Positions 1 to 64,000 of a stretch of DNA of 64,000 nt are shown one piece after another; positions within the stretch are counted from its first letter, which is position 1; the number at the start of each line of letters is the position of its first letter. The notes below the pieces were generated by a model, which saw only the letters and a program-made list of their open reading frames with translations, searched no databases and was not told the DNA's origin. Where the stretch lies: NCBI RefSeq assembly GCF_020382885.2, contig NC_058497.1, positions 18,344,330-18,408,329 of the forward strand, in the 5' to 3' direction. The DNA is from Scatophagus argus (Eukaryota; Chordata; Actinopteri; Scatophagidae). The position numbers and the translations under genes are program-made.

Positions 1-230
1 TAATCTGTAAAGTAACAACAACTGGGAAATGAATGTAACAGAGTGGAAAAAATGCAAAGTACAAAGTAGCATTAAATGGATATACTCAAGTAGCAAATGG
101 CTCTAATGGCTGCCACTGCATCACAAGTCTGTTGTATGGAAGTGGAAGACACAACCCACCAAACAGTTGAAGACTTTCTGTTCTGTTCTGTTACCTTTGT
201 GATTTGTTTAAAAAGACACAGCTTTTTCAG

Positions 231-346
231 GATGTGACAATGTGGATTTGATGCCCCGTGATTTGTCTGACAGCGACACATCCAACCGGTTACGGTTCGC
301 TGCTGCCGAGCGTTTCAACGCCTGCTGGCTGAGAGAAGCGGGAGCC
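231..346 (+). other. sytl2: Probable 5' untranslated part of the first sytl2 coding exon
   Basis: A pyrimidine-rich stretch ending in CAG at 230 looks like a splice acceptor, so the exon with the sytl2 start probably begins at 231. Upstream non-coding exons would lie left of the window. The frame is open upstream of the Met at 347, including an in-frame ATG at 251. That would add about 32 residues before the SHD. I prefer 347 because the family begins with MIDLS there, but the longer N-terminus cannot be excluded. Confidence 0.5.
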
Positions 347-3300
347 ATGATTGACCTGAGCCACCTGACGGAGGAGGAGCAGGGGATGATAATGACGGTG
401 CTGAGGAGGGACGCCGAGCTGAAGAAGGCCGAGGAGGAGAGAATCAGGTAGAAAAATGCGTCCAGCTCCATTGTTTTATATGAGCAGGTATGCTTTGGTT
501 CACATTTAAGCTAATGTCATGTTATTCAACTAAAGGGATTTTAATGATTTAATAAGTCCTTCCATCGCCTGTTTTGCCTGTTGAGAAAAGGCCTTTGTGG
601 GACAGTAAACATGCCAGTCTAATAGAATAACACAATAACAGCTTGGCAGATGTTGCCTCCATCGCTGAGAAACCTCACTGTGAGATGTGCAATTCGATTA
701 CAGCCACAAGTCCACACATGGGTGAGGATTTTGCTGCCCTGATGGACGAGAATAGAAACTCTTGAAGGGCTCGGTGATGAGAGGCACCTCACCCGTGAAG
801 AGCGTGAATCCCAGTATTGCCTCCTTTCGCCTTGGAATTAAAGAAAATGTGAAATATCACAGCTTTGACTTAAAAGTCTCTGTTGAACCTTTGGGAGGAG
901 TCAAGCATTCCTCACAATGTATATTCAAGGCTGGTCAAGATAAACTAACTAAACTACCTCTCCCATGTGCTAAAACAAAAGGAGGAACTTGGAAGAACTC
1001 AGATGCACCCTCTTTGAAGATGCATTTCATTGCATTTTCAAGAGTCAAGAATGTCATGAGACAATGTGCTCTTCGTTGTGAGTTTTAATGGAGTTGGCCG
1101 ACCAAGTTTTTCCATCAGTGGGAGGCTGAATGCTCGCTGTGTCTCGACCAGTCTGGTGTAAAAGGATTAAGCCAGCAGCCTGTAATAATGTGCTACCCTT
1201 TTTTCACATGACTGCCGTGTTTCTCCATCATGAGGAAAGATGAGTTGGAGCGGTCTTTTAAAGTGTTTGATTCAATTTTAACCTGATGGGAATGTTTTCC
1301 GAATTCCTTCATTGAGATGGATCATGTGCCGCTGTTATATAAAGCTGAGGGTGACGCAGAAGAAAGCAAGATGGCGTGGAATAGATTAAATAATGAGCAT
1401 TATTAATTTCCTTGCCTCAGGAGTACGCAGCAAAAAAACAAGACAACTTTATTTGTATAGCCCATTTTTACAAGCAGTTTGTCTCAAAGGGCTTTACATA
1501 ACATCATAGCAACATCCTCTGCCCTTCGACCCTCACATCGACTATGGAAAAACTCCCAGAAAAACCTTTAACAGGAAAAAATGGGGAAAAACCTCAAGGA
1601 GCAAACATTCAAACTAGAATAAAATAAAACAAAACAACAGGGGAGAGAATAACAGAATCATGCAATGTTTTGACTCCCAAGAGGAAACTTTTATCTCCTC
1701 ACTTGTGTTGTATCAAAATTTCAAGGCTCTACAAACTACGGCCTTTACATTTTAATTTAGGGCATTTAGTATTCTAACCCGAACTGAAACAAAATACCTC
1801 AAATGAGCTGATATTCATTAATGCATGTGTTGTGAGCGACTTGAAAACACAGAGCTGTGGTCTGTTTCCTCGCTGTCTGCCCTCCGCTTTATATTTCACC
1901 TCATATTTGGAGATTAGTGGTGCTCAAACCGAGTGTCAGACGGTGTCAGATTCTCCATTCACTGCAGCTTAAGCCAGGCATCGTCTTGTACGTATTCATC
2001 CACAGGAAAGTCTTTTTGTCTCTCTGTAGCCACTGGGCTGGAGAGGTACAATGTCCTGTGTCTTTTTAATAACTTCAGCTAGGATTAACACCACTGCATA
2101 AAAAGACAATGAAGGATGATCCCGAAAAGCCTCTTGACTTAAGCGTTTGTACATGTTTCCTGTGTGTGTGTTTTCCCTCCAGCAAACTGGAGAAGATACT
2201 GAACAGTGGCTCAAAGTTGGACATCAAGTGGAAGTACTTGACTGGAGAGTGGTTTTACGAGGCCAAGTCTCGCAGGCACATGGACAAGATCCACGGCTCG
2301 GAAATCATCCTGGCCTCCATGAAACAGAAGAAGGCTGGTTTAGGTGTGTTCATTCTATACTGTTTACAAAGGGATTGTTTTAAAGCACATGTTGTGCTTT
2401 AAAACAACTTTATCTTCTTACCCTCTCATCTTACCATTTTTCTTATTTTCTTATCTTCAGAGGTATTTTCAGGATGCCTCAGATGTCTACTGTCTGCCTG
2501 GAAGGAGAAAATATTTGCCAGGGCTGAAACCAAAGTTTAAATCCACCTTTTCACAGGCTACACTAGCCACTGCTGATGCCTGCACAGTGTTTTTAGCGTA
2601 TGTTATGTTATGTTGCTGAAAATATTGGATTTAAACTGTGGTTCCACCCCAGCCGAACATTATATCCTTTGGGCAGAGCAGTGATGATCCAGATTAACAT
2701 AGAGAGGTTCATCTGCCCAGAGTCAAAAAATGCTGCACTTTAGAACTCCATATTATAATTGCTTATTCATATTATTCATATGCTCCCCTCTTCTGCTGCA
2801 GACGGATCTCTCAGAATTGAAAGATCCAAGATGCCCAGCTGTCCAGGTTCAGAAATCCCCTCTCCACCAAAACCTGCCAGATGTTTGGAGGCACTACAGC
2901 CACAGATGATCAAGTACAGGCCTTTCTTTCTTCTTCAAAGAGTTACCCATCTGTCTGTCTGGAACATCGTCATTTTCTTATTGACATGTTCTTACTCAGC
3001 CCGCAAACAGTGTTGACTTTGTTCAATGTGATCAAAGAAGTGGTCTGTCAAACCCAAACATGAAGGTTTAAGAAAGTTTGGAGATTTCAGGTGGTGGGAA
3101 GTCATGTCTTTGTGGTAACATTGATTGGTTTGACACACATCTAACCATTCTTTGAGTCGAGTAGTAGAATCAAACACATGCTACATGAAGCCTGCCTCTT
3201 TGTGTTTCTTAAAGGTGCTACTGCACTACTTGATCAAACTGAAATACTTGTGACGCCCCACACTTAAAGTGGAGCGTCATGGGGAGAACACTCAATACTG

Positions 3301-6300
3301 ACCCACAATAATCACAGAAAAGACACCTTTATAATAGCCAACTCTGTGGGATTTATTAACATTAAAACAAAAACTAAAAACTAAATTAACACTACCAAAG
3401 ACTAAGAGTAAGTTCAAACACAACAACAGTAGCAACTCTCAGGCCAAGAGGCATTGATACCAGTCCACAGTCCAGTGGCCTCTGCTTCAGATGCTTTTAT
3501 AAGCACTTCCAGGTGCGCCTCATTGAGCATTTAGGATTCACAACACCTGGTCAGAGGTATAGAAGACAGGAGGAGAGAAGGGACAATTAGCTTCTGTCTC
3601 TTTCTCACTGTGTGTGTGTGTGTGTGTATCTTGTGACTCAGCCTGTGTAAACATAGGTGGTGCTAACTGGGATCGTGGCAGTTTTACAGCCCGGCACCAG
3701 CTGACTGCTCACAACATTGCAGGATGTTCTGTTCTGACGTATTGAGGGGAAACGGGCCGAGAGTTGAGCGAAGCGTTTAACTCAATAGGACTGTCAGCAT
3801 AATTGTTCTAAATGAGAAGTGACTGTTTGTGGTATTTCTGGAATAACCACTGAAAGGATCAGGATGTTACTCTCCTGTTGTTCAGAGGTGGAAAACCAGT
3901 ATTTTTTGCCTAGGATGATATTGTAATTCTTTTATTATGATTATCATTATTATGACCTCCCAAATACTTCTACAGTGTGCAGCGTAGCCCAGTGGAAGAA
4001 AACTTTGTCTGTCGGACTAAAATTTAGCAAACAGTATAAAATGTATATTTAAGTAGCCTTATGCCATCGCTGAGGCACATTTAACACCCTTCTTTTTGCA
4101 TGAGGAGTCAATATTTGATTTGGCCAAATGTTTGTACTCTACGGCTTCAAGTTTTCTAAACACACAACAGACCCAAGAATGTAACTGCCTAAAGTTTATG
4201 TGTAACCTGATAGTGCTACCTTTTTGCTTTGTAGGTTCTGTGTGTTTTATTGCTGCATCACATGCATCAGCTGAATTTGTTTTTTAAGTAAAGAATTGCT
4301 TTTGTGTCATATGAATTATCCTGTTCAGCAGCAAAATGCCAGATATTTTGCAATAATCTCACTGAGTGTTCTGTTATATGTTCCTTTGACGTAGTGGTTG
4401 CTTATCTTCCCCTTTGATATCACTGTTAGTAACGGATCAGTAAGCCCCAGTTATGCAGTCAACAGTAAGAAAATAACACAGGCTTTGCTGCTGAAATGTT
4501 TTGCAGCGGACACATAACATGTTAACGTGCACGTCATCTGTGCAACTTCATGCGACGCTTTGACGTTTCCTAAACATTTTAAATGTTTTTTTTCACTCAG
4601 TGATGCAGAAAAAGAGAATCTGAGTTCAGCGGTTCGCTCTCCAAGAACGGTATGCATATATGATCGAACAGATTGACCATTTTATGGATTTTTTAAATTC
4701 TGTTGTGTTTGTGTTTTGTTCAAATTCAAAATCTGTTCTGGTAATTTTCCTTCAAGCCAAGGCACAACCCTTTCAACCGAGCTTCTCTTGTTATTGTTGA
4801 TCCATCTGAAAATCATAATGACGTATCAACCATTCAGGAACAGGAGTCATCTGAGAAAGGTTTGAACATTTTTTCTGAACACATGATATGCTTAAACAAA
4901 TGTATAATATGATATCAGTGCAGTATTGAACCTCTAATCTCCACATTGAGCCTTCCTTCTGGTTTCCCTCAGAGCTCATATCTCCACTGAAGAGCTACCC
5001 ATCACGAGAGGCCAGTCAGACTTCAGGGGGTTCAGTCACATCTGAGGCCTCCTCTGCAGGCTTCAGGCCAGTGCCAAAGAAAAGGACATTTCTTTCAAGA
5101 TGTACCTCCAGTAATTCAGAAAGCAATAGCGTGGCACTAGATACTCAGGTAGGATTGGCAGGGGTTGTTCCTGCCCCAAGACGAAGCCTCCAACGAGGGT
5201 CCAGTGGGAGCTCTAATCAGTCCTACCTGAAGGACCAAGATGAATTGCCTCAGAAAAGTGGAGTTTCTTCTCGAGTATCTCTAATCAAGTCTGCTCAGTC
5301 ATCCACATCTATTGATGAAAACTTCCAGCAGAAACTTCCACTTTCATCTAACTCCAGTTTGGAGAGAGAAAGAGACCCATCTTCTCTAGCGAGAGACAGG
5401 TCAGTGAGCAGTACATCCACAGTCACCCTGACACATTAATTGAATCTCTTTCATCCTTCTTCATCCACTGCAACTCACATCCTGCACAATTTCAGACCAG
5501 CCACATCCACCAGGAGTGATGCGTCCACTGACAGAGAAATACCACAGAAGAGCGATGAACGAAATGTTGAGAAGCAAAGAGAACGTGCAGCGCTGAACAC
5601 TGTCATCCTGCACACCGGCAGCACTGAGGATCCAGACAGAGAAAACTGTGTGGGATCAGCAATGAGGCAGGAACAGCTGAGTTTGCCTCAAAGTATTGTG
5701 GGTGAGTCTGATAACAATGACAGCCTTTCAAGAGCCCTGAAAATGAAGCTAGTTGTGAAAAGATTTTGACACAGTTCCTAATTAATTCTCATAATTTTGG
5801 TGATTTTCTGACTCTTCAGCGAGACTGTCATGAGTTTGACATTTGTAGTTTTGAGTAAAATGTCTCGACAACTAGATGAAGTGCCATGAAATTTTTGACT
5901 TTGGTGATCTCTTAATTTCATAAGGTCAAAATTAAGTTGGTCTAATGCTTTTGTTAGGGACAATTACCTTCAAAACTAATTACACTCCCAGTGCCTTCAG
6001 CCGTACTTTGTGATTAAAGCTATTTACCGAAGGTTAGCATGCTAACACGCTAAACCAAGACAATGAAGATGATAAATATAATAAAGATGATATAAAGGTT
6101 TTATAAACATTAGTCTTGTCATTGTAAGTGTGTTGGCATGCTTACATTAGTATTTAGCTCAAATTACAACCTTTCAGTGCCCCTAGCAGGGCTGTTGTCC
6201 TGTTAATTAAAAAATGGGCCTCCAGGAGGACAGACAGCAGTATACAATAGTATACAATTCCCATTCCATACTTTTTTTTTTTTCCAGATCCAGATCCTCC

Positions 6301-9300
6301 AGTATCTTATCATCTCAATTTCATTGATCAGTCTGATCAGCTTACAAAGAAATCAAATCAGAAACAAGTGTTTAAGCTATCCACCCAGACCATCAGTCCC
6401 ACTGGTGACGAGGATTCCATAGCGAAGGTGCTGGACTGGTTCAGTCGCAGCACAGACAGCAGTGATTGGCTGAATACAGAAGATGGTCCAGAGGCCCCAG
6501 AGACTTCTGATGAGCATGTTGAAATCAGCAAATTCGAAAGTGAAGATTTGTTAAGAAAAGATTCTGGGGATATAACAACTGATCGAAAGAAGGAAACTCT
6601 TGAAATGAAGAGAAGTCACTCACAAAAACAGACCGCAGCTAAAGAGTTAAGAGCAACAGGCAACAAGGAAGTGACTGAAACACAAGAGGTGACAAAGGAT
6701 AGAAGAGAAAGAATGCGCTCACAGGAATTTGTCAACGATGAAATCCAACCACCACAAATCTCACATCTGAAGTCATTCTGGGAGAAAAGCAATATGGGCC
6801 CTAAAATACTTATCAGCAAGTCAATCACGGCCAGCGATAAAGGACAAAAACCTGCTCACCTCCCAGTGGAGAAAGATGAGGAGACAGTGAACAAACCCCT
6901 TGGAGTGTCCGATATGCCCTCTGTGTCTGGACTATACAATGGGAAGGAGAGTTACGGGGACGAAAGAGAACAACAACTGGTGATCAGTCCACAGAAAGAT
7001 GCTCGAGACAGTGTTCATTTAAACAGTGATCAGGATGCATACTGTGTGGTGACAAATGCTTCAACTCAAAGAAACTCTGATTATTTAAAGTCAGCAGCCA
7101 GTCCCCAAGTAGCTGACAGAAGAGGTTCAGACACAGAGATTTTAAATGTAGTGAAACTTAGTCCACAGCCAAGAACAACCATCCAGTCCAGACTGAGTCC
7201 AGAGTCAGAGATCGTCTCATTAGCCAAACCACATCCACAACCTGGTGGTATTTCCCAATCCAGAGAAATCCCACTGCAAGAACTGTCCAAGACTATTGTT
7301 GTATCTCAACTGGATGAAGGTTCCCAACCCTGGGACAGTCCAGACTCTGAGAAGCTCTCTTTGTCCAGGAACAGCCAATATGTTGACATTAAGCAAGGCG
7401 GGAACAATATAGAGATCACCCCCAAAACACAAATACACAGAGGTCCCGGTGAAGATATAAATTGGAAGGACAGTGAGGATAAAAGCATGCAATCCAGCAT
7501 GTCTTCTAAACAAAAAGAAGATATTTTTAATAAAGAAAGAACAAACAGACAAGGTTTGTCACATCAAGAAAGTACTGCAGAGAGGATAAAGCAGCTCAGA
7601 TCTTTCTGGGAACAGGAGAGCAAGGCCATGTTTTACACCGGCAAACCCAAAGCTCTTGGGGATGGCAGAGTCGTCCGTGGTGCAAATCAAGCTAGGTTAA
7701 ATAAAAGATTTACAAAGTCAGAGTACGACCTGAGGTCAATTGGAAATTATTCAGGCAGCGATGAGGAAGACTGTGATAAATATCAACATAATTTTAGGCA
7801 GGAAAAGTCATCCCCTCTCCTGGGCACGAATCGGAGTCAATTCAACAGTCTACGTGAGTTCTGGGGCGAAGCCACATCTGATACCAAGGGATCATTTGAC
7901 AAACCCAAAAGCCCCAAAAGAAAGGAGCCATTAAGTGACCAGCTTCCATCTCAGGAAATAAAATGTGTTGACCCTGAGGTTTACCGTGACAAAACCAGAC
8001 CAGCTACCATGAAATCATCTCCACCTTCTCAGATTCGATCAAAGTCGCCCCATGATAGACAGTCTGGGTCCAGAGCGGCGAATGACGGCAGAAACAACCT
8101 GTCTAATTATGTTATATCTGAGCAGCAGAGAGAGTCCAAAAGGAGCTCAAAAGACTCGAACAGAGAGGAGAAGCCCACAAAACCACAAGGTAGTTCAGGA
8201 AAAGAGACTCGTCCTCCAAAGAGCAGAAAAGATAGCTTTGGCAATTCAAGCCGTCGTGGAAATTCAATGCGTCGTGCTGCTAGCATGTTCGCTCTAAGCA
8301 TTCCTGATGAAAACGATCAAAGCCTGCTAAAAATGGATGTAAGTCCTGTCCACTCGCAGTGCAGGAAGCAGAGGCAGAATACAGAAAAAGGCATCGCACC
8401 AAAAAGATCATCAGAGGAAACTGAGACTTTGACTCCACGAGCACGGGCATGTGTTCCCAGAGACTACCGCCATTACCTGGGAATGACGGATAAGACCAGC
8501 ATCGACACATCCCTTGCCCCAGCTCCTGACGACGAGGGATCAGAGGGCAAGTCTGGCTATGAATTTGACCTGAGTGGGCCAGTAAGAGCCAGCACTCCGG
8601 TGGGTTCAGAGGAGCGTCACAACAGGAAGGGCAGCAAGACCGGTCAACGCCCCCTGTGGGCTAACTACAGCAGTTCAGACACAGGTCATGAGTCGTCTGT
8701 GAGCAGCACATCGGAAACCTGGTCCAACTCGAGGAACAGTTCAAACCGTGAGCACCAACTTCAATGTTTGACAGAGTAATACAAATAACTGAAGCTGTTT
8801 TTACTGTAAGTCAAAGTAAATAAATAAAAATCTAACAGTGCAAGTCAACATGCAGCTCCTTAAACTAATATGTGAAACTGAGGTATCCTTCAAACTGCAA
8901 ATTTCAATTTGAGCGGCCTTGTTTGTATGTCTGAAAGTACGTGTCCTCTTCTGCTTATAACGAGTAAGGACAAAGTGTTGAAAAAGTGTGAAAAACCTTG
9001 GAAAGAGAAAATTAAAAGTATTTTTATAGTATTTTTGATAATGGTAATAACAATAAATTATTTTATATTTTTAACAGTTTTTAATGTACTTAAAGATGTT
9101 TTATAATTTAAATAGATGTGTTTTTTAAAATAAATATTTGAAAACAGAAAAATGAAATATGAAAAAAAACAAATTTCAAGTAGAAAATGTAACAAAATAA
9201 CATTTTAACAAATAACAAAAAAAAAAAAAACTGAAGTAATTTTCCTTTAATGTAATAGAATTTAACCCAAGTGACCTATAATTTTAAAAGATTTCTTAAA

Positions 9301-12300
9301 CTCTTTGAACTTGTTTTTAATCAGCACAGGCAGAGAGGGATATTACATTTAAAGATGAACATTTAATTAAATCAGAATCAGAATCAGAATCAGCTTTATT
9401 TGCCAAGTATGTGTGACCATACAAGGAATTTGACTCCGGATTTTTCTCTGTCCTGTGCACCATACAAAATACAAAAAAGCAATAATAATAATAAAAGAAG
9501 AATAAATATTTACAAGAAAAAAAAAATATATATATATATATATATACATGTAGTGCAAACAGTGGAATGAGGTAGTGCAATCAGTGTGATGGTTCACACA
9601 ATGGCAGGTGGTTTATGGGGAGATCAGGGAGACAGCCTGGGGGAAGAAACTGTTTTTGTGTCTGGTGGTCTTGGCATACAGAGCTCTGTAACGCCTACCA
9701 GAGGGAAGCAGATCAAACAGTTTGTGTGCAGGGTGTGAGGGGTCTGCAGTGATGCTTCCTGCCCGTTTTTTGACCCTGGACTGGTATAAGTCCTGGATGG
9801 AGGGCAGGTCGGTAAAGGCAAAGGCAGGAGTTAAAAAAAAAAACAACAAAATTTTATAAAGCACAAAGTAAAAGTTGAGAACAAAACAAGTCTAATCAAT
9901 GAAGAAGAATCAATGAACTTGTAGGGCTTTTCAGTTTTATTACATTTTATCTATACGTATTATTTACAATGTGTTTTGACATAGTACCACTCCTATTTGC
10001 AGACTCATTATGCTCACTTTGGGTTATATCCAGCAGCATCCTTGATATCATGTCCGTGTCAGGTTATCTTTGTTGGCAGAAGCAAATCTGTGTAAACACT
10101 GTGCTTACCTGCAATCACCTGCTCATGTTTAATTTGTGGGCTGGGTGGAATACATAGTTTTAGCCTTACTGAAACAACACACCAACCTACAGCTTAAGCA
10201 GTTTCATGCCAACTTTCTTTAACAGTAATATCTTTCAGTTCGTATTTGCTGCTTGGAATACTTTGACTTAACGCAGTCTTCAACAGATTACCACAAATAT
10301 TTTGATTCGTTTGCACTGATTTTCATTTCTTAAAACAAAGACTCTGTCCTTAATGTCACTGTTTACTCTAACCAGCTACTGTAAAGTTACAAAGGAACTC
10401 AGTTAATATGAGCTTTTTCCTTCTAATTTGCACTGCAGGTGAGAGTGTTGATGATAACCCTGTCAGGAAAGCATTGAGGCGAGCAGAAACAAGGCCGAAA
10501 AATCTGGCTAAAAGCATGGAGGACATCACTGCGTCCTTACCACGTGAGTATGTCCTCAACTTCCCCTCCTCATGTCGAATTGTCTGTATGCACAAATCGC
10601 TTTGGGTGATTATTTCACGTTTTTCACAGGACAAGAAAGAAGGCAAGAGCAAACTGCTGACATGAGACGCATCGGCGATGGTAAGAATCGTCCTATCCGT
10701 TTAATAGCGGATCTTTTTGCAAGCGTAACATTGCAAGCAATGAGTCAAGATTTTGTATTTTCTACTTCCCAACAAATCACTCTTTAGTTTCATCCATCCC
10801 GTCACCCTCCTCATCCTTATTTTCGGATCCAGACCACCTGAAGAAGATGAGCAAATCGGTTCCTTTGTTCTCACAGAAGGAGGTAAAGCCACCCTTGTAT
10901 CTTTCAGTCCGGTAGGTCAAAGCCTACTCTGCATCCTTGTGCACAGAGCTTTCTGTGCCTGCTGTTTGTGTTTCAGGACATCGCTAGAGACAGAGACTCC
11001 AACTGCGAGTACAGAGACTACAGAGGAAGACTAATTCAAGGATTCAAGGATTCAAGGAGCTTTATTGTCATTTCACACACGTAGAACATGAGTGGAACGA
11101 AATTAGTTTCCCCGGTCCCAGTATAAGCCCAATTGCCTAACAAAAAAAATAAATATAAATATACACAACGCTATATAATATAAGAGCAGTGGATTATAAA
11201 GAGAAAAACAGTAGATGATATAAACACCAGTGTAAACAGTATAGACAGTAGTGCAAATGGCTGACAGGGTAGTGCAAATGACAAAGTTCTGTGCAAATGC
11301 TGCATTGTGCAAAATGTTCCATGTGTGGTTGTTTGTGTGTTTGTTGGTATGTGAAGTGTAATGATGGGCAGCTCTTTCACTAACCTCACCAGCTCCTCTG
11401 GGACGGAGTCTGTGTCTTCTGTATGTTCACACACAGCAGCAAGAAACGCTTGAAACGCTCCTTATGCGTCACATTCAAACGCTGCCCTCCTAAGCCGCGC
11501 TGCTCGTTCGTTTTGAAATTGTGATTGTCAAGCGTTGACATTAACCCATTTGATTGGTTTGTTTTGTTTGTTTGTTTTTAGGTGTGGTATCAATATATCA
11601 GTCTACATGACACATGTCATACCCTTCTCACTTTGTAAGAGTTTAAACAATAGCTTTCTGTCCCTATTGCCCTCATGGTAAAGAAGAGATGGTCATGCAA
11701 AATCATTATTATTATTACTCCACTGATTACACTCCTTCAACATTGTCGGACATACACTGTATAGCTTGATTCGAAAAGGATCAAATTCCAGAGGTATCTT
11801 TTTATTTCCACGTATCATTCATCTTCTTAGTCACAATGTAATGCCTACATTTCCCACAATGCATCTCAAGAAACACACTCACAGACATTTTGGTTGCTTG
11901 TTTGGGTGTGTTATGACAGTAGCGGCTAATGGAGCCTAAGGCAGAGATGAGTAGACGCTGACTTGAGTGACATCACTTAAGGCATTTTGTTATGTGTTGC
12001 ACAGCTCACTTTAGAGCTGTTTTTAATGTATGCACTGTTGTTAAAATATTTTATTGCGTGTCCTCTGGTGTAACTGAAGGTAACTGAAGGCAAATGTTTG
12101 CAAGTGGACAATAAAGTTTTCATAATTTGGCATGTGGTGCTGCATGTGACCTGTAAACAGACTCTGATGAGCAAAATCAGTGAAGTTCCTGTTTAAAGTT
12201 GTACTAATTCACTCTGTCTATGACCTCAAGCTCCAGGCAATAGATCAGATTTTCAGAAAACGCAAACTGTCAAATTAAAAATGTATGTGATGATTACAGT

Positions 12301-14913
12301 TATGTTTGGTAATATGAAACGTTTGGCCGCTTGTTTGCTCCTAGCTGAGTGGAAGTGTGATGACCATGTACAGCGGGGACTTTGGGTACGTTGAGGTTCA
12401 GGGAAACATCCAGTTCTCCATCAACTACATTCAGAGGCTGAGAGAGTTTCACATCTTTGTGGCTGAGTGTCGAGACTTGGCTGCAGTCGACCCAAAGAGG
12501 GGTCGCTCAGATCCGTGAGTACTGTACACAGAAGATTCTAGTTTCTAGATTCTAGGAAAAATATTTCTCTCTCTCTTCATATATGGTGTTCTCTGAGATG
12601 TAAGTTGAAAAAAGGTTGGTCAGATGTTATCAGCTAATAGAGAGTCCTGCTGCACTGTGTCCTGCCTGCACTCAAGATGATATGATCTTTACAGGCACAA
12701 ACATGCAAACATGGTATACTTCAAAAACCTGATCAAAACTGGGACACTAATGTTCATGTAAACATGCTCAGTCACTGCTGAAATCTGAAATGGTGTAGAG
12801 GGGTGTCTGTCTATGAAGGTCATCTACCACAATGACCAATATTATTTTACTTATATCCTAGGATACCTTGTAGTTACACACTGTGTTCTACTACTGTGCA
12901 GTAGAACTCAATATATGCATTTTATGAAAACATGCAGTTTGATAATTTCATCATGGTAGAAATAATGAGTGATTATTTGACTAATTCCATGTGATTTTCT
13001 ATGCTTAAGTCAGTATATTATCAGATAAAACTTTTTTGTTGCTGTTTTTCCTTTTAGGTATGTCAAAAGCTACCTGGTTCCTGACAAAGCTAACCTGGGA
13101 AAGAGGAAAACTTCTGTAAAAAAGAAGACGCTAAACCCAACTTTCAACGAGATCCTGAGAGTAAGAATCCACAGATAAAATAATAATGCTAAACACACAC
13201 AGACGCTTTCCCACGTTGTACCACTTCATGCCTGGCGTGCAACTGAATCAACAAACAAAAGCAGCTCGCTCTTCCCTGTCCTTACAGTATCGTGTTCGCA
13301 TGGAGTACCTCAGAACCCAGACGCTCATTCTCTCCGTTTGGCATCATGACACTTTTGGCAGGAACAGTTTCCTGGGCGAGGTAGACGTGGACCTTTCCAA
13401 GTGGGACTTCGACCACGCCCAGATGAACTACTTAGCCCTGAAAGCAAGGGTAAGGAAGGAAAACACACACACACCTACACACACGCATGTACTGTATAGC
13501 TGCTTTATCCACAGCAGTTGTTTTCTCATCAAATAACAGCTGGTTATCTAAGAATGTGGGCAGCCTGCTCATTTCCCCAAAGTCTATTTGAGCTGATTGT
13601 ATCACATGCACCGCAGTTATTGTATAACCTGCGCACAAAGGAATTTCAGAGCCTCATGACGGATTTTGGATCTACTGTGTATGTAAGTTATACTCTGTCA
13701 AACCTTTCAGACTATGCCCACTTTGACGCCATCAAATGTTCGAGGAGAGATGAGATTAGCCATGCGGTTCCTGCCACAGGTTGTCCACAGTGAAGGTCTG
13801 CATTCTGTTTTATTTCATGTTTTCAAATGGAAATTTTAGTTATCAGATATCCCATGTGTTCTAATTAATGCGTTTCTTTGAATATGTTATATATTTTGTA
13901 ATTTCTTCTTCAAAGGATTAGCTAAGGAGGGTCCAAACACCGGAGAAGTTCACATTTGGGTGAAAGAATGCAAGAACCTGCCTCTCATCAGGGCCACCAT
14001 TGACCCATATGTTAAGTGGTATGAACAAAGCATCTGTCTTACATAAAGAAATAGTTCTGCATTTTGGGAAATACTCTTGTTTTCTTGTTAGGCGAGAAGA
14101 TCCACTCTCTCATGTCTGTATGCCAAATATGAAGCTACAGACAGTAGCTAAGAAGGAAAAAAACACCTTCCAGCAATGAAGCTCGCTAATTCTTAAACAA
14201 ACTAGATTTAGCATGTCAATTGTAAGTTAAGGAGCTTCAGAGGTGCTGCTGTTTCCCCTTGCTGAGTTGCTAAGCTAACCCTTTCCTAGTTATGACATTA
14301 GCCTTATATGGAACATACTTCCAATCTATTCCTTAGCAAGAAAACAAATTTTATTTCCTAAAATACTGAATAATTCCTTTAAGGATATTATTTGGAGTCT
14401 TCTTCTCTCTCACTCATTCTTTTTCACCCCTTCATCTCAAGCTTCGTGCTTCCAGACACGAGCAGGAAGAGTCGGCAGAAGACACGTGTGCTGCGGGGGA
14501 CAGTAGACCCGGTGTTCAACCACACGATGGTGTATGATGGCATCAGAGAGCCTGATCTATCAGAAGCCTGTGTGGAGCTCACTGTCTGGGACCGAGACAG
14601 GCTAGCCAGCAACCTGCTGGGGGGCCTGAGGCTTGGACTAGGAACAGGTACTTGTGGATTCGGTCCATCTCATTTCAAAATACACAAACTGATGACAAAT
14701 CTCACACGTGTAAGGGTAGTGCTCATGTTTTAATGCTGGTATTTGTCTGTATTGCTTCCTGTAGGCACAAGTTATGGAGCAATGGTGGACTGGATGGACT
14801 CAACTCCCTATGAGGTGGCCCTCTGGGAGCGCATGAAGGCCACTCCAAATGAATGGGTGGAGGGTGTACTCCCTTTAAGAATGCTGAACTCTGCCAAAAC
14901 TGCTTTCAAATAA
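347..14913 (+). CDS. sytl2: Synaptotagmin-like protein 2 (Slp2), Rab27 effector, 20 exons
   Basis: Slp2 tethers Rab27-bearing vesicles or melanosomes to the plasma membrane; this is family knowledge. The model I read has exons 347-447, 2183-2337 (or 2343), 2802-2913, 4601-4649, 4757-4859, 4973-5399, 5496-5701, 6288-8747, 10439-10543, 10630-10680, 10788-10882, 10977-11008, 11372-11420, 12345-12514, 13058-13160, 13288-13449, 13711-13795, 13916-14018, 14442-14647 and 14765-14913. Phases agree throughout and give about 1640 residues. The start is the Met of [12 protein letters not shown], where mammalian Slp2 begins. SHD1 and SHD2 (with TGEWFYEAK) are joined without a zinc finger, as in Slp1/Slp2. 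A long Ser-rich linker follows. C2A starts near [17 protein letters not shown] and C2B near [15 protein letters not shown], with the [10 protein letters not shown] and FNHTMVYDG signatures. The end, [10 protein letters not shown], is followed by TAA. The two short exons at 10977 and 11372 and the 5400-5495 intron are the least certain parts. It could be either teleost sytl2 paralogue. Confidence 0.9.
448..2182 (+). other. sytl2 intron 1 with a teleost interspersed repeat
   Basis: This is non-coding sequence between the two SHD exons. The frame open at 762-1088 lacks splice sites and any family resemblance. The only recognisable object is the repeat at about 1437-1615, listed separately. Confidence 0.6.
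1437..1615. repeat. Interspersed repeat of the 'ctttatttgtatagc' type
   Basis: The segment reads like a very common fish element. It has a 'ctttatttgtatagc' start, an 'aaagggctttacat' core, a 'cctcacatcgactatgg' block and an 'aaaactcccagaaaaacc' block before a purine-rich end. I recognise the pattern from many teleost genomes, but I cannot assign a Repbase name without a search. Confidence 0.6.
2914..4600 (+). other. sytl2 intron 3, AT-rich, with a (TG) microsatellite
   Basis: This intron links the second SHD exon region to the 49-base exon at 4601. It contains a short (TG)n tract at about 3609-3627. A moderately GC-rich block from about 3250 to 3700 starts with an imperfect hairpin (CCCCACACTTAAAGTGG) and may be a decayed transposable element. 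I see no coding exon in it. Confidence 0.5.
5400..5495 (+). other. sytl2: Predicted 96-base mini-intron that removes an in-frame stop
   Basis: The reading frame is open from 4973 through 5701 except for one TAA at 5437-5439. A strong donor (CAG|GTCAGTGAG, exon end 5399) and an acceptor after a pyrimidine-rich run (ending TTTCAG at 5495) flank it. Removing these 96 bases, a multiple of three, keeps the frame and deletes the stop. Retention would truncate the protein at about residue 305. This is inference from sequence only. Confidence 0.55.
5785..6195. repeat. Dispersed repeat family X in sytl2 intron
   Basis: This copy is marked by 'gttagcatgctaacacgctaaac' near 6035, then 'aagacaatgaagatgataaat', 'cattgtaagtgtgttggcatgc' and 'gtatttagctc'. 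Upstream it carries the 'gtctcgacaactagatgaa' and 'gccatgaaatttt' blocks. Related strings recur near 16430-16575, 20945-21135, 44630-44920 and 61010-61440. I see no coding capacity, so it is probably a non-autonomous element. Confidence 0.6.
8748..8830 (+). promoter_or_regulatory. sytl2: Possible intronic stop and polyadenylation site after the sytl2 linker exon
   Basis: If the donor at 8747/8748 is not used, the frame runs ten codons further to TAA at 8777-8779. Overlapping AATAAA signals follow at 8819-8828. This could terminate a short isoform with the SHD and linker but without either C2 domain. It may equally be chance in an AT-rich intron. Confidence 0.3.
9372..9835 (-). mobile_element. 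5'-truncated non-LTR retrotransposon fragment (LINE 3' end)
   Basis: On the minus strand the frame at 9613-9864 reads through [20 protein letters not shown] and then [20 protein letters not shown] to a stop. This is the conserved C-terminal end of a fish LINE ORF2. It is followed by a 3' untranslated part ending in a (TGATTC)n-type tail, seen on plus as repeated 'agaatc' at 9372-9391. Only the last part of the element remains. It sits in a sytl2 intron, antisense to the gene. Confidence 0.8.
9524..9546. repeat. (TA)n microsatellite
   Basis: An A run followed by about ten TA units lies inside the LINE 3' region. Confidence 0.8.
11033..11330 (-). repeat. Retroposon-like repeat with (CCTTGAAT)n tail
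   Basis: It starts with three tandem 'attcaagg' units, followed by 'agctttattgtcatttcacacacgtagaacatg', 'gagtggaacgaaat' and a run of short 'agtgcaaat' phrases. The layout matches other fish retroposon 3' ends in reverse orientation. The element lies between two short predicted sytl2 exons (10977-11008 and 11372-11420), which makes that junction hard to predict. Confidence 0.6.
11421..12344 (+). other. sytl2 intron before the C2A exon
   Basis: AT-rich non-coding sequence between the 49-base exon and the exon that opens C2A. I see no further exon, RNA gene or clear repeat in it. Confidence 0.5.
14045..14385. repeat. Dispersed repeat family Y in sytl2 intron
   Basis: Features are 'tgcattttgggaaatactc', 'tttcttgttaggcgagaag', 'ctctcatgtctgtatgcc', 'aaatatgaagctacagac' and 'gttgctaagctaaccc', ending near 'aataattccttta'. 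The same vocabulary recurs at about 18725-18935, 22545-22905, 44360-44570, 49760-50260 and 55170-55500. No open frame is present. It is likely an old non-autonomous element. Confidence 0.6.
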
Positions 14914-14985
14914 GCAAAAGTATACCCAGCTGTCAAACTTAAAAAAACAGTATATTTTTGAGTATACACTAAATCATCAGTACAC

Positions 14986-14991
14986 AATAAA
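14986..14991 (+). terminator. sytl2: Candidate sytl2 polyadenylation signal
   Basis: AATAAA lies about 75 bases after the sytl2 stop codon, followed by another AATAAA-like overlap and a T-rich stretch. Confidence 0.6.
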
Positions 14992-17189
14992 TAAACTTTT
15001 TTAAAGATCCAGTGCCTTAATTTAATTTCAGTCAGGAAAAGCACAGAATTTAAAAATCTACTGAAAAATAAAGACACTGGAGTGAAACACTGAAATCGAC
15101 GATGTGGCTGACACAGCTGTGAGCTTTTAATCTGGAAGGCAATAGACGAAGAAATTTAAGACACCTGCTGCTAAATGAGGCATGCAGGTTCATGTAAAGC
15201 ATACAGTGATGACAGCACAATAAATCCCTGATAAAAACATTGTAAAACAGTATGCTGTTATGCCCGGCCTGGGAGAAACTTAAGCTTGGCTTAAAATGGA
15301 CTCACCTTTTTCCCAACTCCCAAGGACTGAGCAGTGCCATAGCAGAATGCAGTCAAATACAAAGTAAATTTATTTTATTAAAGACTTACGACGGCATCGG
15401 GGTGAGCGTGGCCCAAAATAACAAACAAAACAATTAGGAAAATAACCCAAACTAGTTTTCCTTGTTCATAACTAAATCAAAATAAAAATGTAACCTAAAC
15501 TCCACGACCAGAAACAGCTACTTGGACTGCTTGTTTGGATCAAAATTATCTTAAGTATTTCCACACAAAGCAAAACTCTAGTGATCTGCAGTAACAAACC
15601 ATCTGAAGACAGGAGCATCAGGGAGCAAAAGGAGCCCGCCAGCTGACATGGAAAGTGCCATTTTAAAGGACGTCCATTGGTTTTAGTTTTACCCTTGAAC
15701 ACTACAGTGCCATGAGTGAAGTTATCAAAATAAACCATTTACTAACATCAACAGTAAGAAATGTGGCAATCATGTGGTTTACAATAAAAAAAAAATTTTT
15801 GCATAGGACTTGTGTTAATTTTATTTACTGAAGTTACTCAAGGGATGGATGTCATTCAAATGTCCACAGCAACAACATTTTTTATAGTAAATTTACCTTG
15901 AAATAGAAAAACAATATTTCTCATTTTGCATAGGTAAATTATCATACGTTTTGCATTTCTTTTTTGTCGTTCATTAATGTTAAGACACTGAGTAATGTAT
16001 ATTTCGTTGGACTGGACCTTTAAGAAGCCTACCCTTCTTGTCTTATTTCTCCTCAAACTAAACAACCATTTATTCACTTGTTCACTCTACGGACCTTGCC
16101 TCTCAGACTAACGTTTATTTTGACGGCATTGTTATGAATCTAACTGAATTTGACAGTATGTGTGATATGTGATGAACAACACTTACTCTTAATCTTAGCC
16201 ACAAGTGGGAATAAAGAAATTAAATTCAGAACAGCTCTCACAAGTCTATTCAACAATCCTGTTAAATATTTCAACATCTACTTGATGGATAGGCACAAGA
16301 TTTTCTACGGACATCCGTGGTTCCCAGAGGAAGAAGCCCACCAACTGTGATGGTCCTCTGACTTTTCCTCCTCCATCAGGTTCACACATTCATATCCCCC
16401 TTTTAATTTCTCCAATGTTTGTAAAAAAAATATCTGCAAATACCCTTCAGCTTCAGCTGTTGTGCTAATGAGCAAATGTTAGCATGCTAATATGCTAAAC
16501 TAAGATGATGAACATGACAAATAACATCAGCTTGTGAACGTTGTCATTGTGAGCATGTTAGTGTGAATTAACTCTTAGTCATTAAGTGTTCTGCCAAAAT
16601 TATCAAAACAATTATTTATAACTAAAAATATTTTACAGATTCTGAGCCCCCATCTTAACATCTGTGTGATAATGATAGATAAGTGGTTGGTACAACCAGA
16701 TTGCAAAAAAAAAATTCCACACTGTATCCACAAATACACAGTCAACATATTCAACATGAATTATGCCTTAAACATAATTACATGTGAAAACTATTCACAA
16801 AACAATTGGTGGGCTATCATGACTTACCAGACCATTTTTGTTCTCTGATTTTTATTTATTTATTTTCTAATATTTTGAGTACCTGAAGCAAAATTTCATT
16901 TCATTTCTCAAAATCTGGGCAAACAAATACGAGAGTGGTCTCTTCTTCTAGATAACAAAGACTGTGAAGTGAGAGAATGTCCCTTTTTATGGTCCATCAA
17001 CCTTGTAAATTGTTTCAAATGCGAAAGCTAAACATCACTTTCTACAGTGTTACATGATAGTGTAACATGAGAGCTTCCCTCATGAGGAACAACATAGTGC
17101 AACATAGTGGACATTATAGATGATAAGGAACATTTCAGACAGGTGAAGGGACTCCCCTATGTCTGTCTCTCAAGGGATGTGATTGGTTT
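14992..17189. other. Intergenic region between sytl2 and the first zpld1-like gene
   Basis: No coding exon is seen. About 15240-15740 is a somewhat GC-richer block ('ttatgcccggcctgggag' start, internal 'aaatttattttattaaagac') that may be a decayed transposable element of unknown type. A family X repeat lies at about 16430-16575. The rest is AT-rich single-copy-looking sequence. Confidence 0.5.
16430..16575. repeat. Dispersed repeat family X, short copy
   Basis: It contains 'gttagcatgctaatatgctaaact', 'aagatgatgaacatgacaaat' and 'cattgtgagcatgttagtgtg', the same order of blocks as in the copies near 6035 and 61080. Confidence 0.6.
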
Positions 17190-20100
17190 TCACACAGAGA
17201 CACAAGTAGTTAAGATGACACTGCAGATTATTACAGCCACCACAGGGATGCTGCAGCAGCTCAGGGAGAATAAAGGCCAGTCTGTGTGAGAAAGGAAGAA
17301 GCATTCAGACTTTGAGTTGCATTGTGCTAGATGTGTGTACAAGCAATTGCTGCATATTTAAATTAAGTTACTTTATGCAGATTGTCTGTAACTACCAAGT
17401 ACTACCCAGTCAGCAGTGTGCATGAGGTGATGTATCATAACTGGATAGCTTAAGTCGAGCAGCTGGTGTACAGTTTGGGTGGGGTTTTGAATGAAATGTC
17501 TCTCCATAATATGCACAATACATAAAGTGAGGAACACATCACATTCAGTGGAGATCCTTACCATCAAGAGCTGAGTGAGGTGTGGGATTTGCTGAAAAAG
17601 TAAACCAAAGACTACCATTAGAATTGACATGTTTTTGTAACAACCAAGAAAATTAAGAGCTTCAAAGAGTAGATAAGTAGAGCTAACTATGGCAGAAGTG
17701 TGAATTTGATCACTTTAAGGTAATATTGTTTGTTTTCCACTTTTGCTTACTTTGACGCTTGTATTCTTTGTCGGTCTGAATGTGTGACAGAGTATCTGCG
17801 GTAGTCAGCCCATCAGTCACACCACTGCTCAGGTTGCCCACAAGAATGGCAGGCGAAGTGATCGTAGCGCTGTCGGACACGTACTGGGCCATTCTCTTCC
17901 CCAGTCGGGGGGAAGAGCCACAGTCCTGTTCAAAAACAAAGAAGACGAAGAAAACTCTACTGCTCACCTTCAGTATGTTATGCGCTCAATCCAAACAGTA
18001 TACTTAATTCTGTTTTAATGAATACTGTAAGTTCATGTTTCTGTATATACAGTATATTACTGTATATATAACATCATGTACCAAAAACTGTTTTGGTAAA
18101 CCAGTATGAAATGTCCAACAGACTAAGCAATAGAATAAAGAACAAAGGCAGATTTTTTTATTGATAGAGCATGATGTCGAGAGTGTAAATCGACCGTTAT
18201 GTGTTACAGCTTTGGTGTCTACTCACAGGCAGTAAGCTGCTACATGAGGACACCTCACAGAGTCTGGTGTTGCAGTGCAGGTAGAAAGTGGAAACTGTCT
18301 TATTTTTGTGCTCCACAAATCTGAAGGCCTCAAAGGAGAAGTGTGCCGCCTGAGACGCCCCATTGAGCTCCACCTTAGTTTGTGCGTCACGGTTACACCT
18401 TAGTTTAAAGATGCCAAATTTAAATAGCTTGCTCGGAGTTGATTGTCCCAATAATTGGAAGGCACTATATACTGTGGTTACATTCAGACTCACCCTACAA
18501 AAAGGTCATAATAGGTGTTAAGCACAGGATATGGACTTGTTGTTGCATAGCATCTGTCGAGCAGAACGTTGAACCTGCAAACACAGACAGGAGGATTTTA
18601 ACTGATGTTTCATTAAAAAATATAGTTGAAACATTTGACAAATACACTCATGTTGATATATGGAGAAATTCGTATTTTGTAGTGGAAAGACAAGAGAAAT
18701 AGTCAGTTACTTATTTTGCTTTAGAAGTGCTAGTTGGTGGATTTTGTTACTGTTGGACAGAACCAGGCCAGATGTTTCCCTCTGTTTTCAGTATTTATTC
18801 TAAGCTAAGCTAAAAGACTCACAGCTGTAGCTTCATATAGAGAAAGCACATAAAATTGTTATCTCCATATGTAACTCTACACAATAAAGTGAATAAACAT
18901 GTTCCCAAAATGTCAAAAGAATATTCCTTCCAATACCTGTCAGTCAGATTGGTGGCAATAACTGCCACATAAATCTTGGTCTTCAGGTTGAGTCCTCTTT
19001 TTGGTATGAGAAGAATCTCTTTGTACTGATCATCCTGTTCCACAGAAATGTAAGAACAAAATCACGTTATGATATTTAAAAAAAAAAAAAAAAATTCTCA
19101 AAGATTGAGCGGGTCTTACTTTGTAGAGCTGCATACTCAGTGTGCTGATGAAGGTCCCATTGTTGTCTCTTATGGCGAGACTCACACCTGATCTGTATCA
19201 AATGGAAAGAAATTCACAGTCTTGGATGAATCAAAATGAATCCCATTTATTTCATATGCAGTGTAGGTGTTATTCTTGATGTCACATGACATACTCACAC
19301 GCCCACTTCAGTGTTGTTAAGGAGATACTGCATCGGGTAGAGGCAGAAGAACTTGTACAGGATCTGCGGGCGATAGGTGATCCTACCTGCAGAGGGGTCT
19401 ACAGAGGTAATTGTGCCAGAGATGTTGACGTACTGGACATTGCCGAAATCTGCAAACTCTCCACTACCAATTTGATTGATTATCTATTGAAAAAAAAAAG
19501 ACAATTTAAATCAGTTTTAAGCTGCATTCTTTGATACAGCAAACTTTGTCAAAGATTCTATTCTATTCTAATATTTTTATGTGCTGGGAAATCTGAACTA
19601 TCTTAACATGACATGAGAAAAAAATTAATAAGAAAGCAAGTGTCTCGCTTAAGATAAATATTAAATAAATAAAATGCCTTCATTTGATGGTTGCAGGAGC
19701 CATCTCTTAAGGAGAATCTGAATTTTAATGCTGGTGGGTCAACAGTCCAGTCAGCAGTCCCAAAACACTCAGATTTGTTGTACTCATTATTGAGGACCAT
19801 CCGAGACTCATTGTAAAGAGCTTGATACACCGGGCAAAGGTAGATGCTTAGGTCCATATACTTAGTGCCACAGATCACAGTAATGTCTGAGTTTTCTGAA
19901 AGGGATAAATAAGGGAGGATGAAAATCAGTGAGATCAAACACAAATGCATTAATAAACCAGACTGGTCATCCTATAAACTTTTCATTAGCTCTCTGAAGA
20001 AGTCTTAGTAAATGCCACAAACCCGGAGGTCTGTATGTGTCATGTCCAGTGCAACTTTCTGGTATCTGGGCCTCGGTCCTCAGAATTAGGCCAAGCTGGC

Positions 20101-20301
20101 ACATGTAGAGGACCAGCATCACTTGTCGGAGATTGTACCTGTGAGAAAACAGCAAAACAATGGAAATCAAAACGTCCCTTCATTCTGTTTTCAAGAGGAA
20201 GCACTCATATTTTTTTCATTAATTGATCTTCATTCAGCAATATTATACGTTGAATAATAATAATACGCTGAAGTATAGGCAACTTACCTGTAAGTCTTCA
20301 T
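17190..20301 (-). CDS. ZPLD1/cupulin-like zona pellucida domain protein, copy A
   Basis: Secreted or membrane-tethered ZP-domain proteins polymerise into extracellular matrices. ZPLD1/cupulin is an inner-ear cupula component (family knowledge). Exons in coding order: 20288-20301, 20023-20138, 19678-19895, 19299-19483, 19120-19192, 18937-19034, 18494-18574, 18227-18398, 17751-17925, 17562-17591 and 17190-17281. Phases agree and give 417 residues, against about 415 in human ZPLD1. A signal peptide (hydrophobic VMLVLYMCQLGLIL) ends near TEA/QIP. ZP-N has four Cys (VICGTKY, YLCPVYQ, SECFGT, GSCNHQ). ZP-C carries NISGTITSVDPSA, VAVIATNLTDR and ELNGASQAAHFSFEAFRFVE. Only a dibasic KR (RLGKR) marks the expected cleavage site. 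The last exon encodes IPVVAVIICSVILTTCVSV and stops at once, with no cytoplasmic tail. Exon 3 ends in a GC rather than GT donor at 19677-19676. The gene may be functional or beginning to decay. It could be an unnamed fish ZP family close to ZPLD1. Confidence 0.8.
18725..18935. repeat. Dispersed repeat family Y in a zpld1-like A intron
   Basis: It contains 'ttgttactgttggacagaac', 'ttctaagctaagctaaaag', 'tgtagcttcatatagag' and 'tgttcccaaaatgtcaaaag', the family Y order. The homologous intron of copy B (23982-24063) is only 82 bases and lacks it. The insertion in A, or the loss in B, therefore followed the duplication. Confidence 0.55.
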
Positions 20302-20334
20302 TTTGTGTCTGGCTATTTATTTCCAAGTCTCTCC

Positions 20335-20341
20335 ATTTATA
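20335..20341 (-). promoter_or_regulatory. TATA box of zpld1-like copy A
   Basis: Minus-strand TATAAAT, extended as TATAAATGGAGAGA, lies 33 bases before the ATG at 20301. The same 14 bases stand at the same distance in copy B. With a start site about 25-30 bases downstream of a TATA box, the 5' leader would be only about ten bases. Confidence 0.65.
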
Positions 20342-22065
20342 GTGGCCACCACGTAACAAAAAGGTGTAAGATGAAACGTATCAGACAACAGAGTAACATG
20401 AGCTGGGACCCAACATCAAGATGCGCTTTTGTTAAATTTCCTCAAAAAAAAGCACAATGTGTCAAAGAGGCCTTTTCATAAAATAATTGCCGGTAAAATA
20501 TACACCATTTTATAATTTATCATATGTGTGAACATAAAGCAGCTATTACACTATACTATATGTGTTTTGTGTCTATACAGCATCATGTTTGTCTGCAGTT
20601 CAGTCAACATGCAGTTTGTTGGTTTGCTCTGCTGAATGAACATGCTACAGGTTGTTGATGTCCAGTAGATTTTACTAGTCTTTGAGTAGTACTCTCTGTT
20701 TTTTGTGTCACATCACTGAATGAGGATGTAAGATGGTGTAGGATAAAATATAAATTCAAACTGCTGGAGGTAGCATTATAACACACCGAGGAAGGCTGAA
20801 GCTGATATTCCCAAATAATTCTGATTACATCAGAAAAAACAAAGGTCTTATTTGTTTGTAACCTAATCAACAAAATGTTGTGCCAATCTGTTGAATAGAT
20901 GCTTACATGTTGCTATATAAGTGAAAACTTTGACCCGCTGGTGTAACCAGATAAATACCCAGGAGATCACCAAATTCATTAGGATTTATGCTTTGGGGGC
21001 CATGAATGTCTTCAACAATTCATGACAATCCATTCAGTAGTTATTGAGACATTTCAGTTTGGGGCAAAGTGGTGGACCAACTGACATAAAGCCACACTGC
21101 TAGCATAGCTAAAAATATTATTTGGAGCTCTTGGGAAAATTGAGTGACCTTTTCTCTTATACTGCAGCTCTGTTCCACCCACAAGGAATGACTTTCAGTG
21201 TCCTGTGTTGACACCATTTCTCTTCCATAATTCCTCCATGTTTAGTCTTTGTAATCACTTAATTGTTTTCACCGGGGGGGGGGCACAAACACGATTCCAA
21301 CTTTCGCCTTTTCAACTTAAAATATAACGATATGCCAATACGTTCACAACTTGTTTCTGCTGCCCCAAGTAGCCAAAAAGTTTGTTATTGCAGGTTTAAA
21401 AATAGGCACCATGTAAACTTAATTTAAGGGTTGAAATAAAGTTTGCAAAACTGAAAAAATAGTTAGTAACCATCTATACTGATTATGTATTAATGTAATT
21501 TAAAGTAAATTATTAAAAATCAGCAACTGTCCTACTGGACTTATATATCAGGCAATTTTTCATCACTCGCACCAGCCTGTTAGCTTTCACCTATTCAGTG
21601 TGTTCAAGTATTCAACAAGAGACAGCCAAAATATTAATATTTATTTTAATGGTGTTTTATCAAAGAAGAAAGCATGAGTACTTTTTTTCCATCATTGTCA
21701 CTGAAAACATTTTTCAAGTTCACCATTTCTAACTGATTACACGTAATTATGCTATTCGTTAAATACTTCCATGTGACTCTGAAAACACAATTAAAACTAA
21801 CAATTATAATACACAAATTTTGTACATGATTACAATTTCTGTATATGATTGATAATGATTATAAAATTGCAAAGTCAGATTATTGCAGACCACCTTGTTA
21901 TAATTCTATTTGTGAAATGAAAAAGCTAAATAGTTGCATGACTAGTGCTTCTCATGACTTTTTTTACTATCTTTGCAGCATAATGGCCACACTTTGTAGA
22001 TGATAGAGTGTTGAGCTGGCAGTTTGATGGAGGCATGAAGGGACCCCAATCTCAGTCAGGTGATG
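20342..22065. other. Spacer between the two zpld1-like genes
   Basis: No exon is seen. A family X-like segment lies at about 20945-21135. A G10 run stands at 21273-21283. The remainder is AT-rich and includes the promoter side of copy A and the 3' side of copy B. Confidence 0.5.
20945..21135. repeat. Dispersed repeat family X, one-end copy
   Basis: It carries the 'gatcaccaaattcattagg', 'caacaattcatgacaatcca', 'agtagttattgagacatttc' and 'ctgctagcatagctaaaa' blocks. These match the right-hand halves of the copies near 44800 and 61340. Confidence 0.5.
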
Positions 22066-25000
22066 TCACTGAATGATTGGTTTTTTCTGTCTGAGGTACA
22101 ACGCAAAGTAAACACCCATGGCGATGATGAGAATAGCTAGGATGATGATGCACACAATGACAGCCACCACGGGGCTGCTGTAATTGCTTTCAGATGACAT
22201 TCCTGTGTAAGCAGGGAAGAAGAAAAGCACAAATATGTCAGATAATATTACACTTCATGAGTATATTAATTATTAATGTTGCTGATTTCTGACCAAGCCC
22301 GGGCTAAAAGAGTAGCTTCAGAACATAATGCAGATTCTTACCCTGAGAGGCTGAGAATGTTTGAGCATCTCCTGAAAAAATTGAACCAAAACTATGATCA
22401 GTGATTGATAGAATCAGAATCAGAATCAGAATTCCTTTATTTATCCCTGAAGGGAAATTCTTAAATTCTTAAATATAGCATTCCCCTTTTCTGTTATTAC
22501 TGATCAAATGAATAATTAGACTGTAAATTGATAAGGTTCTAATTTGGTTACTTTTCTAGAGTTAGATGTGCAGATCGATACCTCTCTCGTGTACGCTAAA
22601 TATGAAGCTAAATATGAAGCTAAATATGAAGCTAAATATGAAACTAAATATGAAACTAAATATTCAGCACATCTCTTAGCTTAGCTTAGCACAGAAACTT
22701 TGAAACACAATAAGGTAGCCTGGCTCAGTCTGAAAGTTAGAAAATGCACCAAGAAGTACCCCTGAATAACCTCAGTAACTAACATGTTATCCTTATTTTC
22801 TCTGTTTAACCTACACAAAAGTGTAATGAGTACACTTTATGATTTACTGATTTCCAGTCCAGAAAAATTGCATTTCTAAAAATGTCTAACTATTTCCTTA
22901 AGACAAGATAGCACAAACATATTCAAGGGGTTCTTTCAGGAATAAACTGACCTCAACAACATATGTTTGCATTTAAATGACAAAGACTGAATGTAAAACA
23001 GAAATTTATTTTGCTCACAAGGTGATGTGAGCAAAATAAATTTCCGTGAGGAGGATAGCAGAAAAGATGGATGGGTCAAGAAATCATCACAGTTTAACAA
23101 GTGGTTGGTCCTGTTTCTGACTGTCAGTGTTGCATTTTTTAAAAGCTTGATGTCATGGTGAAAAAACACTTATTTTAGATATGATATTTGACAAATTCTG
23201 TCAACTGACATATACCAAATTATTCATCAGTTTAAACAAGAATCTACAGTCATTCTGAATCAACTTATAGATCCAAATTTGCACATTTTAAGGTAATGGT
23301 GTTTACTTTGTATCTTTGTGTCATTGTGATTAGGTTGTAGGGATATCTTTGTTTGTCACAGTTTGCCCTGAAGACGCACCACTGCTCTGTTTTCCCACAA
23401 TAATGGCGGACGAGGTGACTGTAGCATTGGCCGACACATCCTGTGCCTCTCTCTTTCTCCTCTTCTGGGAACCTCCACATTCCTGTTCAAAATTAAAGAA
23501 AGACAATCAAGACTCTCGGGTGTGGCATGCCCATTTGTGAAAGTCATTACCATTATTATTATTATTATTATTATTAGGACTCTTAAATAAGAATTTGGGT
23601 GTCTACTCACAGGCAGTAAGCTGCTACATGAGGACACCTCACAGAGTCTGGTGTTGCAGTGCAGGTAGAAAGTGGAAACTGTCTGATTTTTGTGCTCCAC
23701 AAATCTGAAGGCCTCAAAGGAGAAGTGTGCCGTCTGAGACGCCCCATTGAGCTCCACCTTAGTTTGTGCATCATGGTTACACCTTGGGTGAAAAAGAGAC
23801 AGGTAGCATTACAGCACTTGAGGAAGCACAAAGACCTAGTATGGAGATGGGTGAAAAATATCATATAGGCCTACTGTGGATATGTATGTATGCAACTCAC
23901 CCTACGAAAAGGTCATAATAGGTGTTAAGCACGGGGTATGGACTTGTTGTTGCATAGCATCTGTCAAGCAGAACGTTGAACCTTCAAGGACAGGAGGTTA
24001 AATGATATTAGTTGTGGTGTCTTATAAATGTAGTTTTACTGTGAACTGTCAAAATGAAGATACCTCTCTGTTAGATTGGTAGCAATAACTGCCACATAAA
24101 TCTTGGTCTTCAGGTTGAGTCCTGTTGTTGGTATGGAAAGAATCTCTTTGTACTGATCATCCTGTTCCATGGAAAAGTAAGCACAAAATCAAGTTATAAA
24201 ATTGTTGAAAAAAAACACTAAAAATTCTCAAAGATTGAGCGGGTCTTACTTTGTAGAGCTGCATACTCAGTGTGCTGATGAAGGTACCATTGTTGTCTCT
24301 TATGGCGAGACTCACACCTGATCTGTATCAAATGGAAAGAAATTCACAGTCTTGGATGAATCAAAATGAATCCCATTTATTTCATATGCAGTGTAGGTGT
24401 TATTCTTGATGTCACATGACATACTCACACGCCCACTTCAGTGTTGTTAAGGAGATACTGCATCGGGTAGAGGCAGGAGAACTTGTACAGGATCTGCGGG
24501 CGGTAGGTGATCATACCTGCAGAGGGGTCTACAGAGGTAATTGTGCCAGAGATGTTGACGTACTGGACATTGGAGAAATCTGCAAACTCTCCACTCCCAA
24601 CTTGATTGATTATCTATTGAAACAAAAAGAAATATTTCAATGAAATCAGTCTAAATCTGTTTTCAGACTGATTCTTTGGTGCAGGAATTAAAGATCCTGT
24701 GCTTGGTTATCATATAATGCTATTGATTCCATTGGTTTACCTACAGACTTTACACTATTCTAATACCTTTAAGTACTGGAATGTCTTTGTAACCACCATA
24801 GCAATAAATCTTCCAATAAATCTGAGGGAAAAAGGCAAATCAGTTGATCTACACTTTGAAAATGTTAGGTGAAGCTATTTTGAAGGGTACCTTAAAGTTG
24901 TTATTGCAGGATGACATGGAACTCTCATTTAAGGAGAATCTGAATTTTAATACTGGTGGGTCAACAGTCCAGACAGCAGTCCCGAAACACGCAGGTTTGT

Positions 25001-25963
25001 CATACTGATTATTGACGACCATCAGAGATTCATTGTAATTTGCTTGATACACTGGGCAAAGGTAGATACTTAGGTCCATATACTTAGTGCCGCAGGTCAC
25101 AGTAATGTCAGAATTTTCTGGAACAGATGAAAATCAACAGAAACAGTGTTAAAATAACAATAACTAAAGAACATATCTGAGAAAATGCCACAAACCTGGA
25201 GGCCTGTTCGTATCGCTAACAACGCAGGCATCTGGTATCTGGGCCTCGGTCCTCAAAATGAGGCCAAGCTGGCACACGAGGATGACCAGCCTCATTGTTC
25301 TGAGTGTGGACCTGTAAGAAAACAAGCAAAACAATGGAAACCAAAGCATCCATCCTTTTCTTTGAAAAGGAAAGTGCATTGAAGGAAATCTTTTCAAAAA
25401 TTGCCAAATCTCTGATATCGAAGACGACGGGTCAACCTTCCTGTTCATGAAGGAAAAGCCAATAGAGGTAAGAGAGTTTCTTAAGCCCATTATGCAACAT
25501 ACAGCCATCACTTGACAGAAAAAGTAAAGATGTGCTTGAACCTGGGCTGTGATTTATCTATTGTTATTTTCAAAAAGAATTAAAAAAAAAAGTTACTTGA
25601 CATGAAATTACTTCAGTTCGTTTGCATTTTTTAAAGAAATTTTTCAAGACACAGTTGATGAAACTACCAGTTTATACTTCTTCAAGAACATAACCTGCAA
25701 AGAATTTAGAAATAAACCTGCACTACTGACCTGATAAAGATGCTCAAATTATAGCTCATGTCAAATTTGACTTATTAAAGAATCCAGAAAACAAATTTGC
25801 TGTATTTAAAAATTGTATTTTCTCTAATGTTGATATAGTAAAAGTAAAAAACCAAAACTGTAATTTCAATTTCATGTGTAGTCTTTTCATATCATGTGTT
25901 ATAAAGAAATATAAGCAAAAGTATTGATGAAGTTCTTGTAGGGACTCACCTGTAAGTCTTCAT
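22066..25963 (-). CDS. ZPLD1/cupulin-like zona pellucida domain protein, copy B
   Basis: Tandem paralogue of copy A, with a presumed role in extracellular matrix as for ZPLD1/cupulin. Exons in coding order: 25950-25963, 25196-25311, 24891-25117, 24429-24613, 24250-24322, 24064-24161, 23901-23981, 23611-23782, then an exon from 23482, then 22342-22371 and 22066-22202. All donors up to exon 8 are GT, including exon 3. Exon 9 holds a strong furin-type site (RRKR before EAQDVS), then meets TAA at 23332-23330 before the donor position used in copy A. A donor-like GTGCGT after 23380 is in the right phase to join the last two exons. That gives 411 residues ending in a clear membrane helix (SSPVVAVIVCIIILAILI, then AMGVYFALYLRQKKPIIQ). 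The gene may therefore make a membrane form, a secreted form, or both. Signal peptide, four ZP-N Cys and ZP-C motifs are intact. Confidence 0.8.
22407..22465 (-). repeat. Retroposon 3' tail, (TTCTGA)n type
   Basis: On plus it reads three 'agaatc' units, then 'agaattcctttatttatccctgaagggaaattc'. This is the reverse of the well-known fish LINE/SINE end 'gaatttcccttcggggataaataaagg'. It lies in the last intron of zpld1-like B. Confidence 0.65.
22545..22905. repeat. Dispersed repeat family Y with internal 12-base tandem array
   Basis: It has family Y blocks ('ctctctcgtgtacgc', 'agcttagcttagcacag', 'cctggctcagtctgaaag'). At 22596-22665 there are about six tandem copies of 'taaatatgaagc'. The unit 'aaatatgaagct' occurs once in the copy near 14130, so the array looks like local amplification of a normal internal phrase. 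Confidence 0.6.
23551..23575. repeat. (ATT)n microsatellite
   Basis: About eight ATT units lie in the zpld1-like B intron between exons 8 and 9. Confidence 0.85.
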
Positions 25964-25996
25964 TTTGTGTCCTACAATAGGCTACCAGATCTCTCC

Positions 25997-26003
25997 ATTT
26001 ATA
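25997..26003 (-). promoter_or_regulatory. TATA box of zpld1-like copy B
   Basis: Minus-strand TATAAAT (TATAAATGGAGAGA) lies 33 bases upstream of the ATG at 25963, the same spacing and flank as copy A. Confidence 0.65.
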
Positions 26004-28091
26004 CTGTCGCCTTCACTGGGGCGTGTGAGGGAATGTTTCAGACAATAGTGTAACACGAGCTGGTCCTTTAACGTCATAATTTTTCTGAGTATTTTACATA
26101 CATGAGGTATCTGAAAAAGGAGTTCAAAATGTAAGTTCAGCTGTGTAAGTAATGGTTTGTGATAATAACAAATGTTTCTTTCTAAATACATAAATATACA
26201 GAGTCAGCCAAAATAATATATACACACATGAGAAAAAAGGGGTAATGCCATCTGTTGTGAAAACATCGTACAACAGTACACAGTGTTATTGTAATTTGAT
26301 CAAACTTCGAAAGAGGTATCTATATGTATTTATTAATCTGCCTTTCCCATTATTGTGTTATGTTGCTCTTTAATTGATTTTAAAAACCTTTCAATTCTTA
26401 AAATAACTAAAATGTGTCTCAAGAAGTGTTGAGAGACATTAATGTTTACCCAGCCTGTTTTTGGCCATATTTAGTAGTTTAAAGTGATAAATCTTCATAC
26501 TGCATGCCTGCAGCTGGTTGTATTGGTTGGTTGTAAGTTGAAGCATTTAAAACGAGAAATTTGTTTCTTCGAAGTACTAAAGAGGAAGCTGATGGTGAGT
26601 TGTGTTATCTTGCACTCTGTGTCTCAAATTGCAAAGATGAAACTGTGTAATCCGTAGTTTGGACATATTTACCAGCAAGGCAACAGATCGATTCTGACTC
26701 CTCTTGTTGGCACATTTATAGCAGTCACCTTTAAACTTCCAGTAATGCATTAGCAATCACTTCACATTTTGGCATAAGATATTAACTTAATATGTAAGAT
26801 AGTGCAAGGCTAATGGCTGGTAATGACATTCTTAAATGGAAAAACACTTCTTGTCTTTGCTACATGCAGGAGTGTTGCACAGGAAACCGTAATGTGTGAC
26901 CACAAACAATGTTTTCATAGACCTATGAAAGAACAGGATTTGTGATCTGATCACAAGTCTTCCCTTTTGAGATTTTTTAACGTGATAAGAGTCTCATTAT
27001 TGTTCTTCAGAGTGTGACTTTTGTAATGGATCGGTTATTGTTATGGCCTCAGGCTGTAAACTGTAAATTTCTGTGCTGTTTTGTACAGTCAGCGAATAGA
27101 AGACACACCTATCTGAGAGAAATCCAAAGTCTTTTGTGAAGCATCAAAACTTGAAAGGGACTCCTGAGTATTTTGGGTCCCTAAAGAACAGCACCACAAT
27201 GCACCATGAGGATCCAGCCTGAAAAAGGTGCCTGTTAGATTACTTTGGACGTATCCAATGTCAAATGCCAGTTTTAATCTCTCCTTTGTTGTCTAAATAA
27301 GCATTTGTCTGCAAGCCATGCCATCAGTGTTACTGGTGGCACATTTCTTAAGAAGTTAGACCCATAAGCATTAAATGTGGTCACCCTTGGGAAATAATAA
27401 TACTAACTTGGTAAGGGCCTGTGGCAGATTTGGGTCAGGATTAATCAAAACCGCAAATGTTCTGCACGAAAAGGGAGAGAATACAGTTCATCCAAATTAT
27501 GATGACTCATGACTTAGCTGAAAAGTTTGAGCATAAATTTAACTTCAGTTTATACCCGATCATCTAGTTGATTAACTATTACAGGCCAACACGTCAACAC
27601 AGTGAATATTTTATTGTGTATCCCTGACAATGTGTTGTGTGGGAATGAAAACTTTGCCAGGTCAAAAAGTAAAATTGAATTGTAGCATAGAAATTCCAAT
27701 GTTATGTTTGAGGTAAATTAGAAACAGTGTCATGACAAAGTTTGTCCTTTAGAGAACAAACTCTAATACTAAGTTTGTATTTCAACCATAGAATGTCCTG
27801 CTTAGAACACATCTTGGTTACAGTTTTTTTAATTAACCAGATTTAATGGAATTGTTCAATATGTTGCACTTATAAACCGATGTGAAACTGATCATCTGAA
27901 GTGATAAGTCTACAGAACTGTCACCTGAATCTGCAGCTCATTTATAAGCTTTATAACAAGTATCAGCTGATTATTTTTGCTGTCCTGCCTACAATTTTAT
28001 TGTTTTGGTTCACTCTTGCTGCTCCTACAGTCATTTTTGAAAAACCAATATAAACCTACTATACACTACAGACGGTCACTGTTGGCAACTA
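26004..28091. other. Gene-free stretch between zpld1-like B and the Tc1 remnant
   Basis: AT-rich sequence with no splice-flanked frame, RNA gene or repeat that I recognise. The short frames in it carry no family resemblance. Confidence 0.5.
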
Positions 28092-29160
28092 CAGTGCATC
28101 CGGAAAGTATTCACACCGCTTTGCTTTTTTCCACATGTTGTTATGTTACAGCCTCATTCCAAAACAGATTAAATTAAATGACTTCCCCAAAATTCTGCAC
28201 AAAATACCTCATAATGAGAAAGTGAAACAAGCTTGCTTGAATTGTTCGCCAATTAATTAAAAATGAAAAACAAAAAATGTAACATGCACATAAGTATCCA
28301 CATTCTTTGCCATGACACTCAAAATTGAGCTCAGGTGCGTCCTGTTTCCATTGATTATCCTTCAGAGGTTTCTACAACTTGAGCTGAGTCCACCTGTGGT
28401 AAATTCAGTTGATTGGGCATGAGTTGGAAAGGCACACAGCAGTCTATATAAGCCCTCACAGTTGACAGTGCATTTCAGAGTACAAACCAACCATCATGTG
28501 GGGGATGTTTTGCAGTAGCAGAAAGTGGGAGACTAATAAGGGTTGAGGGAAAGATGACTGCAGCAATGTACAGAGACTTCTTTGCTAACAGCCTGCTCCA
28601 GAGTGCACTGGACCTCAGACTGGGGCGAAGGTTTATCTTCCAATAGGACAACAACCCTAAGCCTATAGCCAACATCACAAAGAAGTGGCTTTGGGACAGC
28701 TCTGTGCAAATGTCCCTGAGTGGCCTCGCCAGAGCCCAGACTTGAACCCTATTGAGCATCTCTGGAGAGATGTGAAAATGGCTTTGCACTGACGCTCCCC
28801 ATCCAACCTGGTGGAGCTTGAGAAGGTCTGCATTGAAGAGGAGGAGAAACAGCCCAAACATAAGTGTGCCAGTCTTATAGGGTCATACTCAAAAATACTT
28901 GAGGCTGTAATTGCTGCCAAAGGGGCTTCAACAAAGTATTGATCACAGGGTGTGAATACTTTTGTACATGTTATATTTTTGCTTTTTTATTTTAATAAAT
29001 TTGCAAAACAATCAAGCAAACTTGTTTCACTTTGTCATTATGGGTTATTTTGTGTAGAATTTTGAGGGGAAAAACTGAATTTAATCCATTTTGGAATGAG
29101 ACTGTAACATAACAAAATGTGCATAAAGCGAGGCTGTGTGAATACTTTCTGGATGCACTG
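28092..29160 (+). mobile_element. Decayed, internally deleted Tc1/mariner-type transposon
   Basis: The ends are inverted repeats. The left begins 'cagtgcatccggaaagtat' with 'ccacatgttgttatgttac' inside. The right ends 'aatactttctggatgcactg' with 'gtaacataacaaaatgtg' inside. A TA dinucleotide flanks each end (28090-28091 and 29161-29162), as expected for Tc1 target duplication. Plus-strand transposase remnants include MTAAMYRDFFANSLLQSALD and, nearby, an 'xDNNPKP' catalytic-region relic. Stops interrupt them, for example in place of the Q before DNNPKP and after LARAQT. At 1069 bases, with the N-terminal DNA-binding part not visible, it cannot be autonomous. Confidence 0.85.
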
Positions 29161-29162
29161 TA

Positions 29163-31140
29163 GCTGGTGAACATAGTGGAGCAGACAATAACCTTTTCCC
29201 TCAGGAGTTCAGAGCTATAATGCTCAGCAGTGTCTTTCTGGATGCAACTTCACTTTTTTTGCTTCACTATCATCTAAGTCATTTGTTTAGTCACAGCAGT
29301 TTTCATAACTACTGTCTTAGCATTGGATGTGAACATACAACTGAAAGCTCTCAAGGCATTAAACTGAAAGAAATTGCTCCTGAATGTCATGAAAGAACAC
29401 ATGACTACATGTGAAAAAATGTACTATATGTACTATAACCCCTGGAAACATATTATACTTGATATTTTTCCTGGAAAACCATAAAGAATATAAGGATCTT
29501 ATTTGTTTACTTGCTCCTGTTTTATTATAAGCACAGAACAGCATCAACATGCATCCCTTACACCTTGCAACAATGGCAGGCCACTGCACGTAACACTCAT
29601 GTGTTCATGAATGTGACTCATGCAAACGTGAGGAATATTGGACATGCATACTCTTGAAAGGGAACAAAAACATCTACAGATGTTTACACTGAAACAAGAA
29701 TGATGGGGTCATGAGTCTCAGGGGGGAAAACGAGTGTCTGATGACAGTAAAGGCATTTCAATGTACACCCACTAAAGTGTCTCTTGAGAACATTGCAGTG
29801 AATATTATGAATAAAAACCTGACTTACGTAACACGACAATGAACGCCCAACGTGTTCACGACACTTGACATTTTTCAAATCATGTTTTAATGCCACTCTA
29901 AACTTTTGATTTGAGTCCTAGCATGTTCAGGCATGAAACAACCTGAGTTTATCTGATCATCCAGGCTTTTTTACATTTAGCCCAGCCTCCATTAGATCCA
30001 CAAGCTTACAGAATTAATTTGAATCCTATCTGACCTTATTTTTCCTTCCTTCCTTCCTTTTTTTTTTGAATTGCAGACTCAAGTTAACCAGACAGTACTG
30101 CATTGTTTAGTGTAATCTAACAATAGATTTCTTTTCAGCAACAGACTGAAATTAGAACATGGTGTACACTGAGTCACCCTATCAAGCACATGCAACACCT
30201 GAGCAGTATCATAACATGTTATGACAGTAACAGGAGGAGCCTTTAAAAAAAAAAAAAAAAAGTTCACACCAGGTCACCACTCCAAAGCATGTACTGTAAA
30301 TGGTAAACCAATCCAGGGTTTTTTAGCCTAAGCCTCAGTGTTGTTGATGCTGCTTCTAAAATGAACCCCCACCCCGAAGGTGTGGTTAAGCTTTTGAGAC
30401 TGTGGGAGGAAAGTGGAGTACATGGAGAAAACCCATGCAGGCACAGGGAGAACCTGCAAACTCCACCCAGAAGGACCCAGACCAGGACTACAACCTGGAA
30501 CCATTTACTGAGGCTACAGTGCTAACCACCACCACACTACCATGTCACCCCAAAAACAAAATAACAAGTATTATGATGTGATATTATACTTTAAAATAAC
30601 CTTTTTATTGATCTCTAAATGGAAATTAGAGATGCACTATATAGTTACAACCTGCTTTACTGGCTTCAGAAGTGCTGAACACATCAATGCATCCGTAATT
30701 AGAATCCAGTAATATACATTAGTCTGAAATATGCCATTCTGCATTTTGATGCTTTAAATGCTTTAAATGACATGAGTTTCACTTGTCTCAAAGTATTCCT
30801 GCACTGTGGTGTTGCCACTGTTACTCAAGTATAAGGTGTGAGTACTGGTTATTCACAGCATGTGTCCATATGTATGCAAAGTACAATATGAACCCGCACC
30901 CACAGTGTGCAGGTTCATATTTGCCATTACTTTGTGATGTGTACAGTGATGGTATTGATTATATTTAGATAGTTTTACTCAATAACATTTTCAAGGCACT
31001 TACAATAGGATATTATATAGTGCTGCAACGGTACTTCAAATAATCTGCATACTTTCCCCACCACTGCAACCTGTCAATGAATGACTGCTAGAAGCCATGT
31101 AAATCTGGCTGAAATTCCAAAATGTTGATAGCAACTGCTG
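29163..31140. other. Intergenic region upstream of hspa8
   Basis: No coding exon. It contains poly-T/poly-A tracts (about 30052-30067 and 30246-30261) and an old interspersed repeat at about 30390-30545. The remaining sequence is AT-rich with no feature that I can name. Confidence 0.5.
30390..30545. repeat. Widespread vertebrate-type repeat ('gtgggaggaaa...gtactggagaaaaccc' family)
   Basis: Blocks in order are 'actgtgggaggaaagtggag', 'catggagaaaacccatgcag', 'cacagggagaacctgcaaac', 'tccacccagaaggaccc' and 'cagtgctaaccaccaccac'. I know this order from countless copies in fish genomes. It is old and diverged here. I cannot name the exact family without a repeat library. Confidence 0.65.
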
Positions 31141-31159
31141 TGGAAAACAGCAAGCGGGA

Positions 31160-31260
31160 TTTTTAATTGGACCATTTATAGAGCCAGTGAAATGTCGGCA
31201 GATGATTGGTCAGCGCGGCTCCTCCTGTGTTCTAGACCGTTCTCAGTGGGAATGTTTTTG
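31160..31260 (+). promoter_or_regulatory. hspa8: hspa8 promoter: CCAAT boxes, TATA-like motif and heat-shock-element-like motif
   Basis: Inverted CCAAT boxes (ATTGG) stand at 31166-31170 and 31205-31209. A TATA-like 'atttata' lies at 31174-31180. At 31230-31242 the string TTCTAGACCGTTC forms three alternating 5-base heat-shock units (TTC, GAC for GAA, TTC) with one mismatch. Dual constitutive and inducible elements fit an Hsc70 gene. The transcription start itself is not defined. Confidence 0.55.
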
Positions 31261-31392
31261 GGGATGCGGGGCCGCTCCCACCTCACTGGCAGCGGGGATC
31301 AGCAACCCAGCAGAGGGAGTCTCTCAGGGTGAAGCCAAAGTGCAGTATTAATAACCCGTAATCCGATAAAACACATTCTGGGTTTAACGGAG
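31261..31392 (+). other. hspa8: Probable non-coding first exon of hspa8
   Basis: A strong donor (GGAG|GTGAGTAG) ends the exon at 31392. The coding exon has its own acceptor at 33294, six bases before the ATG, so the 5' leader must be spliced. A non-coding exon 1 with a large first intron is the known HSPA8 layout. The 5' boundary given is a guess. Confidence 0.55.
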
Positions 31393-33294
31393 GTGAGTAG
31401 ACCTGTATGATTCGTGTATTGTAGTAACTTTTACCACTAAGAGAGTTTGATAGGAACTGCTGGGAGGTTGTATTAGCTAATTAACGTTAACTGCGTAAAT
31501 CATTCTGACTGGTCAACGGTGCTAACGGCTGCTCAATAACTGCGTTTAAAATATTAATAAAAAAAATCTAAGCTAGCGAACATATTTTGCTGTCGAGCGT
31601 TGGCATCCATTTGCTTTTATTCCCAATACAGCTAAACAGTTACCAGCTTTAGTTAGTAATTGATGCTGTAAGTAACTTTTTGCAGTGTTTCTGTGCATGT
31701 TAAGACGAACATGTCTTTTTCAACATGAAAGTTATCTAACGTTGCTAACAACAGGTATGAAACGATGCCACAAACACGCCGGTTCGCCTGTTCCAGATCA
31801 ACCTGCGGCTCGCACTTACGGATAATATTTGCAAAGTGGTAATTAACGCGACGTGTGGAGCTGACGCGCATGTGCAGAATATGTTATATAAGGTATCTTG
31901 TTAATTGTGTGCAAGTTATGAGGAAGTGACAGAAATGGTCCAGAAAGTTCTGCCTCCTGGAACATGAAGCGACACGCCCTCCTGTAACGTTGCTGAGGCT
32001 GCTGGCTGCTCCTGACGGATAAGCTAATGATGCAGCACATCCTGGACTCATGGACTTATTGCTCTGTGACTGTCACACGTTTTATTTCTTAACCCTTTTT
32101 GGATTAAAACAAAACCAAAAACAATAAAATAAAAAATCAGCTCCCTCACCCCTCCCAAACTAAAATACTTTTTTATGTTTTTTGTTAGTCTCTGTTGTTG
32201 TGCAAGCAAGAGACACATGAAAGACTCAAAGCGGCTATATTGACAGGGAGCTTGACAGCTATGGTAAATCATTTTTTTTTTCACTGCTTCCTTATCAAAA
32301 ACTGTTTTCACTATGGATTAATCAAACAATCATTTAAACTACAAGATGTCAGATAGTAGTTGAAGCCAGCTCATCACGTGGTCCAAGATTTTTTGGAACT
32401 CTAAGACTGTGTGTTTTAGCCTGAAAGGTGATTGAAACTGAGTGAATATGAAAATATGTGCCAAGCACTGATCTCCACATTTCCTTCCTCTGCTCCAATA
32501 GAGGAGCCTGCCCCTCAGTTTGAGAGCCACTTCCTTGGTATGCTGTAATGACCTCCCATGTGGCTTAAGATTAGGCTTGCATTACAGTATATTGATGGTC
32601 TGCTGTAGCAGCAGGGCCTGTTCTTGAAGTCACTGCTTACTTACTGAGTCATCCTGATAACTTTGTTGCAGGGTGAAACCAGCCTGTTTTCCAGCTGAAA
32701 TATGGTTTTACTTCAAAAATATTTCAGATAGCTAGTAGACCCACTTCTAGTTCTACAACTGAAACAATAAAAACAGTATTTAATATGAATATTATTCAAT
32801 AAAATAGCCCAAAATCACATATTACGGTCCCTTGTTTTACATATAGATACATAGACAGGCTCTTTTTACTGTCATGTAAGACAAAGAATAGCCACAAATA
32901 CTCAAACAAGTTTTAATTTTTTTTCTGCAAAATGGTACATGAATAATTTTGTGTCAATCAATATTTCAACAGCTAAGTGACAGATATTTCAGCTTTTTAT
33001 GACTGATCAAAATGGCAGCCCAGTCTGCTAATCAGGCTACATGAAATCTGTTTCTTAGAAAAAGTCCCTCTCCTCCCTGTTGTCTGTTGTTGCCATAATA
33101 AAGACAGCTGTTGCCAAGCTCTCTGCTGGTAGTCTTGAACAGGTGCCATGGACACTCAACCCATACTACAAATGTACATCATGGTAGCCTGCCACAGTGC
33201 TTTGACAGGGCTCAAGTTACTCATCTGTCATATACCCAGGTTTTAAGTGCAATGCCAATAAAGGATTAACAGCTGATCATTTTCATTTTCTCAG
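31393..33294 (+). other. hspa8: hspa8 intron 1
   Basis: A 1.9-kb intron without exons. I searched it by eye for a U14 box C/D snoRNA, which hsc70 introns host in several vertebrates, and found no convincing box C, guide element and box D set. Confidence 0.5.
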
Positions 33295-33299
33295 AAACC

Positions 33300-36218
<2,919 letters not shown>

Positions 36219-36527
36219 ACTAGACCAGAGCAGCATGAGCTTATTCTTTTTTCTCTTTAGAGGTTGATGTAAGTGGTGATCGCATACATAATACCACAGG
36301 CTATAATAAGAACCTTTCACCAAGTTTGTTTTGGGATTGTTTTGATCAGTTTTGTATGCCAGGCTGAAGGCTTCCACAAAAGCATTTCTGGTATGCAGTC
36401 TTTTCAGGCGACTGTCTTGTGTTAAGCAGACTTATTGCTTACCTGTTTGCATTACCACAGTGTGTTATTCTTTTGTTTATCGGGCAAAAATGGTTTGTAT
36501 TGCGCAACACATCGCAAAGTAAGACTA

Positions 36528-36533
36528 AATAAA
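36528..36533 (+). terminator. hspa8: hspa8 polyadenylation signal
   Basis: AATAAA lies 310 bases after the stop codon in an otherwise unremarkable 3' untranslated region. It is the first good signal downstream. Confidence 0.65.
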
Positions 36534-37200
36534 TGATTGGTTTGAGTATGGATTCATTGCTCATCTTTTCATTACACTGATTATACCAGTTATCATCACA
36601 CCTTACTATAATATTGGCTTTAGGTGCTACAGTATACCCATATATTTCATATAACATCACACCATGTTTTGTAAATATCCACGTACGAAGTGCTTCAATG
36701 AATTTGTGTTGTTGACCATTTGTTGTTCTCAATAGTACACCAAGAAGTCTGTCACATTAATCCGTGAATCAGATTGTCGATTTAAAGCCTTGGGACTACG
36801 CACTCAGGTGATAACTAAATCCCTAACTAATACAAACTTGATTAATTTGAGCTGTCACAGACATTTTCCTCCCTAATGGAAGATGTTTACCATTATAAAG
36901 CATCGGCTTGTTCTTCTGTTTTGGTTTTAAGTAACAATAAGACGCTGCATTAACTGATGCAGTATCAGTACTGGGTGTCGCAGAATGTATTGTGCACCTC
37001 ACGTCTGTACTGTATATTACTGAACTTTTATTAATGCAAAGAGTCAATACAGACAGCAAAACATTCTTTTCTCTCCTTTAATTGGCATATTGATGAATGT
37101 TTAGGTTAACAGGAAGTCATAGGTTCATAGGGTTAATGATTGGTTCCTCTTGGCCGTACATTATGGGCCAGTGCTGATGTGTGTTGACGTCTTTGACAGG
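36534..37200. other. Convergent spacer between hspa8 and lim2
   Basis: The two genes end toward each other here. A minus-strand AATAAA (plus TTTATT at about 37027-37032) lies about 170 bases past the lim2 stop and is a candidate lim2 polyadenylation signal. No other feature is seen. Confidence 0.45.
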
Positions 37201-38343
37201 TCAGCGCGAGTTAGAGTTTCTTGGGCATTCATGCATCCGGTAGGCACACATGTAGAAGATACCTAGAAGAGAATAATCAGATTATCAAGGTTATGAACAT
37301 GAGAATGAGACAGGATCCAGTGCCTTTCGCTTGTTAAATGCAGTAGGATGCACACCTGAGAAGAATGTGAGCACCACTGCCACCCAACCCATTATATAGG
37401 ACCAGGAGAATCGCCAGCTGCCATAGCGTTTACCATAGTAGTTCACTGTCACTCCTGTGTAGACTGCCATGGCCAGCAGCACAAAGAAGCCTGCGTGAGA
37501 GATAACATCATTGGGTTTAACTGATGACTATATCAGAGAGCTTTGTGTGCCTCCGCATCTGAGGAGCTTACAGGAGATGAAGAAGAGAATGCCGGCTGCA
37601 AATGTCTTGTCAAACCCGTCGAAGGAGGAGTAGTGGATGAAGGCCATGACGCCGATCACAATGCCAATGAAACAGGCAAGAAGGGAAAGAATCATGAAGG
37701 CCCGGGTGGCATCCCAGTATGCTGTGGGTGGGAACAGACATGGAGAATCTGTGACCTGAGAGACCAGACTTGTTCTTGCCTTTCTTTAACTCTAACATGC
37801 CATCTAGTGTTTGACAATGGGTTTGCACCTGATTTGATAAACCTAAGATGACTGAAAAAAAAACCCTTTTTTATCTGGTGTGAGTTAAGCTATACTTCAA
37901 TGCATAAATCTCCTCTCACAGTTCCTATCCTAAAAAGGGACACTCGTGGTTTAAGATTTCTTGAGAACATTTATATCACAGTGACATAAGTACCATTTTC
38001 TTCACACTTGAATTTCAGCCATACTTTACCCCACAAAAGCCCCTAAGGAAAGAAACCCCATTTTCAACATTGTCAATCTGGGTTCATGGCAAGGTCACGG
38101 ATGTGTTGTCAACAGGCTAATAAATATAAATGAGGGTCTGCCTGTGGAAGACATCCGGCAAATCTTACCGATGCTGTCTGTGTGGGTCATGCATTTCCCG
38201 GGCACGCAGTACCGCCACAGGCCCTGGTGCATGTAATTGCTGGAGTGACGGTATTGCATCCAGTAGTCAGTTGCCGTGGAGACAATGAGGAGTATGTTCC
38301 CGACTCCGGCGCAGAACAACCCACCTCCCATGAAGCTGTACAT
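37201..38343 (-). CDS. lim2: Lens intrinsic membrane protein 2 (MP20), complete
   Basis: A four-helix membrane protein of lens fibre cells, in the PMP22/claudin family, with a role in fibre-cell junctions and fusion (family knowledge). Exons in coding order: 38169-38343, 37572-37721, 37356-37490 and 37201-37262. They sum to 522 bases, 173 residues plus stop, the normal LIM2 length. It starts MYSFMGGGLFCAGVGNILLI (helix 1). The first extracellular loop carries the claudin-family GLW at residues 41-43 with Cys46 and Cys51. Helices 2 to 4 include ATRAFMILSLLACFIGIVIG, AAGILFFISCFFVLLAMAVY and WSYIMGWVAVVLTFFSGIFY. The tail is MHECPRNSNSR. The acceptor TTTGGCAG sits immediately before the ATG (AG at 38345-38346), so a non-coding exon lies upstream, as in mammalian Lim2. 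Zebrafish has several lim2 paralogues, and I cannot tell which this is. Confidence 0.93.
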
Positions 38344-38879
38344 CCTGCCAAAAAAAAAAAAACACTGACTGACACACAGACAGAAAACAGAGCAAAGTGA
38401 GGTCCTCGCCACATCTGGTTCCTGCTATAGCAATTACAGCAGGGAGGTACACAGCTTGGGGAAACACTGGATATGAATAAAACAGTATCTAATAGATTCA
38501 GCAGGATGCCACTAATGTCATGCTGGACCCATACAGATCTGACATTACTCATTAGACAGGAACATACACGCTGGACAAGCAGCCAACTCAGTCTGACAGT
38601 AAGCTTTGACACCAGAATGAGAGGTGGATCTATCTTAAATGCAAATGGAAAGCACCCGGTTTCTAAAGGTACCAAAAACACAGTGAACCTTGTGGAGAAG
38701 CGTATAAAGTGATGTAAAACACATTTAAAATATTTTTTTAAAATTGATTCACTTGTGTGTTCAATAGTTCATAAAAAAATGTGTTTTTTCCTTCCACATT
38801 CTAAAGCTGCTTCAATGGATATTCATATTGGGGTATTCAATTAAACCAACAAAGAAACAGAACTGCTTTTTTAAATTAA

Positions 38880-39180
38880 ATAAATAAATAAAAATCCATT
38901 TTAAACATGAAACACTATATCATACGTTTGTGGTTTGATTTTAATGACCTACCTTTAACTTTTTTTCCCCGGCAGAAAAAGTCAGAGATTCCAATTTTTC
39001 GGCTTGTCAAAGCACAGAGGAGCCCGATATTGCCCAGAGTGGCAGGAAAGTTTTGTTTGTACGTAGGAAACCAAGCGAACAAACGAGCTGATGGAACAAT
39101 GGAGCGTGCTGAGCCACAACCAATCACAGAGGATGAGTTTTGTGTTTTAGGGAATCTGCTGAAAATACAAAACTGTTAAA
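38880..39180 (-). promoter_or_regulatory. lim2: Candidate lim2 upstream region with half-MARE and CCAAT motifs
   Basis: This is a locally GC-richer island about 0.6-0.8 kb upstream of the lim2 start codon. It holds TGCTGAG at 39107-39113, CCAAT at 39120-39124 and TGCTGA at 39157-39162. TGCTGA is the half-site bound by lens Maf factors (established), and lim2 is lens specific. The non-coding first exon probably lies in or near this island. The motifs are short and could be chance. Confidence 0.35.
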
Positions 39181-40846
39181 GCGCTGCGGACACCTCGGTA
39201 ATACTGATGACACAGGGCTTTTAATTCAAAATGCTTCACAACCACACACAGTAAACTCATGGCCTGCAAAAGGCTCACACACAGCCTGCTGCTGGAAAAG
39301 ATCATTCAGAAAAGATTAAACAGTAAAAATAAAAAAAAGCCCTCTGACGTTTTGAATTATGGTTCATTTGATGTGTTTTGGGTAAATCCTTCAGTCTGTT
39401 ATGCTGATGGGGAAAAACATTATTTTTAGTAAATATCAGGTCATTCCTTCCTTTAAATACAATTTGTTGTACAGCCTTGCATACAAATTACTATAATTAA
39501 AGTTATGCCACAGGCTCATTTACATAAAATTAATCCTTTTTTTTTTCCAGACGCGCAGTGTAAATGATGAAGACACTACAGCAACTGCGCTCACTACAGT
39601 TTAACGTCTTTCGATCCCTCATATTAACAGCAGAAAGACAAACTGAAGGTTAATTCATTACTCTCATTTAGTTTTAATTTGTTCAAGTTGCCTTCATTTT
39701 ATTGGCACACAGCCCAGTCCAGAGCAGTCTTATTTAATTACTCATGAAAAATCGCTCAGATATTTATAAAATAAAACGTGTGATTGAACACGAACACAAG
39801 CAGTGGCATAAATTCAAGGACAAGATGCCTGCTATTAACTTGTTGCAGTAGAGTAAAGTGAGCTGGCAGGTGGGCAGCTAAGAGAGACGTGGGTTTGAAC
39901 ACTTTTGGCAGAAAAACAGCAATGAAAGTGATGTATCTTTCTTGCAGCATCTTGTGGGAGAGAGCAGGAGTTGAAAGAGGGTTGGTGGAGCATATTGTAA
40001 CATGAACAGTTGTTGTTGTGGGAAGAACTTTTTTTTTTTTTTTTTTAGTTTGAGCAGTGAATTTTAAACCGGAGGCTTGATCATAAATACGGCCAACTGT
40101 AACTCTGAATAAATAACTTAATCAGATTTACGTTGAAGAGCAGAGTTACTTCAAAAAAAGTAAATTCTCAAAAGGTATATTTAGCTATTTCAACCTTTTC
40201 TGTTTTGCTTTAAAATCCTCAGCTCACATCTAGCAGGTGTGTCCACTGACTACTGAGTGGCATCAGTCATAATTAAATGATATGTTGACATATACAAGGA
40301 ATTTGACTCCAGTTCTCAGTATCCTTAAACACAGTGCAGAGTGAGGAGGACAATACAGGCCTAAAACCAAACAATTATAAAGAAACCTAAACCGTGTATG
40401 CCTGTGCAGATACACAAACGGCTGAGCTGCAGATGTCACAGGCCTGACCTGTAAGATAGACCTTCAGCCCTTAATATCATAGTTTTGATGCAAAACTACA
40501 AGCTTGAGAGATAAAATATGCCTCAGTCCCTTTTGCGGAGTTGCTGATGACCAACAAAATCCAGTGGGTGGAGTCACAGTTACCCTGCATGTCTCACTTA
40601 TGACCACTAGATGGGACCTTTTATTTAGTCTTGCATCAAAGGCTGGATCATTGTTTGGATTTTCTCTCATATAATCATGTTTGAGGAATAATAAGCTGAA
40701 TTCAAATGGTGATTATTTACCTGCTCTGTCCGGCACTCATATGACAGGTCTCTGCATCTTCTAATGTCACCCCAAATTGGTTTCCTGTCATCGACCATCT
40801 CTTAGTGACACTTTATTTTCTTGAATTTCCCTTGGGATCAATAAAG

Positions 40847-40935
<89 letters not shown>

Positions 40936-42508
40936 GTCTATCTATCTATCTATCTATCTATCTAATTCTCAAGCCTTTACGGAATTATATTTGGGATTAG
41001 TTGCTTATTCTATTATTCATTCTGCTTTATTATTATTTGTTTCTCTTTCTCTTTATTATTTGCTGTTTTTAATGAATTACAGAGCAGGCTGTATTTATGT
41101 CGTAAAATGTGTCCTGGAGTAGATGTTCTTTGAATTAATGTAAATGACTGACCAAGCAGAAGGAAAACAGTTCTCCCTCTTGATCCAGTTTAGTACATTT
41201 GTGAAGACACGTCAAGTGGTCTCAGTAACAGACTGTGGCTGGTTGAGCTGAGCCATCTGTGAGGGAGGGAGCGTGTAAAACCACAGAGACCATAATCCAT
41301 GCTACAAGCCTAAAAGCATAAAATTGTAGAACCCTTCTAAATTGCATAACCCCTTCAAATTGCATCGGATTACCATTATCCTCCCAGCCCGGTGGGACTC
41401 TGTGAGTATTTGCCAAAGGCAGTGGAGTCCAGCTCACTTTAGATGCCATTCGACAGCCTACCTGCCAAAATACTTCAGGCTGGTGCTCAAAGCAAAAAGA
41501 TCTGAACACAAAAACCTTTTTATTTCCCATCGCTGACACATTTCAATTTAACTCCTCTCATTAAGCCATATTCACAAACAGCCCTTCTCACAATACTAAT
41601 CAGAAGGCATCAAATCTTACACAGTATCTGGTGTCAGAGAAGTCATTTCACTGGGAACATTCAGACCTGAGGGACGCTCGACTTGCTCGTCTGTCTCGTT
41701 TTCCCTCTTTCTCGTTGTCCTCTCTTTGTGTACACAGCATACAGTACATGTACGCAGTAAAGTTTACCATGTACCATCTTAGGTTAGCATACTAATTAGC
41801 ACTAAACACAAAGTAGTTCAGACTGATGGCGGTCTTTTGCAGGTATTTGGCCAACCAGATGGGAAATGGAGAAAAATACTGGAAATTATTAAAAATTTGT
41901 GCACACAGTTTGTGATCTTGATTTAGTCACTTGTGTCACCTTCATACAGTTGATTTGCGTGTACCCCATCAATATGGATCACATGAACTATTACAGTTTT
42001 ACTTGTGATCTTGAGCTAACGTGTGGATAGGCGATATTACGGGTTCTGGCTGTTTAACACAACAGTGTGCTTCCTTTGAGATCCCTTTTACGATAGTGCA
42101 GACGTTGTCCATCTCAGCCTCAGGGTGCTGGAGCACTTTATAAATGTATTAGATGTTGTTTTCTTAAACTTTAGACTTCATTGTGCCTCAGATGTTTGCT
42201 GCCCTTTTTAAGAGGGGAGGAAGCAAACAGGGTTAATTATGATAAACCAAGGGCATGAATTACCAATTTGTGCACACAAATTATTAAATGGTAAGCACCA
42301 ATTACCCATGACACCTCCAGATATCTGTAGGTCATAAACCAACTGAACAAAATTACATTTTTGACCTGATGAGAAATCACCAAAGTTCACAAATAATAAA
42401 GATATTTCATTCTGGGCCAAAATAAATAAAAATAAAAAATTAATTTAAAAAAAAATAATAAAAAAAATAAATTAAGTATAATTCAAGGGTTTTTTTTGTA
42501 ATAAATGT
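39181..42508. other. Intergenic region between lim2 and the robo3 3' end
   Basis: AT-rich DNA with no exon seen. It contains a poly-T run (about 40030-40047), a retroposon tail with a long tetranucleotide array (40830-40964) and no other named feature. Confidence 0.5.
40823..40964 (+). repeat. Retroposon 3' end with (TATC)n microsatellite
   Basis: 'gaatttcccttgggatcaataaagtatc' is the familiar fish LINE/SINE 3' end. It runs into about 29 TATC units at 40847-40964, with a single TGTC interruption near 40936. The array probably grew from the element's own short tail repeat. Confidence 0.85.
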
Positions 42509-42514
42509 TTTATT
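42509..42514 (-). terminator. robo3: Candidate robo3 polyadenylation signal
   Basis: Minus-strand AATAAA lies about 600 bases beyond the robo3 stop codon. Alternative AATAAA-like strings exist in this AT-rich stretch, so the choice is tentative. Confidence 0.4.
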
Positions 42515-42603
42515 GGTCATTTTAAAAATCGTACTAACACACTGGTGATCTACAGGGATACCACAATACACAGTCACACAGAGATGAAAGATAATAACGG
42601 TAA

Positions 42604-42670
42604 CACACGTAAAAACATTACACACATGCACTGACACGCACACACACACATACACATACACACACCCACA
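42604..42670. repeat. (CA)n-rich imperfect microsatellite
   Basis: An interrupted CA repeat with TACA interruptions lies in the presumed robo3 3' untranslated region. Confidence 0.8.
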
Positions 42671-43110
42671 GATTATGGTTTATTAACACATTTTCCGCTT
42701 CTTGTCCTCTCCAGTCTTTCGTCAAGCACACACATCATCATGGTTTCATGGTCAGGAATAAACAGAAGATACATTCGTTAAATCTGCTGTACAACAATGT
42801 AATAGTTACATTTTTTCCCATTGCCTAAAAATACAGTACTTTTTAAATCTCAGATCCATTTTTAGCAATATATCTGATCACATCTTTAAAAAACTGCAAA
42901 GATGTCTATATACAGGGAGAAAGAGTGAAGCAAATCACAAAAAAGATTAAAATCATTGAGATAAAATACAAATAATTTGGCAGATGGTTAGCCTTGACAC
43001 TTTCCCTTTAGTCTTCAGTTTTTCATACCATGGCAACAGATTGATGGTTCGCAAAGATAGGAAATCATGGAGGACGAAAGATGGTGTCTTGTCATGTAAT
43101 CGGCGTCTGT

Positions 43111-46100
43111 CTACATGAGGTTCTGAAAGGAAACAAAGACAACCAAATATCACCAAAGTTATTCTTTCTTGTCGATAAGACCAAACTGTGACAAAGTGCA
43201 ACAGAAACAGAGTTGATAAATCATGTCGCACAAGCTTATGAAAAGCTTACGAAAAATATCTGCAGTCTTTCAGTTTGTGTGGCGACAAACTGGACACTGT
43301 AGCGTTCCTCAAATTAACACATGAAATGAACATGAATTCCAAATTCCAGTCAGGTTTTGTTCATCTTTATCTTTATTTCCCTTCAAAACACCATTTTCAT
43401 TATGTGCATATGCATTTAAGGAGAGTTTTTAACAGCATGGAACTGAAACTTTTGATTAGTCACCATGTCAGGTAACTATTTTTGTTTACAGGAAACTTCT
43501 GCCATCTACTGTCTCGAGTAAGCTGACAAGCAGCTCAAACTGTACTCGACTTACTACTGAACTGTCTGTGACCCGCACTGTGCCGACACAATGACTGTTC
43601 AGCAGTTCTCACTGTGAGTCGAGACATACCTCATCTCTCCTCCGACCGGCGGTGGAGGGTCGTGAAAAGACTCCTCCACCCAGAGACCCGTAGCCTGGCA
43701 TCTGGACCTTAGGCAGGAAGCTGGACTGTCCATATGGGATTACATTCTCATCTGTGAATAGCAAACAAAGCACTCAAAGTTACAGCTGTAATTACGTAGG
43801 TTAAACCCTAAGTGATGGAGCAGATTGAAAATACAGCCCCTCACCCCCCACCCTGCTGCTACTACAATGAGATAGTAAGTGTTCATACACTGGAGGCAGT
43901 TGGTGCTTTCTAAGCTCAGAGGGATTTGTATGAAGCATCACGATAATATTGACACACATCAACCTCGGTTGCAGCTGTTGAAGAAAATAGTACGTGCTGC
44001 CGGAGCAGATATTGTTCTTTCATCGTCTGTTGCTGACAGCGAGACACCACAGAGGTGAGTATCACATAGCGTACTCACCCTGTGAGGACCATTTTGTAGG
44101 CCCTCTCCTCTGGGGTGAGAAATGTTCTCCCCTCTTCTCAAGTGTAGGCGAGTCACTCCCGTCTTTTCTTTCACTGTCCGTTTGGCCGCGGCTCAAAACA
44201 TCAGCCAAGAGCTGCAGCGAGGAGTCGTCTGTGGGGGGAGGGGCTGGTGGAGGGGGAAGTTCTGCACATGATTGATCAGTGATGATTACTAAACTACAGA
44301 CAGAAATACTGCTTTAATGGAAGAGTTTGATTTATTTATTTATTTTTTAATAAATATTTGCTTTCTTGCTGAGAGTTAGATGAGAAGACCAATGTACTTC
44401 TTGACAATGACCAGTTGCCAAGCAACCACTGGATACTCCAGGATGTTACTGGTCCTGGCTAAGAAAGAGTCCGGCACATAACACCCTATAAAACTTGGCG
44501 AGAAAGCAAATAAGCATATTCCAAAATGTCCAAAATGTCAAACTTTTCCATTAACAGTCATTGACATGAGCAATACCATGACTACCAGAAGTACTGAAGT
44601 CTTACTCATTTACATCTACAGTGGTGCTTTTGGCTAAATGCTGATGGGAGGCTAAATGGCTCACAATGATAATGTTAACATGTTAGTGTTTAGCAGGTAT
44701 GATGGTTACCATGTTAACCATCTTAACAGATTATAACCTCAGGTGAGGATTAATTAAGGGATAAGTTATTACAATTAAGCCTATGGAGGGATGTGAATGT
44801 CTGCAGAAAATTTTATATCAGTTCATGCAATAGTTGTTGAGACCTTTCAGGAGAATAATGGAGGACTTCCAGACCATCATTAACATCTATAGAGCTGTGC
44901 TACTAGTATGGTTAAAAATCCTTTAAAAAGAGTCTCGTGAATATAAATATTCCTTTTTCTCTTTCCCCGAACCAAAACAGAAGTTACACGTGTTACAAAC
45001 AGTGTGTCACACCTGCTTGGCTGTGCGGCTCTCGCCTCAGTTGTCCATCCTTGGGTATTCTCTTCTTACTCCTCGATCTGTGAGCCTGGGCTGCAGGGCT
45101 CGACTCGGCAGCAGGAGCTGCAGATTGTGCTGACAAGAAAGCACACTGATGTCATCCTCAGAAAACTTGGAAGAGAAAACTAAAGAACACTGAGCTGCGC
45201 TTTGAATAAATGCGATATGATCTCTATGTACAAATACTTTCTGTTAGGTAACACCATAAACTAAATTATACATGACACTGCGTGGTTGCGGGCTGCCTCT
45301 TGGGAAGTCACTTCCAAAGTTGTGAGACATTAAAGTGAATTTGAACTGACCTTTGCCAAGGCTTTCCCCTTTGAAATCTTCTGCCCACTGGCGGGTGTGG
45401 TACACGTCACCAGCATTCTGGGCCTTGGCGTTGGTAAACAGATCCGGGTTGGACTGGGAAACCTGGGAGCCTGACTGGTGACGGGTCAAGAGGTCAAAGT
45501 GCTGCAGCCGTGGACTCTCACTGGGCTTGTGAGTGTCTTGCTGGGGGGAAGACATCAGTGTTGCTGAGTAGGGCAGCTCGTCTGGTTTGGAAGGCAGGCT
45601 GGAGAGCTCCTCCCTGGAAGTGTCCATCAGGTAGGTCCTGGCAGGCAGCGGAGGACACCAGTCATCATCGTCCTCCTCAGAGCTAGAGCATGGACAATGA
45701 GTAATGCCAGCATTAGTGTGTCTGGCCTGGAAACACTCAGCATGTGAAACCTATTTATATATAATAAATGTAAGTAAAACAGGAGCAGGCTGTATAGCAG
45801 TGGTGACCCTCGTTCACTAGCACTAAACTCAAAATTACTGTTGAATTTTTATTGTAATTTAAGTTACTTTATTAATCCCAAGCTGGGAAATTACTTCTCT
45901 GCATTTAAGCCATCACTGATTGAAACACACACACGCAACATGCAGTGAAACACACAGGAGCAGTGGGCCGCATCAAGCGCCTGGGGAGCATATTGGGGGT
46001 TAGGCGCCTTTCTCAAGGGCACATCAGCCGGCTAATGGGGAGTGGGGACATTATCACTCCACCACACTCAAATTTTTCCTGCACGTCCGTTGGGGGAATC

Positions 46101-49100
46101 GAACCAGTGACCTTCCGATCACAAGCCGCTTCTCCAACCTCTAGGCCACGGCTGCCCCTGAATGATGAATAAATAGCTAGTTAAGGGTGGTCAGAGTTAG
46201 TTTTTTTTGGGGGGGGGGCGTCGGTGGTTGTATCATGGTTAATATAATATAAGAAAAAATATATTTGACTAAAGAAAGAATAATCTTGTTTATATTTATA
46301 TGTAAGGGGAATCGAGACATAGTTAGACAGAATGAGAACCACCTCCATGATTTCTGTTGTCACTTCAGTGCCGTCAGGGCTAATTTAATGATGGACTTGT
46401 CAGTGAAAATGGAAAGTACTAATCCAGACTGTCAGTTGGTGGCTAATGTCATTACAAAAGACACGACACAGTCAGAGCAGCCCTCCGATCCCACCCCGTT
46501 ATGTCTGCAATCTAATCTGTCAGAACTAGTTAGAGTAGACGCCCACCACCGTAACCCCTTAGCGCAATGTACTCACTGCCTGTAGACACCACTGTTGTTA
46601 ATTCAAAAACTCCCCAGACTCCAAACTTCACTCAAGTTTTGTTTGACAGCCTTGGCAGAGTTACAGGGTAAGTTTGATATCCATCTGCCTTAACTCTCTC
46701 TGTCATGTAGGTGAAGTCAGAGGCCTTGATTCTAATAATAAACTGACTGAATATTAAGCTGCACACAAAGCAATTGTGTTCACAGAGTAGGATAAAAAGG
46801 GCCTTGATTTATAAATTAAAAAATATTTTAAAAACATTTTGGTATTGACTCTCACCTGTCTTGCTCTTTGTCTTTGTCTGTCTTTGTATGACTTCTGTCT
46901 TTGTCGACAGGAAGAGGCAGCGACAAAACATCCACCCACGTGAGAGGAGCTGACTTGGATGAGGACCCGGTTGACCTCTGCTTTATCAGTTTGTCTGTGG
47001 AGACCAAACACAACATGCCACATAGTGTAGGAGGCGTGATCACCACGTTTTTATTATCACAACGGAGGGTTAAACGATAACTCAATTAAAGACAGTCTTT
47101 TAAAACCCTCCTGTCTCTTTGCTGTGCCCATGAGTGCCTGAAGGACGTTTCTTTCTCTCGAGAGAAAAGTCTTCTTCTCCTCGAGGACACCTTAAGGTTA
47201 GAAGGTTGTACATGATACATAACATACATAAGATAATAATTAGAATACAACAGAAAAATTCACAAAATTTTGCATTTTCATCATCTAATGCAACGCAAAT
47301 ATTGCAATAGAATGTAAAAGTACTAGTTAAAGAGGCAACAATAACTCTAGTGTTACTGCTGCCTTATGACATTTATTATTTTACACAGAGTAAAATAATA
47401 AATGCCATGCAGTGTTTTCTTCCTGTTGGCATACTTTATGCTCTTTGTTTATTTATTTCTGTTCTTTCTTGAGAGGAGACAAATTTATATTATCAATATG
47501 CCACCATTTCCACATCGCTTTTGAAAATGTTTCTTGCAATTTGCTCATACTTCCTTTTTAATTTAGTGTGCAAAAAATATTTTTCAATTCTGATGTGAAA
47601 TGAATGAAATGAGAACTTATGAAACTGATGGTGGGTGGAAGCATACAGGCTGTGTATATTGATGAAAGTCAAGATTACATTTGATTACTCTTTGAGCAGC
47701 ACTATTGAATTTTACTCCATGTCCATAACAATATTTGGCAGTCAGAAATCAAAGGACAAACCAGTGCTGGAAATAAACTAAAGTGCAGGTAACAAGGGCA
47801 ACAATACTGAAACCTTGTGCTTCACTATACTGTGAAGTTCTGGCTTCTTATTCCTCAAATCAAAATAAAAGACAGAGGCAGAAAACACTTACCATTGCTT
47901 TTCTTAGTATATTGGAGCTTCGCATATTCAGACCCAGACTGACCAGACTGGATGGTCCACTGGTCCAGGTCCTGCTCCAGACCCACAAGGCTGCTGTTTG
48001 GCAGCACTGGGTTGCTGCTGTACGGGTCTGGACCCTGGTTGTAGGACGTGCTGGAGTAGGTGTCGTAGTAGGCGAGCAGGTCGTCTTCAGCAGCCGTGTT
48101 GATGGTGCTGTAGATGGGACTGTCATTGGACGCCGTGCTGCGTTTCTCCGTCTGGTTCGGGTAGTTGATGATGCCAACTGCTGAACAGCAGATGATTACG
48201 TTGCATTAACAATGGCAGTTATCTGTCAGTATTCTCATCATTCAGCAAACACTCAAAGCGAGTGAGCTCTTACTGTTATAGTATCTGTCCGAGTCCAGTT
48301 TCCCAGAGCAGCAATTGACAGAGTCCTTGCTGTTATGAGCGAGGTTTGGAGTGGGCCAAGAGTCAGCTAGCCAGGGATAGTTGCCCATATTTGATCCTAA
48401 CAAGCCAGGCCTGGAAAGGGACCAGAGATAATATACTATGCTGTGTACTTTTTTACATGAAATACACAGTTAACTGAATCAAACTGTAATATTTATTTTA
48501 CCCTCCATTGATGATGCCAGATCCTTCACTGTGAGCGAATCCAACTGGAAGAAGAAAAACTCCAACTATAAGCACGTTCAGGGTTCAAGAGTGCAGATTT
48601 TAATCATTATCTTATGAAGATATGTTGACCATCATATAATAAGAGCACATAACAGGTGTATAAAATGTGGCTGTCATTTGATGAACCGATGAACCTGTGT
48701 TTTCTCCTGCTGTATCTCCAGTCTACAGCAGCTAAATTAACAAGATAATAAGAGATTCAGTGTGAAAAAAATCCAATCTTTACTAATTAGTGTGGCAGTG
48801 ATATAAAATACTTATGGGGGAAAAAAATCATGTTTTCCTTAAAGCTTTAAGCTCCACTGAGTATTTATGAACACCGACAAATATCTCTCCAAGTCAGAAA
48901 ACGACTGATGTGCTTATGTGCTTGTGTGCCAAAGGGTGTATTCTAAAATAAACTGCATGTAGTGCTTACTGTTTATATATGCCTCAGTGTTTTCCATTAT
49001 GGCTGCATTGAAAACTGCCCAGTGGGGGTTAAATAGATTTTAATTAACTGAATGCGCAGTGAAAGTGCATGGGCAACGAAATCACAAGTAAAATTGAAAA

Positions 49101-52100
49101 CATTCAACGGTGCCAGAGATGTCCTCAGCTGCCTCTTGAGAACTTTGTCAGTGTCATTTATTGAAAACAAAATCTGAGGGTTTGGTGTACAACAGCTAAA
49201 GCCTCTTTTTCTCTTTTAACTTCTACTTTCTATGAACAGGATATATATAATGAATAAAATGTGACGGAGTGTATCTGAGAGCGTCTGAAAATCATGTCAT
49301 TAAGTTTTTATGTTGTTTTACAGCTCATTCTTTGAGGCGCAAAAAGAAGGGCGCTGAAAATCTCTGAGAAATGTAACATACCAGAAATTCCTTATTTTAT
49401 GATCCACAATATGTGATATTTTCCAGTTAATACTTTGAACACCTGTCACGATGCCCAAAAAAAAAAAAAAAAAAGCTGGTTAAGACAGACAAGTCAAAGC
49501 TTTTCCCCACTTACCTGCTGGTGTGTATGCGAAGGACGTGGTGTAGTGTCCCAGCCGCTTCCTCCTGCGGTGTCGACAGTACAGCCAGCCGCTGAAGCCC
49601 ATCAGCACCAACCACGCAGCCACGCCCAGTCCTGCGATGAAAGCAGGCTGCCGGACAACGCTTGTTATCTGCTCTGATATGCTGAGGTTGCCGCCTTCCT
49701 TCGCGGGCGTTGAAGTCTTGTCCGTTGGGGCAGCTGAAAGAAAAAGACATTTGGACCTAAAGGAGCAGTTTGACACTTTGTTTTCTTGCTGCTGAGAGTT
49801 AGAGGAGATGATTGACACCACTCTCATATCTGTCAACAGGCTATTAGCTGAGGACAAAGCCTGAAAACAGCTGGAAACAGCCTGCCTCTCAAGCTAACTA
49901 ATTACCATGTTTGAGGTTGTTGGCTCCAAAAACTGAAGTATGAGAATGACACGCTGTGGGTTTGTGGGGGGGGCATGTTTATGTTTTTCTCTGCCAGACA
50001 CATGGGAACAGCACATAAACCTTCCATAAAGCTTGATGTTATTACAGTTTGATTTTTGTACAGATTAATGTGCTAGCAGGCAGACTTTGTTACATTTGGA
50101 CAGAGCCAGGGCAGCTGTTCTCAGGCTTTATGCTAAGCTAAAAGCTAACCAATAGGTTCAGACATGAGAGTGGTGTCGATCCTCTCATTTAACTCTTGTG
50201 AATGATTATTATTCATACAAGTTTCCCAAAATGTCAAGCAATCTCCCCCAAGAAAAAATTGAAGCATAAGGGTAATTGTCTATTTGGCTAACAGGGCCTT
50301 TTTACCTTGAAATGAGAAGCGTAATAATCTTCTGCCTGCCAGTCACCAAATGTTACTCATCGTGTTAAAATTTCTCAGCTTCACTGTGAATTCTTGACTA
50401 ACCCTGAGCATTTTCAAAACCCAAAACATAAGTGTTGATGATGCCCCCGTTTTTAGATCATTTACACGACACAATCAACGCTCCACACACAGATTTCACC
50501 TGTGGTAAGCCTGCTGAGAGTACATCTTGTCATATTTCTTTATGTGTAGTAGCTTTAGCAGTTCGAGTGACTCACTGAGAAGCAGGCTGACAGGCTGGCT
50601 TTGAGTGCCCACACCCAGGCTGGTGACAGCAGCCACCACCACAGTGTAGCGGACGTGAGGCAGCAACCCTGTCAACAAGATGGACAGAACGGCTCCGTCC
50701 ACAGTTCGGTTTATCTGGTTCTCCTGCTCCACGCCGCTACCCAGACACCACACCTGATTGACACCAGACATAGGGGTTAATGTTTGAGTCTCAAAAGATA
50801 TAAACACGCAAAGGCATTCATTTATCCTACATGCCCAGGGGACAAGATGAGGCACGGTATTACAGTGAGACACTTTTTTCAGAATTGAAGCTTTATCTGG
50901 TAGCATACGGTGGTGAATGAAGGCATATACAGATACAGCAGAGATTAAAGATGAAAGGGATGTCAGTGCAGTGACAGTTAAAAGCCAGATTTAAAATCTT
51001 GATGTTGCAAATATACGTGCCTGCATACCTGCAGTGGAAGAAATATTCAGAGTAGAAACACCACAGTGAAAATCCTCTGAGTTAAGGTCTTGCTTTTTAA
51101 TTTATATCAAAATTTTGCTATAGTGAACAAGAAGTAAGTCAGTATTGATTGTTTTTTTTTCAGTTAAATATCTATAAAGATGTCAAAAATGTGACAAATG
51201 TTCATAAGAAGTTCCCAGAGCTAAGGTGACAATTCATGTTTTTAAAGCTATAAATACATTTACCTGATAAATAACAATAATAAATTATAACCTAAAACTC
51301 TGTTGTGTTGTATTGTAGAAGTTGCACAAGTCAAAAGGACTGAGCATCGCCAGTCACCAGACTCAGTAACGCTGGTTATACAGAAGTACCAGTCAAATGT
51401 TTTGCTCACATTGGCCACATGCTGTTGGACTTTCCAGACCAAGTAAGGCTGTGGCAACAAAGCTCCTGATGATTAACTTTGATGAACTATTCATTTGTGA
51501 GATGGGGAATTATTTCTTTCATCAGGAGCTGCATAGTCTGGCTTTCAGGGTAGAAAATTAAGAGAAAAATGTGCTTAAAATAAAAGTAGTCATGCAAAAG
51601 GTTAGCAATTTAAAGTGGCAGCTGGTCGACCTGAAACTAACTTGAAATGCTAATGTCATCTATAACAATTCATCACAATTCATAAATCTGCCTCAGTACA
51701 TTTGTGTAGCACTTAATTAAACGTCTTTAGTTACCTTATGGCTCTTTTATAATCTCTGTAATGTACTTTTTATTTTTTAATTAATGAAGCTTTGTGATGT
51801 TGGGATGCTTCAGCTCAGTAGTACTGATTCAACATTTAATTTTTGACATGTAAGCCACGGGAGGCTTGTGCAAAACACTGTGTGTGGTTTACAGCAAATT
51901 AACTGTTTAACAGGATTAAGTGAGATCCTTGCCTTCAGCTGATGAGCCTCCACATACAAAAGGATCTGACACTTCATGATCAGACGTGTGCGATTTTCTC
52001 ATAACTTTCCACATGCAGTAGCAGATGGGAAGAATAAATCAAAACAATAGAACTGTGTGTTCCTTTTTGGCATTTTTTCCCCTGTGGGATAGCAGCCTGA

Positions 52101-55100
52101 TGATTAGTAATCAGTGTTGTGCCCATGCTCAGAGACAGATAATCAGAACTAAGTGTTTTTTGCAGAGCAAACAGATGACAGGGACAGTCAGCGCTCACAA
52201 TCTGATGACAAAATTGAGTCTTTTTCTGTGGCGGCAGCACATGTACTGGCAGCAGATATGAGACAACGAGTAATTACTAATTGTTAATTAAAATCAGTGT
52301 TTTTTTTTCATGACTGTCTAAACACAAATTTTGACAACACTGAGTAACGGCTGCATAAAAATACAAACAATTTGTTCCACTTTGTTTTTGCAGCGTACGG
52401 CTGTGTGACAATATGACGGTCTTAAAAGCAGAAATAAACAGAGACAGGGTGATGTCTCAGGAATCGGGTGTAGTCGTATGCTGGTTGCCGCAGTCTCACC
52501 TTGTACTCCCGAATTATCCCACTCTGAGTGTTGTGAGGCGGAGGCTCCCAGGACACGCTGATGCTGGAGCCGTTTGTGAGCTGAACCACTGATACGGCCT
52601 GTGGAGGTGCACTTAAAGCTGGAGGCAGAGATAAGAAGGAAAATTAGAATTCTTTTATTATTATTATTATTATTAACTGATATGATTTAAAGGTCAGTAA
52701 TTTCCGGATAAGTTCCTAATAATGTCCAAGAAGTTTCCTTTAAACAACTTCGTAATATGATTGTTTGGAAAAATAGAAATGTCCTTGGAAGAAAAGTTCA
52801 GTTGAAATCCAATTAAATATTCTTTTTTTTTTTTTTTTTTTACTCATCGGAAATTTTTTTCTCATTATATACCATACATTGGCATGTTCAAATAACCTGC
52901 AGCACTAACTAAAAGAATACAAATTTTTTGATTATTTTCTAATTTCATTAAACTCTACTTGAATTTTTTCCAAACAAATTTTTCAAACTTGGCAAAATTC
53001 ATCCATCCAATCCATCCATAAATCCAAAATATCTAAACAAAAGAGCTCTGATGTTTGTGTTAACATGATTCCAAGGAATACTGGAAATACTCTTCTTCAC
53101 TTGTACTGTTTGATGAGAAGATTAAGTCAGTTAGCTTAGCTTAGCATACGGACTGGAAACTGCCAGTTTGATTGTGACGATACAGTGAAGTTGACCTTTG
53201 ACCTTCAGGATATGAAATGTCATCACTTCAGTGGAGGTTATTAACCGGACCACCTCGTTGAAGTTATTTCCAGGAGTCTTCAGCAAAATCTCACTGTGAG
53301 AAGACTCCTGAAAAATCACCACAACTCCTAACAGCTTCTCATTTTAGACTTCAGATTTAATACGGATCAAACAAACAAGATATAACATGTGTAATTAGCG
53401 AGCTCCAGAGATCACTAGAGCTTATTTTTCAATTCTCCACCAGAAATTGACTTAGCTTATTTCTGATACCATTCGACTTCTTCATTAAGGACAACAATAT
53501 CATTATTTTACTTCATAATTGCAGTTCTATGCTACAGATAGCAGTTATTGATATGCATTTCTTACCCTCCTCAGGAGTACGCAGCAGAACCATGAGGCTG
53601 TCGTGTCCCTGTAACTCATTGAAGTAAGGGCGTATCTTGATCTCATACTCTGCGCTGCTGTGCAGATCCGCTAAGATGATGCTATGGTCAGAGGTGGCCT
53701 CCACATCCTGGACCGACCAGGAGCTGCCGATAGTCCGGTAAAATACACGATAACCCTGAACATAGCGAGACTGATGGCCCACCTGAGAAGAAAAAACATT
53801 AATTGACACATTTACAGCGGAAGCAGCAGTTCAAATTCTGCTGGAAGAAGTTTTTAAAGTTTATTTTCAGAGATAAGCACACTGCAAGTTGTATTTGAAA
53901 GTAGACTTTTTCATCCGTCAAGCATTCAACTCACAGTCCAAGAAATCCTGGCGCTGGTAGGAGACAAAGCCACTGGCTTCTGCAGGTAGATGGACACCTC
54001 GCCTAACTCTCTCTGCACTTGTCTGTGGTCCACACCCTGTTCTGCAGGACTCCCATCTGTAATAACAAAGACATCCAATCAGACCAAACCAAAAAAAAAT
54101 GCAGGCAAAAAGCAGTTATTAAAAAAAAGATTTTTTGATGAATTCAGCATTGCTCACAGCGATGAGGAGCATCACACTGAGAAAGCAATTAGTCTTTCTT
54201 CTTTCTAAACCATGTGGCTCATTATCTTGGTTGTCAGCCTTAGATTAAGCATCTCCAATTTCTTGCTCTGACAATAAGCGAACTGAAATAAAGATTAAAT
54301 TAAAATAATGTAAAATTTTTGCTTATGTAACCCACCCTGCGTCCTGACAGGCTCAGAGATGGGACTGGGGTCACTGAGTCCATAAGAGTTGACTGCTCGG
54401 ACAATGAAGAGATAAACAGTGTTGGGGAAGAGTCCGACCACCGTGTGCTTCTCGTGCTTCACGTGGTCCGCCACCGTTTGCCAGGTGCTGCCAACTGATT
54501 GGCTGTGGGGGAAAAATGGTTATAGTTTGTCTAAGAAAATGTTTGTTTATTTTATGTGGACACGGTTTAACCACACCAACGTCATGAGAGATAAACCAGC
54601 ATGAGTAAAAAGAACAGTTAATGTAAACCATACAGTCAGCAGGCACCTTATAAAGTACAGTTTCAACAGATGTGCTGAGCTCTTTCTGAACATTTAACTT
54701 TAACTCCTGTTATCGTCAGAGCTCAGCGTCATATAGAGATAACAAGTTAATGGCTTTGATGACAACTTTGTCTGTCGCTTATCACCTGATGACAAAAGAA
54801 AGTGGAACGAGTAGTGTCAAAAAGAGAGATCTAAGTTTTACATGTTGGGTAAATCTTGTGTTAGCCCACATGGCAACTAAAACACTAAAGTACTTTTATT
54901 AAGTTGCGAAAATATTTGTTGCCATCATGAGAAGGCAAAGTGTGAAACCTCAAGGGTTTCCTCCATCCATTTGTTGGTATTAGGGCTGTAACTACACATT
55001 ATTTTCACTCTCACTGAATCTGTCAGTCCCCGTCACCATTTCCCAAAACACAAGGTGACATTAGAGTCAACCAAGAGTCCAAAACCCAAAGAAATTCAAT

Positions 55101-58100
55101 TTTCATGTCAGTTCAAATTATATAAATCATAGAAAAATATCCCATCCTCACTTGGCTGGTGATTAATTAACTGTCAGTTAAATAAGAAGATTTATACCAC
55201 TCTCATGACTGTGCACTAAGACAAAACAGCCGGAAACCGGTTAGCCTAGCTTGGCATAAAGACTGGAAATGGGGGGTGGGGTGCAGGTACAGCTAATCTC
55301 AATGTGTCAAATGGTAACAAAATCTACCTCAACAGCTCACTAACTAGCATTATATTTATTCAAATTACATCTTGTGTGTTTAATCTGTACATATTGCACT
55401 TTAAAAATGTCAATTTCTGGTTTCCTCTGGTGCTAAGCTAAGCTAAACCTCTCCTGGCTATGCAGCGAATTATATCAATCTTCTCATCTAACTCTCTTTA
55501 AATTAACAAGACAGAGACAGAAATGCAAAGCAATCCAAACACAACCATCTGATGAGCTCGCCATGGTTCCTAAGAACCAACAGCTGAATCAATGAACAAA
55601 TGAATGAATGAATGAATGAATTGACGAACGAGCTGCTTTTTGGATCCATGAGATTCTGTGCATCTAAAAACACATCTCTGCTCTCAGCTTGCAGGCAGAA
55701 CAATGACAAGTTTTATTCCTTCTCTTTTACCGCAGCAGGTGAAGATGACGGCCTCTGAAGGAGAGCTGCGAGGCTGTGCAGGGACAGGGGAATATCAAAC
55801 AGAACAAGCTCAATTTAACATTTTCCTCAACTCCTTGGAGGAGAAAATGGCAAGGTAATTACCAAAAACACGTCATAGAGTTTTCCTATCATCAGTGGCT
55901 TCTCCTCTGCCACCTTTCTCACCAAATGTCCTCGAGAAACAGTTCTGACATTTAACTTTTTATGTAAATGGCTTTGGAGTGGAAACTACAGCTGTTGCTT
56001 TTGCATAAATCCATCAAGATTTCCCCTTCTTTCAAATCCAAAATGGAAGTGTGACCGTGTGCTGTGTACTAGCCGGGATACAATAGCAGAGAGATGTCAG
56101 TTTGTGCCTCTGTCTTTGTTCCTGCTGATGCCAGAAAACAAACATTTTCAAACAATTTGTTGGTGGCGGAGCGTGCAAACAGTGAGTGGATCTTCATCAC
56201 CAGCTCGGCATGCAAGCCTGCCACACTGAGCTTTCCTTCCCATACAGAGATAACTGGACTTGTGTGTAAGTGTGTGTGTGTGTGTGTGTGTGTATTTGTC
56301 TGTACACTCGGTCTGCACGCTCTCTGCTGTGTCTGTAATGAGTGAACTCTCCAACTGGGCTGGCGACCCCCTCCTTCCTTTGCCCCAGGACAGGACAGAG
56401 CTGCCAAGCTGACCACTGGAGTAATTGTCTCCTCTTTCACTCACTGTCCCTGGTTGGTTGTTAGAGCTGCTATGACTCTCCTCGGGACGCCACGGCTAAA
56501 TACTTCATGCAGCGAGTGTCGCGTTTTCACTTCAGGACTTCACTTAACAGGACTGTCTTCCTCTCGGGCAGAAATGAGTCATTTCCGAACTCTAATGACT
56601 CTAAATGAATAAGACTTTAATATCTGTGAATAGTCAGAATACTAACAAAGTAAAAGAGAGTGTGGATACAGTTAAAATAGCTACATATATACATACATAT
56701 CTTTTTAAAGACAGTGAGACCTGAATCAGGGGTGAGAGGAGCACCAAATTAATCTACTCAAGAAAAGATTGTCTTTACTAAAGTTTAACTCGGGCACAAT
56801 CGGATGGCATAACTGGTTATCTAACAGCTACCTTCTCAGACAGAGTGTTTACCAGTCATGAAGTGTTTAATGACTGGTTTCATAACACCTTTAATGTATA
56901 TTAAATCAGGATACTTTGGCTTTCATTGCAAAACAAAAGCTATTACATTTCAGTGTCCACCAAAATAGCCACCAGCTGCACGGCTTGTAAATAGGCCAAA
57001 AAGTATGAACTTTTACAAGTTACTTTAGAAATGAATCAAAAATCGTACTGTTTCCACCTTATAAAGCCACTCACAGTCCTGCTCCATCTTACATTTGTGA
57101 GGTTTTGGCCCCACATGTACCCGAGGCCCTTAGTCGTTTATGTATTTTTTTTGTTTTTCTGATGTGAAAAACATAAAAAAACATTCTTTCTGACAGTTTT
57201 AACCAGATTGCTATATTGGAGAAACAAGAAGCTTCCAGTGCTGGTTAGAAAAAAAAATACCTTCAGTGGTTTTACAAGCTCAAAATCATCACTTGATTTA
57301 GTTCATTTGCAAACAACATCTCCATTTGTATTTACTTTCCTAAATTGTGGTGGGTGGTTTTCTCTTATATTTTAGGGGAAATCAATCAAGTTGGTGTTGG
57401 TTTATTCATTTTAAGAATTCATGAATTCATGAACTCTTCAAATATACCCAGCCTGGAAAAATGACTCGAAGACACCACGAAGACGTGTGTCACCACGTAC
57501 CTGAAGGCCTCAATAATGTAGGAAGTGACAGCAGCCCCCCCTTCGTGAGGGTTGGACTGCCAGGTGAGGGTGACAGTGTTTTTGGTCACATCCGTCACAA
57601 CGGGTTTCTGGGGAGGCCCTGGCAGTTGGATGAACTCAGAAACTCTGGATACCGAAGAAGCTCCATTTTCTGTTAGACAAACAGGAAGAAAAACACGAGT
57701 AATACACTCCATTACACTGCAACAACAGACCGACTCTGATCAACATTTGGTCTGAAACCAGGCTGGATTTCACTGTCACGTTGCGGCCACAGGCTGCGCT
57801 CTTATGAAGAACATTGGCAGAGTTTGTAGTTTCTTGAGCACGGAGGTGTAGTGTGAGAGTGACGGAGTGTGAAGTGTAACAAAGAGGCAGAATGTGAGTG
57901 TGAGTGGTGTGAGTACCTCTGACAGTCAACATCCCACTCCAGCTCGACTCCCCTGTGGCGCTGGATGCCACACACGTGTACATGCCTGAGTCTGCGTCCT
58001 GTTAAGCCGCAGCCGACGGAGAAGACAGACATCCAGAACAAAGAAAATTGAAAACAGATGCTGCATGTTAGCATGATGCATCACAGTTTACAATATACAC

Positions 58101-61100
58101 TACAACTTATAGTTCTTATAGTTATATCAGTTCATATAATTCCAAATCAGTTCATCCTGTCTTCCAATCCAAGAAGTTTTCAGCATGGAATGTATTACTA
58201 ATTATGGAGAAAATAAAAATGTCCTTAGAGGAACTACTATTGGATTACTATTGGAAATTCATAACCCTACATTATGAACCGCAAGTTTGACTTTCACACT
58301 TGTGCATGTTCAGCTGTGCACAAATACTCTCCAGGTTAGACCAGCAATTATGCTCGTGCACCGAATGACTCTTTTTCTTCTCCTATAATTAGCACTCGTG
58401 ACATAAAAACACATCTCTGAATACTTCTTTGACCAACGGTGTCCGATTTCCTTCGATTCAAAAGCTATCCATGCATACCTAAACTACAACATCCCCACTC
58501 TGCAGTCATCATCTCAGCCTCTGAAAGCTTCTCTGCTGCAAACCGTGACGCACCACACTCTCCTCTGCTTGCACTCTTGTTTACATTATGAACTGTATAT
58601 GAATGCATGCTTCACTGACACTCTTGGTGTTTACTCCAGCCCTGTCCTGGCTGAAAGCCAGACTGCTGGAACTATCATCAGACCATATGAGATCATCCAC
58701 CGCAGTGTTGACCTCTGGCTGACTGACAGCACAGCGTGTGGTGCAGGTGAACCTCTTTAGATGACTTCAGCTAATGATAAAATATTGATGGTGCATAGGG
58801 GCATCAGCAGGACAAATATTTTTAGTACCTCACTCGTCATCTCCGTTTCCTCTCTTTCTTGTCCCCTTGTCACCCCCCCTCCCCTCCTTGATGCCACACT
58901 AATGCATCTCTTCTGTTCCATTGAGCACATTGGCATGGCAGATTTCCCCTGCCTCAGTGGTGCACTGGACCAAAAATTAATTCTCCAAGTTTGCTGAGCA
59001 CCACAGCCAGAGAAACAGGATGAGAGAGGAAGTGAATAAGCACATTCTGGGCAGGAGGGGGTTTAATTAAAAGCTGGGTAGGTGATTAATCATCTATTGG
59101 CAGTCAATTAATGGAAATGATGCTGCTTTTGCTCAGTCCTGCATGCACTCACTGACCTCCAGGTGGGGTTACAGCACAAAGGGGTGACTGACTGTTCCTC
59201 CATCAAAGCAGCACACATTAGCATTTACAAACAAGCCCCTTCATTAACATTACAATTACACACCGCATGAGCACATAATTGCACTGGAGAGATATGCACT
59301 GCCTTAGAGGGATTGGTCTTTGAAACCCAGCCTCACCTTAATTTTACAAACGAAAAAGGAATCTATAATGGAAAAAATACAAAGCCACGTGGGCTGTAGA
59401 GAAAGTGAAAGAAGGTCAGAGATCAGACGGGAAAGTTTTGCAGCATTCTGTGCTCATATTTATTCCCTTCAGTCACACAGTCAGTCGAGAAGGTGTTAAC
59501 GCCTCTCTTATCCTTTTCATCCCCCTTCCAATAAATAACACTCACTTAATGCAAAGCAAATCCTCCCACTCACACACCTTCATATCTGTGATTTGCAAAG
59601 TGCCATTTTCCATCAAGGTCACTCTAGGGTTATTTCCCTGAAGCCTCTCTCCATCCTTCTCCCATGAAATCTTGACTGAGGGCCCTCCAGTCACACGGCA
59701 GTGAAGCTGCGTTGCGGCACCCCGAGACACAGTCTGATTGGCTGGGCCTTGCCGAATAATCGGCGGGACACGACCTGAGGGACCTATCGACGTGAGAGTG
59801 AGAGGAGGAAAGATGTTATGTTACGAGGTGTCATCTCTCTTCTTATTAGCTAAACAGCAGATAAAAACATATTTGGAAGGTGTACAAAATACGTATAAAA
59901 ATAAGATTAGAAAGCTGCCATGAAAACGATGTAAATACTTCAGCTGCTTAGTGGGCAGAAAATAAAAGGCTGCATAAAGAGCAGAAAAGCAGCCTAAATG
60001 TGGTGCTTACAAACTGCCTGGGGAAGAACACCAAGCCTAAAATTCATTGCTCATCCAGCATGGGGCCCATAATTGTGCTCGTTCTTGGTTTTTTATGAGC
60101 TTTGTTGTTATGCACCTACTTAGCCTACCTACTTCGTAATTAATATGTTTTCTCCTCATTAGCTCATAGTACAAAATAAAGAATAAGCCTCCCTCTGGTT
60201 CAAAACGTGATTATGTGGACATCGTGACATCTCACCTCCCTCCACCTCCAGCAGCGCCCTGGTCAACACGCTTCCTGCCACACTGATGGCCTGGCAGATG
60301 TAGAAACCAGCGTCCTCGGGGTGGACGTCAGTGATGGTCAGTTCTCCGCTCATGGAAACAGAGTAACGACCAGACTGTGATGGTGGCTGGCCGGGGAACA
60401 ACAACATCTACACACAAAAACAGACAGCAGAACAGAAAATACACATAAGGCTACACTGTGTCTGTTTTTCAAGAGAATGATAATCATTTAATCTATAAGA
60501 TGTCAGAAAATAGACAAAACTGTCTCAAATTGCTTGTTTTGTTTAAATGGCAACCTAAAACCCAAAGTCATACACTTTGCACTGCTTCTTAGAGAAGCAA
60601 AATCCTTACACTGGAGAACATCAGCTCAACAATTTCACATTTTTGCTTCAAAAACCTATTTATCAATTCTCAAAATTATTGTTGGTTACGATCTTTTGTT
60701 GGTGTACAGTTTATTAACACTTTAGGGCTACACCTAATGACAATGACTACTTAGCCTGTGTCTTGTTTTATCTGTCTTTATATGTACTGTCATTATTTTC
60801 ATTAACAGTTCAAAACCCCAAATTCCCACAGTCAGTTTAAAAGCACAGAAGACAAAGAAAATCAACAAGCTGGCAAACTATTAATCACTTTTCAAAATTC
60901 TTGCTGATTCATTTTTGGTTAATCAACTAACTGATTAATGGTTTCAGTCCAACATCTCACTGACATATCCAAACAACCAGAGGCTACATCCATGCTAGCA
61001 GCTCCGTCAGGCTGTAGCTAAAAGAAACATCAACATGTTAAAATGCTCACAGTGTCAATGTTGAGTATGATGTTTAACAGTTATGCTGTTTACCAAATTC

Positions 61101-62602
61101 ACCATCTTAGATTAGCATGTTAGCATGCTAACATGTTATGAGACAAAGAGCACAGCTGAGATTCATGGTTATTTCAATACGTGTTGTGAAGCATTGGACA
61201 ATTTGAAATTCTGGATGTAAAATGAACAGTCTTTAATGTACATATCAAATTTTGTTGCAACCCACCTAGCACTTCTTAAGGCATTGCACTCAAAATTACA
61301 AATGTCAACTTCAAGGTGGCACTAGGGGAAGATCCTATTGGCCTTCACATAATTTTGTGGCAATTCATCCAGAAGACATCTCAGACTGGACCAAACTGGT
61401 GGGACGACGGAGAGTCATAGCCACTAGCATGGCTAAAACACAGGTCAAACATTGAAAAAAAGGGTTGTTTTGGTGTTTTTGGGATGTCGGCCACTGACAG
61501 ACGTTTTGTAGTTGTCCCATTCTGTTTTTTTGTAAGTGAGATGGATGTAAAAAAGGGGGAAGGGATGCACATCAATCCATTCAGCCATCCATTTCATTCC
61601 TCTAAGAGGCTTAGACTTCAGTGGAGGGACCAAGGTTATAAGGCGACACATAATCCCCCAAATACAGCAAAAAAAAGCTCTACAAACAGCCAAGCCATGC
61701 CTCAACCATCCTGCAGACTAAAGCTTATTCATAAAATCTGTAGCTGAACTTCCCGTTTGCTTGCCGACGAGCTTCCAAAACATCTGAAGCTGTTCCTACA
61801 AGTCAGTGATCCCAGCTGCCGTTGAGCAACAGGGTATTTATAGCTGGGTACAATGTGGAAGGAGGACAGTGTTTGTCTGCAGGTTTGCCCTAAAGACGCA
61901 GTTTCCACACCTGGTGTACTTCCTGCCACATCTCCCTCCTGCCTTTCTACTTCTTCAACTCACCCTCCTCCCTTTCGCTACTCTCTTACACCGCGGTCGC
62001 AAGCAGGAGAAACATTTTCCGCCAACGCAATCCCGCAATGCCTTCCAACACTTTGTCTCTACTCATATCTCTGAGCCAAATGCAAATGTGCTGCACTCTC
62101 CTCGCCCATTTTGCTCAGAAAAATGAGTCTTGAAGAGTGTGGGCAACCCAGAGGAAAAAAAAAAAAAAAAGTGTCAGAAAAAAGTATAATTAAATCAGAC
62201 AAAACCTGTTCATTTTGTGGTGAGTCTTTCTCGCCTTCAGAACAAAGAAGGTGTGAAACTCCGCTAGTTGATAAATGATAAACAATACATTATGAGGAAG
62301 ATTTAGTAAAATCCTCAACTACACATAAGTGTCACCTTGAGGCTTATTTGAAATCAAATATATTCATATGTATATGTATACAGTGATTTTTAAACAGGAA
62401 TTTACTGCACTGGGAAGTCTGCGTTGCTGCAGTATTTGGCATCAGAGGAGCTCTTGTTCTCTGCTCCAGCCTCTTACCTGGCTGCCCTCTTTCTGCCAGA
62501 AGATGGCAGGTGGAGGGTTTCCTGTAGTGCCACATTGGAAGGTAATGCTCCTCCCCTGGGTGGCAATCTGGTCTCGGGGCTTCGTGACAATCTGAGGTGG
62601 TA
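43111..62602 (-). CDS. robo3: Roundabout homolog 3 (Robo3) axon-guidance receptor, 5'-truncated by the window edge
   Basis: Robo3 controls midline crossing of commissural axons (family knowledge). Exons in coding order: 62478-62602, 60236-60407, 59578-59783, 57917-57998, 57501-57669, 54336-54502, 53935-54056, 53566-53782, 52500-52618, 50576-50753, 49515-49733, 48502-48544, 48274-48410, 47893-48177 (or 48180), 46856-46994, 45351-45682, 45013-45129, 44079-44261, 43630-43751 and 43111-43122. Phases agree and give 1047 residues here. The first two exons form Ig4 ([34 protein letters not shown]) and the next two Ig5. Then come FN3-1 ([15 protein letters not shown]), FN3-2 ([13 protein letters not shown]) and FN3-3 (REYKVWCLGSG). 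The membrane helix is [23 protein letters not shown], followed by RHRRRKR. The cytoplasmic tail has [11 protein letters not shown] at the CC2 position, an acidic [16 protein letters not shown] and [10 protein letters not shown]. The protein ends RRRDENLM. Five-Ig architecture plus [14 protein letters not shown] favours Robo3 over Robo4. Ig1-3 and the start are outside the window. Confidence 0.93.
44330..44575. repeat. Dispersed repeat family Y in a robo3 intron
   Basis: It has 'gctttcttgctgagagttag', 'gatgagaagaccaatgta' and 'gcatattccaaaatgtccaaaatgtc'. These match the terminal blocks of the 49760-50260 copy. Confidence 0.5.
44630..44925. repeat. Dispersed repeat family X in a robo3 intron
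   Basis: It contains 'gctcacaatgataatgttaac', 'atgttagtgtttagcagg', 'ttcatgcaatagttgttgag' and 'gctgtgctactagtatggtt'. The block order is the same as in the copy at 61010-61440. Confidence 0.6.
45850..46160. repeat. Retroposon-like repeat ending 'ccacggctgcccc'
   Basis: It starts 'agttactttattaatccc' and 'gggaaattacttctctgc', passes 'gcgcctttctcaagggcac' and 'gggggaatcgaaccagtgac', and ends 'cctctaggccacggctgcccc'. I know this pattern as a high-copy fish element. It lies in a robo3 intron. Confidence 0.65.
49760..50260. repeat. Dispersed repeat family Y, long copy, in the robo3 intron before the membrane exon
   Basis: The blocks include 'gagcagtttgacactttg', 'cttgctgctgagagttag', 'actctcatatctgtcaac', 'ttatgctaagctaaaagc' and 'gtttcccaaaatgtcaag'. 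The element spans about 500 bases. Confidence 0.6.
55170..55505. repeat. Dispersed repeat family Y in the largest robo3 intron
   Basis: It contains 'ccactctcatgactgtgc', 'gttagcctagcttggcataa', 'agactggaaatggggggtg', 'ctggtgctaagctaagct' and 'cttctcatctaactctc'. It is inverted relative to some other copies. Confidence 0.55.
56271..56292. repeat. (TG)n microsatellite
   Basis: Eleven TG units lie in the large robo3 intron. Confidence 0.9.
60408..62477 (-). other. robo3: robo3 intron splitting Ig4
   Basis: This 2.1-kb intron separates the two halves of Ig4, as in other Robo genes. It carries a family X repeat (about 61010-61440) and a poly-A run (about 62155-62170). I see no other exon. Confidence 0.55.
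61010..61440. repeat. Dispersed repeat family X, long copy
   Basis: The blocks include 'gtctggctgtagctaaaag'-like and 'aaatgctcacagtgtcaatg' strings, 'gattagcatgttagcatgctaacatgttatg', 'cacagctgagattcatgg' and 'attcatccagaagacatctc', ending 'agccactagcatggctaaa'. This is the most complete copy I found. Confidence 0.6.
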
Positions 62603-64000
62603 CTAGGAGAGGAAAAGAATCATGATCGTCAGTTAAAGTGTATGAAACCCGTTGCTTATTGACTTCTCTCTTCCCACTCTGCAATCATCATCTTGTCTTT
62701 TAACTCGAGGTGGAGGGAGCAATAATTTCTTTTTCTCAAAGTTTCCCTCTAGTCAAAAGTGTGTTTTACTTCTTGTTCCTGTAGGTGAATGTCTGAGCTT
62801 CGCTGTGCCAAATGAAGTGCAGACTTTGACACTAAAAAGCAGTTTTCACATCCATTACTGAGATTTTCTTTGTGTCCGTTGATAAACTCTGATATTAAAG
62901 AGGCAGCCTGCGAGCATGATGGTTTGAAGTTGATCCTGGTACAACCGAGAATGAACTTCACAGTGAAGTAGGATACATCTGGTGTCCAGCAGTTATACTT
63001 GTGAAATGAAAATATATGCATTTTCAGACATTTTTTTTTTATGAGGGAGAAGGAGAAGGTGCCATTTTTATGCCATTTTTCTTCACTAAAAGACAAGTCA
63101 AAGTCCTGCATTCAAAATCCTGCTTAAGTAAAAGCACAGGCCTATTATTGAATAAAAGTGTCAAAAGTAAAAGCACTTGTTCTGCAGAACAGTGTCACCT
63201 GTGAATGACGTGTTATTATGTAAGAGTTGTCTCCTTAACCTTCTGTGCTTTTTGATCTCTCACTACACACTACACGCTACACACACCCTTTAATCTACAA
63301 CAAGAAGCATTACCTCTTTGTCCTATGGAAAAGAAACAAATCATCAGAGCACAAGGCAGCGCTGGTCGGATGACATTTACTCAGCTATTCTAGGAAAGGT
63401 CTGGCAGGGCTGCCGATTTCCAACTCGGGTCGGATCATTGCGTTAGCCACATCATCACACCCTCTGTAGATTTACACTGACCACCGCCTTGTACCTCCCA
63501 TATGAATAATTGGTTCACATTTCCGGTCGGATGACAAGCTTCTCGAGCCTGGATTCATCCTCTCTACAAATCTCTGTGTGGCACATGTGCACACACACAC
63601 ACACACACACACACACAAGCAAGAGCATGCAAGCTCATATTTGGCTTAACACACAAGACGTCTGAGTCATCTGTGTTGTGTCATAACGTTCTCATTAAGA
63701 GTGTGTGTTCCCAAACACAGAGGACGCTTCACACTTTAATCAGCATCAGAATGTTTTGATCATGTTTTTGCGAATTTTCTTTTCATGAGATGTTGTAATG
63801 TCTTTAAACAAATTGGATGTGTTAGTCTCACACACTTGCTGTCTTATGACTTGTCTGTTTAGTGCGGTTAAGTCTAGCTGGCAGTGAGAAGTCTAGCAGC
63901 TGGCGTAGCTTCGTATGAACGAGCTGCACGATGTACAGACTGCCAGGGAGATAACATACAGATAACACATTTTTTAAATGGGCGTTGGGCATCTTTTCCA
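62603..64000 (-). other. robo3: robo3 intron upstream of Ig4, running to the window edge
   Basis: The Ig4 exon begins in phase 1 at 62602, so an Ig3 exon must lie upstream. I found no Ig-like frame with a donor in the last 1.4 kb. The stretch holds a (CA)n tract at 63589-63616 and otherwise unremarkable sequence. Confidence 0.5.
63589..63616. repeat. (CA)n microsatellite
   Basis: About fourteen CA units. Confidence 0.9.

Follow-up and report, generated by a model that had tools for sequence, protein, structure and literature searches.

Two ZP-domain genes, here called copy A and copy B, lie in tandem about 5 kb apart and in the same orientation, both on the minus strand, in the window that was analysed, a stretch of 64,000 nucleotides of the Scatophagus argus genome (C5:18344330-18408329). 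The copies are almost identical in some places, an intron among them, and strongly diverged in others. The sequence-only reading, an earlier inspection of this DNA, had proposed a recent conversion of the ZP-C module. It also supplied the name zpld1, which serves here as a label only.

Gene models and domain composition

The exon models of both copies were built from sequence alone, and each comprises 11 exons. Copy A (17191..20301, minus strand) encodes 417 amino acids and copy B (22067..25963, minus strand) 411. Both models are uninterrupted and have GT-AG borders throughout, the one exception being the GC donor of exon 3 in copy A. This exon (19678..19895, minus strand), 15% different from its counterpart in copy B, ends at AAG|GCATTT, a donor that is weak by splice consensus. 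Of six GT sites that follow it in intron 3 of copy A, not one keeps the frame.

Pfam recognised the ZP-C domain (PF00100) in both whole proteins. The ZP-N domain (PF23344) was found in copy A with the complete protein as query and in copy B with the fragment encoded by exon 3, though not with the whole protein; by Pfam, a ZP-N plus ZP-C module was found for each copy. The solved structures closest to a copy B query were GP2 and uromodulin. Genome searches covered 570 Mb in 48 contigs, and seven further ZP loci (L025-L031) were fetched, the closest by exons 3 and 4 being L025 on C14 (51-53% amino-acid identity). In a protein search with 39 matches, best candidates only, no exon 8 match other than A and B exceeded 56% identity. 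A search for stray fish relatives among prokaryote and viral sequences gave 51 and 8 stretches, respectively, that matched a peptide pattern, none of which encoded a relative.

Divergence along the gene pair

Strong divergence of exons 3 and 9-11 and of most introns had been reported by the sequence-only reading and was confirmed: the copies differ at 32/218 aligned sites in exon 3, 31/103 in exon 9, 15/30 in exon 10 and 34/85 in exon 11. Introns 1, 2, 3, 6, 7, 8, 9 and 10 aligned poorly, with gaps and with 38-51% mismatches. Short remnants that look homologous were seen beside some exons, at the end of intron 1, at the start of intron 2 and in parts of intron 3.

Intron 4 is 106 bp long in both copies (A, 19193..19298; B, 24323..24428; both minus strand), has GT-AG borders in the 11-exon models and shows no difference at any of its 106 positions, exactly as had been claimed. 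The identity extends beyond the intron to a run of 190 bp without a single difference (A, 19157..19346; B, 24287..24476; minus strand), which takes in the end of exon 4, the whole of intron 4 and the first part of exon 5. This is the longest identical run in the pair; its GC content is 41% and its coding portions, in exons 4 and 5, correspond to the last part of ZP-N and to the linker. One difference lies beyond the run, followed by a further 66 bp of identity into intron 5. The exons flanking intron 4 differ at few sites, as previously described, with 7/185 in exon 4 and 1/73 in exon 5, and exons 4-6 together hold 16 differences. By BLAST, 18933..19511 of copy A matched 24060..24641 of copy B (both minus strand) at 94%, a low-divergence block over exons 4-6 that is wider than intron 4 and has its lowest divergence between the last part of intron 3 and intron 5. 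Intron 5 itself differs at 11/85 sites, against 0/106 in intron 4 (Fisher, 9e-5).

A second low-divergence block consists of exon 8 and the first 13 bp of intron 8 (A, 18214..18398; B, 23598..23782; minus strand). Exon 8, which is ZP-C sequence, differs at 4/172 sites, the number given by the sequence-only reading, and an identical run occupies 18214-18300 in copy A coordinates. The 13 identical bases of intron 8 include 7 beyond GTGAGT. The ZP-C module had been named as the converted unit; this holds for exon 8, but the 190 bp without differences code for the last part of ZP-N and for the linker, and at least two tracts are needed.

Segmentation by the Bayesian information criterion (BIC) gave five blocks as the best solution, two of them near zero, and the sharp but uneven pattern that conversion had been said to leave was thereby recovered. 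The segments were exon 1 to intron 3 (50/185, 27%), the end of intron 3 to intron 5 (3/231, 1.3%), intron 5 to the start of exon 8 (20/119, 17%), the rest of exon 8 (0/53, 0%) and exons 9-11 (31/72, 43%). The 660 input sites came from third codon positions of the exons, from introns 4 and 5 and from the final 140 alignment columns of intron 3; gapped columns were dropped, and the remainder of intron 3 was set aside together with introns 1, 2 and 6-10 since their alignment is unreliable.

Synonymous divergence followed the same course. The dS was 0.39 in exons 1-3, 0.05 in exon 4, 0.07 in exon 5, 0.14 in exon 6, 0.25 in exon 7, 0.03 in exon 8 and about 1.0 in exons 9-11, with wide confidence intervals for the single exons. 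Exons 6-7 jointly (0.19) were intermediate and differed significantly neither from exons 1-3 (Fisher P 0.18) nor from exons 4-5 (P 0.09). The difference in synonymous divergence between exons 1-3 and exons 4-8 was reached in 0/2,000 permutations. When differences were shuffled over exons 1-8 and introns 4-5 (1,148 columns, 97 differences), a run of 190 bp was reached in 0/20,000 shuffles, compared with 1/20,000 over exons 3-8 and introns 4-5 and 6/20,000 over exons 4-6 and introns 4-5. Over exons 4-8 and intron 4, which are similar to begin with, it was reached in 262/20,000 and is only mildly unusual there, so the signal comes mostly from the contrast with the flanks.

Relative rates in the paralogues

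The paralogues show how fast the same exons evolve elsewhere in the family. Relative to L025, exon 3 of the two copies is 34-38% diverged and exons 4, 5 and 8 are 25-39% diverged, which is comparable, whereas A and B differ from each other by 15% in exon 3 and by 1-4% in exons 4, 5 and 8. In an HKA-like test with L025, L026, L028 and L031 as outgroups, exons 4-5 compared with exon 3 gave P 0.0005-0.0008 and exon 8 compared with exon 3 gave P 0.00006-0.005, the four tests sharing the same A-B differences and hence not being independent. The outgroup alignment of exon 6 was poor (L025 58% and L028 54% different from A), and reliance was placed on exons 3, 4-5 and 8. Exons 4-5 and 8 are not slow-evolving in the paralogues, and neither local constraint nor slow mutation explains the low divergence between A and B.

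Alternative explanations

An ordinary old duplicate in which functional constraint on coding sequence, on a regulatory element or on an alternative exon keeps exons 4-8 and intron 4 alike is highly improbable. The exons in question do encode a conserved fold, namely the last part of ZP-N together with ZP-C, and some coding constraint is present, as no replacement is seen in exon 5 or exon 7 and dN/dS for exons 4-8 jointly is 0.33. Synonymous sites are nevertheless low as well, and replacements are not depleted in exon 4 (dN/dS 0.73; 5 replacement, 2 synonymous) or exon 8 (0.83; 3 and 1); the similar rates in these two exons, each with few changes, argue against purifying selection on the protein as the cause of their likeness. 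Together with the outgroup paralogues, in which the rates of exons 4-5 and 8 are close to that of exon 3, the dN/dS values led to the rejection of coding constraint or local slow evolution as the main cause. A hidden function of intron 4 might be read from the fact that it is open in one shifted frame, with an ORF of 41 amino acids, but 932/5,000 shuffles of the intron were open too. The intron was also considered as a real exon and this was rejected, GT/AG splicing keeping the ZP frame and read-through giving an immediate stop. A genome search with intron 4 returned two matches, copies A and B only, and thus no sign of an old conserved element; comparison with the seven other paralogous loci gave no match beyond chance (best E 0.47), and no third copy that might have served as donor of the intron was matched in the genome search.

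Mis-mapping of reads in near-identical paralogues is a known problem, and an assembly or polishing step that used the reads of one copy for both could have erased a few real differences in such a stretch. As the source of the pattern this is very unlikely: each copy sits within its own diverged introns and flanks on a single 27.5-Mb contig, and differences persist in the blocks, four in exon 8 and 16 in exons 4-6. Mixing of reads, moreover, presupposes near-identity; it might sharpen the pattern but could hardly create 0/190 beside introns that do not align. A third route would be conversion through a cDNA intermediate, in which a reverse-transcribed transcript of one copy recombined with the other and left blocks limited to exons. 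The low block of exon 8 does end close to the borders of the exon, with diverged introns on either side, and retroposition within the family is suggested by L031 on C11, an intronless relative with a 386-amino-acid ORF. Intronic sequence is present in both blocks, however: the first has the whole of intron 4 and 30 bp of intron 5, the second 13 bp of intron 8. Introns 6 and 7 were retained. The intron content mostly refutes the cDNA route, barring a transcript that retained intron 4, and leaves it hardly credible; for the same reason, repair from a genomic neighbour is preferred.

Probable ectopic gene conversion

Recent ectopic gene conversion between copies A and B, at the level of DNA, is the best explanation and very probably the right one. 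It is what the sequence-only reading had proposed, and it is borne out by two sharp blocks, by dS values of 0.03-0.07 within them as opposed to 0.39 and about 1.0 outside, and by the outgroup test. The block structure, the inclusion of intron DNA and the unequal relative rates are observed; the repair event behind them would have run as follows. The two copies stem from an old tandem duplication, with silent divergence of about 0.4 to 1.0, after which introns 1-3 and 6-10 drifted apart. At least two ectopic conversion events between the copies would then have occurred. One would have run from the last part of intron 3 through exons 4 and 5, with intron 4 between them, into the first part of intron 5; the second would have taken in most of exon 8. 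In keeping with established recombination biology, a break in one copy would have been repaired from the same-orientation neighbour about 5 kb away. The two blocks are split by the diverged introns 6 and 7, which argues that no single unequal crossover was their source.

In intron 3 and to either side of exon 8 the tracts end close to where homology has been lost, but in intron 5 the end lies inside alignable DNA. Several points count against conversion, among them the only mildly unusual length of the 190-bp run within the similar exons, the coding constraint seen in exons 5 and 7 and the wide intervals of dS in single exons. The exon 8 block is bounded nearly exactly by the exon, and conversion fits this only by way of the homology lost in the introns. 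In one case, that of unlinked sequences in mice, short homology is described as a poor substrate in a review of Caenorhabditis paralogues (PMC3966223).

Direction, age and bias

Polarisation by L025 of the 87 nucleotide differences between A and B in exons 2-8, 8 of which are in the poorly aligned exon 6, gave 29 derived in A, 39 derived in B and 19 ambiguous, a split that points to neither copy as the donor. At the amino-acid level, with polarity taken from the majority among up to seven loci, 19 differences in exons 2-8 were derived in A, 11 in B and 11 were ambiguous (binomial P 0.20). In exon 3 the corresponding numbers were 10, 4 and 2 (P 0.18); neither excess is significant, whether as a pointer to the donor or as a sign of relaxed evolution in copy A. 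The 190-bp run has about 125 silent sites and no difference at any of them, so that by the rule of three, calculated by hand, the copies have diverged by at most about 2.4% since the latest event. There was no sign of GC-biased conversion in exons 2-8 and intron 5, where strong and weak differences were balanced (39 vs 38, our own sum).

Ends of the two proteins

A ZPLD1-like layout has a furin-type site and a transmembrane anchor after ZP-C. Copy B has a furin-type RRKR at residue 330 after ZP-C and a hydrophobic segment from residue 378 followed by a short tail, and L025 likewise has a basic furin-type stretch, RRRR, after ZP-C. Copy A is without an RXK/RR motif and its hydrophobic stretch forms the C-terminal end. 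Copy A could be specialised, or it could be at an early stage of decay.

These differences allow a further reading, which we regard as rather unlikely, in which only the filament-forming ZP core undergoes conversion and the ends diverge around it. Copies A and B would then share one interchangeable polymerising core on two different anchors, and selection would favour conversions in the core and remove those at the ends. On that reading, copy A would have lost the furin motif and the cytoplasmic tail, and its C-terminus would finish in a hydrophobic stretch in the manner of GPI signals.

Known parallels and implications

The process is well known and the event is of an ordinary kind; the gene pair is new. 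Among the titles and abstract openings of literature on fish zpld1 duplication and paralogues and on teleost zona pellucida gene conversion, this pair was not found. The closest parallel is the medaka red opsin pair LWSa/LWSb (PMC6389941). The first intron of that pair cannot be aligned, introns 2-5 are 99.4% identical (351/353) and the exons are near-identical, a pattern that was explained by at least two non-allelic conversions, the latest of them recent. Like A and B, these are tandem paralogues of a fish, the product of an old duplication, with diverged and near-identical introns side by side; the medaka tract, however, reaches from exon 2 to the 3' end and was compared with a sister species, whereas A and B are ZP genes with two short interior tracts, seen in one species.

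In cichlids, SPP120, a seminal plasma gene with a ZP domain and many copies, is said to evolve with gene conversion (PMC6302530). It shares with A and B the fish host, the ZP domain and conversion, but also has vWD and C8 domains, whereas in A and B no families other than ZP cleared the Pfam cut-off; it is named here as a likeness only. In Caenorhabditis, 15% of the conversion events detectable in C. elegans are said to extend into introns, short tracts in a pair with a Ks of 28% among them (PMC3966223). The tandem paralogues described there resemble A and B in that conversion reaches introns; unlike A and B, they are nematode genes with short introns for which population data exist.

The consequence for this pair is a patchwork homogenisation, in which silent divergence ranges from approximately 0 to approximately 1 within about 3 kb of one gene pair. 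Dating by the whole coding sequence, or the assignment of orthology by it, would therefore mislead for these ZP genes. If copy A is translated, the core of the gene would be kept young by its neighbour while its ends change.

Divergent features of the two tandem copies

The donor at the end of exon 3 in copy A, one of the two tandem 11-exon ZP-domain genes, was GC rather than GT (window 19676-19678, minus strand) and lay in a weak sequence context, and none of the six GT sites farther downstream in intron 3 would preserve the reading frame. The 3' part of copy A (window 17191-17925, minus strand) had no furin motif. In the predicted proteins, the furin motif and a cytoplasmic tail were present in copy B but missing from copy A, whose product ended in a hydrophobic stretch.

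A segment of copy A intron 6 (window about 18733-18808, minus strand) was 79% identical over 77 bp to an intron stretch of L025, a paralogous ZP locus, and is perhaps a dispersed repeat. Upstream of copy B, at a distance of about 2 kb, lay an inverted repeat (window 28089-28302 and 28951-29163) whose arms, each about 215 bp long, were 83% alike, and a TATC microsatellite of 29.5 units with 98% matches occupied window 40847-40964.

Related ZP loci

L031 (2085-3245; match at contig C11, 3983078-3984235, of the same genome) contained an intronless gene related to the multi-exon ZP genes such as copies A and B, with an open frame of 386 aa. An RRKR site was present in the predicted product, which also had a hydrophobic segment at its C-terminal end. 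At the DNA level the locus matched L026 and L028 (76-86%), and it looks like an intact retrogene.

The five ZP loci L025-L029 were found on contigs C14 (1.02-1.39 Mb) and C5 (18.306-18.318 Mb), where the genes on the two contigs paired up, L026 with L028 and L027 with L029; the nearest of the five to copies A and B was L025. These loci look like paralogous clusters left by genome duplication; a later tandem duplication would then have given rise to copies A and B.
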